A stretch of DNA of 64,000 nucleotides from positions 1 through 64,000 of the forward strand of contig JACZXZ010000001.1 in the NCBI GenBank assembly GCA_022571365.1. The letters are read 5' to 3'. Numbering within the stretch: the first letter of the stretch is position 1; every line of letters begins with the position of its first letter. Made by a program: the position numbers and the translations under genes. The notes under the pieces are model-generated. The model searched no databases. It was not told the origin of the DNA and saw only the letters and a program-made list of their open reading frames with translations. Positions 1 through 64,000 of this stretch are shown here, one piece after another. The stretch is from Pseudomonadota bacterium (GTDB taxonomy: Bacteria; Pseudomonadota; Alphaproteobacteria; G022571365).

Positions 1-32
1 CCGATCACCACCACGCGCGCATGAGACTTCAT
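1..32 (-). CDS. Start of an FAD-dependent oxidoreductase-like gene (cut by window edge)
   Basis: Only the first eleven codons are inside the window. The minus strand reads ATG at 32-30 and encodes MKSHARVVVIG before running off the edge. A very strong ribosome binding site (GGAGGGAGAGAGG) lies just upstream. The start of a beta strand followed by glycine is how Rossmann FAD/NAD-binding proteins begin, and the sequence resembles the N-terminus of dimethylglycine/sarcosine dehydrogenase-type flavoproteins. The family assignment is inference from eleven residues. Confidence 0.45.
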   Translation of the reverse strand, partial: MKSHARVVVI

Positions 33-536
33 GGGCCTCTCTCCCTCCTCTGGGTTTCCTGCTCTTTGCGTTTCTTGCTTCGGTCCCGGTTGGAACATTC
101 CTCGAGTCCTGGAGCGGCAGAATATCAAAAACCGCCGGTTATCTACTATCCCTCGTTGCCGGGATGAATGGCCCGCGGCGGGGGCGGCATGTTCGGGGGC
201 CGGCCGAAGGCGCGCGGCAGGCTCCTGTTGGCGTGCGGGTCTGCGTCGTCAGGCCCGTGGATGTTGCAACGGCAATGACGCTCCGACCGATGCATGCTTA
301 GTCTCAGCCGGGACCGCTGCTTGGTGCGATCCTCGGCGACGACCCCGTATCCCGCTGGCATATCGCGCCATTGCAAACCATTGAAGCGCGCGCTAGCACA
401 GGGGCATGTCAAGATGTACGGCGCCACTCTGCATGCGGCTGCGACACTTTTCGACCGCTTAATCGGCTGAAATACTCGCACCGATATAGCCCGCGTGATA
501 AGTTCGCGACATCGCCCGAGTGGACCAAAGGTGGCT
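33..536. other. Gene-free stretch upstream of the Sel1-repeat gene
   Basis: About 500 bases with short overlapping open frames in all directions but none with a convincing start, ribosome binding site or recognisable product. It should hold the promoters of the divergent edge gene and the Sel1-repeat gene; I could not identify a clear -35/-10 pair. Confidence 0.5.
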
Positions 537-1679
537 ATGCGAACTCTCATTATCTCCCTCGCGTTGCTCGTCGCTGTGACAAGTCCGGCGCCCGCAGAGT
601 ATGAGAATCAGCTTGAGGAGGCCTTAGCGGAATACGAGAAGGGCTACTATTCGACCGCGTTTAACAAGTTTCTGCCGTTGGCGAAGCAGGGCGTTGCCGA
701 AGCTCAGCATCACCTCGCCCTGATGTACGACACCGAGCATCCAGTGCCCGAGGACAACCCTGGCCTGGCAAACTGGTTCCGCCTCATTCAGAACGACGAA
801 GAAGCCGAGAAGTGGTACCGCAAAGCTGCAGAGCAGGGCCATGTTGGAGCCCAATTCAAGATCGGCCATATGTACAACTCATTACGAGGCGCGCTCTTTC
901 CGATCCGCCTTTATGGCTATGAAAACAATAAGAAAAGAGCGGTTAGATGGTTCCGCCTTGCTGCCGAGCAAGGGCACCCACAGGCCCAATTTAAACTCGG
1001 CATGCTGTACTTAAACGGCTATGGTGTCCCGAAAGATTACGTCGAAGCCGTAAAGTGGTACCGCAAGGCTGCGGAGCAGGGGCTCGCCGATGCCCAGAAC
1101 AGGCTCGCCAATATGTACCACGACGGCCTGGGCTTGCCGAAAGATTATGGCCAGGCGGTCGAGTGGTATAGGAAGGCGGTGGACCAGGATCTCGCCGTAG
1201 CCCAATACAACCTTGCCGGAATGTATTGGCGAGGCCATGGGGTGCCGCAAGATGAAGCCGAAGCTAAAAAATGGTGCCGCAAGGCCGCCGCCAACAGCTT
1301 CGCTGCGGAACAGTACGAGCTCGGACTTACCTTCAAAGGCTTCGCTGCGGACGCAGACGAAACTCTCCGCGTACAGTACTACTCGGGGACCGTGGATTTC
1401 TTTCGCCTGGCCGCCGAACTGGGACACGGGGAAGCACAAATGCGGCTTGCTGGCCATTACGGCCTCGGGCAGTGGGTCCCAATGGACCATGTGCTCGCCT
1501 ACATGTGGGCCAATTTGGCCGCAGCGCGGTTGAGCGGCGAAAACGCGGAATTGGCGGCCGCTGCGCGCCATGCAGCGGCCGGTCTTATGACTGCAGCGCA
1601 AATCGCCGAGGCACAAAAGCTGTCCCGCGAGTGGCGGGTCTGCGGCAATCTGGGGGTAGTATTCGCGGTATTCCAATAA
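537..1679 (+). CDS. Secreted Sel1-repeat (SEL1-like TPR) protein
   Basis: About 380 residues. The start at 537 is chosen because it follows an AAAGGTGG ribosome binding site and gives a clean signal peptide (MRTLIISLALLVAVTSPAPA, cleavage after the last Ala); an in-frame ATG at 495 lacks both. The mature protein is built from about six or seven Sel1-like repeats of about 36 residues with the signature pattern A-x3-L-x2-MY-x2-G-x-GVP-x-D and WYRKAAEQG, seen near residues 30-330, followed by the usual Sel1 C-terminal helix (AAQIAEAQKLSREW). Such proteins act as periplasmic or envelope adaptor scaffolds; the partner is unknown. The gene stands alone with no operon context. Confidence 0.85.
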   Translation: MRTLIISLALLVAVTSPAPAEYENQLEEALAEYEKGYYSTAFNKFLPLAKQGVAEAQHHLALMYDTEHPVPEDNPGLANWFRLIQNDEEAEKWYRKAAEQGHVGAQFKIGHMYNSLRGALFPIRLYGYENNKKRAVRWFRLAAEQGHPQAQFKLGMLYLNGYGVPKDYVEAVKWYRKAAEQGLADAQNRLANMYHDGLGLPKDYGQAVEWYRKAVDQDLAVAQYNLAGMYWRGHGVPQDEAEAKKWCRKAAANSFAAEQYELGLTFKGFAADADETLRVQYYSGTVDFFRLAAELGHGEAQMRLAGHYGLGQWVPMDHVLAYMWANLAAARLSGENAELAAAARHAAAGLMTAAQIAEAQKLSREWRVCGNLGVVFAVFQ

Positions 1680-1878
1680 CAGGCAGGCGGATCACCTCGG
1701 GATATAGACGGCCGTACGTTGGGGCTGCGGGGTTATAGGTGGTAAATTCCCTTCGCTAGGGACCAGCGAGTGCAAAGGTACAGTAAAACGCTCTCCCCTC
1801 TATGCCATGCGCGACGCTTCTCATTCGTTAAGTAAAGAGCGTTAACCAGAGACAAGATACGAACTTAACGGATCACCG

Positions 1879-2574
1879 ATGGACGAACCAAGCAACAAAA
1901 TAGAGTGGTTTCAGGAATGGCGAGAACCGAGAAATTTCTTGAGAAAAGCAATTGAATGGATCGAGTTAACTCCTGCGGACGTGCAGTTCACAAATCCTAA
2001 AATCAACAAATACTCTCGCGAAGCGTTCGGCGCGGGCCTATTTGCAACGATTCTGAACGATCATGAACCATGCAAAGTCCGTCTAGTCCCTGAGTCCGAG
2101 CGGTTTCCCGATTTTCAGCTTCGTACCCGCGATCAGACGGTCGACTTCGAGTTGACCGAAGCTTTGAAGCCGGGTCGCAAGCGCGGTGATGAGTACCGGC
2201 TTCTTCAACAGGTGCGGGCCCGAAATGCTGGGCACGAGGACAAGGAGATAGTCGGCCGGACGGAAGCACAGAGACGCGCTCGCGAGGCAATCCCAAAAGC
2301 CATTCGCGACAAGGTGCAGAAATATCGTGTTGGCACCAAGGTTAACTTGCTCGTCTATGTGAACATCATTTCGCATAATGAAGTACTTATGAGCGATATT
2401 GCTGGCGAAATGTTGCTGTCCGAGGCCGAGTTAGTAAGGCTCACAAAGCCTTGGTGCGACGAGTTTCAGTCAATCTGGCTCTTAAGAGGTTCCCGTGCTA
2501 TTCGCACTTGGCCGACGTCGCTGATACGAACCGCCCTTAGCGATCCCCTCGGTTGGAGCGATGCGGCCCATTAG
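1879..2574 (+). CDS. Hypothetical protein with a PD-(D/E)XK-like motif
   Basis: About 231 residues with no signal peptide or membrane segment. I do not recognise the family. Residues about 72-95 read FPDFQLRTRDQTVDFELTEA, that is, P-D-F, then about twelve residues, then E-L-T-E-A. This is the spacing and hydrophobic pattern of the acidic motif of PD-(D/E)XK nuclease folds, followed by a basic stretch (KPGRKRG). The fold call is inference. Base composition is lower in GC than most genes here, and codon choice is less biased, hinting at acquisition. It stands alone between the Sel1 gene and a long gap. Confidence 0.6.
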   Translation: MDEPSNKIEWFQEWREPRNFLRKAIEWIELTPADVQFTNPKINKYSREAFGAGLFATILNDHEPCKVRLVPESERFPDFQLRTRDQTVDFELTEALKPGRKRGDEYRLLQQVRARNAGHEDKEIVGRTEAQRRAREAIPKAIRDKVQKYRVGTKVNLLVYVNIISHNEVLMSDIAGEMLLSEAELVRLTKPWCDEFQSIWLLRGSRAIRTWPTSLIRTALSDPLGWSDAAH

Positions 2575-2997
2575 AAGGTGATCAGCCTCCACAACGGCAT
2601 TACCGCCAAAAGCGACCGGCCTGTGTTCCAAGCCTGGGTCTCAGGCCGCCTCGGCGGAACTCGGTGGGGGGCGATCTCACCCGCGAGGCGCTCCTGGAAA
2701 CGCCGTCTGCCACGCGGTTCAGACAAGAAGTTGCAGCCGCCAGAGGCCACGAGAATGGCCTTTGGATGGCGATTGATCCAGATCAATGACACCCGGGACC
2801 CGTCGTGGGGGAGATTTGAACATTCGGTATTGTCATTTGGGAAATGTCGGGACAAATATTTTTGCCAGGCGAATTATGTATCTGTGCGCGGGGGGACTTC
2901 TGCACTAAGGTTCGGCCCTCGAAGGGGCCGGCGGGACCGCTCCAGGGCAGCTGCCGCGTGACTCGCCCGGGGACCGGAATGGCATTGTGAGGCGTTG
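2575..2997. other. Gene-free stretch upstream of fhs
   Basis: About 420 bases without a supportable gene. Short open frames lack ribosome binding sites and recognisable products. The segment 2840-2880 is locally AT-rich and is the likeliest place for the fhs promoter. No riboswitch or terminator structure was recognised. Confidence 0.45.
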
Positions 2998-4695
2998 ATG
3001 GCTGGGAAGAGAAGGAAATTGAAGAGCGATATCGAGATCGCGCGCGCCGCGTCCCTAAAACCGATCGAGGCCGTGGCGAAGGCGTTCGGGAATCCCGATC
3101 CCGGGCGCCATCTCTACCGCTACGGTCCGTACAAGGCCAAGATCTCGTTCGAGTTCATCGACTCCCTTGCCGATCGCCCCGACGGCAAGTTGATCCTGGT
3201 GACGGCGATCACCCCGACCCCGGCCGGCGAGGGCAAGACGACCACCACGGTGGGTCTCGGCGATGCCCTCAACCGCATCGGCAAGAAGGCCATGATTTGC
3301 CTGCGCGAACCTTCGCTCGGCCCGTGCTTCGGGGTCAAGGGCGGCGCCACCGGCGGCGGCTACTCCCAGGTCGTGCCCATGGAGGACATCAACCTTCACT
3401 TCACGGGCGATATCCATGCGGTCGGGGCCGCCCACAACTTGCTCGCCGCCCTCATCGATAACCACATTTACTGGGGCAACGAGCTGGAGCTCGACCCGCG
3501 CCGCATCTTGTGGCGCCGGGTGATGGACATCAACGATCGCGCGCTCAGAAACATCGTGGTGTCCCTGGGCGGGATCGCCAACGGCTTTCCCCGTGAGGAC
3601 GGCTTCGGCATCACCGCCGCCTCGGAGGTCATGGCCATTTTCTGCCTGGCGGAGAGCGTGGCCGATCTGCGGGACCGCCTTGGCAACATCATCGTCGGCC
3701 AGAACCGACGGTGCGAGTGGGTACTGGCCCGCGATCTCAAGGCCGAGGGTCCGATGACCGCGCTCTTGAGGGACGCGCTGATGCCGAATCTGGTGCAGAG
3801 CCTGGAGAACAATCCGGCCTTCATTCACGGCGGCCCGTTCGCCAACATCGCCCATGGCTGCAACTCGGTGATCGCCACGCGCACGGCGCTCAAGCTGGCT
3901 GACTACGTGATTACCGAGGCCGGCTTCGGCGCCGATTTGGGCGCCGAGAAGTTCTTCGACATCAAGTGCCGCAAGGCGGGGTTTAAGCCCGGGGCCGGGG
4001 TGCTGGTGGTCACGGTGCGGGCGCTCAAGATGCACGGCGGCGTGGCCCGCGGCGAGCTTGGGCGCGAGAATCTGGACGCGGTTCGCAAGGGCCGCGAGAA
4101 CCTGGTGCAGCAGGTCAAGAATCTGCGCGCCTTCGGAGTTCCGGTGGTGGTCGCGGTCAACCGGTTCGACGCCGACACGGAAGCGGAGCTGGCGCTGATT
4201 AAAGAGGTGTGCGCCGAGATCGAGGTCGAGGCGGTCGTCTGCACCCACTGGGCCGACGGCAGCGCCGGGGCCGAGGCCCTGGCCCGGACGGTCGTGGCTT
4301 TGGTCGAGAACGCGCCTTCGGAGTTCCGTTTTCTCTATCCCGACGACATGGCGCTGTGGGACAAGGCGCGCACCATCGCCCGGACCATGTACGGTGCCCG
4401 GGACATCATCGCCGACCTGAAGACGCGTGACCAGTTTGCCGAGTTCGAGAAAGCGGGCTACGGCCATTACCCGATCTGCATGGCCAAGACCCAATACAGC
4501 CTGTCGACCGACCCCACTCTCAAGGGCGCGCCCTCGGATCACGTGGTGCCGATTCGCGAGCTCCGGCTCGCTGGCGGAGCGGAGTTCCTGGTGGCGATCT
4601 GCGGGGAGGTCATGACCATGCCGGGCCTGCCGCGGGTGCCGGCGGCCAACAGCATTTCCGTGAACGACGCCGGCTTCATCGAGGGCCTGTTCTGA
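2998..4695 (+). CDS. fhs: Formate--tetrahydrofolate ligase
   Basis: Cytosolic enzyme joining formate and THF with ATP to give 10-formyl-THF; in serine-cycle methylotrophs the same enzyme (FtfL) feeds formate carbon into the folate pool. The 565-residue length fits the family (about 557). The P-loop region [20 protein letters not shown] lies near residue 65, and the family blocks [20 protein letters not shown] and [12 protein letters not shown] follow. The first in-frame start is TTG at 2995 with ATG directly after it at 2998; I use the ATG. It is a single gene with a long upstream gap. The sga-hprA pair later in the window makes a C1 role plausible (inference). Confidence 0.96.
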
Positions 4696-4740
4696 AGGCG
4701 GCCCGGGCGGCGCGCGGCGTCCCCGGTGAAGCGGCCCGGC

Positions 4741-5700
4741 CTATGACGCGGGGTTGGCCGCGCCGCGGGCCAGCAGCCAGCTGCGGGTGATACCGACGAT
4801 CTCGGCCATGAGCGCGGGGTCGCGCGGGTCTATGTGTTCGCCGGGCAGGATCACGATGGTCTTGGGCTCCGGCGTCAAGCTCTGGAGGGCCCGGACCGAG
4901 ACGGCCGGAATCATCTCGTCGTCGAGGCTGTTGATGAGCAGGAACTCGCCCTTGAGATATGGCAGGTGTGTCGCGGGCTCGAGCTGGCGGAGCAGGGTCG
5001 CGGCCAGCCAGGCGATGGCGGGCCGGAGCCAGGCCGGCTTGAGGCGGATATTGGCCTCGATGATCGGTTTAAGGCGGGCCCCGCCGAAGGCCATGATGCT
5101 CGGGCCGAGCCGAAGGCCGTTGGCCGCGGCCATGTGGTGGGCCGCCGGCACGACCACGGCGCCCAGGGAGTACCCCAGCATGTTGATGCGCTCGGGGTCG
5201 GCCCAGGGCTGCGCGCGCGCCCACCGGATGATGGCGACCAGCTGTTCGGGAACGGCGAGCGCCGAGCGGCGCGCGGCCGCGACCCGGGCGAATGGCGAAC
5301 CCTTTCCCCGAATCACCTCGCGCAGGGGATATTCATAGGCGATCACCGCGTTGGGGCCGGCCCTGGGGACGTGTTTGAGGCTGTTTCGCCCGCTCCTGAA
5401 ACCGCCCAGCAGGATCATCACCGGCAGGTCGCGCGCAAGCTGCCCGGAAGGCAGGCTGACCGTGATGCGGATCGGCTCGTGCCCGTCGGCGGTCAATGTT
5501 ATGTCGTGGTAGGCGCGGACCTCGCCGCCGCGCTCCACCGTGTAAGTCTCGTCCTGGGCGATGTCGAAGGACGGCACCTCGCTCCGGATAAGCGCCAGCG
5601 GGTCTCGCGCATGCTCCCAGGCGATCCAGCCGCCGACGAGGACGAACGGCGCGAGGACCAGGACCAGCGTCCCCAGAAGCAACTTTTTGAGCAGTCTCAT
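4741..5700 (-). CDS. Membrane-anchored alpha/beta hydrolase
   Basis: 319 residues. The N-terminus has one hydrophobic helix (residues about 4-27, LLKKLLLGTLVLVLAPFVLV) after a basic start, so the protein is probably anchored to the inner membrane with the domain outside. The nucleophile elbow G-Y-S-L-G is near residue 176, after DPERINMLG, and a late GEHIDPRD supplies the likely catalytic His. The strand order and the LLINSLDDEMIP acidic loop fit a Ser-Asp-His hydrolase. Substrate unknown. The gene converges on fhs with a 45-base gap. The start ATG follows an AGGGG site. Confidence 0.75.
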   Translation of the reverse strand: MRLLKKLLLGTLVLVLAPFVLVGGWIAWEHARDPLALIRSEVPSFDIAQDETYTVERGGEVRAYHDITLTADGHEPIRITVSLPSGQLARDLPVMILLGGFRSGRNSLKHVPRAGPNAVIAYEYPLREVIRGKGSPFARVAAARRSALAVPEQLVAIIRWARAQPWADPERINMLGYSLGAVVVPAAHHMAAANGLRLGPSIMAFGGARLKPIIEANIRLKPAWLRPAIAWLAATLLRQLEPATHLPYLKGEFLLINSLDDEMIPAVSVRALQSLTPEPKTIVILPGEHIDPRDPALMAEIVGITRSWLLARGAANPAS

Positions 5701-5775
5701 GCCCCTATCCGAGAGCTAAGGGCCGCATGGGGCGGCCCCGGAGGCTTTTGATTGACGGGGAGCTGGGGGAAGCCG

Positions 5776-5851
5776 TGGTGCCCGCAGAGGGACTCGAACC
5801 CCCAACCCCGTGATTACAAATCACGTGCTCTACCAGTTGAGCTATGCGGGC
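5776..5851 (-). tRNA. tRNA-Thr (anticodon TGT)
   Basis: On the minus strand the sequence folds as a full cloverleaf: 7-bp acceptor stem GCCCGCA/TGCGGGC, D-arm with AGCTCA...GGTAGAGC, anticodon stem CGTGA/TCACG with loop TTTGTAA (anticodon TGT, reading ACA), T-arm with GGTTCGAGTCC, discriminator A and an encoded CCA end. 76 nt including CCA. Confidence 0.97.
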
Positions 5852-5943
5852 ACACCGGGGCTCGACGATAGGCTGGATAGGCGCGCCGGGCAAGAAATAG
5901 GTTGCGGGACGGGCGCCGAGCATTAAAGTTGCAACACTAGGAA

Positions 5944-6915
5944 TTACTGTCTCTCGGCAACTATATCCGCTTCCAAGTTGTCAATTCCCAGCGTGTATTC
6001 AAGAGAGACATAGTGGAACCGACCCGCCGTAAAGTCCTCGTGCACAGAAAAGCCTATTGAGTAGACCTCTCCGGAAACGAAGGGCAGATAACCCTTGCCA
6101 GACTGGCTGAGCTTGCGGCTAAGCACCACGACCCACTCGCCGTCCCGAAACTCCGATTCTGCACTGATCGCACTGATTGCCGGGGCCTCGTTCTCGTGGC
6201 GCTTGTCCAGGACGTAGCCGTCGACTGCCGCGGCGGGCTCGCCTGGGTTCAACTTCGCCCGCCATAACTCAAGGAAACGGCCCTCGCTCAATAGCTGCTC
6301 GAGTTCGCCGTCCGACTTGTAGTTCTCGCCGCCGCCGCTGCGCGTGATCTCGGTCCGGGAGGCGAACAGGTACTTGGTAAGGTCTTGGTCCTCCTTCGCA
6401 TCAGGCATACCGATCATGTCGTTGTGGCAAGCGCCCCAGCAGCCGGCGCTCTCGGCTGATTTCACTGTGCCGTCAGTGAACATCAGCGCCACCTTAGACT
6501 GGTAATCGGGATCCATCTTGCGATCGGGCGATCGCGGTAGCCCAGCCCATGCCAGCCGCACATAGAGGCGGTCGTCGTCAACGACAGCCTTGACATTGAG
6601 ACGAAGAAACCCACGACGCCCCTCGATCGGCGTGGGTTCCAGCTTCTTGCCAGAGGCAATAAGCTTGCCAATGTCCTTCTCTTCGCCGCCATGGCAGTCC
6701 TTGCATGACTTCTCTCTTCTGACACTGGGGGCGGCGCTATGGTCACTTTCGGTCAACACCCACTCCCAAGACGCCTGGCCCGGGGAGAAGAGGATGATGT
6801 CCTCGCCATATACCGCTTCCCAGTCCAGCGCCAATGCGGGAATCGCGCCGGACAGGACCACGGCGCACACCAGCGCCGCTAGAGCCGGTGCAACGGGCTT
6901 ATGCAGTCTAGTCAT
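5944..6915 (-). CDS. Periplasmic heme protein, ethylbenzene-dehydrogenase-gamma-like
   Basis: 323 residues with a Sec signal peptide (about residues 1-29, ending IPALA). One classical c-heme site CKDCH lies near residue 72 and a second spaced site CWGACH (C-x3-C-H) near 160. The regions RRGFLRLNVKAVVDDDRLYVRLAW and DGEWVVVLSRKLSQ...YSIGFSVHEDF match the beta-sandwich heme-binding domain of the EB_dh/DMSO-reductase type II gamma family (family knowledge). It lies last in the minus-strand redox cluster, 85 bases after the NapC-type gene, so it is probably the periplasmic electron partner of that quinol-linked cytochrome. A GGAGGAATTAGC ribosome site supports the start. Confidence 0.82.
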   Translation of the reverse strand: MTRLHKPVAPALAALVCAVVLSGAIPALALDWEAVYGEDIILFSPGQASWEWVLTESDHSAAPSVRREKSCKDCHGGEEKDIGKLIASGKKLEPTPIEGRRGFLRLNVKAVVDDDRLYVRLAWAGLPRSPDRKMDPDYQSKVALMFTDGTVKSAESAGCWGACHNDMIGMPDAKEDQDLTKYLFASRTEITRSGGGENYKSDGELEQLLSEGRFLELWRAKLNPGEPAAAVDGYVLDKRHENEAPAISAISAESEFRDGEWVVVLSRKLSQSGKGYLPFVSGEVYSIGFSVHEDFTAGRFHYVSLEYTLGIDNLEADIVAERQ

Positions 6916-7000
6916 GCTAATTCCTCCGCGAGCTAGTGCGGCCTACGCTGTGGCCGCTGGCTCAAACAAGGGCGGCAAGGACTCTGCCCCATTTTCTTCA

Positions 7001-7615
7001 CTAAAATTCCGGCGGGACAAACTCGATCTCCTCCTTTTCCTCCACCTCCTCGTGAACCGGCTTGTGATAGATCCCCTTGTGGCATTCGATGCAGGTTTTG
7101 CCTTCCATCATGGCCTCCTCGTGCTGGCCTTTTGCCCTTGGCTGCTGCAAAGGCAGGGCCATGGCCGCCATGGCGTGGCAGTTGCGGCACTCCGCTGAGT
7201 CGCTCGCCATCATGGACTCCCACACCCTCGTCGCGAGCTCGAGGCGCTTCGCTTCGAGCTTCTCCGGCGTATCTATGGTGCCGATCAAGTGGGCGAAGAT
7301 ATCTTTCGTCCCCGCATAGGCCTTTTTAATTACGACCTGAATCCAGCTTCCCTTGGGGATATGACAGTCGGAGCAGTCCGCCCGCACCCCCGACCGGTTG
7401 TTGTAATGGCTTGTCTCCTTGTACTCTTCATAAAAAGTTACCATTTCATGGCACGAAGTGGTGCAGAACTCCATGGTGTTGGTGCGTTCGATGAACGTAG
7501 CGAAGCCGGCTGAAAAGATGATGCCGGCTAAGCCTGCACCTGCAAGAAAGACGAACATCGAGTAGCGGCCGGCAGGACGGCGGAGAAAATCGGAGAGTTT
7601 TTTTCCGATCCGCAC
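7001..7615 (-). CDS. NapC/NirT-type tetraheme cytochrome c
   Basis: 204 residues. One N-terminal membrane anchor (about residues 18-42, with the AGAGLAGIIFSAGF segment) is followed by a periplasmic domain carrying four heme sites: CTTSCH (C-x3-C-H, followed by EM, a likely distal ligand pattern), CSDCH, CRNCH and CIECH. The DCHIPKGSW motif is typical of NapC/NirT quinol dehydrogenases, which move electrons between the quinone pool and periplasmic redox partners. The C-terminus is acidic (EEVEEKEEIEF). The start is GTG at 7615. It lies between the molybdenum hydroxylase genes and the EB_dh-type heme protein, so it probably links those enzymes to the membrane (inference). Confidence 0.9.
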   Translation of the reverse strand: MRIGKKLSDFLRRPAGRYSMFVFLAGAGLAGIIFSAGFATFIERTNTMEFCTTSCHEMVTFYEEYKETSHYNNRSGVRADCSDCHIPKGSWIQVVIKKAYAGTKDIFAHLIGTIDTPEKLEAKRLELATRVWESMMASDSAECRNCHAMAAMALPLQQPRAKGQHEEAMMEGKTCIECHKGIYHKPVHEEVEEKEEIEFVPPEF

Positions 7616-7775
7616 TTTTCCACTCTTTTCACATAGTTCCTGTTACGTGTTCTTCTTGGCGTCTCATGGATGCCTCGTTGCGATAAGCGTGACGTTGTGG
7701 ACGGAGAGAAGGTTCCACCTTTAGGCAATCGAGATCAGGGCGCCTGCAGGAAGGCTCGGTGGTGATCCCGATCGC

Positions 7776-7797
7776 GCGCGCATGACGCGCGCATGAC
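7776..7797. repeat. 11-bp tandem duplication
   Basis: Two perfect adjacent copies of GCGCGCATGAC, directly next to the strong hairpin downstream of iorB. Confidence 0.8.
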
Positions 7798-7828
7798 AAG
7801 GGGCGGCGGGGAAATCCCGCCGCCCCTT
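7798..7828 (-). terminator. Strong hairpin between iorB and the NapC-type gene
   Basis: A perfect 13-bp stem (7798-7810 with 7816-7828) with a 5-nt loop lies 12 bases after the iorB stop. There is no T-run, so it could either end transcription of iorAB or act as an mRNA-stabilising processing boundary that separates iorAB expression from the downstream cytochrome genes. Confidence 0.6.
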
Positions 7829-7840
7829 GCGCGTCGCAAC

Positions 7841-10144
7841 TCAGATCGACAAGTCGTGGTTCTGAAGCGGGAGGCTGCGAAGCCGCTTGCCCGTCGCGGC
7901 AAAGACGGCGTTGTAGAGGGCCGGCGCAAACGGCGGTACACCCGGCTCCCCGACACCCCCCGGAGGCGCATCAAGATTCTGCAGAATATGCACGTGGATA
8001 TCCCGCGGGCAATCGCTCATCCGCACCACGTGGTAGTCGTTGAAGTTGTGCTGCTGGATGCGTCCCGCCTTCGCGGTGATCTCGCCGTAGCAGGCAGCAC
8101 TCATGCCGTAGATGGTGGCTCCTTCCATCTGGGAACGGACTCGGTCGGTGTTCACGGCCAGTCCGCAATCCACCGCCATATAGACGTTTGGAATGGAGAT
8201 CGTACCGTCGTCGGCCACGGCGACCTCGACGACCGTCGCCACATAGGTCAGGAAGCTGCGATGGGCCATGATGCCCAGGCCGTGGCGCGAAGGCAGCGAG
8301 CGTCCCCATTTGGACATTTTCGCAGCCTCCTTCACCACCTTGATCAGCCGTCCGGTATCGATGGGGTACTTATCGATGCCAAACATGTAGTTGAAGTACT
8401 CCTCGGGGTTGCCGGACAAGTCGATGATGCGTGCCGGGCCGATCAAGTCGAGCAAATTATCGACCGGATCACGGCCACGGGCATAGGCGATCTCATCCGC
8501 GAACGAACCGATGGCAAAGGCGTGGAAGATGTTATGCACCGAGCGCAGCCAGCCGACCCGCACATGCACGGGAGCTTCGCAACCCTCGATAGAGATATTG
8601 GGAATGTCGTATGGCAGATCGCTCAAGCCGAAGTCAATCTCCCACGCTCCGGGCCTATTCTCTGCTGCATCCCAGAGCCAATTGATGGTTGGAAAGGCTG
8701 AGCGATGCTCCCACGCGGTCACCTTGCCGTTCGCGTCGAGCGCGGCCTTGACGTGCTGGGCGCAATCCGAGTGGTAAAACCCATTGCGGACGTCGTCTTC
8801 CCGCGTCCAGGTGACCTTGACCGGGGCTCCGACCTCCTTCGAACAGACCGCCGCTTCGGCGGCGAAGTCCGGTTTCGACTTCCGGCCGAAAGCGCCGCCG
8901 AGCAAGGGCATGCGCGATTCCACGTTGGCACTGTCGAGTCCGATGGCTTCCGCCACGACATCCCGCGCCGACTGGGGATCCTGAGTAGAGGACCAGACCA
9001 GGCATTTGTCGCCCTGGACGTGAGCGACCGCCCCTGGGGGCTCCATCGGCACGTGGACCAAAAGCGGTGAATAATACTCCGCCTCGAGGATCCTGTGGGC
9101 CGAGCCGAAGGCCGCATTCACGTCGCCTTCTTCGCGCCACACGTCGCCCTTGTTGCGCGCCGACTCCTCCAGCGACTTTCGATAGGCTCTCGATTCGTAG
9201 CCGGCGTTCTCACCATAGTCCCACGTAATCTTGAGCTTCTTTCGGCCCTCCATCGCGGCCCAGGTGTTGCTGGCGACCACGGCGATGCCGCCCAAGGCGT
9301 TGTACACCACCGGTAGGCTGAAGGGCGGAATCTCCACCACGGCCTCCACACCGGGCACCTTGAGCGCCTCGGAGGCGTCGTAGGATTTCACCTTTCCCAA
9401 GGTCACGGGACAACGCTCGACCGAGGCGTATTTCATGCCCGGCATGGTAATGTCGATGGTGTATGTGGCGCTCCCCTGATTGATATCCTTAAGGTCGACG
9501 ATCGGGGTGTCCTTGCCGACGTACCGGAAGTCCTTGGAATCCTTCAGGCGAAGTGTGTCAGCCGCTGGCACTTCGAGCGTGGCGGCGGTCGCGGCCAAAT
9601 CGCCGAAGTCGAGGGATTTGCCCGTCGGCTGGTGCACGACCTTGTGGTTCTGGGCCTTGCACTCGCTCTGGGCCACGCCCCACTGCTGCGCGGCCGCCTG
9701 CTCCAGCATCTGCCGCCCCGCAGCGCCTAATTCCCGCATTTGATCGTAGAATTCGACGATGCTGTGGGAGCCATCGGTATACTGGTCGCCGTACTTCGCA
9801 TCCCCTTCGGCCTGTACGATCACGCAGCGCGAGAGATCCGCCTCGAGCTCGTCGGCCAGGACGATCGGCAGGCCAGTGCGGATGCCCTGGCCCATCTCGG
9901 AGCGATGGCACATGATGGTTGTCGTTCCGTCCTTGGCGATGGAAAGGAACACACTCGGTTCAAACACCCCGCCCGCGGCGGCCGCGGGATTCTTCTGGAT
10001 CGGGAAGAGCGTGAGTCCCAGTACGAATCCGCCCGTTCCGGCAGCGCCCATCAGGAAATGCCGCCGGCTCATGTTCGATAATCTGATCCTTCCGGCAACG
10101 CCCTTCCGGAGATTCCGGCGCCTCATGTTCATTATGGTGTTCAT
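7841..10144 (-). CDS. iorB: Molybdopterin-binding subunit, isoquinoline 1-oxidoreductase beta type
   Basis: 767-residue large subunit of a xanthine-oxidase-family molybdenum hydroxylase. Start ATG at 10144 overlaps the stop of the [2Fe-2S] gene (ATGA) and has a GGAGGAG site; upstream in-frame starts lie inside that gene. A Tat signal is present ([14 protein letters not shown], residues about 26-40), so the enzyme is exported folded with cofactor. Family motifs: [40 protein letters not shown], and near the C-terminus [14 protein letters not shown], whose Glu is the catalytic base in this family. It hydroxylates an N-heterocycle or oxidises an aldehyde; the substrate cannot be read from sequence. 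The true partners are probably the periplasmic cytochromes downstream. Confidence 0.9.
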
Positions 10145-10596
10145 GACATCTCCTCCGCTGCCGTCTTGATTGCGCTGCGAATCCGCGTGTAGGTGCCGCA
10201 CCGGCAGATGATGTCATCCATCGAGGCGTCGATATCTTCGTCGGTCGGTTTCGGATTCTCACTCAAGAGATACGCGGCCTGCATGATCTGGCCGGGCTGA
10301 CAGTACCCGCACTGCGGGACGACGTGCTTGGCCCAGGCCTTCTGGAGTGGATGGTCGCCGTTCGCGCTCAGACCTTCGATGGTCGTGACCGCGCCTCGGA
10401 CATCACCAACCGGCAGGAGGCACGAATCCTTGGCCACGCCGTCGATGTGGACCCTGCAGTTGCCGCACTTGCCAATCCCGCAGCCGTATTTCGTGCCGGT
10501 CAGGCCGATGATATCCCGAATGACCCAGAGCAAGGGCATTTCGGAAGGTACATCGACGCTATAAGATGTGCCGTTGACTGTGAGAGAAATTGCCAT
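10141..10596 (-). CDS. iorA: (2Fe-2S) subunit, isoquinoline 1-oxidoreductase alpha type
   Basis: 151 residues. The N-terminal plant-type ferredoxin domain has the cluster motif [15 protein letters not shown] plus a later Cys (near residues 40-60). The C-terminal four-helix domain has [12 protein letters not shown] and CRCGTY (near residues 98-137). This is the two-cluster small subunit of xanthine-oxidase-family hydroxylases and passes electrons from Mo to the outside acceptor. It is the first gene of the cluster, with a GGAGGGGACA ribosome site, and its stop overlaps the iorB start by four bases, giving translational coupling. No FAD subunit gene is present, as expected for the cytochrome-linked branch of the family. 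Confidence 0.93.
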
Positions 10597-11160
10597 AACT
10601 GTCCCCTCCCATGGCCGACAGTCACCAGGTTGAAAAGTATGCTAAATTTTCCGGATGACCTCCCTGATGACCTTGCCTTTAAGATTGCCGAAAAAAATAT
10701 CATATTTCTTTATCGAGTCAAGGTTCTCAAGGCCCTCAAGGCTCCGTGTTGCCTTCGGCGAGTCGGAGAACGTTGTTGTCGCCTGATGGCGCCATCGGGG
10801 CGCTGATAGCCCCGCCGATGGCCGTTTTTCGGTGGCGGAACCGGCTGTGAGCGCCGGATGCACCTCGCCCGCCGATCCGATTGTCCGTGGCAAGAAGGGC
10901 CGTCATGAAGGCACAGGTTTCGATCACAGGCCATCGATCGGCCGCAAAATATCGGCGGCCGGCGGCCGCACCACCGCGGCCACCGTTGCGACCTGGGGCG
11001 GTTCCGCCCGGATTTTCCTTGCATCCCCGGCGGCGGCTTGAAAACATGCTCGCATCACGGAATTACGGAACAAGGCGCCCGGAGATTCGGGCGGGGGACC
11101 TTCCGGCGCCCGCTTCGGGCCAGGTACGGAGAAGTTGAAACCCACCATGGAGCGTGAGAG
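10597..11160. other. Gene-free stretch between iorA and the EF-G paralogue
   Basis: About 560 bases with no supportable gene. The AT-rich part at about 10630-10721 should hold the iorA promoter; a TTGACT hexamer sits at 10721-10716 on the minus strand but its -10 partner is weak. A hairpin at 10791-10829 is listed separately. Confidence 0.45.
10791..10829 (+). terminator. Terminator-like hairpin with T-run, no gene in front
   Basis: GCCATCGG (10791-10798) pairs with CCGATGGC (10815-10822), extended by a bulged GGC/GCC, and is followed by CGTTTTT. It has intrinsic-terminator form on the plus strand, but no plus-strand gene precedes it. It may end an unannotated small transcript, shield the EF-G gene from read-through, or be chance. 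Confidence 0.4.
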
Positions 11161-13197
11161 GTGAGTAATCCATCGGCGCCCCGCTGCGCGGCTTTCGTCG
11201 GACCCTATGGCAGCGGCAAGACGACCCTGCTTGAAAGCGTGCTCTTCATCACCGGGGCGATTCGCCGCAAGGGCTCGGTCAAGGAAGGCAACACCGTCGG
11301 CGACGGCTCCCCGGAGTCGCGTGAGCGCCAGATGAGTGTCGAGGTCTCTGCCGCGTCGACCGAATATCTCGGGGACCGGTGGACCTTCCTGGACTGCCCG
11401 GGGTCGATCGAGATGATCCAGGAATCCTGGAACGCGCTGAAGATGGTCGATGCCGCGGTGGTCGTTTGCGAGCCGGTGGTGGAACGCGCGCTCATGGTGG
11501 CGCCGCTGTTCAAGTTCCTGGAGGACCAAGCCATCCCGCACCTGGTCTTCATTAACAAGGTGGATACCGCCTCGAGTCGGATCGGGGAGGTGTTGAAAGC
11601 CCTGCGATCGGTCTCCGGCCCACCGTTGGTGCTGCGCCAGGTGCCGATCCGCAAGGGCGAGGCGATCACCGGCTATGTCGATCTGGCGAGCGGGCGGGCT
11701 TACGCGTACCGCCCCGGTCAGGCCTCGGAGCTGGTCTCCGCGCCCGAGGACGTGCAGGGGCGGGAGCAATCCGCCCGGACCGAGCTCCTGGAGCACCTGG
11801 CTGACTTCGACGACGACTTGCTGGAGAAGTTGCTCGAGGACGTCGTTCCGTCCCAGGAGGAGGTTTACCAGCAGCTGACAAAAACCCTGCGCGGGCGTCA
11901 AGTCACCCCGGTCTTCCTGGGCGCGGCGGAGCACGACAACGGCGTGCGCCGCTTGCTCAAGACCCTGCGCCACGAAGTCGCCCAGCCGTCGGACACGGCC
12001 GAACGGCTGGGCATCGACGCGGGCGACGGCAAGGCGCTGGCCCAGGTGTTCAAGACCTACCACGCCTCCCATGCCGGCAAGCTGTCATTGACAAGGGTGT
12101 GGCGCGGCGAGATCACCGACGGCATGACCTTGAACGGCGGGCGCGTCGGGGGCCTGTTCCGCATGGCCGGCGCCCAGCAGACCAAGGTGGCCAAGGCGAC
12201 GGTCGGCGAGGTGGTTGCGCTCGGGCGGATGGAGAAGGTCTCAACCGGCGACGTGCTCACCCCCTCGGGCAAGAGGCCGGAGGGTATCGTGCCATGGCCG
12301 GACGCGCTCGAGCCGATTTACGCGCTGGCGGTCTCCGCCGAGAAACGGGCCGACGAGGTGAGGCTCACCGGCGCCCTCGCCAAACTCGTCGAGGAGGACC
12401 CGTCGCTCTCCTTCGAGCAAAACCCCGACACCAATGAGATGCTGCTGTGGGGGCAGGGCGAGATCCACCTTCAGGTCGCCCTGGCACGGCTGCGCCACAG
12501 ATACAATCTCGAGGTCCAATCGCGGCTGCCGCAGGTGCCTTACAAAGAGACCATCCGCAAGTCGACCTCCCAGCATGGCCGCTACAAGAAGCAGACGGGC
12601 GGCCACGGCCAGTTCGGTGATGTCCATCTCGACATCAAGCCGCTGCCCCGCGGCACCGGTTTCGAGTTCTCCCAGGCCGTTGTCGGGGGCGCGGTGCCGC
12701 GGCAATACATCCCCTCGGTCGAGCGCGGCGTGAAGGAGTATTTGAACCGGGGTCCGCTCGGGTTCCCGATCGTCGATATCGCCGTGACCCTCACCGACGG
12801 CCAGCACCATTCGGTCGACAGCTCGGACATAGCCTTCAAGATGGCGGGGCGGATCGCCATGGTCGAGGGCATGCCGAAATGCAATCCGGTGCTGTTGGAG
12901 CCCATCCTGCACGTCACCATATCGGCGCCCAACCAGTTCACCTCGAACGTGCAGCGGCTCTTGAGCGGCCGGCGCGGCCAGATTCTCGGTTTCCAGGCCA
13001 AGAAGGACTGGAAGGGCTGGGACGAGATATCCGCCTATCTGCCCCAGTCCGAGATCCATGACCTGATCGTCGAGCTCAGGTCCTTGACCCTGGGTGTCGG
13101 CACGTTTTCCTGGAAGTTCGACCACCTCCAGGAGCTCACCGGCAGGCTGGTCGAGCGCGTGATCCAGGACCGGGCCGAGCAACTCGCCGCCACCTGA
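11161..13197 (+). CDS. Elongation factor G-like GTPase (paralogue)
   Basis: 678 residues, five-domain EF-G architecture. GTPase motifs: G1 GPYGSGKT (about residues 14-21), G3 DCPG, G4 NKVD. The canonical EF-G switch sequence around QERGITI is absent; the equivalent region reads SRERQMSVEVS, which marks it as a divergent paralogue rather than the main fusA (normally beside the str operon with tuf). Domain II has DGMTLNGGRVGGL, and domain IV keeps HGRYKKQTGGHGQFGDVHL, typical of EF-G proteins. Function of this alphaproteobacterial second copy is not established; ribosome recycling or stress translation are possible. Start is GTG at 11161. Single gene. Confidence 0.88.
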   Translation: MSNPSAPRCAAFVGPYGSGKTTLLESVLFITGAIRRKGSVKEGNTVGDGSPESRERQMSVEVSAASTEYLGDRWTFLDCPGSIEMIQESWNALKMVDAAVVVCEPVVERALMVAPLFKFLEDQAIPHLVFINKVDTASSRIGEVLKALRSVSGPPLVLRQVPIRKGEAITGYVDLASGRAYAYRPGQASELVSAPEDVQGREQSARTELLEHLADFDDDLLEKLLEDVVPSQEEVYQQLTKTLRGRQVTPVFLGAAEHDNGVRRLLKTLRHEVAQPSDTAERLGIDAGDGKALAQVFKTYHASHAGKLSLTRVWRGEITDGMTLNGGRVGGLFRMAGAQQTKVAKATVGEVVALGRMEKVSTGDVLTPSGKRPEGIVPWPDALEPIYALAVSAEKRADEVRLTGALAKLVEEDPSLSFEQNPDTNEMLLWGQGEIHLQVALARLRHRYNLEVQSRLPQVPYKETIRKSTSQHGRYKKQTGGHGQFGDVHLDIKPLPRGTGFEFSQAVVGGAVPRQYIPSVERGVKEYLNRGPLGFPIVDIAVTLTDGQHHSVDSSDIAFKMAGRIAMVEGMPKCNPVLLEPILHVTISAPNQFTSNVQRLLSGRRGQILGFQAKKDWKGWDEISAYLPQSEIHDLIVELRSLTLGVGTFSWKFDHLQELTGRLVERVIQDRAEQLAAT

Positions 13198-13206
13198 CCC
13201 GAGTCC

Positions 13207-13256
13207 ACGGCCCCGGATGGCGTCGGATGGGACGGCCCCGAATGGCGTCGGATGGG
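13207..13256. repeat. 25-bp tandem duplication
   Basis: Two adjacent 25-bp copies (13207-13231 and 13232-13256), differing at one base, just after the EF-G paralogue stop codon. Confidence 0.85.
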
Positions 13257-13451
13257 ACGAACGGCTGTCTGGGCTCGTCCAGGCCTATCTTTGCCGGCTC
13301 CGGCGCGGGTTGACCGGTTTGGCGCGATGAAGCGAGGGTAAGGACCGGCCGAGCGCCCAAATCGCCTGGATCAGCCGAGCCAGCACCGCCTTCTCGAGGC
13401 CGCCAGGCCCCCGGCGACGGGTGACGCATGGCCTTGTGAAGCACGAAAATC

Positions 13452-14150
13452 ATGCTAATCATGCCGGTAATTTCGGGAGAGGGCGCGTTGCGCAACGACG
13501 ACAATCTGGTGCTGGCCCTGCCGAGGGGACGAATCCTGGACGAGCTGATGCCGCTTCTGTCGCGCGCCGGCATCGAGCCGGAGCCGGCCTTGAGCGACTC
13601 GGACAGCCGGCGGCTCAGTTTTTCCACCAACCACCCGGAGCTGACCCTCATCCGGGTCCGATCCTTCGACGTGGCCACCTTCGTCGCCTTCGGCGCCGCC
13701 GAGCTGGGCGTGGCCGGCAACGACGTGCTGATGGAATTCGACTATCCGGAAATTTACGCGCCGCTCGATCTCAAGGTGGGCCGCTGCCGGCTCGCCGTGG
13801 CCGAGCCTAGGGAAATGGTGGCGGGCGACGATCCGGCGCGCTGGAGCCACGTCCGAGTGGCGACCAAGTACCCGAAGATCACCCGCCGCTATTTCGCCGC
13901 GCGCGGCGTTCAGGCCGAGTGCATCACGCTTTCAGGCGCGATGGAGCTGGCGCCCAGCCTGGGACTGTGTCGGCGCATCGTCGATCTGGTCGCCACCGGG
14001 AAGACGCTTGAGGCCAACGGGCTGGTCGAGGTCGAGCGCATCGCCGAGGTCAGCGCCCGCTTGGTGGTCAACCGGGCGGCGCTCAAGACCCGGCCTGATG
14101 AGGTCGGCGCCTGGATCGAGCGGTTCCGGGAAGCTGTCGATGCCGCGTAG
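13452..14150 (+). CDS. hisG: ATP phosphoribosyltransferase, short form
   Basis: First step of histidine synthesis (ATP + PRPP). About 220-232 residues, the short form without the C-terminal regulatory domain, which needs HisZ as partner; hisZ is not in this window. Motifs: [14 protein letters not shown] at the start, [12 protein letters not shown] and the PRPP loop [12 protein letters not shown]...[14 protein letters not shown]. Possible starts are ATG 13452, ATG 13461 or TTG 13488; the TTG has the best ribosome site (GGGAGAGG) and would give the usual N-terminus, so the coding region may really begin there. Its stop overlaps hisD by eleven bases. Confidence 0.94.
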
Positions 14151-15444
14151 GCTGGACACGCGCGAGGCCTCCTTCGAGACCGCCTTCAGCGCGCTTATTG
14201 AGATCCGGCAGGAGACCCAGGCGGAGGTGGAGTCCGCCGTCGCCGAGATTCTGGCCGAGGTCAAGGCGCGCGGGGACGAGGCGGTGGTCGCCTACACCGA
14301 ACGCTTCGACCGGCTGCGCCTCGAGGCCGCTTCCATGCGCGTGGCGCCCGGCGAGATCGAGATGGCGCTTGAGGCGTGCGCGCCGGAGACGCTCTCGGCG
14401 CTGAACCTGGCCGCCGGCCGCATAGAAGCCTACCACCGCCGCCAGATGCCCACCGACATCGACTACCGCGATGATGCCGGGATTCGGCTGGGCGCGCGCT
14501 GGACCCCGCTCGCCGCGGTGGGGCTCTACGTCCCGGGGGGCACCGCGGTCTATCCCAGCTCGGTGCTGATGGGCGCGCTTCCGGCCAAGATCGCCGGAGT
14601 CCCCCGCCTGGTCATGGTGGCGCCGGCGCCGGATGGCGTGCTCCATCCGCTGGTGCTCGCGGCGGCCGGGATCGCCGGGGTTGACGAGGTCTACCGCATC
14701 GGCGGCGCCCAGGCGATCGCGGCGCTGGCCTACGGCACCGAGACCATCCCGCCGGTCGACAAGATCGTGGGCCCGGGCAACGTCTACGTCGCCGCCGCCA
14801 AGCGCCAGCTCTACGGGACCGTCGGCATCGACCTGATCGCGGGTCCCTCGGAAATCCTGGTGGTCGCCGACCGCCTCAACGACCCGGTCTGGATCGCCGC
14901 CGACCTGTTGTCCCAGGCCGAGCACGATGCGCAAGCCCGAGCCGTGCTGATCACCGATGATGCGGGCTTCGCCGACGCCGTCGTGGCGGCCGTCGAGGAC
15001 CATCTCCGGACTCTGCCGCGGGCCGAGATCGCGCGGGCCAGCTGGGACGCCCACGGCGCGGTCATCACCACAGGCGCGCTGGACGAGGCGGTGCCGCTCA
15101 TCGACCGGATCGCACCCGAGCACCTGGAGCTGGCGGTGGAACGGCCCGAGGCGCTGGCTGAGAAAGTACGGAACGCCGGCGCCATCTTCCTCGGCCGCTA
15201 TACGCCGGCGGCCGTCGGCGATTACGTCGGCGGTCCCAATCATGTGCTGCCGACGGGACGGAGCGCGCGTTTTTCCTCGGGCCTCGGCGTGCTCGATTTC
15301 CTCAAACGGACCTCGATTTTGGCCTGCGACGCCGACGGCCTCGCCGCCATCGGGCCGGCCGCGGTCACCCTCGCCGAGGCCGAGGGGCTCGATGCCCACG
15401 CGCTGTCCGTGTCCGTCCGGCTCGGCCGATCCCGCCGCGGCTGA
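14140..15444 (+). CDS. hisD: Histidinol dehydrogenase
   Basis: Last two steps of histidine synthesis: NAD- and zinc-dependent oxidation of histidinol to histidine. 434 residues, the normal length. Start ATG at 14140, inside the end of hisG (11-base overlap), gives the usual N-terminus ([13 protein letters not shown]). Signature blocks: [71 protein letters not shown] (zinc ligand region) and [13 protein letters not shown]. It is co-transcribed with hisG and followed by the UPF0262 gene, an order common in alphaproteobacteria. Confidence 0.97.
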
Positions 15445-15457
15445 TGGGCCAGGCGTT

Positions 15458-15934
15458 TTGTCCGGCAATCTGAAGCGTCTGGTTAACATCACCCTCGACG
15501 AACGCACCATCGCGCGGCGCAATCCCGACATCGAGCACGAACGGGCCGTGGCCATTTACGACCTGTTGCAGGAGAACTACTTCGCCCCGAAGGGTGATTT
15601 CTCCGGTCCCTTCAACCTGCGCTTAAGCCTCGAGGAGAACCGGCTCGTCTTCGAAATCCACAGCGAGACCGATGAGCCGCTCGACAAGGTGGCCCTGCCT
15701 TTGACCTCGTTGCGCAAGCTGGTCAAGGACTACTTCACGGTCTGCGAGAGCTACTACCAGGCGATCAAGGTCGCGAGCCCGTCGAAAATCGAGGCCATCG
15801 ACATGGGTCGCCGCGGCCTCCATGACGAGGGCTCGGAGATCCTGAGGAAACGGCTGGCCGGCAAGATCGAGATCGACTCCAACACCGCCCGGCGCCTGTT
15901 CACGCTCATCTGCGTGCTCCACATCAAGGGGTGA
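15458..15934 (+). CDS. UPF0262 family protein
   Basis: 158 residues, cytosolic, function unknown. The core [17 protein letters not shown] and the block [20 protein letters not shown] identify the alphaproteobacterial UPF0262 family, found almost always beside hisD (family knowledge). No ATG fits the N-terminus; TTG at 15458 preceded by GGCCAGG gives the expected beginning ([15 protein letters not shown]). It follows hisD by 13 bases and is probably translated from the his transcript. Confidence 0.85.
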
Positions 15935-16345
15935 GACGGTGGTTCGGATCCGGCCCTGCGAGCGCCGCGGCACCCGCGCCGCCCGCGCCACCCCAGTGAC
16001 TTACCATTGCAAGAAGCTGTGCCATTCTCCCCCTCTCCCTAACCCCCTCTCATACCCATACCGGGGGAGGGGGAACATGAGGTGACGGGTGCTTGGCGGA
16101 AAGCCCTCCTCCCTCTTCGCGGGGGAGGGGGAACATGAGGTGCGGGTGCTTGGCGGAAAGCCCTCCTCCCTCTTCGCGGGGGAGGGTTGGGGCGGGGGGT
16201 GACTCATGAACTTATGCGAGGCCCACCCGGGCGCTGCGCCAGCACCCCCGGACCCATGACCCGCGGGTGGTCGGCACGTGCCCGCACCGCGGCGGCGGCC
16301 GGGCGCGGCCGGCGCCGGCCGCGAAACCGCCGGCCCTAGCCCGAG
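15935..16345. other. Repeat-bearing gap between UPF0262 and the phosphatase
   Basis: About 410 bases without a gene. The central part is filled by pyrimidine/purine-rich hairpin-forming repeats (listed separately), flanked by very GC-rich sequence. Confidence 0.6.
16027..16190. repeat. Intergenic repeat: two 58-bp copies of a CCTCCC/GGGAGG hairpin element
   Basis: Copies at 16074-16131 and 16132-16188 are nearly identical (one base missing in the second), with the core GCTTGGCGGAAAGCCCTCCT. Each holds CCTCCTCCCTC and CGGGGGAGGG, which can pair. A partial copy in front (16027-16073) has CTCCCCCTCTCCCTAACC and CGGGGGAGGGGG. This looks like a mobile or REP-like intergenic element type common in GC-rich proteobacteria. 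Confidence 0.8.
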
Positions 16346-16789
16346 ATGGCCGAGCTTCCGTCCAGCGTGCTCTTTGCCTGCACCACGAACGCGGTGCGCT
16401 CGCCGATGGCCGAGGCCATACTCAAGTACTTTCATGGGAGCCGCGTCTATGTCGACTCGGTCGGCCTGCGCCGGGGCGAGCTCGACGGCTTCGCCGTGGC
16501 GGTGATGGACGAGATCGGCATCGACCTCTCCCGCCACCGGCCCAAGACCTTCGACGACCTCGAGGACACCTCCTTTGACATGGTGATCTCGCTTTCGCCC
16601 GAGGCCCAGCACCGGGCCGTGGAGCTCACCCGCACCAGGGCCATCGAGCTTGCGTTCTGGAATACCTTCGACCCGACCATCATCAGAGGCAGCCGCGAGG
16701 GCCGGCTCGCGGCCTACCGGGAGGTGCGGGAGACGCTCATGAAACGGATCCTGGCCCACTTCCCCCTGGCCCCGCTGGCCAAGCCGTGA
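16346..16789 (+). CDS. Low-molecular-weight protein-tyrosine-phosphatase-like protein
   Basis: 147 residues, cytosolic. The P-loop CTTNAVRS near residue 12 has the C-x5-R-S form of LMW phosphatases and arsenate reductases, with Asn in the position typical of this alphaproteobacterial branch (CTxNxxRS). A late TFDPT supplies the likely general-acid Asp. The conserved position between UPF0262 and infA suggests a housekeeping role, but substrate (phosphotyrosine or arsenate) is not decided by the sequence. Confidence 0.88.
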
Positions 16790-16989
16790 GGGCGGTGTGC
16801 CGGGGTCTACACGCCGTCTTAGGCGGCTTGCCTCGAAGTCAGCGGTGCGCGCCGGGCACGGCTCTTTTTCTCGCTCGCCCCTTCGCGCCACGCCACGCCA
16901 CCCAACGGCGCGCCGGCGAATTGGTGAAAATGCTTGACCTTCGGGCCGCCGCCGCCCATTTTTCGCGCGCAACAACGAAACGAGGAGAT

Positions 16990-17208
16990 ATGGTTAAGGA
17001 AGATTTGATCGAGGTTTCCGGTACGGTAACCGAGCTGTTGCCGAACGCGATGTTCCGCGTGAAGCTGGACAACGACCACGAAATCCTCGCCCACACCGCG
17101 GGCAGGATGCGCAAGCACCGCATTCGCGTGCTCGCCGGGGATCGGGTCAACGTCGAGATGACCCCCTACGATCTGACCAAGGGCCGGATCACTTTCCGTT
17201 TCAAATAA
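16990..17208 (+). CDS. infA: Translation initiation factor IF-1
   Basis: 72 residues, the standard length, starting [20 protein letters not shown] and ending RITFRFK. This is the S1/OB-fold protein that binds the ribosomal A site during initiation. Start at 16990 is fixed by the ribosome site CGAGGAGAT directly upstream; in-frame starts further upstream belong to non-coding sequence. Followed by maf after 13 bases. Confidence 0.98.
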
Positions 17209-17221
17209 TCTCAGCCCGCAC

Positions 17222-17824
17222 ATGGGTCGTCCTTCGCAGGCGCCGCCCCTGGTGCTCGCTTCGGCGTCCTTGAGACGCCGGGATCTCCTCAGGCAGGTTG
17301 GACTGGAGCCGGCCGTGATCGATCCGGCCGGGGTTGATGAGGCGCCGCTCGCGCGCGAGACGCCGGCCCGGCTCGCCGCCCGCCTCGCCGAGGCCAAGGC
17401 GCAGACGGTCGCCGCGCGTCACCCCGGGGCCTATGTCCTGGGCGCGGACACGGTCGTCGCCTGCGGCCGGCGCATCCTGCCCGAGGCCTCCGACGAGGCG
17501 GCGGCACGGCGCTGTCTCGAGCTCTTGTCGGGGCGTCGCCACCGGGTCTACGGCGGTCTCACGGTCATCGCGCCGGACGGGCGCAAGGCGGCGCGGCTGG
17601 TTATCACGGTGGTCGTCTTCAAGCGCCTCGAAGCGGGTGAGATGGCCGCCTATCTCAGGAGCGGCGAATGGCGCGGCAAGGCCGGCGGCTACGCCATTCA
17701 GGGTCGTGCCGCGGCCTTCGTCCAAGCCCTGAACGGTTCCTATTCCAACGTCGTCGGTCTGCCGCTCTGCGAGACCAGCGCCCTGCTCCATGGTCTGGGC
17801 TACCGGCCTCCGCCGGAGCCGTGA
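17222..17824 (+). CDS. maf: Maf-family nucleoside triphosphate pyrophosphatase
   Basis: 200 residues. Hydrolyses non-canonical or pyrimidine NTPs to NMP and PPi (house-cleaning). Family motifs: LVLASASLRRRDLLRQVGL at the N-terminus, ADTVVACGRRILPEA, SGRRHRVYGGL and the late EWRGKAGGYAIQGRAA. Lies between infA and the RNase E/G gene, the usual alphaproteobacterial order. Confidence 0.94.
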   Translation: MGRPSQAPPLVLASASLRRRDLLRQVGLEPAVIDPAGVDEAPLARETPARLAARLAEAKAQTVAARHPGAYVLGADTVVACGRRILPEASDEAAARRCLELLSGRRHRVYGGLTVIAPDGRKAARLVITVVVFKRLEAGEMAAYLRSGEWRGKAGGYAIQGRAAAFVQALNGSYSNVVGLPLCETSALLHGLGYRPPPEP

Positions 17825-17957
17825 TCGGAGAGAACCTGTTCAAGGCCTCAAAGCCGCGTCCCGGCCGCGCGCCGGGGATGTCGCTCCGGCTTCGCCGGCA
17901 CCCCGGCACCCCGGCATCTCCGCGTTCGGCGATTGCGCAATGCCGGGTCACGCCCTA

Positions 17958-17997
17958 CCTTCTAAAGCAGGTTAAGGCCTTCTAAGGCAGGCTAAGG
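17958..17997. repeat. 20-bp tandem duplication upstream of the RNase E/G gene
   Basis: Two adjacent copies of CCTTCTAAAGCAGGTTAAGG (17958-17977) and CCTTCTAAGGCAGGCTAAGG (17978-17997), two differences, followed by a partial third. Confidence 0.85.
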
Positions 17998-18013
17998 CAG
18001 GGATATCGGCGCC

Positions 18014-19522
18014 TTGACTCATGAGTCCAAACCCGCTTCGGCCCCGATGATCGACGAGATCCTGTTCAGCGTCGGCCCGGGTCAAATTCGGACGGCTCTC
18101 CTGGCCGGCGGCCGGCCCTGGGAGCTCATCCTCGCCCGCTCCGGCCGGGCTAGTGTGGTCGGCAATGTCTATCTGGGCCGCGTCGTCCGGGTGTTGCCGG
18201 GGATGGACGCGGCCTTCGTCGAGATCGGGCTCGAGCGCGCCGCCTTCCTCGCTCGCGCGGAGGCGCGCCACGCCGCGGCGCTCGGGCGCGGAAACGCGGC
18301 GGCGGAGGGCGGGCAGCCGGGGCCGCGCATCGCCGACCGTGTGAGGGAGGGTGAGGCGGTGCTTGTCCAGGCGGTGAAGGACGCGATGGGCGAGAAGGGC
18401 GTGCGCGTGACCACCGCGCTAACCTTGCCCGGCCGCCATCTGGTCTACACCCCGACCCGGTCGGAGATCGCCGTCTCGCGGCGCATCGAGGACGAAGCCG
18501 AGCGGGACCGCTTGACCGGGCTGGTGGCGGAGGTGGCCCGGCCGGGGGAGGGGTTCATCCTGCGCACCGCCGCGGTCGGTGCCGGGGCTGAGGCGCTCGC
18601 CCGGGACGCCGAGTATCTCCGCGCCCTGTGGGCCGAGGTCCAGGACCGCCGCGCCGCGGCCAAGCCGCCGGCCCTGGTCCATCAGGATCTCGCGCCGGTG
18701 CCGCGGGTCCTGCGCGACCACGTGCGCGGTCATGTCCGCCGCATCCTGATCGACGACCGGGCGGCCTTGGCCGAGGCCCGGCGCTTCGCCGAGCGGTTCA
18801 TGCCCGAGGCGGCCGGGATCGAGCTCCACTCCGGCCCCACACCGCTGTTTGAACTCTACGACATCGAGAGCGAGATCGAGCGGGCCTTGAGCCCCCGGAT
18901 CGAGCTCGCCTCGGGCAGCGTCGTGGTGATCGAAAGCACGGAGGCCCTTACCGCCATCGACGTGAACACCGGCCGGCATGTGGGCCGCGGGTCGTTCGCC
19001 GAGACCATCCTCGAGACCAATCTGGAGGCGGCGGCCGAGATCGCCCGTCAGGTGCGCCTGAGGAACCTCGGCGGGCTCATCGTCATCGACTTCGTGCACA
19101 TGGACCGGCCCGACCATAGGGAGCGGGTGGTCGAGACGCTGCGGGCCGCCTTCCAGGCCGACCCGGCGCCGGTCTATTGCGGGGGCATGTCGCCCCTGGG
19201 ACTCATTGAGATGACGCGCAGGCGCAGCCGCGAGTCCCTGGACCAGATGCTCATGGAGGCGTGTCCGGCCTGCGGCGGCGGCCACGGCCGGGTCAAGTCG
19301 GCGGCGACGGTGGCCTACGAGGCGGCGGCCGCGGCCCTGAGGACCGCGGCGCGGGCGCCGGGGGCGCGGCTCACCGTGATTGCCGCCCCGGAGGTGATCG
19401 ACGCTTTCGAGGGCGAGGCCAAGGTCGCGCTCGAGGAGATGGAAGCCGCGCTCGGCCGTGGGGCGGCGCTGCGGCGCGAGCCGGGCTACGCCCGCGACCG
19501 CTATGAGGTCGTGATCGCATGA
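18014..19522 (+). CDS. rng: Ribonuclease E/G family protein
   Basis: 502 residues from TTG 18014, or 491 from ATG 18047, which begins like other RNase G proteins ([10 protein letters not shown]); I keep the longer form but the ATG is equally possible. The S1 domain contains [25 protein letters not shown] (near residues 55-80). The catalytic DNase I-like region has TAIDVNTG and [11 protein letters not shown], supplying the magnesium-binding Asp residues. The zinc-link cysteines appear as CPACGGGHG. There is no long C-terminal degradosome scaffold, so it is the short RNase G type that processes 5' ends of rRNA and mRNA. yacG overlaps its stop (ATGA). Confidence 0.93.
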
Positions 19523-19758
19523 CTTCGGGCCAGGGGAAAAGTCGCGGCGCGGCGGCTTCCGCTCGGGCGGGGAAGGGGAGGCGCTGTCCGACCTGCGGCC
19601 GGCCCGCGGCGCCTGAATTCCGGCCGTTCTGCTCCCGGCGCTGCGCGGATATCGACCTCGGCCGCTGGCTCAAAGGCATCTACCGGATACCCACGGAAGA
19701 GCAGCCCGGATCCGATGCCCCGGACGAGACGCCGGAGGAGCCGCCCGATTCGACGTGA
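19519..19758 (+). CDS. yacG: DNA gyrase inhibitor YacG
   Basis: 79 residues. Small zinc-finger protein that binds GyrB (family knowledge). Zinc ligands are in CPTCGRP and [15 protein letters not shown] (residues about 23-52). The start overlaps the RNase E/G stop by four bases, so it is translationally coupled. The acidic tail ends ...PPDST, and these last codons plus the stop are the beginning of the 18-bp tandem array that follows. Confidence 0.95.
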
Positions 19759-19927
19759 GGGCTCGATACGACGTGAAGGCCCGACGCGGGCGTGAGGGCC
19801 CGATTCGACGTGAAGGCCCGATTCGATGTGAGGGCCTGATTCGATGTGAGGGCCTGATTCGATGTGAGGGCCCGATTCGACGTGAAGGCCCGATTCGACG
19901 TGAGGGCCCGATTCGACGTGAAGGCCC
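19747..19927. repeat. Ten-copy 18-bp tandem array built from the end of yacG
   Basis: Consensus GATTCGACGTGAGGGCCC, ten head-to-tail copies with C/T variation at CGACG/CGATG and A/G variation at GAAGG/GAGGG; one copy (19783-19801) is altered and one base longer. The first copy contains the final codons of yacG (GAT TCG ACG TGA). Units are not separated by unique spacers, so it is not a CRISPR. Confidence 0.95.
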
Positions 19928-20042
19928 GGCGCGGGCGTGGGGGAGATCGGCCGCCGATCGGCAACCGGACTCAAGCGCCGCGGTGCTTCTGGACAGGTGG
20001 GTGCGTTTTTTACTATAAGCGGCTCGCACATGCGCGCCTCGG

Positions 20043-20118
20043 GCCCAGGTAGCTCAGTTGGTAGAGCAGGGGACTGAAAATCCTTGTGTCGGTGGTTCGA
20101 TTCCGCCCCTGGGCACCA
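20043..20118 (+). tRNA. tRNA-Phe (anticodon GAA)
   Basis: Full cloverleaf with acceptor stem GCCCAGG/CCTGGGC, D-arm AGCTCAGTTGGTAGAGC, anticodon loop CTGAAAA (GAA, reading TTC/TTT), T-arm GGTTCGATTCC and an encoded CCA end. 76 nt. Confidence 0.97.
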
Positions 20119-20208
20119 GCCTTTTCAATCACTCAAGCTGTCGCCGTCCTCCGGTGACTTCCCGGGGCACGCGCCCGGGCGCCAAGCCGCCATTGCCGCC
20201 GCCAGGCG

Positions 20209-20880
20209 CTAGAACTCGTCGTCGGTTTCGAGGGGCGAAAACCGAACCGGCAGGATCTCCCTCGTTTTCGCCCGGCCGTTTTCGTCCTTTTCGACCAGAA
20301 CGAGATGCTGGTTGTCGGGTATCCCGGTCGGGATGACCATTCTGCCGCCGGACTTCAGCTGTTGGAGCAACGGCGGGGGTATGAGGTCAGGCGCCGCCGT
20401 GACAATGACCTTGTCAAAGGGAGCGTGTTGGGCCCAGCCTTGGTAGCCGTCGCTGACGCGGGCTTCGATGTTCGTGTATCCCAACTGGCCCAGCCTTCCC
20501 TTGGCCTCGGCCGCGAGCTCCTCGATGATTTCGATGCTGTAGACCTCCTTCGCCAGCTCCGCGAGAATGGCCGCCTGGTAGCCAAATCCGGTCCCGATCT
20601 CAAGCACTCTGTCGTCTCCGCGCAGCTCGAGGAGATCGGTCATGAGCGCGACCATGAACGGCTGGGATATGGTCTTCCCATAGCCGATGGGAAGCGGCGT
20701 ATCGACATAGGCGTAGACCTTCAGCTCAACCGGCACAAACTCATGGCGGGGCACGCGGTCCATCACCTCCATGACCCGGTCATCCAGGGCCTTGCCGATC
20801 GTGTCCCGCACAGAGGCGGCGTGGAGCGCGATCTCTTGGACCATCGAATGGCGCCAGGCGGTGAAGTTCACTTCGTTCAT
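20209..20880 (-). CDS. pcm: Protein-L-isoaspartate O-methyltransferase
   Basis: 223 residues. SAM-dependent repair enzyme that methylates isoaspartyl residues in damaged proteins. Family motifs: YGKTISQPFMVALM near residue 70, the SAM loop VLEIGTGFGYQAAILAEL near 95, the acidic EIIEEL, and post-motif GRMVIPTGIPDNQHLVL. No signal peptide, so cytosolic, although many pcm genes sit with surE. Here it stands alone after tRNA-Phe. Start ATG at 20880. Confidence 0.93.
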   Translation of the reverse strand: MNEVNFTAWRHSMVQEIALHAASVRDTIGKALDDRVMEVMDRVPRHEFVPVELKVYAYVDTPLPIGYGKTISQPFMVALMTDLLELRGDDRVLEIGTGFGYQAAILAELAKEVYSIEIIEELAAEAKGRLGQLGYTNIEARVSDGYQGWAQHAPFDKVIVTAAPDLIPPPLLQQLKSGGRMVIPTGIPDNQHLVLVEKDENGRAKTREILPVRFSPLETDDEF

Positions 20881-21266
20881 ATCGGGGCCTCGATGGACGC
20901 GGGAAGGCGCGGGCCTGGAAGGAGGCTTATTCGAGCGGCGGCGTTTTCCCGGGGTGCCGGGGATTCCCCTTTACTTCGATCCGTCCCCGGGCGCCAGCTT
21001 TTTTCGCCGCCGATCCTGGCGCGACAGCCGGGCCTGACCCGCGAACGCCGGGAAGGTCTCGGCTGGCGAGGCCGCCGGTGGCGGGCTCCCGGCCGCTTCC
21101 AGGCCGGCGCTCGGCCTGGGCAGGGCCGCGCCGGGCAGGGCCGCGCCGGGCGAGGCCGCGAGCCGATGGAAAGCCGCGGCATTCAGGCGAGGTGGAGCGT
21201 GATCCGGGGTAGGGTGTCGTCGCCGTTGCGCCCGGCCCGGCCGGGGAGCCCGAGGGGGCCGCCCAA
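20881..21266. other. Gene-free stretch with a 15-bp tandem duplication
   Basis: About 385 bases between pcm and the GntR gene, no supportable gene. It contains two perfect copies of GGGCAGGGCCGCGCC at 21118-21132 and 21133-21147, followed by a partial third. Confidence 0.6.
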
Positions 21267-22034
21267 CTAAACCCTGTCGGCGCCGGCCAGATGGCGCCGC
21301 GCCGCGGTGAGATGGTCGGTGATAATCTTCACCGCGCCGTCCAGATCACGGCTTAGGAGAGCCTCGTACAGGCTGCGGTGCTGGCGGTTGTACTCGGCGA
21401 TGCGCCGCGCGGTCAGGATTTTGTCCTTCATCGCGCGCCACTGGGCGTGGCCGCGCACATGGTTGATCTGGCGATACATCCAGACCAGAAGCGGGTTATG
21501 GGTGGACTGGGCGATCCGCAGATGGAACTGCTCGTCCCAGTGACTGAAGTGCTCGGCGTCGGCACCGGAGGCTTCGAGCCGCTTCAGCGCCTCGCCCAGC
21601 CGTTCCATATCCCTGGCCGTGGCGTTGATCACCGCGAGCCGTATCGCATGGCGCTCCACCGCCAGCCGCACCTCGATCAGCTCGAGGGGGCTGGTGATCT
21701 CGGCGATATCCTCTTCGCTATTCGCCGGATAGTTGACGTATGTGCCGCTGCCGATGCGGCGGGTCACCAGACGGGTTTCCTCGAGCCGGCTGAGGGCCTT
21801 GCGGACAGTGGTGCGCGAGGTTCCGAGCATCTGCGCCAAATCGCGCTCCGCCGGCAGCCTTTCGCCGTGGCCGTAGGCGCCGTAGAGGATCGCCTGGCGG
21901 AGCCGCGCGGCGATCGATCTTGAGCCTTTGATCGGCGTTGCAAGCAGGTTATCCGGCGGTGTCGGGCGCGCCGGCTTCGACCTCGCCTTGTCCGGCGCAT
22001 GCCGGGATAATGAGCGGGCACCAATTTTGGCCAA
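21267..22034 (-). CDS. GntR-family (FadR/FCD type) transcriptional regulator
   Basis: 255 residues. Winged-helix DNA-binding domain at about residues 35-105 with the GntR pattern ERLPAERDLAQMLGTSRTTVRKALSRL, then a helical FCD ligand domain (residues about 115-245) with metal-ligand His positions in HFSHWDEQFHLRIAQSTHNP and NRQHRSLYEAL. It is divergent from the amine/glutamate operon and probably controls it. The first in-frame start is TTG at 22034, with AAAGG upstream; no ATG fits, so the start is uncertain. Palindromes overlap the start region. Confidence 0.88.
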   Translation of the reverse strand: MAKIGARSLSRHAPDKARSKPARPTPPDNLLATPIKGSRSIAARLRQAILYGAYGHGERLPAERDLAQMLGTSRTTVRKALSRLEETRLVTRRIGSGTYVNYPANSEEDIAEITSPLELIEVRLAVERHAIRLAVINATARDMERLGEALKRLEASGADAEHFSHWDEQFHLRIAQSTHNPLLVWMYRQINHVRGHAQWRAMKDKILTARRIAEYNRQHRSLYEALLSRDLDGAVKIITDHLTAARRHLAGADRV

Positions 22035-22058
22035 AACTATGCCTTTTGGAAAAATTGG
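22021..22058. promoter_or_regulatory. Candidate operator: nested dyads between GntR gene and operon
   Basis: An outer inverted repeat CCAATTTT (22021-22028) / AAAATTGG (22051-22058) encloses a perfect palindrome TTTTGGCCAAAA (22025-22036) and a dyad CCAAAA-N7-TTTTGG (22031-22049). The AT-rich dyads stand out in GC-rich DNA and have the 17-19 bp scale of GntR-family operators. Confidence 0.6.
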
Positions 22059-22168
22059 TTTGAAATCGAGTCAAATTATGGGCATATGCCGGGGCTGGCC
22101 GTCAAGTACAACGTGCCATCCCCGTGATGGCGATTGGGGCAACCGGCGGGCGGCGAGGAGCCTATCAG

Positions 22169-23503
22169 ATGGCGCTACCGAGCCGTTGCAAGTACCTGAT
22201 CATCGGTGCCGGAGTGCATGGCCTGAGCACCGCCTACCACTTGGCCCTCGAGCTCAAGGCCCGCGGCAAGGGAAGCGGCGCCGATATCCTGGTGGTCGAC
22301 AAGACCGCGATCGCGGCCGGGGCCTCGGGCATCGCCTGCGGCGTCATCCGCAACAACTATTTCCAGCCGGCCATGCGGGAACTCATGGCCCATTCCGTCG
22401 AGGTTTGGGAGTCCGACCCCAAGGCCTACAGCTACCATTCCGTGGGCTACATGCAGATCAGCCCCGAGGCCATGCACGAAGACGTTGCCTCGATCGCCGA
22501 GCAGCAGAAGGCGATCGGCTACGAGTCCGTATTCATCGAGGGCGCCGCCGATTGCGACAGGTACATGAAGGACATCTTCAGCGACTGGCAGGCCAAGGGC
22601 GTCGCCTTGGTGCTGCATGAGAAGAGGGGCGGCTACGCCAACAACAAGGCCTCGATTTACGGCCTTGCCGGCAAGGCCGAGAGCGAGGGCGTGCGCATCA
22701 TCACCGGCGTGAAGGTGACCGGCTTCCGGCTATCCGGCGGCGCGGTTTCCGCGGTCGAGACCGACCGCGGCGTCATCGAGACCGACTACGTCGTCGTCGG
22801 CTGCGGTCCGTGGGTCAAGTCGATCTGGGACATGCTTGGGTTACCGAAACAGATCAGCGTCAAGGGCCGTGACGGCAGGTGTGAGACGGTGCCCATGTGG
22901 ACTTTCTGGTGCCTCGAGGAAGGCACCCTCGGGGTCGATCCCAACCTGCAGAAGACCAATGATGGCGAGATGCCACCCGTCATCCACGTCGACAGCGAGG
23001 CGCCGCTTGACTCGGACGTGGACGGCGCCCTCATCACCGACAAGATGTGGGGGATTTATTACAAGCCGGACTTCAACTTCGGCGGCATCCAGGGAGGCGC
23101 CATGCCTTACCGGGTCGAGACCGACCCCGACGACGTGCAGGTCGACCCCTATGGTCCTGAATCGCCTGACTTCGTCGTTGGCGACGACTTCGCCCATATG
23201 TGGTGCTCGGCGCTCGCCCACTGCCAGAAGCGGTTCGAGGGCCAGATCGGGCGGTATAAGAATGAGCCGTCCGGCGGCATCGGCGCCTTCGCCCCGGACA
23301 GCTTCCCGGTGTTCGACGTCTTCCGCCAGAACTGCTACCTGATCGCCGATTCCAACCACGGCTACAAGATGATCGGGGTCGGCAAGCTGGTCGCGGAGGA
23401 GATCTGCGGCCAGCCGAGCAGGCTGCTTGAGCCGTTCCGCTTCGCCCGTTATGCCGAGGGTAAGCTGCATCCGGTCTCCCACAGCCCGTTCCCGTGGAGC
23501 TGA
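22169..23503 (+). CDS. FAD-dependent amine oxidoreductase (sarcosine oxidase beta / DadA type)
   Basis: 444 residues. Start ATG 22169 has a GAGGAG site nine bases upstream; an earlier ATG lacks one. The FAD-binding motif IIGAGVHGLSTAYHL lies at residues about 10-24, with the acidic second strand (ILVVDKTAIAAGASG). The later block FAPDSFPVFDVF and NHGYKMIGVGKLVAEEI fit the DAO fold of sarcosine, glycine and N-methylglutamate dehydrogenases. As first gene of an operon with a glutamine synthetase-like and a glutamate-synthase-like enzyme, N-methylglutamate dehydrogenase (MgdA-like) is the best guess. The alpha, gamma and delta subunits of the known heterotetramer are missing here. Confidence 0.83.
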   Translation: MALPSRCKYLIIGAGVHGLSTAYHLALELKARGKGSGADILVVDKTAIAAGASGIACGVIRNNYFQPAMRELMAHSVEVWESDPKAYSYHSVGYMQISPEAMHEDVASIAEQQKAIGYESVFIEGAADCDRYMKDIFSDWQAKGVALVLHEKRGGYANNKASIYGLAGKAESEGVRIITGVKVTGFRLSGGAVSAVETDRGVIETDYVVVGCGPWVKSIWDMLGLPKQISVKGRDGRCETVPMWTFWCLEEGTLGVDPNLQKTNDGEMPPVIHVDSEAPLDSDVDGALITDKMWGIYYKPDFNFGGIQGGAMPYRVETDPDDVQVDPYGPESPDFVVGDDFAHMWCSALAHCQKRFEGQIGRYKNEPSGGIGAFAPDSFPVFDVFRQNCYLIADSNHGYKMIGVGKLVAEEICGQPSRLLEPFRFARYAEGKLHPVSHSPFPWS

Positions 23504-23679
23504 GGCCGGCCATGAGAGGCGCCGGGCAAGGCCGGACGAGGCACACGGTGGTCAAGGCACCGGGACTCGGCGGTTGCCGATCGCACGAAAACGAGTTTGT
23601 CCGCACCCGAACAGGCGGCAGGGCGGGCTTGGACGGAGGATCACTGAGAGGACAAAGTCGGAAAGGGGGGACTTGAGGG

Positions 23680-25155
23680 ATGACTGATTTGGAATCCTAT
23701 GTCGGCGCAAAAGGCCGCGATGAGCTGGTCAAACAAGTCCGCGCCAAGATCGACGAGCTGGGCGTCACCTATATCTATTACCAGTTCGTGTCGGTGACCA
23801 GCCGGATCATGGGCAAGGGGGTGCCCGCGGACCACTGGGAGACGATTGCCCAACGGGGCTTTCAGCTTGTCTATGGCTCGACCGCCAACCTCTTCATCGA
23901 CCGCCACTCCCGCTACATCGGCTACGGCTCGGAAGCGTGGGAGCTGGTCGGCATTCCCGAGCCGGAAACCTTCGTCCAGTTGCCTTGGGACAAGCGCTGT
24001 GCCCGCGTGTTCTGCACCCTGTTCCGCGGCCGCGAGCATCCCGACGATCCGGGCTCGTATCTGACCGCCGACTGCCGCGGCAACCTGCGCCGCATCCACG
24101 AGGAGTTCAGGAAGGCGCATGGCGGACTCCACCTGCGCGTCGGCACCGAGCCCGAGATGATGTGGCTGAAAAAAGGCGAGGACGGTAAGCCGGCGGGCGG
24201 GGTCACCAAGCCCCACTGCTATCACATCGACCAGTTCGAAGCGCTGCGCCCCGTGTTTTTGAAGGTCATCGAGTACGACCGCGCGATGGGGCTGGACATG
24301 ATCCAGGGCGACCACGAGGACGCGCCCGGCCAGCTGGAGCTCAACTTCACCTTCGACGACGTGCTCAGGAACGCCGACCGGCTGACCACTCACCGGCAAG
24401 TCTGCGCCCAGGTGGCGCGCGAGCAGAACCTGATCGCGTGCTTCATGCCGAAGCCGTTCATGGGGGTGTCCGCCAACGCCTGCCACACCAATATCTCCCT
24501 ATGGCGCGGCGGCGAGGAGAAGGTGAACGGCCTCGGCAACAGCCCGTTGCCGGGAATGGAGAGCGTCTTCACCTACTTCACGGGCGGGGAGAACACCTTC
24601 CTGCCCGACACCGATGATATCCGCCGGCCGAGCGAGATCGGCCTCTATTGCATGGGCGGCATCATGGAGCACGTTCACGCGCTCACCGCTCTCGGCTGTC
24701 CCACGGTCAACTCGTACCGGCGGCTCTTGGACTTCGGTTTCTGGGCGCCGGTCTATCCCAACTGGGGCTTTCAGAACCGGACCTGCGCGGTCCGCGTCTC
24801 GGCCCCGGGGCGGTTCGAGTGCAAGGCGGTGGACTCCGCCAACAATCCCTATCTGGTTGCCGCCGGCCTTCTAAAGGCGCTCGACGACGGGCTCAAGCGC
24901 AAGCTCGACCCCGGCGAGCCCGAGCAGCGCAACATATACGACGTCCTTGATGAGTACGAGGAACGGAATGTGCGCAAGCTTCCCATGTCACTGGGCGAGG
25001 CGAACGATGCGCTGGCCCAGGACGAGGTCATCAAGGAGGCGCTCCCCGGCGAAATGTACGGCGTCTACATGCATTACAAGCGTGACGAGTGGGAGAAGTT
25101 CCTGGCCACCGTGACCGAGTGGGACCTGGAGACCTACCTTGACGTGTTGCCATGA
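23680..25155 (+). CDS. Glutamine synthetase-like ligase (GlnT / gamma-glutamylmethylamide synthetase type)
   Basis: 491 residues. Glutamine synthetase fold: ATP/metal block GDHEDAPGQLELNF (near residue 208), KPFMGVSANACHTNISLW (near 265) and the C-terminal arginine/glutamate block NRTCAVRVSAPGRFECKAVD followed by NNPYL. Divergent from GlnA (no adenylylation-site region recognised). In methylated-amine users a relative (GmaS) joins methylamine to glutamate, while in rhizobia the relative is GlnT beside glx-type glutamate synthase genes. Context supports one of these two roles; sequence alone does not decide. Strong GGGGGGACTTGAGGG leader before the ATG. Confidence 0.87.
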   Translation: MTDLESYVGAKGRDELVKQVRAKIDELGVTYIYYQFVSVTSRIMGKGVPADHWETIAQRGFQLVYGSTANLFIDRHSRYIGYGSEAWELVGIPEPETFVQLPWDKRCARVFCTLFRGREHPDDPGSYLTADCRGNLRRIHEEFRKAHGGLHLRVGTEPEMMWLKKGEDGKPAGGVTKPHCYHIDQFEALRPVFLKVIEYDRAMGLDMIQGDHEDAPGQLELNFTFDDVLRNADRLTTHRQVCAQVAREQNLIACFMPKPFMGVSANACHTNISLWRGGEEKVNGLGNSPLPGMESVFTYFTGGENTFLPDTDDIRRPSEIGLYCMGGIMEHVHALTALGCPTVNSYRRLLDFGFWAPVYPNWGFQNRTCAVRVSAPGRFECKAVDSANNPYLVAAGLLKALDDGLKRKLDPGEPEQRNIYDVLDEYEERNVRKLPMSLGEANDALAQDEVIKEALPGEMYGVYMHYKRDEWEKFLATVTEWDLETYLDVLP

Positions 25156-25232
25156 ACGCGCAGACGGTCCAAGGGCGCGGCGCGGCCGGGAGGCCCGGCG
25201 CGTCCTGTCCGCAATGAAGGAGTGAGGCAATC

Positions 25233-26168
25233 ATGTGTGGAATCGCTGGGATCATCCACCGGGGCGGGACCGCAGAGATCGGCCGTGAGATGACGTCGAT
25301 GCTCCAGTCCCTCAAACACCGCGGACCCGATTCGGCGGGGTTTGCGGTCTACGGGCTGCCGCGGAGCGGAGAGTTCATCATGCGGTTCAAGGTGGCCGAG
25401 CAGGAGGACATGGCCAAGGGCTTCGATATCTTGCGCCAAGTCAAGGAGCGGCGCGAAGAGGTGGACTCACGCATCCGGTCCATGGCCGGGGAGATTCTCG
25501 AGGCCGAAGAGGTCACCGAGTACGCCTTCCGCTACCGCGTCAAGTACGACGGCGATACTCGCCGCTTCACCGACTTCCTCGAGGATGTGGATGGCGTCGA
25601 AATCATGTCCCTCGGCCGGGGCCTCGAGCTGATCAAGGACCTGGGCGACGCCACCCAAGTGTCCGAGCAGTACCACCTCGGCCAGTTCATGGGCACCCAC
25701 GCGATTGGCCATGTCCGCATGGCCACCGAGTCGGACGTGGACATCCGCTCAGCCCATCCCTATTGGGCCTACCCCTTCCAGGACGTGTCACTGGTGCACA
25801 ACGGCCAGCTCACCAACTACTGGAGCAAGCGCCGCGAGTTCGAGCGTCGCGGCCTCCGCTTCGTATCGGACTGTGACTCCGAGCTCATCGCGGTCTACTT
25901 GGCCGACAAGCTCAGCGATGGCTTCGACCTCGAAGACGCGATGAACCGGTCAGTGGAGGATCTCGACGGGGTGTTTACCTACGTTGTCGCCACCGCCGAA
26001 TGCCTCGGGATGGCGAAGGACGTGATGGCGGCGAAGCCGATGGTGCTTTACGAAGGAGAGGACTGCATCGTGCTGGCCTCGGAAGAGGTGGCGATCCGCA
26101 GCATCTTTCCCCATGAAATCGAGACTTTTGACCCCTATGAGGGAGAGGTGCGCGTATGGAGGAACTGA
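25233..26168 (+). CDS. Class II glutamine amidotransferase subunit (MgsA/GlxB-like)
   Basis: 311 residues. Begins MCGIAGIIHRGG, so Cys2 is the nucleophile after Met removal. Further N-terminal hydrolase motifs: LKHRGPDSAGFAVYG, HAIGHVRMATESDVD and VHNGQLTNY. It corresponds to the amidotransferase domain of glutamate synthase as a separate protein and would release ammonia or an amine from a gamma-glutamyl substrate and pass it to the FMN subunit. AAGGAG site before the ATG; 13-base overlap with the next gene. Confidence 0.92.
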   Translation: MCGIAGIIHRGGTAEIGREMTSMLQSLKHRGPDSAGFAVYGLPRSGEFIMRFKVAEQEDMAKGFDILRQVKERREEVDSRIRSMAGEILEAEEVTEYAFRYRVKYDGDTRRFTDFLEDVDGVEIMSLGRGLELIKDLGDATQVSEQYHLGQFMGTHAIGHVRMATESDVDIRSAHPYWAYPFQDVSLVHNGQLTNYWSKRREFERRGLRFVSDCDSELIAVYLADKLSDGFDLEDAMNRSVEDLDGVFTYVVATAECLGMAKDVMAAKPMVLYEGEDCIVLASEEVAIRSIFPHEIETFDPYEGEVRVWRN

Positions 26169-27001
26169 ACAAGGAGCAGAAATCGTACCAGATGGGAATG
26201 CACACCGAGCAGCTTGCCGGGCGCACCCAACAGGTCTTTTTCTCGCCCGAGGAGGCGGAGAACCTGCTCTATCCCGGCGCCTTCGACGTCGACTTCGACA
26301 AACGGGGCGAGCTCGACGCGGCCGACCTGGAGCCTGTGGCGGTCAATCTCAAAATCCGCGAGCTGATGGGCGAGGGTTGCGGCACCATCGAGGTCCACAA
26401 TCCGGGCGCCAAGCATTCCCTTGGCGTCGGCATCCTCAACCGCCTGTGGCTCCACTTCGAGGGCAGCCTGGGCTATTTCGGCTGCGGGCTGATCGACGGC
26501 CCCAACGTCCGCATCAAAGGCCGCGTCGGCTGGTCCTGCGCGGAGAACATGTTGGCCGGAACGGTGGTCATCGAGAAGAACGCTGGCTCGTGTTTCGGCG
26601 CCGCCATCCGCGGCGGCGACCTGATATGCAAGGGCGATGTCGGCGCCCGCACCGGCATCGAGATGAAAGGCGGCACCATCATCGTGGGCGGGCGCACGGG
26701 CGTGTTCTCGGGTTTCATGATGCAGCGCGGCCGACTCGTCGTGCTCGGCGATGCCGGCCCAAATCTTGGCGACTCGATGTATGACGGGATTGTCTATGTC
26801 GGCGGCAAGATCGCCTCGCTCGGCACCGACGCCATCCCGGCCGAGATGACCGAGCTGGACATCGCCTGGCTCAGCCGCAAGCTCAAGATGTACGGGCTCG
26901 AGGCTCCTGACGGAGTCAAAAACATGCACAAGATCGTCGCCGGCAAGAAGCTGTGGAACTACGACAACCTGGAGCCGATGGAAAAGAAGATCGTGCTGTA
27001 G
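26156..27001 (+). CDS. GXGXG-domain subunit of split glutamate synthase (MgsB/GlxC-like)
   Basis: 281 residues. The central region is the beta-helix GXGXG domain of glutamate synthase alpha subunits, with regularly spaced glycines: GRVGWSCAENMLAGTVV, GSCFGAAIRGGDLICKGDVG, ARTGIEMKGGTIIVGGRTG, LVVLGDAGPNLGDSMYDG. It is a structural part of the synthase complex. Its start lies inside the preceding gene, so translation is coupled. The last codons and stop are partly re-duplicated downstream (see repeat). Confidence 0.9.
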   Translation: MEELNKEQKSYQMGMHTEQLAGRTQQVFFSPEEAENLLYPGAFDVDFDKRGELDAADLEPVAVNLKIRELMGEGCGTIEVHNPGAKHSLGVGILNRLWLHFEGSLGYFGCGLIDGPNVRIKGRVGWSCAENMLAGTVVIEKNAGSCFGAAIRGGDLICKGDVGARTGIEMKGGTIIVGGRTGVFSGFMMQRGRLVVLGDAGPNLGDSMYDGIVYVGGKIASLGTDAIPAEMTELDIAWLSRKLKMYGLEAPDGVKNMHKIVAGKKLWNYDNLEPMEKKIVL

Positions 27002-27042
27002 GGAAACGTACTGTAGGAAATCGTGCTGTAGGGATGTAGGGA
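26990..27042. repeat. Tandem copies of the 3' end and stop codon of the GXGXG gene
   Basis: ATCGTGCTGTAGGGA (26990-27004, containing the real stop TAG) is followed by the degenerate copies AACGTACTGTAGGA (27005-27018) and AATCGTGCTGTAGGGA (27019-27034) and a partial TGTAGGGA. Fills most of the gap before the next gene. Confidence 0.85.
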
Positions 27043-27059
27043 ACGGAAAGGAAAAATCG

Positions 27060-28448
27060 ATGGCTACCGGCCAGGAAGACGCATCTCCCGGAACCGCTGA
27101 ACCGACGAAAAAGAAGCCCTCGCGCAACAAGCACATCCTGGGCCAGAACTTCCTGTTCTCGCCCCAGGTGATCGACGACATCCATATCAAGGCCGAGCTT
27201 GGCCGGTACCGCATGCGCGGCATGGCGATTTTCAAGAAGATCCCGACCTGGGACGATCTCACCTTCCTGCCGGGCACGCTGACCCGGTTCGTCATCGAGG
27301 GCTACCGCGAGAGGTGCGAGACCAAGACGATCATCGGCCCCCGCGCCAAACGGCCGTTGGTGCTGGACATCCCGATCTACATCACGGGCATGAGCTTCGG
27401 CGCCCTGTCTTACGAGGCCAAGACGGCGCTGGCCCGCGGCGCCACCATGGCCGGAACCGCCACCTGCTCGGGCGAGGGCGGCATGATCCCGGACGAACGG
27501 CGCTATTCGGAAAAATGGTTCTACCAGTGCATCGAGTCGCGCTACGGTTTCAACCCGCATCACCTGAGGCTCGCCGACGGGATCGAGATCTTCATCGGCC
27601 AGGGCCACAAGGTGGGCCTCGGCGGCCACCTCATGGGCCAGAAGGTGACCGATCAGGTGGCCGAGATGCGCTCGCTGCCGGCGGGGATCGACCAGCGCTC
27701 GGCGGCACGCCACCCGGACTGGTTGGGACCCGACGATCTGTCGATCAAAATCGGGGAGCTGCGCGAGGCAACCAACTGGGAGATCCCGATCCAGCTCAAG
27801 CTGGGCGCCGCCCGGGTCTATGACGACGTGCGCATGGCCGCCAAGACCGGCACGGACAGCATTTACGTCGACGGGATGGAGGGGTCGACCGGCGCCGGGC
27901 CGCACATCGCCGCCGAGGAGACAGGCGTGCCGGGCATCGCTGCCATCCGCCAGGCCCGCAAGGCGCTGGACGACGTCGGCAAGTCGGGAGAAATCTCGCT
28001 GGTCTACGCCGGCGGCATCCGCAGCGGCGCCGACGTGGCCAAGGCGCTCGCCCTTGGGGCCGACGCGGTGGCCATCGGCACCGCCGCGATGATCGCACTG
28101 AACTGCAACAAGGACATCCCCGAGGCCGATTTCGAGAAAGAGATCGGCGTCGAAGCCGGCTACTGCTACCACTGCCATACCGGGCGTTGCCCGGTCGGCG
28201 TGGCCACCCAGGACCCGGAGCTCCGCAAGCGCCTCAACCCCGATGAGGCGGCTGTCAGGGTTTACAACCTGCTGCACACCATGACCATCGAGTGCCAGAT
28301 GCTGGCGCGGGCCTGCGGCAAGACCGACGTCCATTCGCTCGAGCCCGAGGACCTGGCTGCGCTCACCGTGGAGGCCTCGGCGCTGGCCATGGTTCCGCTT
28401 GCCGGATCCCAGTACACTGTCGGCCGGCCCGACATGACGCGTTACTAG
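27060..28448 (+). CDS. FMN-binding glutamate synthase-like subunit (MgsC/GlxD-like)
   Basis: 462 residues. TIM-barrel FMN domain: GMSFGALSYEAKTALARGA, EGGMIPDERRY, GQGHKVGLGGHLMG, YVDGMEGSTGAGPHIAAEE, and SLVYAGGIRSGADVAKALALGADAVAIG. The Cys-rich CYHCHTGRCPVGVATQDP block (near residue 369) is the 3Fe-4S-type region of glutamate synthase. With the two preceding genes it forms a complete three-protein synthase that probably makes N-methylglutamate from methylamine-derived amide (inference) or glutamate. GGAAAGGAAAAA leader before the ATG. Confidence 0.92.
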   Translation: MATGQEDASPGTAEPTKKKPSRNKHILGQNFLFSPQVIDDIHIKAELGRYRMRGMAIFKKIPTWDDLTFLPGTLTRFVIEGYRERCETKTIIGPRAKRPLVLDIPIYITGMSFGALSYEAKTALARGATMAGTATCSGEGGMIPDERRYSEKWFYQCIESRYGFNPHHLRLADGIEIFIGQGHKVGLGGHLMGQKVTDQVAEMRSLPAGIDQRSAARHPDWLGPDDLSIKIGELREATNWEIPIQLKLGAARVYDDVRMAAKTGTDSIYVDGMEGSTGAGPHIAAEETGVPGIAAIRQARKALDDVGKSGEISLVYAGGIRSGADVAKALALGADAVAIGTAAMIALNCNKDIPEADFEKEIGVEAGYCYHCHTGRCPVGVATQDPELRKRLNPDEAAVRVYNLLHTMTIECQMLARACGKTDVHSLEPEDLAALTVEASALAMVPLAGSQYTVGRPDMTRY

Positions 28449-28457
28449 GAGGCGGCC

Positions 28458-28880
28458 ATGAGCAAGAAGAGCAAGGCCGAAGGCAAGTCGCCGCGGCGGG
28501 CCTCCGCGGACGACAGGTATCAGGGCTCGGACAGCGCCGAGACCGAGCACGAGAAGTGGATCGGGCGGCACATCGGCTATCGCTATGACGTCAACCTGGT
28601 GCCCGACTACGGCCGGCTCACGCCGTTCCTCAAGAAATACATCGAGATGATGGGGTGGGAGGACCTCAACTGGCTGGAGGACATCCATATGGGCTACGAG
28701 GAGGACCGGTTCGCCGTGTTCGACCGCAACATCAACGGCTGGGTCACCGTGCCCGAGGACGTGGAACTGCCCGACGACCCGCAGGAGCGGGACATGCTGG
28801 CCCGCGATCTCCTGGTCAGGTTCCAGATGTCCGGGCACCATCCCTTGGCCGAGCTCAAAAAGGCCCACCGCAAGTTCTGA
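28458..28880 (+). CDS. Small hypothetical protein of the glutamate-synthase-like operon
   Basis: 140 residues, not recognised. A Lys/Ser-rich N-terminus is followed by a compact domain rich in aromatic and acidic residues (WIGRHIGYRYDVNLVPDYGR, LTPFLKKYIEMMGWEDLNWL, DRNINGWVTVPEDVELPDD). No signal peptide, membrane helix or Cys pairs. It follows the FMN subunit by nine bases with a perfect AGGAGG site, so it is translated at high efficiency with the synthase; an assembly or regulatory subunit is a fair guess only. Confidence 0.75.
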   Translation: MSKKSKAEGKSPRRASADDRYQGSDSAETEHEKWIGRHIGYRYDVNLVPDYGRLTPFLKKYIEMMGWEDLNWLEDIHMGYEEDRFAVFDRNINGWVTVPEDVELPDDPQERDMLARDLLVRFQMSGHHPLAELKKAHRKF

Positions 28881-29040
28881 GGCCTTCCATTCCAATTCCA
28901 CCGTCGTGATCCCGTTCCAGGCGGCCGCGCGCGGGCGGGATTTGTGCGGGCCGCGGGCGGGAGTTGTTATGTCGTCAGGGCGTGCCGCGTGAGGAACCCG
29001 GCCGCGTGGGATCGCGGACGCCGCGCGGTTTTGGCCTGAA

Positions 29041-29094
29041 GCTTGGCAAAGTGACCAAGCGGGGGACCTCCTGGAGCGGGTCCCTTTTCGTTTT
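29041..29094 (+). terminator. Double-hairpin terminator of the amine/glutamate operon
   Basis: First stem GCTTGG (29041-29046) / CCAAGC (29055-29060) is followed directly by GGGACC (29063-29068) / GGTCCC (29079-29084) and then TTTTCGTTTT. Placed between the operon end and the convergent DUF309 gene. Confidence 0.75.
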
Positions 29095-29118
29095 CGGTGA
29101 TCGTTGATACGGCCCGCG

Positions 29119-29718
29119 CTAGCGCGGGCACAGGACAAAGCCGCAGGCGGCCTCGACCGGGCTTGCCGGGTTCCTGGGCCCCGCCGCGGGTTGCTTGCAG
29201 AGGTCGTCGGCGAAACCGATCAGCTCGTTCAGGGAAAGCCCCATGTAGTGAATCTCACCTGCGGCCTTCAGGGCGGCCGTTTGTTGGAAAAGTTCCGTGG
29301 CTCGCCGGGCGTGGCGCCGCACGCCCCGAGGGTTTTCCATCCGGAGCTTCTGGGCTGCGGCGGCCAGGCGGATGAGGCCCTGGAAAAAACAACCGGCTGC
29401 TCCAGAACGTCCGCAGGCGCGCCATAACTCCTCCCAGTACTCGTGTGCCTCCCAGTAGTAACCGTGGTTGAAAAGATCCACGCCGTACAGGTAGGGCCGG
29501 CAGGTGGCCCAGGAATTCGGGTCCGGAGGATCAGGATGCTTGGGCTCGACGCCATAGCTGTGACCCCGGGGGTCGCGCCGCGGGTGCGGAAATCGTCCTG
29601 GGACATATGCATAAGGGGGGAAAGGTTCGTCGGGCACGAGTCGCGGCACCCGGCGAGAGCCGGTATCCTGGTTCGTCGTCCGGTCGGGGACAGGATTTTT
29701 CGCGCGCTGTTTACGCAC
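29119..29718 (-). CDS. DUF309 domain-containing protein
   Basis: 199 residues. The helical DUF309 core occupies about residues 80-165: LFNHGYYWEAHEYWEELWR, CFFQGLIRLAAAAQKLRM and LFQQTA match the family pattern. The basic, proline-rich N-terminal 65 residues are an extension. Start is GTG at 29718 preceded by GCGAG, weakly supported; translation could begin later. Function of DUF309 proteins is unknown. Single gene convergent to the glutamate operon. Confidence 0.8.
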   Translation of the reverse strand: MRKQRAKNPVPDRTTNQDTGSRRVPRLVPDEPFPPYAYVPGRFPHPRRDPRGHSYGVEPKHPDPPDPNSWATCRPYLYGVDLFNHGYYWEAHEYWEELWRACGRSGAAGCFFQGLIRLAAAAQKLRMENPRGVRRHARRATELFQQTAALKAAGEIHYMGLSLNELIGFADDLCKQPAAGPRNPASPVEAACGFVLCPR

Positions 29719-30071
29719 CTCGCCGCACCGCAGCGTTGGCTGACCTGATCCACAGGATATTTGGATTTGCGCAGTCTGACCGATGTTGTGCCTGGTGACT
29801 ATGGGAAATGCGGCCGGAGGAGGTCAGGCGGCCTCATGCCAGCTCCTTGGGCCGCTTGCGCGTACGGCTTATTGCCGCCCGGCGGCGGCTCAGGCGAGCG
29901 ATCGGGCGGCTCGCGGCGACCAACGTCATGGTCAAGCGGCCGGCGGAGTGGTAGAATAATTGGGAGTAGAATAATTGGGAAACGGTACAACGTGCCGGAA
30001 GCAGGGGGGTGGTTCCCGATCCGCGACGGGGGAAAGCCCTCAAGACGTCGAGATGATAGGGAGCCTTTGCA
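29719..30071. other. Gene-free stretch with a 15-bp tandem duplication
   Basis: About 350 bases with no supportable gene. GTAGAATAATTGGGA occurs twice in tandem without mismatch (29951-29965 and 29966-29980), an AT-rich island likely to be part of the promoter of the small membrane protein downstream. Confidence 0.6.
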
Positions 30072-30302
30072 ATGAACAAGAGCAGGACATGGGGACTGGT
30101 GGTCGTCATTATTGGCGTACTGACGAACAATTACGTCTATCTTCACGATCTCATCCTGGACAGGCACGAGGGCATGATTCTTCTCGGCTGGAAGGCCGGG
30201 ATCGGAATTATTGTCACGCTGGCGGTGATCTTCATCGGCCTCGTGCTCCTGTTGCGTTCGCCGGCGGGTGAGACGGCTAAGGCGGGTGAGACGGCCGATT
30301 GA
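30072..30302 (+). CDS. Small two-helix membrane protein
   Basis: 76 residues. Two hydrophobic segments (about residues 7-24, TWGLVVVIIGVLTNNYVYL, and about 42-62, AGIGIIVTLAVIFIGLVLLL) joined by a short charged loop, then an AGETAK-AGETAD tail made by an 18-bp tandem duplication (30264-30299). AGGGAG ribosome site. No family recognised; no clear operon partner, though the envelope genes downstream are on the same strand. Confidence 0.7.
   Translation: MNKSRTWGLVVVIIGVLTNNYVYLHDLILDRHEGMILLGWKAGIGIIVTLAVIFIGLVLLLRSPAGETAKAGETAD
30264..30299. repeat. 18-bp in-frame tandem duplication
   Basis: GCGGGTGAGACGGCTAAG followed by GCGGGTGAGACGGCCGAT, encoding the repeated tail of the small membrane protein. 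Confidence 0.85.
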
Positions 30303-30588
30303 ACGCGGTTGGCGGGCGGGGCGCCCACCGATTCCACTGAGACCCTTGCAAGCCGCGCCGACAAAAGATACCGTTTAGCCAGGGTCGCCAAGAAGCCCGT
30401 AAAGCACGTGTCAATAGCCTGGAGAGTATGGCCGAGCCGCCGGTTTCCGCGGTTTCCGCAGCGTGCGACACCCTGCTGGCGCACGTAGGGGGGATGGACA
30501 AAGCCGCGGTAAGGGAGTTGAGAGGTGGCGCGCAACTCCTCGCCCGTCGCGAGGGGTCGGGTCGTGCCTGCTTAAGACCTGTATCGGT

Positions 30589-31764
30589 TTGCCGGGCTTT
30601 GGGGGGAGGAGACCGATCCAGCGTAAACTAAAAGAGCGCCTCAAGCGCCTGTTCCCGGAACGGCAGATCTTCTTGCGTCAAGGCGGAGCGGTCAGGTTTG
30701 TTAGGCTGTCGCGCCGGAGGCAGGGTGTTCTCGCCGTGCTGCTGCTTGTTATCGGCGGCTGGATTGCCTACAGCTCCACCGTCTATGTCTTTTACGAACG
30801 GATTCTGGAGCGGAAAAACCAGAGCATCCAGGAAGCGCAGGAGGTCCGCGTGGCCCTCCTTCAGCAAACGCGCAGTCAAGAGCAATATATCGCCGCGCTT
30901 ACCCGTGCGCTTGGTGAAAACCAGGCCAACCTGGTAACCCTGGACGAGCTTAACGCGACGCTCAACGAGAGGCTGCGCGTTGTTGACTCAGGGCTTGAGG
31001 ATGTCACCGCCCGGCACGATGTGCTGGTCGAGGAGCGTCACGGGCTGCAGTCGCGTGTCGAAGAGCTGGAACAGCTGATTGTTGACTTTCAGGACTCGCA
31101 GGAAGAATTGCTCATCCGCCTGACGGCGCGCACTGATAGCGACGTCCAGGAGGCGGAGAAGGTGATCGCCATGACCGGGCTGGACGCTGGGGAGCTGTTG
31201 GCGGAAGCGGAAATGGTCGACGGTCGGGCGGGAAAGGGCGGTCCCTTCATCCCGGCCGCCGCGATGGAGGTCGGCGCCCAGCTCGAGATCCAGCGGGCGA
31301 CGCTTGAGGACCAGCTCGATCGGTGGAAAGCGTTGCGGTATGTGCTGCGTGTGCTGCCGCTCACCGCGCCTTTAGAGTCCTATGATCTAAACAGCCGATT
31401 CGGCAAGCGACGCGACCCCCTCACCAAGGAGTGGGCGTTGCACCGTGGCGTCGATTTGACCGCCGACCGGAAAACGCCGGTGTTGAGTCCCGCTCCCGGT
31501 ATAGTAACCTTTGTGGGCTGGAAGGGTCGGTACGGCAAGATGGTCGAGATCGACCACGGCCTGGGCGTCCGCACGCGCTATGGTCACCTGGACAAGATAC
31601 TTGTTAAATACGGGCAGGAGGTCGGCTTTTGGCACAAGATCGGTCTTCTGGGAAACACCGGCCGCAGCACCGGTTCGCATCTTCACTATGAGGTTCTGTT
31701 TCACGGAGTGTCTCACGATCCCCTGCAATTTATAAGGGCGGGTAAACATGTTTTCAAAAGCTAG
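30589..31764 (+). CDS. Membrane-anchored M23 (LytM) metallopeptidase
   Basis: About 390 residues. Short basic cytosolic N-terminus, one membrane helix (QGVLAVLLLVIGGWIAYSS), a long periplasmic coiled coil, and a C-terminal M23 domain with zinc/catalytic residues HRGVD, RYGHLD and HLHYE intact. It should cut peptidoglycan cross-links. It overlaps the bactofilin gene by 17 bases; bactofilin-M23 pairs (LmdC/Csd1-like) act together in shaping the cell. The start is unclear: TTG 30589 is used here, but the only good ribosome site (GGAGGAG, 30604-30610) lies after it and faces an in-frame ATC at 30616. Confidence 0.85.
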   Translation: MPGFGGRRPIQRKLKERLKRLFPERQIFLRQGGAVRFVRLSRRRQGVLAVLLLVIGGWIAYSSTVYVFYERILERKNQSIQEAQEVRVALLQQTRSQEQYIAALTRALGENQANLVTLDELNATLNERLRVVDSGLEDVTARHDVLVEERHGLQSRVEELEQLIVDFQDSQEELLIRLTARTDSDVQEAEKVIAMTGLDAGELLAEAEMVDGRAGKGGPFIPAAAMEVGAQLEIQRATLEDQLDRWKALRYVLRVLPLTAPLESYDLNSRFGKRRDPLTKEWALHRGVDLTADRKTPVLSPAPGIVTFVGWKGRYGKMVEIDHGLGVRTRYGHLDKILVKYGQEVGFWHKIGLLGNTGRSTGSHLHYEVLFHGVSHDPLQFIRAGKHVFKS

Positions 31765-32308
31765 CAAGGAATCCCGGGCAACCATGTTTTCAAGGAGGGA
31801 CGGGCAACCCGAAAAGGGCCGGGCCGTTTCGGCCGCCAAATCGTCGATGCCCTCGATCATCTCCACCGATCTCAAGATTACCGGCAATCTGGCGAGCGAG
31901 GGCGATATCCAGCTCGATGGCTCCGTTGAGGGCGATGTCAGGAGCCGGTCGCTGACCATCGGGACGGCGGCAAACGTGAAGGGCAAGGTGTTCGCCGAAA
32001 GCGTCGAAATCAAGGGTACGGTGACGGGTAAGATCAGGGCCCGTTCGGTCAGCTTGGCCAAGACGGCGAAAGTCGTCGGCGACATCGAGCATGAAACCCT
32101 GGCGATCGAAGCAGGCGCTTGGCTGGACGGCCATTGCAAACGTTTCGATCACGGGGCTGCCGGCACGGAAGCTGGCTTCGTTGCCAAGAAGGCCGAGACT
32201 ACGACGGTGGGATCTGGCGTCGCAGAGGCCGCCGCCGGGTCAGGCGAGCCGGGCCGGAGCGCTCTCAAACCGGATCAGCCGCGCGTCAAGACAACCGTCT
32301 CAAACTGA
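31748..32308 (+). CDS. Bactofilin (polymer-forming cytoskeletal protein)
   Basis: 186 residues. Central bactofilin beta-helix domain (about residues 36-135): ISTDLKITGNLASEGDIQLD, GSVEGDVRSRSLTIGTAANV, GTVTGKIRARSVSLAKTAKV. Disordered tails on both sides; the N-terminus has two MFS sequences. Two in-frame ATGs (31748 and 31784) sit in a 36-bp duplicated start region, so the exact start is open. The overlap with the M23 gene implies coupled expression and a joint role in local cell-wall shaping. Confidence 0.92.
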   Translation: MFSKASKESRATMFSRRDGQPEKGRAVSAAKSSMPSIISTDLKITGNLASEGDIQLDGSVEGDVRSRSLTIGTAANVKGKVFAESVEIKGTVTGKIRARSVSLAKTAKVVGDIEHETLAIEAGAWLDGHCKRFDHGAAGTEAGFVAKKAETTTVGSGVAEAAAGSGEPGRSALKPDQPRVKTTVSN

Positions 32309-32386
32309 GCCGGCGACGACGCTGACTCCCTCTCGAAGGCGCGGCTCCGGGGTCCCGCGCCGGGCGTGCCCAGGGGCGCGGCGGCG

Positions 32387-33250
32387 TTAGAGCGCGGCGA
32401 GGAAGTCATCAATGGCCGTAAGGGCCTCGGGCTCATTGAGCGCCGGGGCGTGGCCGACATCCGGCACCGTGACTCGGATCAGATCCGGCTTGGCCTCGGC
32501 CATCCGCTCGAAGGTGTCTTCGCTCAGCACGTCCGAGAGGGCGCCGCGGATGGCCAGCACCGGTAGCGCTCCAAGCGCGCGAAACAGGGGCCACAGATCG
32601 GGCAGACGCCCCGCATTGGCCCGGAGCGGTTTCACCAACGATACATCCCAGTCGAAATGCAACACGCCGTCCGGCCCCTCGCGATAGGTGTTGCGCGCCA
32701 TTGTCAGCCAGCCGGCCTCGTCCTTGAACGACAGTTTGGGGAACATCTGGCGGAGATGGCGGGTGGCGCTCTCCCAGTCGGGTTGCGGCCGGTCCCTCGA
32801 GATGTAGTCGAGGATTCGCTGGTATTCGCTTTGGTTCACTTCCGGCCCGATATCATTGAGCACGACGCCGGCGACGGCGGTAGGCGCGGCCACGGCCAAG
32901 GCCATGGCGATCAGGCCGCCGAATGAGGTGCCGATAACAACGGCGCGGTGAATGTCGGCGACCACAAGCAGATGCCTGAGGTCGTTGATTTGGGTCCGCG
33001 CTTCGTAGTGGCGCCAGTCGGGGTCGTAGTCCGACCGGCCGCGGCCGCGGCTGTCCGGGCAGACAACCCGGTGCTTCTGCGCCAAATGCGTCGCAAGGTC
33101 GTGGAAGTCCTTGCAATTGCGGGTCAGCCCTGGAAGGCACAACACCGCAGCGGTCGGGGTCAGACGATCGCCGTACTCGCGGAAGTAAAGGGAAAGGTTG
33201 TCCTGCGAGGTGAAAAACCGTTCGCGGAATCCCGGGCTGGAATCGGGCAT
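32387..33250 (-). CDS. Alpha/beta hydrolase
   Basis: About 287 residues from ATG 33250, which has a GAGGTG site; a longer TTG-started form is possible. Lid-containing alpha/beta hydrolase: oxyanion region CLPGLTRNCKDFHDLA, nucleophile elbow GTSFGGLIAM (Ser near residue 103), and a late DVGHAP carrying the catalytic His. No signal peptide. Substrate unknown; resembles 3-oxoadipate-enol-lactonase and epoxide-hydrolase-like families. Confidence 0.85.
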   Translation of the reverse strand: MPDSSPGFRERFFTSQDNLSLYFREYGDRLTPTAAVLCLPGLTRNCKDFHDLATHLAQKHRVVCPDSRGRGRSDYDPDWRHYEARTQINDLRHLLVVADIHRAVVIGTSFGGLIAMALAVAAPTAVAGVVLNDIGPEVNQSEYQRILDYISRDRPQPDWESATRHLRQMFPKLSFKDEAGWLTMARNTYREGPDGVLHFDWDVSLVKPLRANAGRLPDLWPLFRALGALPVLAIRGALSDVLSEDTFERMAEAKPDLIRVTVPDVGHAPALNEPEALTAIDDFLAAL

Positions 33251-33468
33251 GTGCGGCACCTCGTCAAGATCCTCCCACAACTACGGGCCGAGCCGCGCGG
33301 GAGGCTCCGCGAGCGTGTGGATTTCCCTCTCCGGCGGCTTGGCGGGCCGCTCGGGGCGCGAGCCGAGACGATTCACCCATGGCGATGCGAATGAAGCGGC
33401 GGCGCTGGTGTCGTGCGCCGCTTGGCTCCGCCGTGATGGCGCGGGCTGCGGTCGCGGCAGCGCACGGC

Positions 33469-35508
33469 TTAGCAAGCCGTCAGCGAAGATCGCACGGCTT
33501 CCTCGTCCTTGGTGTCACAGGGTTGCGATGTGGTTTCCGCCGCGCCCGAATGCCGCGCGCGTTCGAGATCGGATTCGATGGATTGGGTGATTTGGGTACC
33601 GTCTAAGCGTTGGCGATAGATCCGCAAGGCCTCCAGGACACGTTGCACGAAGTTGCGGGTTTCGGCCAGAGGGATCATTTCGATCCAGTTGATGACGTCG
33701 ACTTCGGCTGATCGCGGGTCGCCGTGTGCGGCGAGCCATTGGCGCACTCGAGGCGCGCCTGCATTGTAGGCGCCGAGGGCCAGCACATAAGAGCCGTTGA
33801 ACTGGTCGAGCAGGTGGGCGAGGTGGGCGCTGCCCAGCTTGATGTTGTAATCCGGGTCGGTGGTCAGGTTGCTCCTGGAATATTTGACCTTGAGTTCCTT
33901 GGCGGTGGTTTTGGCGGTGCCCGGCATCAGCTGCATCAGGCCGCGGGCGCCGGCGTGGCTCACCGCCTCTGGATCGAAGGCGCTTTCCTGGCGGATAACC
34001 GCCAGCAGGAGCGCAGGCTCTGGCCCGCCGCCGTCGGGCAGCGACACCATCGGATAGCCGTGGGGGATCAGTGCAAAGCCGTTCCCGCGCGAACGTTTGG
34101 CGACGAGCACGGCCAAGTCGGGTCGCTCCTGTTCGAGCGCAAGCGCCGCCACGAGCGCGGATTGGCCGGGCGTCGTGGCGTTGGCGCTGAGATGTAAGAC
34201 GAACGTGCGCAGGTGATCTCTGTCGCCGAGTTCACCAAGCAGGCGCACGACCCGGACCAGCTCGCCTTTGTTGAAGGCGAGAATTTCCTGCTCGCCCGGT
34301 TTGAGCTCCTGGGGCAGATATCCGTCAACCTTCCCGATGCGCGCGGCGGCCAGCTGGCCGTAGTAGGTGGTGGCGTGTGGGGCCGCCGCCGAATAGAAGC
34401 TCATGGCCTGCTGGGCGTCCCCGATTGCCTCGGCGGCGCGGCCGGCCCAATAGGCTCCGCGGGCGCGGCTCACCGACGTCCGGACGACGTTGTACATGTT
34501 GGTGAAGTGAGTGAGGGCCAGGTCTTGGTCGTCTAGGAAGCTGAGGGCGATCCAGCCGGCCAACCATTCGGCTTCGGCATAGCTGGCCCCGTCGGTCTGG
34601 TGGTGATCGCGGGCCAGGCGATAGGCTTCGGGGATCTGGCCGGCCCTGAGCGCGCGGCGCGCCAGGATGGCTTGTTGGCGCCACCATGCCTCCGGCCGGA
34701 CCAGATTCGCGGGCGGGTTGTCAAGCAGCTCGCGGGCGGACTCGTCGCGGCCTTTGCGGAGACGCCAGCGCAGCCGTTCGTAGACCAGTCCGGGAGTATC
34801 CTTGAGATGATCCGGGACCTGCTTGATCGCCTGGTCGACGCCCCATGCCATGTTCCTCAGTATCAGCCGGGCCCGGGCCAGCGCCTGGTATCCCGCGTCG
34901 ACCCAGGGCATCATCCGGTGCGCGGCGTGCTCACGGCCGTCCCACAACAGCCGGTCAAGCCGCTGAATGTGGTCCTCGGCCCTAATCATCTTGCGGTAGC
35001 GCTTGAGAAACGCGCGCTCCTGCCTGGAGGTGAAATTGCCGTTTATCCAGGCCTCGCGCACCAGTGAAGTCACCTCGTCGCCCCGACGCAGAAGGCTGTC
35101 GGCGTAACGCATATAACCGTCGATGGTGAGCGGCGGGTATTTGGCGAACCAGGCAAGGACCTCGGCATCGGGCAGGTTCGCCGACATGGCCTCCTCGGCG
35201 CGGCGGCGCAGTTCGCCTTGGCGCGGCCAGTCGGGGTTGTTCTCGATGAAGTCCCTGATTTCCCCGAACGACGCCCGCGAACCGGGCTTGGTCAGGATGA
35301 GCCAGCGGATGAACTTGACCGCCAACGGGTGCTTGCCGTGGCTGGCCAGGTGCCGCGCCTGGCTCAGCTCGCCGGCCTTGATCGCGGCGATCGCATTGTG
35401 GAAGTAGCGGACGTCCTCCGCCCGCAGCGTGCCGGTGTGGCCCAACACCCGGGGTGCGCCGGCCAGGCCGGCAACGAGAAGGACGGCGACCAAAAGGACT
35501 CTCAGCAT
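33469..35508 (-). CDS. slt: Soluble lytic transglycosylase (Slt70-like)
   Basis: 679 residues with a signal peptide ([20 protein letters not shown]). A long alpha-helical ring domain is followed by the SLT domain near residue 510: [20 protein letters not shown] with the catalytic Glu in RQES, then [17 protein letters not shown] and [16 protein letters not shown]. It cuts glycan strands to 1,6-anhydromuramic products in the periplasm. It is divergent from dapA, the usual arrangement in alphaproteobacteria. Confidence 0.94.
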
Positions 35509-35780
35509 TTCTCAGCCTCATTGCGGCGGAGCGGGACTCAAGCGCCGGCGCTCTGACCGGCGGCGGCATTTTACCGGGCGGCGGGCAATGCGCAAACAGT
35601 CCCGGGTCGGGAGGGACCGTGTCCCATGGACGGGGCCGGCTTGGGGCGCGTCCACCATGGGGACTCGAGCACCGGCAGCCGCGGTTGTTCCCCGCTTCCG
35701 CCGCGCCATCTCACGCTTGCCGGGGGGAGACTCTGGGATTATGGTCGGATTTTGGCTTAGATACGCGGAGGGAACCAGCG

Positions 35781-36683
35781 ATGTTCAAAGGCTCCTTTGT
35801 CGCCCTCATCACCCCGTTCCGCGATGGCAAGGTCGATGACGAGGCGTTCCAGGCCTTCGTCCAGTGGCAGATCGACCAGGGGACCCATGGCGTCGTTCCC
35901 TGCGGGACCACCGGCGAGTCACCGACCCTGAGCCACCTGGAGCACAGGCGCGTGACGGAGCTGTGCATCGAGGTGGCCAAGGGCAAGGTGCCGGTGATCG
36001 CGGGCACCGGCTCCAACTCCACGGAAGAGGCGATCTCGCTCACCCGCCATGCCAAGAAGGCCGGCGCCGACGCCGTGCTCTCGGTGACGCCCTATTACAA
36101 CAAGCCGACCCAGGAGGGGCTGTATCAGCACTTCAAGGCGATCCTCGACGCCGTCGACATCCCCATGGTCATATACAACATCCCCGGCCGCAGCGTGGTC
36201 GACATGTCGGTGGAGACCATGGCGCGGCTGGCCAAGCTGCCCAACGTCGTCGGTGTCAAGGACGCGACCAGCGACCTCGGCCGGCCGGCCAGGACCCGGC
36301 TTGTCATCGGCCCGGATTTCTGCCAGTTGTCCGGCGATGACGCCACCGCCGTTGCGTTTCTGGCCCAGGGCGGGCACGGCTGCATCTCGGTCGCGGCGGA
36401 CATCGCGCCCAAGCAGTGCGCCCGGCTCCAAGAGGCGTGGCAGGCGGGCGATCTGGCTACGGTGTGGGAGATCAGGGACCGGCTCATGCCGCTTCATGAC
36501 GCCCTGTTCGTCGAAACCAGCCCGGCGCCGGTGAAATACGCGGTGAGCCTCTTGGGACGTTGCTTGCCCGAGGTGCGGCTGCCGTTGTGCGAGGTGTCCG
36601 GGAAGACCAAGGAACGGGTCCGGGCGGCCATGGTTTCGGTCGGCCTGTTGGCCGAGGAAAGCGGGCGGCACGCGGCGGCGTGA
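35781..36683 (+). CDS. dapA: 4-hydroxy-tetrahydrodipicolinate synthase
   Basis: 300 residues. Condenses pyruvate with aspartate semialdehyde in lysine/DAP synthesis. Start ATG 35781 has a GGAGGGAACC site. Motifs: [36 protein letters not shown] with the tyrosine relay, and the Schiff-base Lys in [10 protein letters not shown]. The upstream in-frame extension is non-coding. smpB follows after 16 bases. Confidence 0.97.
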
Positions 36684-36699
36684 GGCGGCGGACGGACCC

Positions 36700-37152
36700 G
36701 TGGGCAAGATCGCGGCTCGGAACCGCAAGGCTCGCCACGATTACCTGATCGAGGACAAACTCGAGGTCGGCATCGCCCTCGTCGGCACCGAGGTGAAATC
36801 GCTGCGCGAGGGGCGCGGCAGCATCACCGAAGCCTATGCCGGTGAGAAGGAGGGCGAGCTGTTTCTGTTCAACGCCTACATTCCGGAATACCAGAGCGGC
36901 CATCGCTTCGGCCATGAGACCCGGCGGCCGCGCAAGCTCCTGCTGCACCGGCGCGAGATCGACCGACTTGGAGGCTTGATTCGGCGCACGGGCATCACCC
37001 TGGTGCCGCTGTTGATCTATTTCAACGATCGGGGCATCGCCAAGGTCCAGCTGGCCGTGGCGCGGGGCAAGAAAAAACACGACAAACGCGCCGCCGAGAA
37101 GGAGCGCGAGTGGCAGCGGGAGCGGGCGCGGCTGATGCGCGAGAAGGGCTGA
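36700..37152 (+). CDS. smpB: SsrA-binding protein SmpB
   Basis: 150 residues. Binds tmRNA for rescue of stalled ribosomes. Starts at GTG 36700 ([19 protein letters not shown]) with the family blocks [20 protein letters not shown] and [17 protein letters not shown] and the basic tail. Probably co-transcribed with dapA. The tmRNA gene itself is not in the window. Confidence 0.97.
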
Positions 37153-37194
37153 GCGCGCTCGGGCGACTCCGCACCTGGGTCTTTTCCATGCGGC

Positions 37195-37228
37195 AAGGGG
37201 GATCGCGCCCCAAGGGCGCAACCCCCTT
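37195..37228. terminator. Bidirectional hairpin between smpB and the UDG gene
   Basis: AAGGGGG (37195-37201) pairs with CCCCCTT (37222-37228), and inside it GCGCCC (37205-37210) pairs with GGGCGC (37214-37219). It lies between convergent genes and overlaps the last bases of the UDG gene. No T-run. Confidence 0.6.
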
Positions 37229-37958
37229 ATGGCGGGTTGTCAAGATAGTGCCGGATGTCGGCGAAGACGGCGTGGAACATGGCCTCGGTCAGCCGTCCAG
37301 TCTGCGTGTTATAGCGCGAGCAGTGATAGCTGTCGGCCAGCAGCAGCCCATCTGCCAGCCGGTGGAGGGCGCCGTGACGGAAGGGGTATCGGGCGCGCTT
37401 GAGGCCGAGCGCGTCAAGGACCGATTGGTGGGCGATGGTGCCGAGCGCGAGGATGGCCTCGAGCGCCGGGAGGGCGGCGATCTCGAGGCCGAGGAACGCT
37501 TGGCAGGTGCCGATTTCCTGGGCCGTCGGCTTGTTCTCTGGCGGCACGCATCGGACCGCGTTGGTGACGCGGCAGCCGGTGAGCTTGAGACCGTCGTCGG
37601 GCCGTCCGGCATAGCGGCCCCGGGCCAAACCGAATTTCGCGAGGGTTTCGTATAGGAGATCGCCGGCAACGTCGCCGGTGAACGGCCGGCCGGTGCGATT
37701 TGCGCCTTTGAGGCCGGGGGCAAGGCCGACGATTAGGAGCCGCGCGTCGGTGTCGCCGAAGGAATCGACCGGTGCGTTGTGCCAGTCCGGGAATCGCGCG
37801 CGGTTGGCCGTGCGGAACGCGACCAGGCGCGAGCAGCGGGGACAGTCCCGCTCCGGCCCCCGCCAGGGGACCTGGCCTGGCCCGTCGCCGCGGGCGCGTG
37901 GCTCACGCGGTTTCGAGGAACTTTTGTGACTGGCTTTGGGCCTCGTCGCGGTCGCCAT
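37227..37958 (-). CDS. Uracil-DNA glycosylase, family 5 (UdgB type)
   Basis: 243 residues. Fe-S cluster cysteines in CPRCSRL and CRVTNAVRCVPPENKPT. Motif 1 GLAPGLKGANRTGRPFTGD is the family-5 form, lacking the Asp/Asn of other UDGs, and motif 2 appears as HCSRYNTQTGRLT. It removes uracil and other deaminated bases from DNA. The reading frame begins at ATG 37958, which lies 56 bases inside the end of the NYN gene; a later start is possible because the first 25 residues are a basic linker. Confidence 0.9.
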   Translation of the reverse strand: MATATRPKASHKSSSKPREPRARGDGPGQVPWRGPERDCPRCSRLVAFRTANRARFPDWHNAPVDSFGDTDARLLIVGLAPGLKGANRTGRPFTGDVAGDLLYETLAKFGLARGRYAGRPDDGLKLTGCRVTNAVRCVPPENKPTAQEIGTCQAFLGLEIAALPALEAILALGTIAHQSVLDALGLKRARYPFRHGALHRLADGLLLADSYHCSRYNTQTGRLTEAMFHAVFADIRHYLDNPP

Positions 37959-38484
37959 GGACCCGTTCGATTTCGGGCGTCAGATCCTGCAGCTCAAGGA
38001 AGTTATCGGCCTGACGGCGCAGCTCATCAGCTACCATCGGAGGTTGTGTTCGCATCGTGCTTACCACCGTGACCCGCACGCCCTTGCGCTGCACCGCCTC
38101 GACCAGATAGCGAAAATCGCCATCGCCCGAAAACAGCACGATGTGGTCCAGGTTGCTGGACATCTCCATCATGTCGATGGCGATCTCGATGTCCATATTG
38201 CCTTTGATCTTGCGCCGGCCGGTGATGTCGATGAACTCCTTGGTCGGTTTGGTCACCATGGTGTAGCCGTTATAATCGAGCCAGTCGACCAGGGGGCGGA
38301 TCGACGAATATTCTTGGTCTTCGACCAGCGCCGTGTAATAGAAAGCGCGGATCAGGTAGCCCTTATCGGCGAACAGGTCCAGGAGGCGTTTGTAGTCGAT
38401 GTCGAAGCCGAGGGCCCGCGCGGCCGCATAAAGGTTCGCTCCATCGACGAAAAGTGCGATGCGTTCTTGCGGATAAAAGTTCAT
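37903..38484 (-). CDS. NYN-domain (LabA/DUF88) RNase-like protein
   Basis: 193 residues. PIN-like NYN domain: IALFVDGANLYAAARALG (first Asp), KGNMDIEIAIDMM (second acidic pair) and HIVLFSGDGDFRYLVEAV (third Asp), so the metal site looks complete. Such proteins are predicted RNases. Start ATG 38484 has a GAGGAA site; the in-frame TTG further upstream is less likely. The end overlaps the UDG gene, suggesting co-expression. Confidence 0.9.
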   Translation of the reverse strand: MNFYPQERIALFVDGANLYAAARALGFDIDYKRLLDLFADKGYLIRAFYYTALVEDQEYSSIRPLVDWLDYNGYTMVTKPTKEFIDITGRRKIKGNMDIEIAIDMMEMSSNLDHIVLFSGDGDFRYLVEAVQRKGVRVTVVSTMRTQPPMVADELRRQADNFLELQDLTPEIERVHGDRDEAQSQSQKFLETA

Positions 38485-38647
38485 AGAACTATTCCTCAAT
38501 CAATTCTGCAGATATTGAATGACCACGCCGGTTTTCGCTCCGGGGCGGCAAACGCTGGAATAAACGCGCCCGATAGCCAGCGGTTCAACCTATAATTAAG
38601 CGGCGCGGCACATTGTAGCAAGAGCCCGCGCCAAGAAAGGTCAGGCA

Positions 38648-39142
38648 TTGATCCTCGTCGGAATCGGGGCAAACTTGCCGAGCGTCCGATTCGGCTCGCC
38701 CGAGCGGACCTGCGAGGCCGCGCTCGCGACCCTGGCGGCCGAGGGCGTCCGTGTCCTGCGCCGATCGCGCTGGTACAGGAGCGCTCCGGTGCCCTCCTCG
38801 GAACAGCCGTGGTACGTCAACGGCGTGGTCCAGGCCTCGACGCGCCTGGGACCGAAACCGTTGCTTGAACTCCTTCACCGCATCGAGCGGGCGTTCGGCC
38901 GCGTCCGGACCGAGCCGAACGCGGCGCGGGTGATCGATTTAGACTTACTGGCCTATGACGACCTGATGACGGATGGCCCGGACGAGCCGCTCCTACCTCA
39001 CCCGCGCATGCACCAGCGGGCGTTCGTGCTGCTGCCGCTGGCGGAAATCGCGCCTGAGTGGCGCCACCCGGTGACCGGCGAGCCGATCGACCGGCTTATC
39101 GCCGCGCTCCCTCCGGATCAAACCGCCACGCTGGTCGAGTGA
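38648..39142 (+). CDS. folK: 2-amino-4-hydroxy-6-hydroxymethyldihydropteridine diphosphokinase
   Basis: 164 residues. Transfers pyrophosphate to the pterin in folate synthesis. Motifs: VGIGANLPS at the start, YRSAPVPSSEQPWYVNGVV, and the metal/pterin block RVIDLDLLAYDD followed by LPHPRMHQRAFVLLPL. Start TTG 38648 follows AAAGG; no ATG fits. Folate supply ties in with the C1 enzymes in this genome. Confidence 0.94.
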   Translation: MILVGIGANLPSVRFGSPERTCEAALATLAAEGVRVLRRSRWYRSAPVPSSEQPWYVNGVVQASTRLGPKPLLELLHRIERAFGRVRTEPNAARVIDLDLLAYDDLMTDGPDEPLLPHPRMHQRAFVLLPLAEIAPEWRHPVTGEPIDRLIAALPPDQTATLVE

Positions 39143-39183
39143 CGCCGTGGGTTGGCGCGAAGCGGCCGAAAGGGCGAACCACC

Positions 39184-39212
39184 TTGCGTTTAAGCTTCGG
39201 TAAATCTATATA
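39184..39212 (+). promoter_or_regulatory. Candidate sigma-70-type promoter of rpoZ
   Basis: TTGCGT (39184-39189), 17 bases, then TATATA (39207-39212), about 56 bases before the rpoZ start. Good spacing and an AT-rich -10 in GC-rich surroundings. Confidence 0.5.
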
Positions 39213-39267
39213 TTGCATTGCGCTCTAAGTACTGGTGCTCAAAGCCTTGTAGGCGGAGAAAACATCC

Positions 39268-39801
39268 ATGGCACGTGTAACCGTTGAAGACTGTATTACC
39301 AAAGTTCCCAATCGCTTTGACCTCGTCTTGGTCGCGGCCAAGCGGGCACGCGACATCGCGGCCGGACTGCCGCTGACCGTTGAACGCGACAATGACAAGA
39401 ATCCGGTGGTCGCGCTCAGGGAAATCGCCGAGGGAACCGTTGATCCGGATGACCTTAAGGAAGCCCTCGTGAAGAGTTTGCGCAAGTACGTCGAGATCGA
39501 CGAGCCCGAGGAGGACGTATTGGAGTTGCTGGTCACCGGGGAGGAGCTGACCACGGCCGGCGGCAAGGCCAAAGAGGACGTGTTGTCCATTTACCAGGAG
39601 GAGACAGAGACGGCGCCCGGCGGAGAGGGGGAAGAGCAAACCCACGCCGACGGAGAGAAGACGGCTGACTCGGCCGACCCGGCCGACCCGGCTGACTCGG
39701 CTGACGACGCAGGCGCGCGCGCGGGCGCCAAGGAAGGCGGAGAGGAGACGGCTGACCCGGCCGACGACGCAGGGGCGCGCGCGGGCTCCGAGAAAGAGTG
39801 A
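39268..39801 (+). CDS. rpoZ: RNA polymerase omega subunit with long acidic tail
   Basis: 177 residues. The normal omega core ([20 protein letters not shown] and [13 protein letters not shown], then [12 protein letters not shown]) fills about residues 1-90. The rest is an Ala/Asp/Glu-rich low-complexity tail with repeated [11 protein letters not shown] and DDAGARAG units, making the protein longer than many omega proteins. The tail is encoded by internally repeated DNA (about 39665-39785), consistent with expansion by slippage. Followed by the rel gene after about 105 bases, the usual spoT/rpoZ link. Confidence 0.95.
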
Positions 39802-39907
39802 GTCAGGGGTGACGCATGGCTGGAAAGGACCTGCCGTGTCGCCGCCACAGGTTTTTCGCATCTGATCCAGTTTCGGGCCGGGGCGGGCATGGGCCTGCCG
39901 TGGTGCC

Positions 39908-42049
39908 ATGATCCGTCAATTCGAGCTTGTCGAGCGGGTGAAGGCGTACGACCCCGCCGCTGACGAAGACGCCCTCAACCGGGCCTATGTCTTTTCCATG
40001 AAGGCGCACGGCCTGCAGAAGCGGGCCTCGGGCGACCCCTATTTCTCCCATCCCCTGGAAGTCGCCGGCATCCTGACCGAGTACCGGCTTGACAGCGCCT
40101 CGATCGTGACGGCGCTTCTCCATGACACCGTGGAAGACACGCTCGCCACGCGCGAGCAAATCGAGTCGCTGTTCGGCAAGGAGATCGGGCGCCTCGTCGA
40201 CGGCGTGACCAAGCTGTCACGCATCGAACTCCAGTCCGACCAAGCCCAGCAGGCGGAGAACTTCCGCAAGCTGGTGCTGGCGATGTCCGAGGATATTCGC
40301 GTGCTGCTGGTGAAGCTCGCCGACCGGCTGCACAACATGCGCACGCTGCGCCATATCGGGGATCCAGAAAAGCGCAAGCACATCGCCCGCGAAACTATGG
40401 AGATCTACGCTCCGCTGGCCGAGCGTGTCGGCATGCACGACATGAAGGACGAGCTCGAGGACCTGGCCTTCGCGGAGTTCAACCCGGATGCCCGCGAATC
40501 GATCCTGGCGCGGCTTGGCTTCCTGCGCGCCCGCGGCGAGGATCTGATCGTCCGTATCATCGACGAGTTGAAGCGGATCCAGTCCAAAGGAGGGCTGAAG
40601 GCCGAAGTTTCGGGCCGCGAAAAGTCGCCCTATTCGGTGTGGCGCAAGATGCAGCGGAACCATGTCGGTTTCGAGCAGCTCTCCGACATCATGGCGTTTC
40701 GCGTCGTCGTCGCCACGGTGGCCGAGTGCTATCAGGCGCTCGGCATCATCCACAGCCACTATCCGATGGTGCCGGGCCGGTTCAAGGACTACATCTCGAC
40801 ACCGAAGCCAAACGGCTACTGCTCTATTCACACCGGCGTGATCGGGCCTGAGCGCCATCGCATCGAGATTCAAATTCGTACCACCGAGATGCACGAGATC
40901 GCCGACCGCGGCGTCGCCACCCACTGGGTCTACAAGCAGGGCAGGGCCAGGACCGAGGGCCCCCAATACCGCTGGTTGCGCGAGCTCCTGGACATCCTGG
41001 AGCACGCCGCGGGCCCCGAGGAATTCCTCGAGCACACCAAGCTCGAAATGTTCCGGGACCAGGTGTTCTGCTTTACCCCGAAGGGCGATCTGATTGTGCT
41101 TCCGCAGGCCGCGACCCCGGTCGATTTCGCCTATGCCATCCATTCCGAGATCGGAGACACCTGCGTCGGCGCCAAGATCAACGGCCGCATTTCGCCGCTT
41201 AAGACCATACTCAAGAACGGCGATCAGGTGGAGATCCTGACGTCCAAAACCGGCACGCCCAATCCGGAATGGGAGCGCTTCGTCGTTACCGGTAAGGCAC
41301 GCACCCGCGTCCGCCGGTTCGTCCGCACCCAGCAGCGGGCGCAATATATCGACCTGGGCCGTTCGATCCTCCAGAAACAGTTTGAACGGGGGGGCTACGA
41401 GTTTTCCCCGAAGACGCTCGAAGAAGTGCTTGAGACCTTCCGGTGCAGCTCCGTCGACGACCTCTACGCCGACCTCGGCCAAGGCCTCCACACCGGCGGC
41501 GAGGTGATGGGCGCGGTCTTTCCCGAGACCAAGGCCAAGGGCGGCAAGGTCCTCCCGCCCCGCCGGGCCCGGACCAAGAAAGACAAGGATAAGGAGCACG
41601 CGATCCCGATCCGCGGCCTCATCCCTGGAATGGCAGTGCACTTCGCCGGCTGCTGCCACGCCCTTCCGGGCGATCGCATCGTCGGTATCGTCACCGCCGG
41701 CAAGGGTGTCACCGTCCACACCATCGACTGCGAGGCCTTGGAAAGCTTCACGGATACGCCCGAGCGCTGGCTCGACCTGGCGTGGGATGTCGATTCGAAC
41801 GACCAGGAGGGCCATGTCGGCCGCATCACCGTCGTCGTCGCCAACGAGCGGGGCAGCCTGGGGAGTCTTTCGACCGTGATCGGCAGGAACGACGGCAATA
41901 TCACCAATCTGAAGATCACCAATCGGTCGACGGACTTTTTCGAGATGACGATCGACATCGAAGTCCAGAACGTGAGGCACCTGACGAATATCATCGCGGC
42001 CTTGCGCGCGACCCCAGCCATCAACTCGGTGGAACGGGCGCGCGGATGA
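39908..42049 (+). CDS. rel: Bifunctional (p)ppGpp synthetase/hydrolase
   Basis: 713 residues. The N-terminal HD hydrolase has HDTVEDT and DRLHNMRTL, so the hydrolase site looks intact. The synthetase domain includes GRFKDYISTPKPNGYCSIHT and EIQIRTTEMHEIADRGVATH. TGS (CFTPKGDLIVLPQAATPVDFA), the helical/zinc-finger region (CCHALPGDRIVGI) and the C-terminal ACT domain (VVVANERGSLGSLSTVIGRN) follow in order. Alphaproteobacteria usually have this single Rel/Spo enzyme for the stringent response. Confidence 0.96.
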   Translation: MIRQFELVERVKAYDPAADEDALNRAYVFSMKAHGLQKRASGDPYFSHPLEVAGILTEYRLDSASIVTALLHDTVEDTLATREQIESLFGKEIGRLVDGVTKLSRIELQSDQAQQAENFRKLVLAMSEDIRVLLVKLADRLHNMRTLRHIGDPEKRKHIARETMEIYAPLAERVGMHDMKDELEDLAFAEFNPDARESILARLGFLRARGEDLIVRIIDELKRIQSKGGLKAEVSGREKSPYSVWRKMQRNHVGFEQLSDIMAFRVVVATVAECYQALGIIHSHYPMVPGRFKDYISTPKPNGYCSIHTGVIGPERHRIEIQIRTTEMHEIADRGVATHWVYKQGRARTEGPQYRWLRELLDILEHAAGPEEFLEHTKLEMFRDQVFCFTPKGDLIVLPQAATPVDFAYAIHSEIGDTCVGAKINGRISPLKTILKNGDQVEILTSKTGTPNPEWERFVVTGKARTRVRRFVRTQQRAQYIDLGRSILQKQFERGGYEFSPKTLEEVLETFRCSSVDDLYADLGQGLHTGGEVMGAVFPETKAKGGKVLPPRRARTKKDKDKEHAIPIRGLIPGMAVHFAGCCHALPGDRIVGIVTAGKGVTVHTIDCEALESFTDTPERWLDLAWDVDSNDQEGHVGRITVVVANERGSLGSLSTVIGRNDGNITNLKITNRSTDFFEMTIDIEVQNVRHLTNIIAALRATPAINSVERARG

Positions 42050-42056
42050 ACCGGTC

Positions 42057-42338
42057 GTGACAGGCCCCCTGGCACGGACCGCCGGGCGGCTGGATGCTGG
42101 GTTTGACCCCATCCTTGCCTTGCCCGAGCAGTTGATCCTGGGGTATCTGTTCCAACCCATCCGGCAGGTGCCGTTGGCGATGATCGCCGGCAGCCTGCCG
42201 ACTGTCGTCGTGGCCTGGTTCGTCTTCTATTGGCCGTTCAAGCGCCTGGTCGCCGGGTATCACGCCGAGCGGCGCAGCCGGCTCCGGCGCGAGTCCTTAA
42301 GGCTAGCACGCGCGCGCGAGCAGGAGGTTCGGACATGA
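42057..42338 (+). CDS. Small one- or two-helix membrane protein
   Basis: 93 residues from GTG 42057. A hydrophobic stretch ([21 protein letters not shown]) is followed by a basic, Arg-rich tail. It may correspond to the C-terminal part of a DUF2062-type membrane protein, which sits at this position in some relatives; that is a guess. The stop overlaps the pdxJ start (ATGA), which argues that the gene is translated. No full-length family match could be made by eye. Confidence 0.55.
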
Positions 42339-43096
42339 ACGTGGGACGGCAGCTCCGCCTTGGCGTGAACATCGATCACGTCGCCACCATTCGCAATGCC
42401 CGCGGCGGACGCCACCCGGACCTCCTGCGGGCGGCGCGGCTCGCCGCCCAGGCGGGGGCCGACGGGATCACCGCGCACTTGCGCGAGGATCGCCGCCACA
42501 TCTCGGATGAAGACATCCGGCGTTTGCGATCAGAGATCGACCTGCCCCTCAACATGGAGATGGCGGCGACCGACGAAATGCTCCAGATCGCGCTGCGCGA
42601 CCCGCCCCATGCGGTTTGCATGGTGCCCGAGAAGCGCGAGGAGCGGACCACCGAGGGCGGTCTCGATGTGGTGGCGGGATTCAACCACTTGCGGGACTTT
42701 GTGGAGCGGCTCGGGGGGGCCGGCATCCGGGTCGCGATGTTCGTCGAGCCTGATCCCGCCCAGATCGACGCGGCGAAGGCACTGCGCGCGCCGGTGGTGG
42801 AATTGCACACCGGCGCCTATTGCACGGCCGAGGGCGCGGCGCGCGAAGCCGAACTCGAGCGCATCGTAGCCGCGGCGGCCCATGCCGAGGCCGTGGATCT
42901 GGAATGCCACGCCGGCCATGGCCTCGGCTTCGATACGGTGGGCCCGGTGGCGGCGATTGCGGCCATTGTCGAGCTCAATATCGGCCATTTCCTGATCGGC
43001 GAGGCGATCTTTGGCGGCTTGCAATCGGCCGTCAAACGCATGCGCGCTTTCATGGACGAGGCGCGGGCCGAAGCGCTTGGCGAGCGCCGTGCCTGA
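42335..43096 (+). CDS. pdxJ: Pyridoxine 5'-phosphate synthase
   Basis: 253 residues. Makes PNP from 3-amino-2-oxopropyl phosphate and DXP in PLP synthesis. Start ATG 42335 with an AGGAGG site. Motifs: [57 protein letters not shown] and [11 protein letters not shown] with the catalytic His, [15 protein letters not shown]. The PLP enzymes encoded nearby (Sga, IlvA) depend on this cofactor. Confidence 0.97.
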
Positions 43097-43117
43097 GCCG
43101 TCGCCGCCCGGCCGTCG

Positions 43118-43525
43118 ATGATCCTGGGCATCGGCAGCGACCTCGTCGATATCCGGCGTATCGAGCGCACGCTCGAGCGCTTCGGCGACCGGTTCACCAC
43201 CCGCGTCTTTACCGAGACCGAGCGCAAGAGGTCGAGCCGCCGCGCCGACCACGCCGCCAGTTACGCCAAGCGGTTCGCCGCCAAGGAGGCGTGCTCGAAG
43301 GCCCTCGGCACCGGCTTTCGCAACGGTGTCTCCTGGCGCGACCTGAGCGTCGTCAACCTGCCTTCCGGCAAGCCGACGATGGCGCTCACCGGCGCCGCCG
43401 CCAGGCGGCTGGCCGAGATAACACCGTCCGGGATGGTGGCCCAGATCGATCTCACCATGGCCGATGATCACCCGCTCGCCCACGCGATCGTGGTAATCTC
43501 CGCGGTTCCCGAAAGGCGGGAATGA
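43118..43525 (+). CDS. acpS: Holo-[acyl-carrier-protein] synthase
   Basis: 135 residues. Transfers phosphopantetheine to ACP. Metal-binding residues in [15 protein letters not shown] (Asp near 8) and [17 protein letters not shown] (Glu near 57), both intact. Lies in the conserved pdxJ-acpS-lepB-rnc-era-recO run. Confidence 0.95.
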
Positions 43526-43580
43526 AGGCGTTGATCGCGCCTTTGAGGGCCAGGCGGGGCTCGATTTATCATCCCATATT

Positions 43581-43595
43581 CCAGAAGCGTTCTGG
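43581..43595. promoter_or_regulatory. Perfect dyad in the acpS-lepB gap
   Basis: CCAGAA-GCG-TTCTGG, a perfect 6-bp inverted repeat with a 3-base centre, in the only AT-rich gap of this operon and followed by TATAAA-like sequence. A centre of three bases suits a protein-bound operator more than a hairpin. Confidence 0.4.
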
Positions 43596-43624
43596 TATAA
43601 ACTTATTCGATTTCAAATAGATAA

Positions 43625-44416
43625 ATGAAAAAATTCATATTCCGTAAGAACTCCGGCGGCCTTTGGGAGACGGTCAAAACCATCCTCTACGCGGTCCTGA
43701 TCGCCCTCGTTGTGCGCACCGTGGCCTTCGAGCCGTTCAATATCCCTTCGGGTTCGATGAAGCCGACTCTCCTGGTCGGCGACTATGTGTTCGTGTCGAA
43801 ATACGCCTATGGCTACAGCCGGCATTCCTTGCCGTTCGGCCCACCGCTGTTCTCCGGGCGGGTGTTCTTCACCGAACCCGAGCGCGGCGACGTCGTCGTC
43901 TTCAAGCTGCCGCGGGATAATGAAACCGACTACATCAAACGAATCGTCGGCCTGCCGGAAGACCGCATCCAGGTGAGGGGCGGCGTGCTCTACATCAACG
44001 GCGAGCCGGTCGAGCGACAACCTGTCGGGGATGGCGTTCGGTCCAACGGGACCGGCGGAATGCCCTGGTGCCCGGAAGCCCTGTCGGGCAGCTGGACGAA
44101 TCGCGTTACCGAGTACCTGGAGACTCTGCCGGGCGGCAAAACCCATCCCATTATCGAGGTCACGGATTGCGCGATGCTGGACGACACGGGTGTCTACAGG
44201 GTGCCCGAGGGGCATTACTTCGTCATGGGTGACAACCGGGACAATTCCGCCGATAGCCGGGGCGATGGCAGAAAGGGATGGTTTGTCCCCGCCGAAAACC
44301 TGGTCGGCCGTGCCGAAATCCTGTTTTTCTCCACCGACGGCGGGGCGCGGTGGTGGGAGCTCTGGAAGTGGCCGGGCGCCATTCGCTTCGACCGCATTTT
44401 TAAAACGATCGAGTAG
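43625..44416 (+). CDS. lepB: Signal peptidase I
   Basis: 263 residues. Cleaves Sec and Tat signal peptides at the outer face of the inner membrane. One N-terminal membrane helix (TILYAVLIALVVRTVAF), the catalytic Ser in FNIPSGSMKPTLL, the catalytic Lys in DYIKRIVGLP, and the GDNRDNSADSR box. The leader before the ATG is AT-rich and has no strong ribosome site. rnc starts on the last base of its stop. Confidence 0.96.
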   Translation: MKKFIFRKNSGGLWETVKTILYAVLIALVVRTVAFEPFNIPSGSMKPTLLVGDYVFVSKYAYGYSRHSLPFGPPLFSGRVFFTEPERGDVVVFKLPRDNETDYIKRIVGLPEDRIQVRGGVLYINGEPVERQPVGDGVRSNGTGGMPWCPEALSGSWTNRVTEYLETLPGGKTHPIIEVTDCAMLDDTGVYRVPEGHYFVMGDNRDNSADSRGDGRKGWFVPAENLVGRAEILFFSTDGGARWWELWKWPGAIRFDRIFKTIE

Positions 44417-45108
44417 TGAGGCCGAGGCCGCGCAGGCACCGCGAGCTGGAACAGGCGCTGGGCCATCGCTTCGCCCGCCCGGCGTTGCTGGAGGAGGCGT
44501 TGACCCATGCGAGCGCCGCCTCTGGCGGGGTCGCCTATGAGCGTCTGGAGTTCCTGGGCGACCGGGTGCTTGCCCTGGTGATGGCCGATCTTTTGCTCAG
44601 GCGTTTTCCCGAGGAGCCGGAAGGAGATCTGGCCCTCCGTCATGCCGCGCTCGTGCGCCGCGAGGCCGTTCTCAGCGTGGCCGAGGCCGTTGACCTCGGT
44701 CGCCATCTCATCCTATCGAAGGGCGAGAGCGAGGCCGGCGGGCGCTTGAACCCGACGATCCTCGGCGACGCCTGCGAGGCGGTGATCGCGGCGCTTTATC
44801 TGGATGGCGGATTCGCCGCCGCCCAACGGTTCGTCGAGGACCGGTGGACGCCGCTCGTCGCCATGGATGTCGAGCCGCCTCAGGACGCCAAGACGGCGCT
44901 CCAGGAATGGGCCCAAGGCCGGGGCAAGCCCCTGCCGACCTACGAGACCCTGAGCGTCGCGGGGCCGCCCCACGAGCCGACCTTTGTGATCGAGGTCCGG
45001 GTCGAGGGCCTGGAGCCGGCGACCGCCAGCGGATCCTCGAAGCGTGCGGCGGAGCAGGTCGCGGCCGCCGCGCTCTTGGAACGGGTGGCCGCCACCGACG
45101 ATGCCTGA
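44416..45108 (+). CDS. rnc: Ribonuclease III
   Basis: 230 residues. Double-strand RNase with the signature ERLEFLGDRVL (near residue 40), second metal motif GDACEAVIAALYLDGG, and a C-terminal dsRNA-binding domain (DAKTALQEWAQGRGKPLP, GSSKRAAEQVAAAALLE). Start GTG overlaps the lepB stop by one base; its end overlaps era by eight bases. Confidence 0.96.
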   Translation: MRPRPRRHRELEQALGHRFARPALLEEALTHASAASGGVAYERLEFLGDRVLALVMADLLLRRFPEEPEGDLALRHAALVRREAVLSVAEAVDLGRHLILSKGESEAGGRLNPTILGDACEAVIAALYLDGGFAAAQRFVEDRWTPLVAMDVEPPQDAKTALQEWAQGRGKPLPTYETLSVAGPPHEPTFVIEVRVEGLEPATASGSSKRAAEQVAAAALLERVAATDDA

Positions 45109-46021
45109 GGCGGGCGAGACAAGCCGCTGCGGCTTCGTGGCGCTCGTGGGCGCGCCCAATGTCGGCAAGTCGACCCTCATGAACAACCTGGTCGGCGCCA
45201 AGGTGTCGATCGTCACGCCCAAGGTGCAGACCACCCGCACCCGCGTGCTGGGCATCTGCATCCGCGGCGCCTCGCAGCTCGTCTTCGTCGACACGCCCGG
45301 CATCTTCATGCCCAAACGGCGGCTCGAGCGGGCCATGGTGAGCGCGGCCTGGCGCGGCGCCGCCGACGCCGACATGGCCGTGGTCCTGGTCGATGCGGCT
45401 CAAGGGCGTGAAGGCGCGGTCGACACCGACACGGGGCGCATCGTCGAGAGACTCAAGCGAGGGGAGCGCAAGGCGATCCTGGCGCTCAACAAGATCGATC
45501 TGGTGAAGCGGGAGAGGTTGCTCGGGCTGGCCGAGGAGCTCGGCCGGACGGGCGTCTTCACCGACACCTTCATGATCTCGGCCTTGACCGGCGACGGGGT
45601 CCAGGATCTCTCGGACTTCCTGGCGGCGAACGTGCCCGAAGGCCCGTGGCTGTTCCCCGAAGACCAGCTTTCGGACATGCCCGAGCGCCTGCTGGCCGCC
45701 GAGATCACGCGGGAGAAGCTGTTCCTCCAGCTTCACCAGGAGCTGCCCTACAGCCTCGCGGTCGAGACCGAGAGCTGGGAGGAGTTCGACGACGGCAGCG
45801 TCAAGATCAACCAGATCATCTATATCCAGCGCGACAGCCAGAAGGCCATCGTCCTCGGCAAGGGCGGCCGCCAGATCAAGGCCGTGGGCCGGGCGGCGCG
45901 CGAGGAGCTCGAGGTCCTCTTCGGCCGCCGGGTGCATCTGTTCCTCCATGTCAAGGTGCGCCCGGACTGGATCGACGACCCCGAGCGCTACCGCGATCTG
46001 GGGCTGGACTACAACGCGTGA
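45101..46021 (+). CDS. era: GTPase Era
   Basis: 306 residues. GTPase for 16S rRNA processing and 30S assembly. G1 GAPNVGKST, G2 region KVQTTRTRVLGI, G3 DTPG, G4 NKID, and a C-terminal KH domain with IVLGKGGRQIKAVGRAAR. Start ATG 45101 lies inside the rnc end. Confidence 0.97.
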   Translation: MPEAGETSRCGFVALVGAPNVGKSTLMNNLVGAKVSIVTPKVQTTRTRVLGICIRGASQLVFVDTPGIFMPKRRLERAMVSAAWRGAADADMAVVLVDAAQGREGAVDTDTGRIVERLKRGERKAILALNKIDLVKRERLLGLAEELGRTGVFTDTFMISALTGDGVQDLSDFLAANVPEGPWLFPEDQLSDMPERLLAAEITREKLFLQLHQELPYSLAVETESWEEFDDGSVKINQIIYIQRDSQKAIVLGKGGRQIKAVGRAAREELEVLFGRRVHLFLHVKVRPDWIDDPERYRDLGLDYNA

Positions 46022-46024
46022 GCC

Positions 46025-46735
46025 ATGGACTGGGCCGACGAGGGGATCGTTTTATCGGCGCGCAAGCACGGCGAGAGCGCGGCCATCGTGACCTTGCTCA
46101 CCCGCGCGCACGGGCGCCATCTGGGGCTGGTCCACGGCGGCGCGGGCCGGCGCGGGCGCGGCGTCTACCAGCCGGGCAACCGGGTGGCCGCCAGGTGGCG
46201 GGCGCGGCTCTCCGAGCATCTCGGCACCTATGTTTGCGAGCTGGAGCGCAGTGTCGCCGCGGCGTTTCTGGACGACCCGGCCCGCCTTGCGGGCCTGAGC
46301 GCGGCCTGTGCCGTGGCCGAGGCGACGCTGCCGGAGCGCGAGTCCCATCCGGCCGTGTTCGAGGCCATGCTCGCCTTGCTCGAGGCCTTCGAGACGCCGG
46401 GCTGGGACCAGGCCTATGTGCGCTGGGAGCTGGGCTTGTTGCAAGAGCTTGGCTTCGGCCTCGACCTGTCGAAATGCGCGGCCACCGGCGTCAAGGACGC
46501 GCTCGTCTACGTCTCGCCCAGGACCGGCCGGGCGCTGTCGCTGTCGGCGGGCGGGCGCTGGCGCGACCGGCTGTTGCCCCTGCCTGGCTTCCTGATCGGC
46601 CAGCCCGGCGCGGGCACGGTCGCCGACGGGCTGGCGCTCACCGGCTATTTCCTGGAGCGCCACGTCCTCTCCCCTGGGCAGCGGTCGTTGCCCGCCGCGC
46701 GGACGCGTCTGGCCGAGCGCTTCGCCCCCCGCTGA
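46025..46735 (+). CDS. recO: DNA repair protein RecO
   Basis: 236 residues. N-terminal OB fold (WADEGIVLSARKHGESAAIV, LTRAHGRHLGLVHGGAGRR) and a helical C-terminal region (RWELGLLQELGFGLDLSKCA). Acts in RecFOR recombination by loading RecA. The zinc-finger cysteines of some RecO proteins are largely absent: only one Cys is seen in this region. Last gene of the lepB-rnc-era-recO run, three bases after era. Confidence 0.93.
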   Translation: MDWADEGIVLSARKHGESAAIVTLLTRAHGRHLGLVHGGAGRRGRGVYQPGNRVAARWRARLSEHLGTYVCELERSVAAAFLDDPARLAGLSAACAVAEATLPERESHPAVFEAMLALLEAFETPGWDQAYVRWELGLLQELGFGLDLSKCAATGVKDALVYVSPRTGRALSLSAGGRWRDRLLPLPGFLIGQPGAGTVADGLALTGYFLERHVLSPGQRSLPAARTRLAERFAPR

Positions 46736-46920
46736 CGCGGGGCGAAGAAAGGCGTTGCCGAGCCGTGCGCGACGCCTTCATGGCGGTCGGCCCACGGACC
46801 CTCGCCGAGGCGCTCGACCGGGTGGTTTCAGAACTGGAGGAGGTGGCCGGCATGTCATCCACGGCGGGCTGAAGCAACACAACCGGTTGGGTGGTGCTGG
46901 CGACAAGCTACGATATCTGG

Positions 46921-46984
46921 TAGTTAAGGGCCATTGTTAGTAAGGGCCATTGTGACCGAGTAGTTGAGGGCCATCATGACCGAG
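46921..46984 (+). repeat. Triplicated ribosome-site/start segment in front of parC
   Basis: Three degenerate copies of TAGTTAAGGGCCATTGTGAC-type sequence: 46921-46937, 46938-46960 and 46961-46984. The third carries the real parC start (ATG 46976); the second carries GTG-ACC-GAG-TAG, a three-codon mini-frame mirroring the first parC codons (ATG ACC GAG). Confidence 0.85.
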
Positions 46985-49210
46985 GCATCCGCCATCGGGG
47001 AAATCCGCCCGACGCCGCTCACCGAGGCGCTCAGCGAGCGCTACCTGACCTACGCCCTCTCGACCATCATGACCCGGTCGCTGCCCGACGTGCGGGACGG
47101 CTTGAAGCCGGTGCACCGGCGCCTGCTCCATGCCATGCGCCAGCTTCGGCTCGACCCCGGTGCCGGCTTCAAGAAATGCGCCCGGGTGGTCGGCGACGTC
47201 ATCGGCAAGTACCATCCCCATGGCGACGCCGCGGTCTACGACGCGCTGGTGCGGCTGGCCCAGGATTTCGCGGTGCGCTATCCGCTGGTCGACGGCCAGG
47301 GCAATTTCGGCAACATCGACGGGGACAACGCCGCGGCCATGCGCTACACCGAGGCCCGGCTGACCGAGGTTGCCGGGGCTCTGCTCGAGGGCATCGACGA
47401 GGACGCGGTCGACTTCCGTCCGACCTATGACGGGGAGGATGAGGAGCCGATTGTCCTTCCGGCCAACTTCCCGAATCTCCTGGCCAACGGCGTGACCGGA
47501 ATCGCTGTCGGCATGGCGACCAGCATTCCGCCGCACAATGCCGGCGAGATTTGCGACGCCCTCCGCCACCTGATCAAGCACCCCAAGGCCACCGTGGCGA
47601 AGCTGGTCGAGTTCATGCCCGGCCCGGACTTCCCCACCGGCGGCGTGCTGGTCGAGCCGCGCGCCAATATCATCGAGGCCTACCGAGGTGGCCGCGGCAG
47701 CTTCCGGCTCCGCGCCCGCTGGCACACGGAGGACCTGGGCCGCGGCCAGTACCGGATCGTCGTCACCGAGATTCCCTACCAGGTGCACAAGGCGCGACTG
47801 GTCGAGAAGATCGCGGAGCTGCTCGCGGTGCGCAAACTCGCCATGCTCGCCGACGTGCGCGACGAGTCGGCGGCCGAGCTCAGGGTGGTCCTCGAGCCCA
47901 AGAGCCGCACCGTCGAGCCGGCGATGCTGATGGAGTCCCTGTTCCGCCAGACCGAGCTGGAGACTCGGATCAGCCTCAACATGAACGTGCTCGACGCCGG
48001 CCAGACGCCCCGGGTGATGGCCCTTGACGAGGTGTTGCGGGCCTTCCTCGACCATCGCCACGCGGTGCTGGTGCGACGCACGCGCCACCGCCTGGCCAGG
48101 ATCGAACGCCGGCTCGAGATACTGAGCGGGTACATCATCGCCTTTGCCAACCTGGACGAGGTCATCGCCATCATCCGCAAGGAGGATGCGCCGAAAGGGG
48201 TGTTGATGAAGCGCTGGGGGCTCACCGAGGTGCAGGCCGACTCGATCCTCAACATGCGTCTCCGAACCCTGCGGCGACTCGAAGAGGTGGCCATCGGCAA
48301 GGAGTTGAAGGAGATCGAGGTCGAGCGGGCGGCGCTCAAGAAGCTGCTCGCCGACGAGGGAAAACGCTGGCGGGCCGTGGCGGACGAAATCAAGGCCGTC
48401 AAGCGGCGCTTCGGCCCGGACACGGAGCTCGGCCGCCGCCGCACCGAGCTGGGCGGGCCGCCGCCGGAGGTCGTGATCCCGCTCGAGGCCATGGTCGAGC
48501 GCGAACCCGCCACCGTGATCTGCTCGGAGAAAGGATGGATTCGGGCCCTCAAGGGCCATCTCGACGAGTCCTCGGATCCGAGCGACAAGGTCAAGTACAA
48601 AGAGGGTGACAAGGCCAGGTTCCTGATCCGCGCCGAGACCACCGACAAGCTGGTGATCTTCGCCACCAACGGCCGCTGCTACACCATCGGCGTGGACAAG
48701 CTGCCGCGCGGTCGCGGCCAGGGCGAGCCACTGCGGCTGATGATCGACCTTCCCAACGACCACGAGGCGGTGGCGATGTTCGTCCACCGGCCCGGCTCCA
48801 AGCTGCTGGTTGCCGCCAGCGACGGCCGTGGCCTGGTCGTCGCCGAGGACGAGATCATCGCCCAGACGCGCAGCGGCAAGCAGGTGTTGAACGTCTCTGG
48901 CGACGTCGAGGCCCAGGTCTGCGTGCCGGCCGAAGGCGACGCCGTGGCGGTCCTCGGAGAGAACCGCAAGCTGTTGATTTTCAAGCTCGCCGAGGTGCCG
49001 CGGAGGAGCCGCGGCCGGGGCGTGATCCTGCAGCGGTACGCCAAAGGAGGGCTCGCCGACGCCAGGGTCTTCACCCTCTCGGAAGGGCTGGCCACGCGCA
49101 GTGGCGAGCGGACCCGCACCTTCACCGAGCTCGGCCCGTGGATCGGCCGGCGCGCCAACGCCGGACGCCTGCCGCCCTCCGGCTTCCCGAGGTCGAACAG
49201 ATTCAATTGA
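46976..49210 (+). CDS. parC: DNA topoisomerase IV subunit A
   Basis: 744 residues. Type II topoisomerase breakage-rejoining subunit for chromosome decatenation. Start ATG 46976 after TTGAGGGCC. Motifs: [19 protein letters not shown], the DNA gate [18 protein letters not shown], and [11 protein letters not shown] with the catalytic Tyr. The C-terminal beta-pinwheel lacks the gyrase box, so ParC is favoured over GyrA (GyrA is longer). The parE partner is not in the window. Confidence 0.95.
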
Positions 49211-49403
49211 AGCCGGCCTCCTTCGGCGCCGATATACCTAAGGCCCCCGGCTTCGAGGGCGGCTCGCTTGCTGAGTGGACCATCGCTTCCGGCTGGCTTT
49301 CGGCGGCCGCTTTCAGACCAGCGGCACGGCGGCCATCGCCCGACCCGGACACCCGGCCGCGTCGCCCGGTTTCGCGCTAACGAGGGGGGCCAAGGGAGCA
49401 CAG

Positions 49404-49949
49404 TTGCAGGCGCTCGCATCATTCGTCCGCTTGGTGAGCCGGATCAACGACGCCGTGGGCCGGGGTGTCGCGTGGCTGGTGCTCGCCATGGTGCTGCTGA
49501 CCTTCCTGGTGGTGATCCTGCGCTATGGGTTTGCGCTCGGCTGGGTGTGGATGCAGGAGTTTTACGTCTGGCTGCACGGCATCGTGTTTATGATCGGCGC
49601 CGGCTATACCCTGCTCCATGATGGCCACGTGCGGGTCGACGTGTTTTACCGGGCCAAAGGCCCCCGCTTTCGAGCCTGGGTCGACCTCTTGGGCGCGCTG
49701 CTGCTCCTGCTGCCGTTCACCCTGGCGATCGCATTTGTGAGCTGGCCTTACGTCCTCGATTCCTGGCTCAGACTCGAGGACTCTTACGAGGCCGGTGGCA
49801 TGCCCGCGCTGTTCCTGCTGAAAACGGTGATCCTGGGCTTCTGCGTCGTGATCGGGATGCAGGGGTTATCGCTGGTGGCGCGCAGCCTGTTGATCCTGGC
49901 CGGCCACCGGGAATTCGAGCCCGGGAGGGAAGGGCGCGAAGCCCTGTAG
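49404..49949 (+). CDS. dctQ: TRAP transporter small permease (DctQ-type)
   Basis: 181 residues. Four hydrophobic helices (e.g. GVAWLVLAMVLLTFLVVILR, EFYVWLHGIVFMIGAGYTLL). TTG at 49404 is chosen because AAGGGAG lies five bases upstream and it gives the usual length; earlier starts overlap sequence with no hydrophobic character. Works with DctM as the membrane part of a tripartite, sodium- or proton-driven uptake system. Confidence 0.9.
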   Translation: MQALASFVRLVSRINDAVGRGVAWLVLAMVLLTFLVVILRYGFALGWVWMQEFYVWLHGIVFMIGAGYTLLHDGHVRVDVFYRAKGPRFRAWVDLLGALLLLLPFTLAIAFVSWPYVLDSWLRLEDSYEAGGMPALFLLKTVILGFCVVIGMQGLSLVARSLLILAGHREFEPGREGREAL

Positions 49950-49951
49950 CA

Positions 49952-51514
49952 ATGGGTCCAGAGTTCCTCAGCCTGCTGATGTTCCTCGTCACCTGCGGCG
50001 TGCTGCTGTTGGGGTTTCCCGTCGCGTTTTCGCTGGCCGGGACCGCGCTCATCTTTGCCGGCATCGGCACCCTTTTCGGTGTTTTCGACCTCCCCCTCCT
50101 GGGCGGCCTGGGGTCGCGCTATTTCGGCGTCATGGTCAACCAGGTTCTGGTCGCGGTGCCGCTGTTCGTGTTCATGGGGGTCATGCTCGAACGCTCGAAG
50201 GTGGCCGCGCAGCTGCTGGAGACCATGGGCCTTTTGTTCGGCTCGGTAAGGGGCGGGCTTGGGTTGTCGGTGATCTTCGTCGGTATGCTGCTGGCGGCCT
50301 CGACCGGCATCGTCGGCGCCGCGGTGGTGACCATGGGCTTGCTGAGCCTGCCGACCATGATGAAGGCGGGCTACGATCCCAAACTCGCCTGCGGCATCAT
50401 CTGCGCCTCGGGCACCCTTGGCCAGATCATCCCGCCGTCGATCGTCCTGGTGTTGTTGGCAAGTATCCTGCAGGGCGCGAACACCAAGGCGCAGCTGGCT
50501 CTGGGCAATTTTGCCCCGAAGCCCGTCTCGGTCGTCGATTTGTTCGCCGGCGCCTTCATCCCCGGCCTGCTCCTGGTGGTCCTTTATATGGCCTGGGTTC
50601 TTTTCGTGGCCGCGACCCGCCCCGACGCCTGCCCGGCGATCCGGGATGCCGGTGAACACGGTGCGCTCGGGCCGCGGGTCCTGCGCGTGCTGGTGCCGCC
50701 CATAATCCTGATGCTGGCGGTCTTGGGCTCGATCATCGTCGGCGCCGCTACGCCGACCGAAGCGGCCGCGGTCGGCTCGGTCGGCGCGCTGCTGCTCGCC
50801 GGCCAGCGCCTCGATGAACGGCGCGCCCTGCCGATCTACCTCGCCGGCGCCTGCCTGGGTATGATCGTCCTGCTCTCGACCTTCTTCGACCTGCGCGTCC
50901 AGAAGGCGAACCTGCCCCTGGACGATCTGCTGGCGCTCATCGCTGTCGCGGGGTGTTGCGGGGGTCTCGTTTGGGGCATGAGTGTCAGCCTGATTCGAGT
51001 CCACCGGACCAGAATTCTGCACGACGTGATGCAGTCGACCTTGAAAATCTCGTCGATGGTTTTCGTCATTCTGCTCGGCGCCTCGATGTTCTCGCTGGTG
51101 TTTCGTGGGTTCGGCGGCGACGAGCTGGTTGGAGCGTTTCTCCAAGACCTGCCGGGCGGCGTGTTTGGCGCCATGGTCGTGGTCATGGTCGTGATGTTCT
51201 TGCTAGGCTTCTTCCTCGACTTCATCGAGATCATGTTTGTGGTGGTGCCGATCGTCGGGCCGATCCTGCTCACCATGGGGCTCGACCCGATCTGGCTGGG
51301 CGTCATGATCGGTATCAACCTGCAGACCAGTTTTCTGACGCCGCCCTTTGGCTTCGCCCTGTTCTATCTACGCGGGGTCGCCCCGGCCGCGATCAAGACC
51401 ACGGATATCTACCGGGGCATCGTTCCGTTCGTCGTCATCCAGTTGCTCGCGCTGGGCGTGGTGGCGATGTTTCCGGGGTTTGCCACCTGGCTGCCCAAGG
51501 CCCTTTTCGGCTAG
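49952..51514 (+). CDS. dctM: TRAP transporter large permease (DctM-type)
   Basis: 520 residues with about a dozen membrane helices, longer than the usual 430 because of an extra loop near residues 280-340 (LPLDDLLALIAVAGCCGG region), seen in the DctM branch that pairs with DctP7-type binding proteins. Family sequences: FMGVMLERSKVA, ASTGIVGAAVVTMGLLSLP, ASGTLGQIIPPSIVLVLLA, GFFLDFIEIMFVVVPIVGPI and LQTSFLTPPFGFALFYL. Starts two bases after dctQ. Confidence 0.94.
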   Translation: MGPEFLSLLMFLVTCGVLLLGFPVAFSLAGTALIFAGIGTLFGVFDLPLLGGLGSRYFGVMVNQVLVAVPLFVFMGVMLERSKVAAQLLETMGLLFGSVRGGLGLSVIFVGMLLAASTGIVGAAVVTMGLLSLPTMMKAGYDPKLACGIICASGTLGQIIPPSIVLVLLASILQGANTKAQLALGNFAPKPVSVVDLFAGAFIPGLLLVVLYMAWVLFVAATRPDACPAIRDAGEHGALGPRVLRVLVPPIILMLAVLGSIIVGAATPTEAAAVGSVGALLLAGQRLDERRALPIYLAGACLGMIVLLSTFFDLRVQKANLPLDDLLALIAVAGCCGGLVWGMSVSLIRVHRTRILHDVMQSTLKISSMVFVILLGASMFSLVFRGFGGDELVGAFLQDLPGGVFGAMVVVMVVMFLLGFFLDFIEIMFVVVPIVGPILLTMGLDPIWLGVMIGINLQTSFLTPPFGFALFYLRGVAPAAIKTTDIYRGIVPFVVIQLLALGVVAMFPGFATWLPKALFG

Positions 51515-51536
51515 CAGCGCGGCGCTTGACGAAAAT

Positions 51537-51559
51537 CGGCGAGGGATATTCCCCCGCCG
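51537..51559. terminator. Hairpin between convergent TRAP genes
   Basis: CGGCG-a-GGG (51537-51545), loop ATATT, CCC-c-CGCCG (51551-51559). On the minus strand it is followed by ATTTTC, so it suits the end of the dctP transcript. Confidence 0.5.
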
Positions 51560-51595
51560 TCGGGACAGCCGCCTTGGTGCGTGCCGGGGCAAGCC

Positions 51596-52708
51596 TTATC
51601 CGGTCGACGGCTCCGCGTATTTGAAGGGCAGGCCGCGCGCCGCCAAGTAAGCCTGTTCCGACGTCTTGGACCAAGCGATCGCGTCCTTGCGGAAATTGAG
51701 CGCGCTGTCGAAGACTTCGCGGCTCAACCGGTCCCGGGACGCAAGGTCGTTCAGGACCTGGCCGGCCAGCTCGCCGAGACCGTACAAAATCTCGTTGCTG
51801 AAACGCCTGAGCTGGACGTTGTGCTGCGTGAGCAACACCAGCAACGCGGTGTTGTTGCGGGCGATGAACTCGCCCAGCACAAGGTGGTTCACCGCCGCGT
51901 TGGCGGCTTCGATAAGCGCCTTCAGATCGCCCGGCAAGGCCTCCCACTTCTTGATGTTGATGAAGTTATCGAGGCAGGTCGCCGGTTCCTGCCAGCCTGG
52001 GTAGTAGTAGAACTTGGCGCTTTTGTAGAGACCGAAGGCGAGATCGTTGTAAGGGCCGACCCACTCGGTCGCGTCGATCGCGCCTGACTGAAGCGCGGGC
52101 TGGATCTCGGCACCCGGCAGGTTGACCACGTTGCCGCCGGCGGCCTTGACCACCTCGCCCCCCAGTCCCGGAATGCGCATCTTCAGGCCCTGATAGTCGT
52201 CGAGCGAGTTCATCTCCTTGTTGAACCAGCCGCCCATTTGGACCCCGCTATTGCCGCTGGCGAAGAACTTGCAGCCAAGCTCGCCATAGACCTTGTCGGC
52301 GAGCTCCTGGCCGCCGCCATACTGGATCCAGGCGTTAAGCTCTTGCGCCGTCATGCCGAACGGTCCCGAGGGGATGAACTGCGTCGCGGGAACCTTGCCT
52401 TTCCAATAGTATGGCGCGCCATGACCCATTTCGACGGTGCCGCCAGAGACCGCGTCCATGGCTTCGAACGCCGGGACGATTTCACCCGCGCCGCGAACCT
52501 TGACGGTCAGGCGACCCCCCGAACCGCGGGTGATGAAATCGGCGAGCAGGTTGGCGCCGGTGCCCAGGCCGGGAAAGTTCATCGGCCAGGTGGTGACCAT
52601 CGTCCATTCCATCAGACCCTGGGAGATGGCGGGCTTGGGAAAGCTGGCGGCAGCGGTGGCCGCGGCGACGGCGCCGGTCGCCCGCTGCAAGAACGAACGG
52701 CGTTTCAT
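51596..52708 (-). CDS. dctP: TRAP transporter substrate-binding protein (DctP7-type)
   Basis: 370 residues. Tat signal (MKRRSFLQRATGAVAAATAA). Mature domain with EWTMVTTWPMNFPGLGTGAN at the start and GGEVVKAAGGNVVNLPGAEI, ALQSGAIDATEWVGPYNDLA, typical of the binding proteins once called mannitol/chloroaromatic-compound-binding; alpha-keto acids or lactate are known ligands of relatives. Start 52708 has an AGGGGA site; a second near-copy of the ATGAAACGC start lies 24 bases upstream in frame. It converges on dctQM, so it is transcribed separately from its permeases. Confidence 0.92.
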   Translation of the reverse strand: MKRRSFLQRATGAVAAATAAASFPKPAISQGLMEWTMVTTWPMNFPGLGTGANLLADFITRGSGGRLTVKVRGAGEIVPAFEAMDAVSGGTVEMGHGAPYYWKGKVPATQFIPSGPFGMTAQELNAWIQYGGGQELADKVYGELGCKFFASGNSGVQMGGWFNKEMNSLDDYQGLKMRIPGLGGEVVKAAGGNVVNLPGAEIQPALQSGAIDATEWVGPYNDLAFGLYKSAKFYYYPGWQEPATCLDNFINIKKWEALPGDLKALIEAANAAVNHLVLGEFIARNNTALLVLLTQHNVQLRRFSNEILYGLGELAGQVLNDLASRDRLSREVFDSALNFRKDAIAWSKTSEQAYLAARGLPFKYAEPSTG

Positions 52709-52816
52709 GTTTCTTCCCCTGATGCGTTTCATGTCCACGAGGTCTCCCGATTAAATTCCTGGCGGATCGATACCCTCCGCCGGCAAGCAGCCACCTCGCC
52801 AAAGGTTGGCAGGTGG

Positions 52817-52870
52817 CCAACTGTCAGTGAACGACCAACTGTCGGTAAATAGCCCGCTGTCGGTAAACAT
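52817..52870. repeat. Three 18-bp direct repeats upstream of dctP
   Basis: CCAACTGTCAGTGAACGA, CCAACTGTCGGTAAATAG and CCCGCTGTCGGTAAACAT in tandem, about 110 bases before the dctP start. The shared core CTGTCGGTAAA could be an iterated protein-binding site or simply a decayed tandem duplication. Confidence 0.8.
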
Positions 52871-52940
52871 CGAGGATTATAGTTGCCCGCCGATGCGGCG
52901 CAACAAATCGTCCCATCGGCCTTGCGGCACGGGTGCCGTA

Positions 52941-53675
52941 TCAAACCTCTAGCAGCCGCCAGCCGTCTCCTCCGAGTGCCTGAAGCGGCTGGAAGCGGAC
53001 CTTGTAGGCCATCTTGGGACTGGCTTGGATCCAGTAGCCGAGATAGACGAACGAGAGGCCCTCGGCCTGCGCCTGCCGGATCAGCTGTAGCACCGTGAAC
53101 GTCCCGAGGCTGCGTTTCGTCACGGCCGGGTCGAAGCAGCTGTAGACTGCCGAAAGGCTATCCGGCAGCCGGTCGTTGAGAGAGGTGGCGACCAGCTCGC
53201 CCAAGGGGCTGCGGAATTCGGTGATGAAGGTGTCGACCGGGCTGTCCTCGACCATGGCCTGATAGTCGGCGAAGCTCATCGCCGACATTCCACCGCCGTT
53301 GTGGCGCGACCGCTGGTAGCGCGCGAACAGCCGGTATTGTTCCGCCGTCGCTCGGGCCGCCAGCTCGCGGACCGCGAGGTCGGCATTGGCGTTCAAGACC
53401 CGGCGCAGGGATCGGCTCGGGGCGAACTCCCGGACCACGACCCGGACCGGCACGCAGGCGCGGCAGCTCGGACAGAGCGGCCGGTAGACGATGTGGTGGC
53501 TGCGGCGAAAGCCGGCCTGGGACAAGGCGTCGTAGACTTGAGCGGACTCGGGGCCGGTGAGATCGGTGAAGATGTCCCGCTCGACACGGTCGGCCAAATA
53601 GGGGCAGCGCCTGGGCGCCGTGCGGTAGAACCGGCGCGGTATTTTTGCGGTTTGTGGGCTTGAGGAGGACAACAT
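52941..53675 (-). CDS. bpt: Aspartate/glutamate leucyltransferase (Bpt)
   Basis: About 244 residues from ATG 53675. Adds Leu to N-terminal Asp/Glu of proteins for N-end-rule degradation by ClpSAP. Family motifs: RRCPYLADRVERDIFTDL, YRPLCPSCRACVPVRVVV with the Cys pair, RHNGGGMSAMSFADYQAM, and the late YLGYWIQASPKMAYKVRFQP. Longer starts back to 53768 are open but add unrelated sequence and overlap a 16-bp duplication. Confidence 0.94.
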   Translation of the reverse strand: MLSSSSPQTAKIPRRFYRTAPRRCPYLADRVERDIFTDLTGPESAQVYDALSQAGFRRSHHIVYRPLCPSCRACVPVRVVVREFAPSRSLRRVLNANADLAVRELAARATAEQYRLFARYQRSRHNGGGMSAMSFADYQAMVEDSPVDTFITEFRSPLGELVATSLNDRLPDSLSAVYSCFDPAVTKRSLGTFTVLQLIRQAQAEGLSFVYLGYWIQASPKMAYKVRFQPLQALGGDGWRLLEV

Positions 53676-53986
53676 CGCCTTCGCCCTTGAAATCCCTGGA
53701 GGTGGCCGGCGGCAAGTCATGCCTGACTGTCTCGGAATCGGTGCCGGCCGCCTGTCATTTCCGGTCAAGGAAATTTCCGGTCAAGGAAGCCGTGTAGCCC
53801 CTTGCGCGCGAGCCTGTCAATGGATTGGCGCCGGGACCGGCGCTTGGAGCCGGCTACCCCCACGCCGGACCAGGCTGGAACCACCTCCCAGGACCGAATT
53901 GAGGTCGCCCGCCCATTCGCCGCTCGCCGATGGCGTTGCGGCTGGGGGAGGCATCGAACAGCGCGCAGGGTGTCCACCCGGCCGGT
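53676..53986. other. Gap between bpt and the cyclase gene with a 16-bp tandem duplication
   Basis: About 310 bases without a supportable gene. TTTCCGGTCAAGGAAA (53758-53773) is followed directly by TTTCCGGTCAAGGAAG (53774-53789). Confidence 0.6.
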
Positions 53987-55810
53987 TCACCGTCGCCGCC
54001 GCTTGAGCACGTACATGCGCATCAGGCCATAGCCCTTGGCGGCGGGCATGTGGCCGACGTACTCGCAGGTGAGCGACGCATCGCCGTCCAGCGCCAGGCC
54101 TGCCGCGAACGGCTCGGTGACGTAGACGTTGCCTTCGGGCGTGGCGGGCTCGAGGCGCGCCGTGCGGGTGACGTGGCTGCCGAAGTAACCCGAATCCTTG
54201 ACCACGTAGTCATAGCCCTCGAACACCGGTCCGACATGGGCGCCGACGCGCAGCGCCAGATGCGCCGGCAGGCCGAGCGCCTTCAGGTCGATAACCCCCA
54301 TCGCCGCTTGCAGATCGAGCGCCAACTGCGCCGCGACCGGCGCGTCGCTGGCCACCACGAACAGCCCGTCGCCCCAGGTATTGCGGTACAGGACGTCCGA
54401 GCCATAGCGGTCGAGAACCGCGCCCAGGCTGCCCATCACCTCCTTGTGAAACACCGGAAGCTGAGGTTCGCGCAGTTTGCTGAATCCTTTGAAGTCGCTG
54501 AACAGCATCGCGCGGATCGCTCGCTCGTGCTCGGAAAAGCCGGGCGATGCCACCGGTTGTCGCACGGTCCGACGGACGGCCCTCACGGCCGCTGCGGTGG
54601 GGGCTGCCACGTCGATGACGTGGGATCTCATGCCGATGCTGCGCCAAAACGCCACGTCGGTCGCGGTACCTCCCTCACCGCCGGCCTCTTTGCCGTCCCA
54701 GACGGCCGCCTGTTCGACCTCCGCGTCGAGGAAGGTGGCGCGGAGCAGCGCGAGTCCCATGGCCAACCGCGCGGCGTAGGTGAACAGCAGGTCGTCGCCC
54801 ATGTAGCTGTCCTCGGTGGCGTAAGTGATCGAGGTTGCCTTGGCCAGGCAGTCGTCGAAGCGCCGGCTCCAGCCAGGACCGCCCGGCTTGACCGAGATGC
54901 GTTTGAACTCGTCCTTGTCGAATGGCAGGACCACGTGAAGTTCCGCGCTACTCGACAGCAGCGTTTCGGCGAACAGGATGTCGGCGCCGCAAGCCAGTGA
55001 GCCATAGCCAAATCCGACCGACCCCTCATCCAGATGGGCCGCGATTCGCTGCGCCACCGGGTGCTCTGATTCGGCGGGAAAGCGCCCGGGCGCGCCTGGC
55101 GCCGAGATCATGTGCCCCAGGAAGGTGATGACTCGCGGCGGCGTGAGCGGCGCCAGAATTGCCGGGTCGATGGCTCTCTCCGCACAAATGAGGCGCAGTT
55201 GCCGGCGCGTTGTCGCGAGCGCAGCGTAGTCGCCGCCATGGGCTGCCGCTGCCCGCTCCAGGGCGGCGCCGGCATTGTCCAGGTCATCGAGCAGCAGCGC
55301 GGCCTCCGCCTCCGTGGCGGCCCGGTAGTAGGCCTTTCCAGGATCAGCGAGGCTGGTCCTCGATAAGGCGTCCAGCACCCTGCGGGCGAGATCGGTGGCT
55401 CGTGCCGGCTTGCCGGCGAGCAGCCACATGGTCGCCGCGTTGACGCCCGGGTAATAGTCGCCCGTGCGGTCGAAAACCACCTCGTAGAGGCCGGCGGTAA
55501 TCACTGCGCGCGATGCCCGCTCAGCCCCTTCGGCCTCCAGCGCGTAGTCCTTTTCCAGTCGGGCGCCCAGCGCGGAAATGTCCACTTCCGGCCGCCCGGC
55601 TAGGCCGTATTCGTCAAACCGCGCCCGCGCCTGCTCCGTCGCCCCGCTTCGCGCCAGAGTCCGCACCGCGAGATACCTCAGCCCCAGGTGATCCGGGTGA
55701 GCCTCCAGGCCTCTGTTGGCAAGATCGTAAGCGGTAAGGAAATCGCCCGCGCGCTCGACGCCTTCGACCTTAGCGACCCACTCTTCGGCGGAGAACGTCT
55801 GCTCAAGCAT
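53987..55810 (-). CDS. TPR/TRAFs-binding - SLOG-like - class III nucleotide cyclase protein
   Basis: 607 residues, no signal peptide. Residues about 1-215 are helical TPR-like (DUF4071 type). Residues about 225-390 have a Rossmann-like SLOG-type domain (VGFGYGSLACGADILFAETL, HVVLPFDKDEF). Residues about 430-600 are a class III cyclase domain: first metal Asp in AMLFSDFKGFSKL, second in YRNTWGDGLFVVAS, and the transition-state Arg in SHVTRTARLEP. The Asn that usually precedes this Arg (VNxAAR) is Thr here, so nucleotide choice or activity may differ. AGGAG site before the ATG. Near a polytopic TIR gene; a signalling or anti-phage role is inference. Confidence 0.82.
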   Translation of the reverse strand: MLEQTFSAEEWVAKVEGVERAGDFLTAYDLANRGLEAHPDHLGLRYLAVRTLARSGATEQARARFDEYGLAGRPEVDISALGARLEKDYALEAEGAERASRAVITAGLYEVVFDRTGDYYPGVNAATMWLLAGKPARATDLARRVLDALSRTSLADPGKAYYRAATEAEAALLLDDLDNAGAALERAAAAHGGDYAALATTRRQLRLICAERAIDPAILAPLTPPRVITFLGHMISAPGAPGRFPAESEHPVAQRIAAHLDEGSVGFGYGSLACGADILFAETLLSSSAELHVVLPFDKDEFKRISVKPGGPGWSRRFDDCLAKATSITYATEDSYMGDDLLFTYAARLAMGLALLRATFLDAEVEQAAVWDGKEAGGEGGTATDVAFWRSIGMRSHVIDVAAPTAAAVRAVRRTVRQPVASPGFSEHERAIRAMLFSDFKGFSKLREPQLPVFHKEVMGSLGAVLDRYGSDVLYRNTWGDGLFVVASDAPVAAQLALDLQAAMGVIDLKALGLPAHLALRVGAHVGPVFEGYDYVVKDSGYFGSHVTRTARLEPATPEGNVYVTEPFAAGLALDGDASLTCEYVGHMPAAKGYGLMRMYVLKRRRR

Positions 55811-56111
55811 GGATGGCTCCTGTGGGCGGCTGACCGAAGCCGCCGCAACATCGCCTCAAGGCAGGGATCATAGCGCGGGCATCGGCTGGCGCAATCGGCC
55901 GTGGCGCGCCGGTGTTTTCGAACCCCGCGACGGAGTCGTTACACACCTATGCTGCCGGCTTGGCCGGTGCCTTGAAGCGAGGGGCGGGTCCCCTCAGACG
56001 AGCCTACGCGCAGCCCGCTGCCGATCCGGCTCGTCGATGACGACTTGAGGCGTGTCATGTCGGGCCTCGCGTTGTAGGCTTGTCGGCGTCCATTTTTAAG
56101 GGGGATCAGTC
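55811..56111. other. Divergent promoter gap
   Basis: About 300 bases between the cyclase gene and the secreted protein gene, which point away from each other. No distinct -35/-10 pair or repeat was recognised. Confidence 0.4.
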
Positions 56112-56810
56112 ATGCGCCGTCGGTCCGCCGCCCTGTTCGTGCCTGTGCTGCTTCTATGGCCAACCGCTGACTTCGGCCCCTCCGACATGTTGACCGTCCC
56201 GGCAATCCTTGCGGCGGAAACATGCACCGGGTTTGCCTGTCCTGAGCTTGCGGGTCACGTGTGGCAGGTGCCTTCTGGGATCGGCAGCGAAGAGGAAAGC
56301 AGTGACAGCATCGATGCCGACGGGGACGGGGTTCCCGACGATCGGGACCAATGCGTTGGGGCGATTCCCGGAGCGAGCGGCGCGGATGCGACCGGGTGCC
56401 CGACGGATTTTGACCCTTATGCCAAACTGAGTTTTCAAGACGACAAGCAGAGACGTTGGTACCGGCGGTTCTGGACGGGCGATTGCGACAACCTCAGCTT
56501 CTTCACCTGCCTGCCGGGCAGGCCGTACTGGTACGATGTCCTCAAGCGGGCCCTGGCCAATGTGCCGGCGGGTGATTTGGGCCGCCTGACGAACCGGCTG
56601 TGGTCCCTGGGCCGCCTGATCGGCTATGAATGGGCCAAGGAAAACGATATCCGCAGGATAGACACGGACGATCTGCAAGTCTGGAGCGGGGCCTTGACCA
56701 CTGCCAGCGACCTGGACAGGACCATCGACCGGATCAAAGCGGAGGCGATGGAGAAGTTGAGCGCCCCGACCGGGATCGGCGGCGCGGATGGTAACCTCGA
56801 CCAGAGTTAG
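56112..56810 (+). CDS. Secreted hypothetical protein with a thrombospondin type 3-like repeat
   Basis: 232 residues. Signal peptide (MRRRSAALFVPVLLLWPTAD, processing likely at ILAAE near residue 35). DADGDGVPDDRDQC near residue 68 is a calcium-binding TSP3 motif followed by CVGAIPGASGADATGCPTDF. Three further Cys residues suggest disulfides. The C-terminal half is helical and Trp-rich, not recognised. AGGGGGATCAG site before the ATG. It sits between the cyclase and TIR genes on the opposite strand. Confidence 0.72.
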   Translation: MRRRSAALFVPVLLLWPTADFGPSDMLTVPAILAAETCTGFACPELAGHVWQVPSGIGSEEESSDSIDADGDGVPDDRDQCVGAIPGASGADATGCPTDFDPYAKLSFQDDKQRRWYRRFWTGDCDNLSFFTCLPGRPYWYDVLKRALANVPAGDLGRLTNRLWSLGRLIGYEWAKENDIRRIDTDDLQVWSGALTTASDLDRTIDRIKAEAMEKLSAPTGIGGADGNLDQS

Positions 56811-56978
56811 CTGACGTGACTGGGAAAGCGAGATAGGGCGCACTCGCCCCGGCCGCTTTCACCTCAAGCGGGAGCGAACATGAAACCGTGGCGTCGCAAG
56901 CATCGGGTGTCGAATCGAGTGGCGCCGGGGGACGCCGAGCATCCGCGCGGTCCATGAGCTTTGAAACAAGAGCTGCGC

Positions 56979-58805
56979 CTAGCGCGTTTGAAACAGCTTG
57001 GTTAGCGCGAGGATGATCATGACGGCGATGAACAGAAGGCCGAGCCGGTAAAAGATAAGGCAGCCGAATGCGAATATCAGAAAAGCGATAAGGTGATTGA
57101 GGCGCGGCCATTTCATCGGCCAGAAATCCATGTCGTCCAGACGATCCAGGCATTCTTCTCTGGAAAGTTTCGTCAGATGGGAAATGTCCGCCCCCTCGCT
57201 TTCCAGGTAGGACCGCAGTTCGTTTCGGCTTTGCCGGGCGGCGAAGTTGAGAACGTAGACGGGCCCGAACAAAACCATCAGGGCCAGAACAAAACCAAGG
57301 AAAATGGCCATCGCACTGGTGAAATTACCGGCGCCGCCGACTGTAAACAGGGTCGCCGCCAGCCGGGACAGGCCCGGCCAAGACACGCCTGCGGCGAAGA
57401 GGAAATCGAAGGCGGCTTTGATTTCGCCAAAAGAGAACTCGAGAATATCCGGTGCGTCGGTTCGCAAGTACAGATTTTGAATATGCATCATGTAGAAAAT
57501 GAAAAATACGATCATGGATACGTAGGAAGAATTCTTGAAAAATAGCTGAAAGGCCTGAAATCCACGTCGAGTGTCGTTCGAATTCACGTCTGGAATCAGA
57601 CGAACAACTTTGCTTTGTCTTGCATATCTATAGATCATGTTCGAGAGCGCAAAGAGGAAGGCGTAGAAACTCAGAATTATCGCAAGGCTCATCCCCTGGG
57701 CCAGGTAGGCAGCCAGACTGAATAAGGCGTTCGCGGTGGGTGACACCTCTCTGCCGGGGGCGGTGAGCAACGCCGCGACTGACCAGTCCATTTCGTCGAA
57801 ACCAGGTGGAAACGCGCCGTCCATAAGCGGGCCGCCGGTCATGAAGTACCATTCGGTCATGCACTGCGCGAATGAGATGAGAGACAACAGCAGCGCCCAT
57901 TTGGCGCTGTTGTTCACGACGTTCCGCCAATCCCGAAAGATCGTCTCTTCGCTGACCGGCCGCCACTGCTGGCCAACCACCATATTGTGGCGGACGAGCT
58001 GGTGCAGCACGGTCTCCACGTTTTGAAAGGTGACCAGCATCAAGAAGATGATGGCGGGAAACGCCGCGACATAGGTCACTGACCAATTGATCGCCCAGAC
58101 AAAACCTATCTCCTTGCGGAAAGGGCTGCCGTCATCGGCGGTCAGCTCAGCCGGATAGAATGCGACGCCAACCAGGAAGCTTGCCACGACAAGGAGGAAG
58201 CCAAGCAGGATCGCACCGAAAAAAACGAACTGGGGCGAAACCTCCTGAGCTCGCCAGACCAGCTTCGCGATCTTGCTGGCCGCCTTGGCAATGGGCCGCT
58301 CCGTGGCAATGCGGTCGGCTTCGGCGATTTCCTGCTGGAAGCGGTCTTCCGCCTGAGGCTGGGATTCCTTGGGCGGCGCGTCTCGCTCGACCTCAGCTTC
58401 AGCCTTCCCCGAGGGACGGCTTATGATCCTTTCGACCGTCGCCAGGAATCGCAGGAATTCGGGATGGTGCAGGTTCTCGTGCCAGTCGGCCAGGCGCGCC
58501 GCCTGTATCGGCCTGAAGGCGAGGGGAATTGGGATGTCGTCGATGAGAACCGGGACGAGGATGTCCCGGTTTGCGGCTTCATTTGCTTCCGCCTTTATCC
58601 AGCGTGAGGTCACCGAGTACTTGGACCATACAACGATGACGCAACTTGCGGCGTTCAATGCCGCCTCGATAACCTCGTCGTACGATTTGCCGGGGGGAAT
58701 TTCCTTGTCCCACCAGACGGACCAACCGTTCTGTTCGAGGGCTTCCACGAGTACCTGCACCCGCGGCTGGTCCTGGCTGGCGTAGCTGATAAAGATGTCG
58801 CTCAT
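56979..58805 (-). CDS. TIR-domain polytopic membrane protein
   Basis: 608 residues. N-terminal TIR domain (about 1-130): DIFISYASQDQPRVQVLVEA, BB-loop VWWDKEIPPGKSYDEVIE, and SRWIKAEANEAANRDILVPV carrying the Glu expected for NADase activity. A charged linker is followed by seven or more membrane helices (e.g. FGAILLGFLLVVASFLVGVA, AFPAIIFLMLVTF, AIFLGFVLALMVLFGPVYVL, IAFLIFAFGCLIFY) with a short soluble C-terminal insert. No cyclic-nucleotide-binding domain is visible. Bacterial TIR proteins often kill infected cells by NAD loss; TIR fused to a multi-helix membrane part is unusual. The nearby cyclase gene and a shared 29-bp DNA segment suggest a link. Confidence 0.88.
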   Translation of the reverse strand: MSDIFISYASQDQPRVQVLVEALEQNGWSVWWDKEIPPGKSYDEVIEAALNAASCVIVVWSKYSVTSRWIKAEANEAANRDILVPVLIDDIPIPLAFRPIQAARLADWHENLHHPEFLRFLATVERIISRPSGKAEAEVERDAPPKESQPQAEDRFQQEIAEADRIATERPIAKAASKIAKLVWRAQEVSPQFVFFGAILLGFLLVVASFLVGVAFYPAELTADDGSPFRKEIGFVWAINWSVTYVAAFPAIIFLMLVTFQNVETVLHQLVRHNMVVGQQWRPVSEETIFRDWRNVVNNSAKWALLLSLISFAQCMTEWYFMTGGPLMDGAFPPGFDEMDWSVAALLTAPGREVSPTANALFSLAAYLAQGMSLAIILSFYAFLFALSNMIYRYARQSKVVRLIPDVNSNDTRRGFQAFQLFFKNSSYVSMIVFFIFYMMHIQNLYLRTDAPDILEFSFGEIKAAFDFLFAAGVSWPGLSRLAATLFTVGGAGNFTSAMAIFLGFVLALMVLFGPVYVLNFAARQSRNELRSYLESEGADISHLTKLSREECLDRLDDMDFWPMKWPRLNHLIAFLIFAFGCLIFYRLGLLFIAVMIILALTKLFQTR

Positions 58806-58934
58806 ATGCCTTCGTGGCCTGATCGACGAGCCGCGAGGCTTGGCGTGCCGGATTTGCGGCCGCCGCTCGAAAGCGCGGATCAGGGATAGTCAGACTTTCT
58901 CTTTACTCTGTCGAGGGTTTGATTCCCACGGGTT

Positions 58935-58968
58935 GATGACCCCCATCGCCGCTTGCAGATCGAGCGCT
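58935..58968 (-). pseudogene. Fragment of a cyclase gene upstream of the TIR gene
   Basis: 29 bases (58939-58967) are identical to 54294-54322 inside the cyclase domain. On the minus strand they encode ALDLQAAMGVI in the same frame as in the intact gene. The similarity stops on both sides. It is either the remnant of a second cyclase gene or a piece left by a rearrangement. Confidence 0.6.
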
Positions 58969-59039
58969 CGAACGATCGGATCGCGCGGCCGCCGGAGCCC
59001 TCGTTTCACATGGCACTCACAGGGCAAAGGTCCGGGCCC

Positions 59040-60011
59040 TCACGCCACGCGGTCGGGCGGCTCCTTGCCTTCGAAGAAGGCCTTGACGTTTTCCAGAACG
59101 CGGAAGCCCATGGCCTCCCGCGTTTCCTTGGAGGCGCTCCCCAGGTGGGGCAGCAGGACCACGTTCTCTATCTCAATGAGATTCTTACTCGCCTCGGGCT
59201 CGTGCTCGTAGACGTCGAGCCCGGCGCCGGCGATCACCCCCTCTTTCAGGGCGGCCGCGAGCGCGGCTTCGTCAACCACGTTGCCGCGGGAGGTGTTGAT
59301 GAGAAACGCGGACGGCTTCATGAGTTTGAGGCGCTGGCTGTTGATGAGATGTCGCGTCTCGGCCGTGGCGGGGCAGTGGAGCGACACGAAGTCCGCTTCC
59401 CGCAAGACATCTTCGAGCGAATCCCGTGGCTCACCGCCCACGGCCTTGGCCTCCTCATGGGAAGACAGATAGGGGTCGTAATAGATGATCTTCATGCCGA
59501 AACCGTGATGGGCGCGTTTGGCGATGGCCTTGGCAATCCGGCCCATGCCGATGATGCCAAGGGTCTTGCCGGAGATTTTGGCCCCCAGCATGTGGGTTGG
59601 CCGCCACCCGGTCCATTCGCCGTTGCGCAAGTGCCGTTCGCCTTCCCCGGTGCGGCGCGCCACCATGAGGAGAAGCGTCATGGCGATGTCGGCGGTGCAC
59701 TCGGTCAGCACCTCGGGCGTGTTGGTCACCACAAGGCCGTGCCGCTTGGCGGCCTCGCAGTCGATGTTGTCGAAACCGACCCCGAAGTTGCCAAGGATTT
59801 TCACGCGCTTGGGCTCGACGCTCAAAATTTCCGCCGTGATCTTGTCGGTCACGGTGCAGAGAAGACCATCGGCCGACTGCAGGGCCTCCTGAAGTTCGAC
59901 CGCGCTCATCGGGCGGTCCTCCGCGTTGAGCCGGGCGTCGAACAGCTCACCGAGCTGCTGTTCCACGGCCTCGGGCCATCTGCGGGTAACAAGGACTTTC
60001 GGCTTGGCCAT
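59040..60011 (-). CDS. hprA: Hydroxypyruvate reductase / D-glycerate dehydrogenase
   Basis: 323 residues. Reduces hydroxypyruvate to D-glycerate with NAD(P)H, the serine-cycle step after transamination. D-2-hydroxyacid dehydrogenase features: KILGNFGVGFDNIDCEAAKR, dinucleotide motif GKTLGIIGMGRIAKAIAKRA, and the catalytic Arg/Glu/His in INTSRGNVVDEAAL, GLDVYEHEPEA, LLPHLGSASKETREAMG. ATG 60011 follows GGCGAAGAT; an extended form overlaps the preceding gene and is rejected. Begins ten bases after the aminotransferase gene. Confidence 0.93.
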   Translation of the reverse strand: MAKPKVLVTRRWPEAVEQQLGELFDARLNAEDRPMSAVELQEALQSADGLLCTVTDKITAEILSVEPKRVKILGNFGVGFDNIDCEAAKRHGLVVTNTPEVLTECTADIAMTLLLMVARRTGEGERHLRNGEWTGWRPTHMLGAKISGKTLGIIGMGRIAKAIAKRAHHGFGMKIIYYDPYLSSHEEAKAVGGEPRDSLEDVLREADFVSLHCPATAETRHLINSQRLKLMKPSAFLINTSRGNVVDEAALAAALKEGVIAGAGLDVYEHEPEASKNLIEIENVVLLPHLGSASKETREAMGFRVLENVKAFFEGKEPPDRVA

Positions 60012-60021
60012 ATCTTCGCCG

Positions 60022-61206
60022 TTAAGCTGGATTCGCGCGCCAATACTCGCAGGCAGCGCCGACGCCGCTGCCCGGCTCGACGTCGACGCCGACATCGCGC
60101 ATGGCCATCTCGACCCCGGCGATGGCGCTGCAGAGCATCAGCTCATTGAGGTCGCCCAGATGCCCGATGCGGAAAAGCTTGCCGGCGACCTCGGCCAGTC
60201 CCGCGCCGAGCGCCAGGTTGTACTTCTTGAAGGCGGTGGCGATCACCTCCGCGCCGTTGGTGCCTTCCGGCACCATGATTGCGGTTACGGTGTCCGATTC
60301 CCACTTCGACTCCTTGGCGCAGAGCTTGAGCCCCCAGCCCTTCTTCGCCGCCTGGCGAACACCCTCGGCCAGCCGGTAGTGGCGCTTGAAGACGTTCTCG
60401 AGGCCCTCCTCGAAGAGGATGTTGAGCGCTTCGCGCAGGCCGCGAAGCAGCGGCATCGAAGGGGTGTAGGGGAAGAAGCCGTCCTTGTTGGTTTTGAGCA
60501 TGTCTTCGAAGGAAAAGTAGACGCGCTTCAACCCCGCTGTCTTATGCGCCTCAAGCGCCTTCGGGCCGGCGCAGACGATACCGAGGCCGCAGGGCAGCAT
60601 AAGGCCCTTCTGGGAGCCGCAGATCGCTACGTCCACGCCCCATTCGTCCATACGGAAGTCGACGCTGGCGATGGAGCTGATGCCGTCGATGTAGTAAAGC
60701 GCTGGATGGTTGGCGTCATCGATGGCCTTGCGCACGGCGGCGATGTCGCTGGTCACCCCCGTCGTGGTTTCGTTGTGCACGACCATCACGCCCTTGATCT
60801 CGTGGCCGCTGTCGGCCGCGAGGATCTCGCCGATCTTGTCCGGCGGGGCACCCTCACCCCACTCGCACTCGATCACCCGGACGTCGAGACCCAGGCGCTC
60901 CATCATGTCGATCCACAGATGGCTGAATATGCCGAAGCGGCAGGTGAGGACCTTGTCGCCGGGCGAAAGGGTATTGGAGAGCGCCGCTTCCCAGGCGCCG
61001 GTGCCCGACGACGGGTAGATGAAGACGATCCCTTCCTTGGTCCTGAGGACCTTCTTCATATCCTCGTATAGGGGAAGGGTGAAGTCGGGAATCTCGAGAT
61101 TGCGCTGATCCTCCTGCTGGATGCGCATGGCGTTCAGGATACGGTCCGGGATGTTGGTCGGACCGGGAATGAAGAGAGAATGATAACCAGTGTGCGCGCG
61201 CGCCAT
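60022..61206 (-). CDS. sgaA: Serine--glyoxylate aminotransferase
   Basis: 394 residues. PLP enzyme converting serine + glyoxylate to hydroxypyruvate + glycine (serine cycle) or alanine-glyoxylate transamination in relatives. N-terminal FIPGPTNIPDRILNAM, substrate loop YPSSGTGAWEAALSN, VMVVHNETTTGVTSDI, DGISSIASVDFRMDEWGVD, and PLP-binding Lys in ICGSQKGLMLPCGL. The AGGGGGGATTA site precedes the ATG. Paired with hprA as in methylotrophs such as Methylobacterium (established for sgaA-hprA). Confidence 0.94.
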   Translation of the reverse strand: MARAHTGYHSLFIPGPTNIPDRILNAMRIQQEDQRNLEIPDFTLPLYEDMKKVLRTKEGIVFIYPSSGTGAWEAALSNTLSPGDKVLTCRFGIFSHLWIDMMERLGLDVRVIECEWGEGAPPDKIGEILAADSGHEIKGVMVVHNETTTGVTSDIAAVRKAIDDANHPALYYIDGISSIASVDFRMDEWGVDVAICGSQKGLMLPCGLGIVCAGPKALEAHKTAGLKRVYFSFEDMLKTNKDGFFPYTPSMPLLRGLREALNILFEEGLENVFKRHYRLAEGVRQAAKKGWGLKLCAKESKWESDTVTAIMVPEGTNGAEVIATAFKKYNLALGAGLAEVAGKLFRIGHLGDLNELMLCSAIAGVEMAMRDVGVDVEPGSGVGAACEYWRANPA

Positions 61207-61719
61207 TAATCCCCCCTTTTTAAAATCCGATGAGACTTGCCTGATCTGAGCCCCTGATTGGGCTGGGCACGAAGCGCAGGAGGATAGTGTTTCCGTCCCT
61301 GGGTATCAACTTCCCCTTATGGGTTTCGTTTTATGCGATCCCTCCGCCGGACTCAGAGCCTGGTTGCCGCGGGTTTGGGGGGAGGGTTTCCTGCGCGCCG
61401 CTCGCCTTACTTTTCGCCGCCGATAAGGGTGATGTAACGGCCGCCCCGCCCGCTTCCCCTAGGGCCGCGAACGTCGGCGGATAAGGATGTTCCCGGTGGG
61501 CCGGGCACGATCGCGAAGATCGAGCGGTCTAGCTCGGCGGGATCGTAGCCCGCTGACCATGCCCCTCATAGGTCGGGAGCTGTGCCGCGATAGGTCGGGA
61601 GCTTGTTCCGCGTTGGCCATCCGAAAACCCGTTCTGGGCCATCGCTGTCGGCTCCAAGATGTCGTCTGGAGCCTATTTCAAAAGTCGGACATGGTCGCCC
61701 GGGCGCCACGGCGGCGGGC
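61207..61719. other. Gene-free stretch with a 22-bp tandem duplication
   Basis: About 510 bases upstream of sgaA. No supportable gene. ATAGGTCGGGAGCTGTGCCG-type units lie in tandem at 61568-61589 and 61590-61612 with three small differences. Confidence 0.5.
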
Positions 61720-62949
61720 CTAGCCCGCGCTGTCCACGGCGGTGCTGCTCAACAGCCGAGTCTCGAAGCCGATCGCCGTCAGTCCGGCGAGGATCTCCTG
61801 GACGTGGTCGGCATTTCGGGTCTCGACCACCACGTCCAGCTCGGCCAGCTTGACGGGAAGGTCGTAGAACAGCCGCTGGTGATAGACCTCGATGATATTG
61901 GCGCCGGTATCGCCGATGAGTTGGGCGACCTTGGCGAGCACGCCGGGCTGGTCGTTGATCGTGACCCTGAATCGCACGATCCGGCCCTCGCGCACCAAGC
62001 CGCGCATCAGGATCGAGCCCAGGAGCCGGGCGTCGATATTGCCGCCCGAGACGACAAGGCCCACGCGCCGGCCGGTGAATCGCTCGCGATGGCTCTGGAG
62101 CGCGGCGAGTGGTGCGGCGCCGGCGCCTTCGGCGACGATTTTCTCCGCCTCGAGCATCGTCTGAACGGCCCGCTCAAGAGCGTCTTCACCGACCAGCAGC
62201 ACGTCGTCGACCAGTTTCTCCACGATCGGCCGGGTCAATTCGCCGGGCCGTTTGGCGGCAATGCCCTCGGCAATGGTCTGGCCGCCCGAGGTCGTTGGGA
62301 TGTGGTGAATCGCCTGATACATGGAGGGGTAGAGCGCTGCTTCGACGCCGATGATCGAGATCCCCGGCTTGAGCGCTTTAGCCGCGATGGCGTTGCCGGA
62401 GATCAGACCGCCGCCGCCGATCGGAATGATGAGCACATCGAGGTCGGGCACCTCGGCCAACATTTCCAATGCGACGGTGCCCTGGCCGGCGATGATGCGC
62501 TCGTCGTCATACGGGTGGACGAAAGTTCGGCCCTCCTCGGCCGCGATCCCAACTGCGTGATCGGTCGCCTCGGCCAGGCCTTCGCCGTGCATGATTATCT
62601 GTGCGCCCAGGAGCCGGGTTTGCTCGATCTTGGTGAAGGGCGTCCCCTCCGGCATGACGATGGTCGCCGGGACGTCGAGCCGGCGCGCGTGATAGGCGAC
62701 GCCCTGGGCGTGATTGCCGGCCGAAGCGGCGACCACGCCGGCCGTGCGTTCCCGATCGCTCAGGCTCAACATCTTGACCAGGGCGCCCCGGTCCTTGAAG
62801 GAACCGGTGTATTGCAGGTTCTCGAGCTTCAGCCAGACCTGGGCCTCCGTGAGCTCGCCGAGCCGGCGGGCCAGGATGGTCGGTGTCTTGACGACGGCCC
62901 CGTGGATGGTCTCGGCGGCGGCGCGGATATCGTCGACGGTTACGGTCAT
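61720..62949 (-). CDS. ilvA: Threonine ammonia-lyase
   Basis: 409 residues. PLP enzyme converting threonine to 2-oxobutanoate and ammonia for isoleucine synthesis, or for threonine breakdown. PLP-Lys motif YTGSFKDRGALVKM, ASAGNHAQGVAYHARRL, and the glycine-rich phosphate loop IPIGGGGLISGNA. A single ACT-like domain (RFRVTINDQPGVLAKVAQLI) ends the protein, the form often called IlvA/TdcB with ACT (about 400 residues) rather than the two-domain IlvA of E. coli. Confidence 0.94.
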   Translation of the reverse strand: MTVTVDDIRAAAETIHGAVVKTPTILARRLGELTEAQVWLKLENLQYTGSFKDRGALVKMLSLSDRERTAGVVAASAGNHAQGVAYHARRLDVPATIVMPEGTPFTKIEQTRLLGAQIIMHGEGLAEATDHAVGIAAEEGRTFVHPYDDERIIAGQGTVALEMLAEVPDLDVLIIPIGGGGLISGNAIAAKALKPGISIIGVEAALYPSMYQAIHHIPTTSGGQTIAEGIAAKRPGELTRPIVEKLVDDVLLVGEDALERAVQTMLEAEKIVAEGAGAAPLAALQSHRERFTGRRVGLVVSGGNIDARLLGSILMRGLVREGRIVRFRVTINDQPGVLAKVAQLIGDTGANIIEVYHQRLFYDLPVKLAELDVVVETRNADHVQEILAGLTAIGFETRLLSSTAVDSAG

Positions 62950-63082
62950 GGCACGCCCGCGGTCATGGCATATGACAGTTCTTCAGCAACCTGCCGGGGT
63001 GATGCTACGATTTTGGGTACGGGCCGACAACCGGGTTGCGGATGTGGCGGCCGCCTCGCCGGTCGAGGCCCTTTCATCCCGT

Positions 63083-64000
63083 TCACCGCGGCACCAGCTC
63101 GAGCACGCCGAGGGCGCCGTCGCGGATATCCTGGCGCCGGCCGGCGAGGCGGACATATTCGAGGTCGCGCCAGCGTTCGATGAAGTCGCGGTAGTGGGCC
63201 GACAGCGGGTTGCCCGACTGGCCGGACGCCACCATGAACAGGGACTCGCTCAGATTCGCGAGATTGTAAATCCCGCGGTAGCCGGGCCCGTGGATCTGAG
63301 CGAAGGGCTCTTGGTCGTCGTGGATATGGCTTTCCCCTTTGTTGATGGTGAAGCTGCCGCCGTCCGCCGCCACGCGAGGACTGAGAAGGTTGCCGAGGAG
63401 GGGAATGCGATCGAACAGCCGATGGCGGAATCTGGCGTAGTGAGCCTCGCCCCAGCGCCAGGCTCGCATATCGCCGGCATAGGCATCGGTGAGCGAATCA
63501 AGGGCCTCCTCCAGGGCGGCGGCGATCCGGTCCTCGCAGCCTTCGGTCGCCGGCGTGGTCACGTCGTCGCACCACTCGGGGGCGCGGGTCAGCATTCCCT
63601 TGAGCACGAGGGGCCTGAGGCTCCAATAGTCATCGAACATATCCTTCAATTCATCGGCATAGATCAGGCGGTTCAGCGCCCTGAGCCAAGCCGAGAAAAT
63701 GAGCGGCTCGGGCCGGTTGCGATCCATCCGGCCGTCCCAGCCGCGGAGCAGGGCGTGCGCGGCCCGCGCGCGCGGGCTACGGGGTTCGACGTCAAGGAGC
63801 AACGGCAGCAGATCCCGCGCCATGGGCGAGACGACGTCGCCCTGGATGGAGGCGGTGGTTGCCAGGGTCTGCGGGCCGGTCTGGTCGAGTAATTCGTGGA
63901 TGCGGCGGACCCTGTAGGGGTTGCCCCATTCCATCGAGATGAAATAGGGGTAGCTGTCGCCGACCAGCTTGTTGTTGGCGTTGACGAGGCGGCCGGAGGC
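63083..64000 (-). CDS. Penicillin acylase family protein, C-terminal part (cut by window edge)
   Basis: The frame is open to the edge and the visible 306 residues are the C-terminal end. VNANNKLVGDSYPYFISMEW at the upstream side, RRIHELLDQTGPQTLATTAS, LLRGWDGRMDRNRPEPLIF and SHIHDDQEPFAQIHGPGYRG match the B-chain of penicillin/AHL acylases (Ntn hydrolases, periplasmic). The Ser nucleophile and signal peptide lie outside the window. The ATG at 63934 is internal to the open frame and not the start. Confidence 0.85.
   Translation of the reverse strand, partial: ASGRLVNANNKLVGDSYPYFISMEWGNPYRVRRIHELLDQTGPQTLATTASIQGDVVSPMARDLLPLLLDVEPRSPRARAAHALLRGWDGRMDRNRPEPLIFSAWLRALNRLIYADELKDMFDDYWSLRPLVLKGMLTRAPEWCDDVTTPATEGCEDRIAAALEEALDSLTDAYAGDMRAWRWGEAHYARFRHRLFDRIPLLGNLLSPRVAADGGSFTINKGESHIHDDQEPFAQIHGPGYRGIYNLANLSESLFMVASGQSGNPLSAHYRDFIERWRDLEYVRLAGRRQDIRDGALGVLELVPR

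Follow-up and report, generated by a model that had tools for sequence, protein, structure and literature searches.

The question raised by this locus is how some ten copies of an 18-bp unit came to lie across the end of yacG, upstream of the tRNA-Phe gene, and whether they have any function there. Within the window, that is, the whole 64,000-nucleotide stretch of DNA analysed, the array was recovered by TRF as 10.3 copies with 86% matches and a score of 265, the highest of all TRF arrays in the window; a degenerate final unit carries it on to about position 19,940 (Table 1). Searched with a tolerance of three mismatches, a 20-base pattern of the unit gave nine matches as compared with 0.08 expected, and nine or more matches were obtained in none of 100 shuffles. 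The roughly ten-copy array described in the initial annotation is thus real and far beyond chance, and so is its position between yacG and tRNA-Phe: it starts within the last codons of the Pfam-confirmed yacG, the final codons and the stop of which sit inside array copy 1. The source genome, a draft of 2.31 Mb in which the window falls on contig 42, is about 93% complete and, judging from gene content and gene order, that of an alphaproteobacterium. Since the array was read from an assembly of 116 contigs, its copy number could have been mis-sized in assembly.

Table 1. Features of the yacG–tRNA-Phe region, in window coordinates.
Feature	Position	Strand	Basis
Ribonuclease E/G family gene, upstream, overlaps the start of yacG	18014..19522	+	Pfam PF10150, 307 bits
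yacG, DNA gyrase inhibitor YacG, 79 aa, ends ...EEPPDST*	19519..19758	+	Pfam PF03884, 55.9 bits vs 25.5 cut-off; ORF
18-bp tandem array, ~10.3 copies, consensus GCCCGATTCGACGTGAGG	19743..19928	+	TRF and pattern matches
Variant unit 3, GACGCGGGCGTGAGGGCCC, 19 bp	19783..19801	+	Unit table
Final, degenerate unit (GGCGCGGGCGTGGGGGA), related most closely to unit 3 as its sister	19928..19944	+	52-bp block identity; unit table
Small hairpin GATCGG-CCG-CCGATC, without T-run, directly 3' of the array	19945..19959	+	Fold -7.6 kcal/mol, z -1.28
Likely tRNA-Phe promoter, TGGACA-N18-TATAAG	19991..20020	+	10/12 consensus matches; similar element in many class relatives
tRNA-Phe (GAA)	20043..20118	+	ARAGORN; Rfam RF00005, 68.4 bits

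The units are not all alike, and their differences follow a pattern, as had been suggested from the start. According to the unit table, the statement that each of them carries the final yacG codons and the stop holds for units 1, 4, 8, 9, and 10, in which GATTCGACGTGA is exact, and fails for the remaining ones: unit 2 is a GATACG variant (GATACGACGTGA), units 5–7 represent the CGATG variant (GATTCGATGTGA), and units 3 and 11, the most diverged, form a separate variant (GRCGCGGGCGTGR). Units 4, 8, and 10 are identical to one another, as are units 5 and 6; in general, the edge units are degenerate and the inner ones nearly identical. The length of unit 3 places the TGA codons of the units that follow unit 2 outside the yacG frame. 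The largest pattern joins the two ends of the array, with units 1–3 (19,743–19,794) and units 9–11 (19,888–19,939) being 94% identical across 52 bp. This suggests that a whole block was duplicated, in addition to single-unit steps.

Open reading frames of 176 aa on the minus strand and 87 aa on the plus strand span the array, and a repetitive peptide might in principle be encoded by such an antisense or alternative frame. This reading is scarcely credible. Copying a stop-free unit opens its frame automatically, the minus-strand frame runs antisense to yacG, and the G+C contents at the three codon positions (0.74/0.62/0.64 and 0.77/0.63/0.57) form no clear coding pattern. A CRISPR array was likewise rejected, as the copies abut directly at 18-bp spacing and no unique spacers separate them.

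The comparison with relatives, made at the level of the class, shows how the junction is usually built. The order yacG–tRNA-Phe is common to 21 of the 29 class relatives examined, in which the gap between the two genes ranges from 35 to 188 nt, with one outlier of 647 nt and a median of 108 nt. Here the gap amounts to 284 nt; with the roughly 180 bp of the array removed it returns to the class norm, being about 100 nt, close to the median. None of the 29 relatives has a comparable array at this junction, and a two-unit pattern with up to three mismatches was absent from 384 other genomes of the class. The array occupies a single locus in its own genome, and collections of plasmids, phages, and viral contigs gave no match to it. 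Taken together, these results support the stepwise local amplification across the yacG stop that had been proposed, and the unrelated sites that would betray a mobile origin were found in none of these sets. The position of the array beside a tRNA gene is what might be expected of a mobile or selfish repeat family inserted there, yet the array precedes the tRNA, away from the 3' end of that gene, and shares codons with yacG; with no second site in the genome, in the class, or among the mobile elements searched, next to no credence is left for this explanation. REP/BIME elements and other dispersed palindromic repeats, which occur in many copies throughout a genome, were dismissed as well. When the RNase E/G protein was searched against named genomes, only distant relatives, of 34–46% identity, were returned, and a literature search found no paper combining yacG, tRNA-Phe, and alphaproteobacteria.

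What the array consists of, head-to-tail copies of one unit in the 10–100 bp range in excess of chance, the unit being private to one locus without dispersal, places it among the minisatellites. We consider it a locally born minisatellite of the VNTR type, neutral or nearly so and most likely without a specific function, and assign this reading a probability of about 0.88. An 18-bp stretch comprising the stop of yacG and the first bases of the spacer would have been duplicated first, and the array would then have grown, presumably by replication slippage or unequal recombination; the sequence indicates that this growth combined single-unit steps with one or more duplications of a block of some 52 bp. 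The expansion may have run in either direction, out of yacG or from the spacer into the gene. Loss of MutS was rejected as the cause of repeat growth, a gene with a MutS domain being present in the genome.

Such an array would be tolerated because neither YacG nor the tRNA-Phe promoter is altered by it. Since the unit contains the stop codon and its period is divisible by three, the YacG protein would be the same at any whole-unit copy number. On the other side, the tRNA-Phe gene probably has its own promoter 3' of the array, as a TGGACA/TAGACA-N16-18-TATAAN element precedes this gene in many relatives of the class as well. The predicted promoter is intact and lies about 50 bp past the last unit; it escaped the promoter scan, which accepts only a second hexamer ending in T. 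The sole effect of the array is likely to be a longer 3' untranslated spacer of yacG.

That this spacer is of consequence for the RNA, with hairpins of the GGGCCC type stalling 3' exonucleases or shaping the yacG mRNA at its 3' end, is improbable. A single unit with flanking GGCC arms can form a stem of 5–6 bp at -9 to -12 kcal/mol, whereas the fold of the whole array does not differ from that of dinucleotide shuffles (z -0.15; 86 of 200 shuffles folded equally well). The sense RNA is rich in G (79 G vs 51 C), unlike the C-rich Rho sites, and the array is not conserved in the class. No Rfam family was found in the array, the sole match above the gathering score being the tRNA. A search of positions 19,400–20,400 found no G+C-rich hairpin followed by a T-run, so an intrinsic terminator or attenuator was discarded, and the effect on mRNA end formation put forward in the initial annotation finds no support in these data. 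Some influence on the stability of the yacG mRNA may conceivably have been selected for, given the weak stems of 5–6 bp available to single units. A regulatory variant of this idea, according to which a stop-containing array with a copy number differing from cell to cell tunes the length of the yacG 3'-UTR, and thereby the expression of yacG or of RNase E/G with the protein unchanged, is very improbable.

The DNA itself could be the target, the array then being a cluster of sites for proteins or for methylation: GATTC, present in most units, is a GANTC site of the kind methylated by CcrM, and the eight GANTC sites within the array are more densely grouped than any others in the window. In the genome, however, a single N6/N4 methylase was found, and it adjoins an endonuclease of the HindIII type, which makes it resemble a part of a restriction-modification system and not CcrM. 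GcrA was not found either, an absence that is not absolute in a genome about 93% complete, and the GATTC of the founder unit would simply have been copied along with the unit. A regulatory cluster dependent on CcrM and GcrA was rejected on these grounds, and the broader reading as a site cluster is held to be highly improbable. The endonuclease (PF09518, 359.8 bits) and the adjacent methylase, which is the only PF01555 match of the genome, are located at L113:493-2403.

Intergenic VNTRs are well known. The array shares with bacterial minisatellites and the VNTR loci used in MLVA typing its short head-to-tail unit, local origin, degenerate edges, intergenic location, and a unit private to the locus; the hallmark of VNTR loci, in turn, is copy-number polymorphism, whereas the yacG array is known from one sequence. 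One such locus is MIRU-VNTR/ETR-F (VNTR3239) of Mycobacterium tuberculosis, located between rnc and fpg1, whose length correlates with the expression of the downstream gene (PMC2734929). It likewise is a tandem array of composite repeats in an intergenic gap, one that measures a few base pairs in relatives, but its units are of 55 and 79 bp, as compared with 18 bp here, and it lies upstream of the gene (PMC2734929). In metagenome-assembled genomes of lake bacterioplankton, intergenic tandem repeats have been attributed to polymerase slippage; those repeats were structural variants detected with long reads, while the yacG array is a single sequence (PMC9426551).

Tandem arrays are numerous elsewhere in this genome. 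A sample of 1.62 Mb, composed of L114–L233 and the window, contains 407 distinct TRF arrays with a score of at least 50, as compared with 20 in a first-order Markov control, and 26 arrays with at least four copies and a score of at least 100, as compared with none in the control. Their units are unrelated in sequence, and they are found in both coding and intergenic DNA. At a score of at least 50 their density reaches 251 per Mb, against 44.5–72 per Mb elsewhere in comparison sets that are small and unmatched. This genome seems to carry an unusually large number of tandem arrays, of which the one at yacG is a single example.

Several other arrays were recorded in the course of the analysis. 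A 57-bp unit is present in 2.2 copies (98% matches) at positions 16,062–16,186 of the window, about 0.8 kb upstream of an IF-1 (infA-like) gene. At L141:5972-6314, a 41-bp unit is repeated 8.4 times with 93% matches, apparently in intergenic DNA. A 15-bp array (CCCGAGATCCTGTGA x 4.8) lies at L173:11784-11855, apparently between two minus-strand genes, the translations of which, as read without a family search, resemble the large and small subunits of acetolactate synthase.

The yacG array shows an expansion across the end of a gene without a change in the protein, and could be used as a marker in typing this uncultured lineage. It is an ordinary element that matters little alone; the abundance of tandem arrays throughout the genome may have the wider significance.
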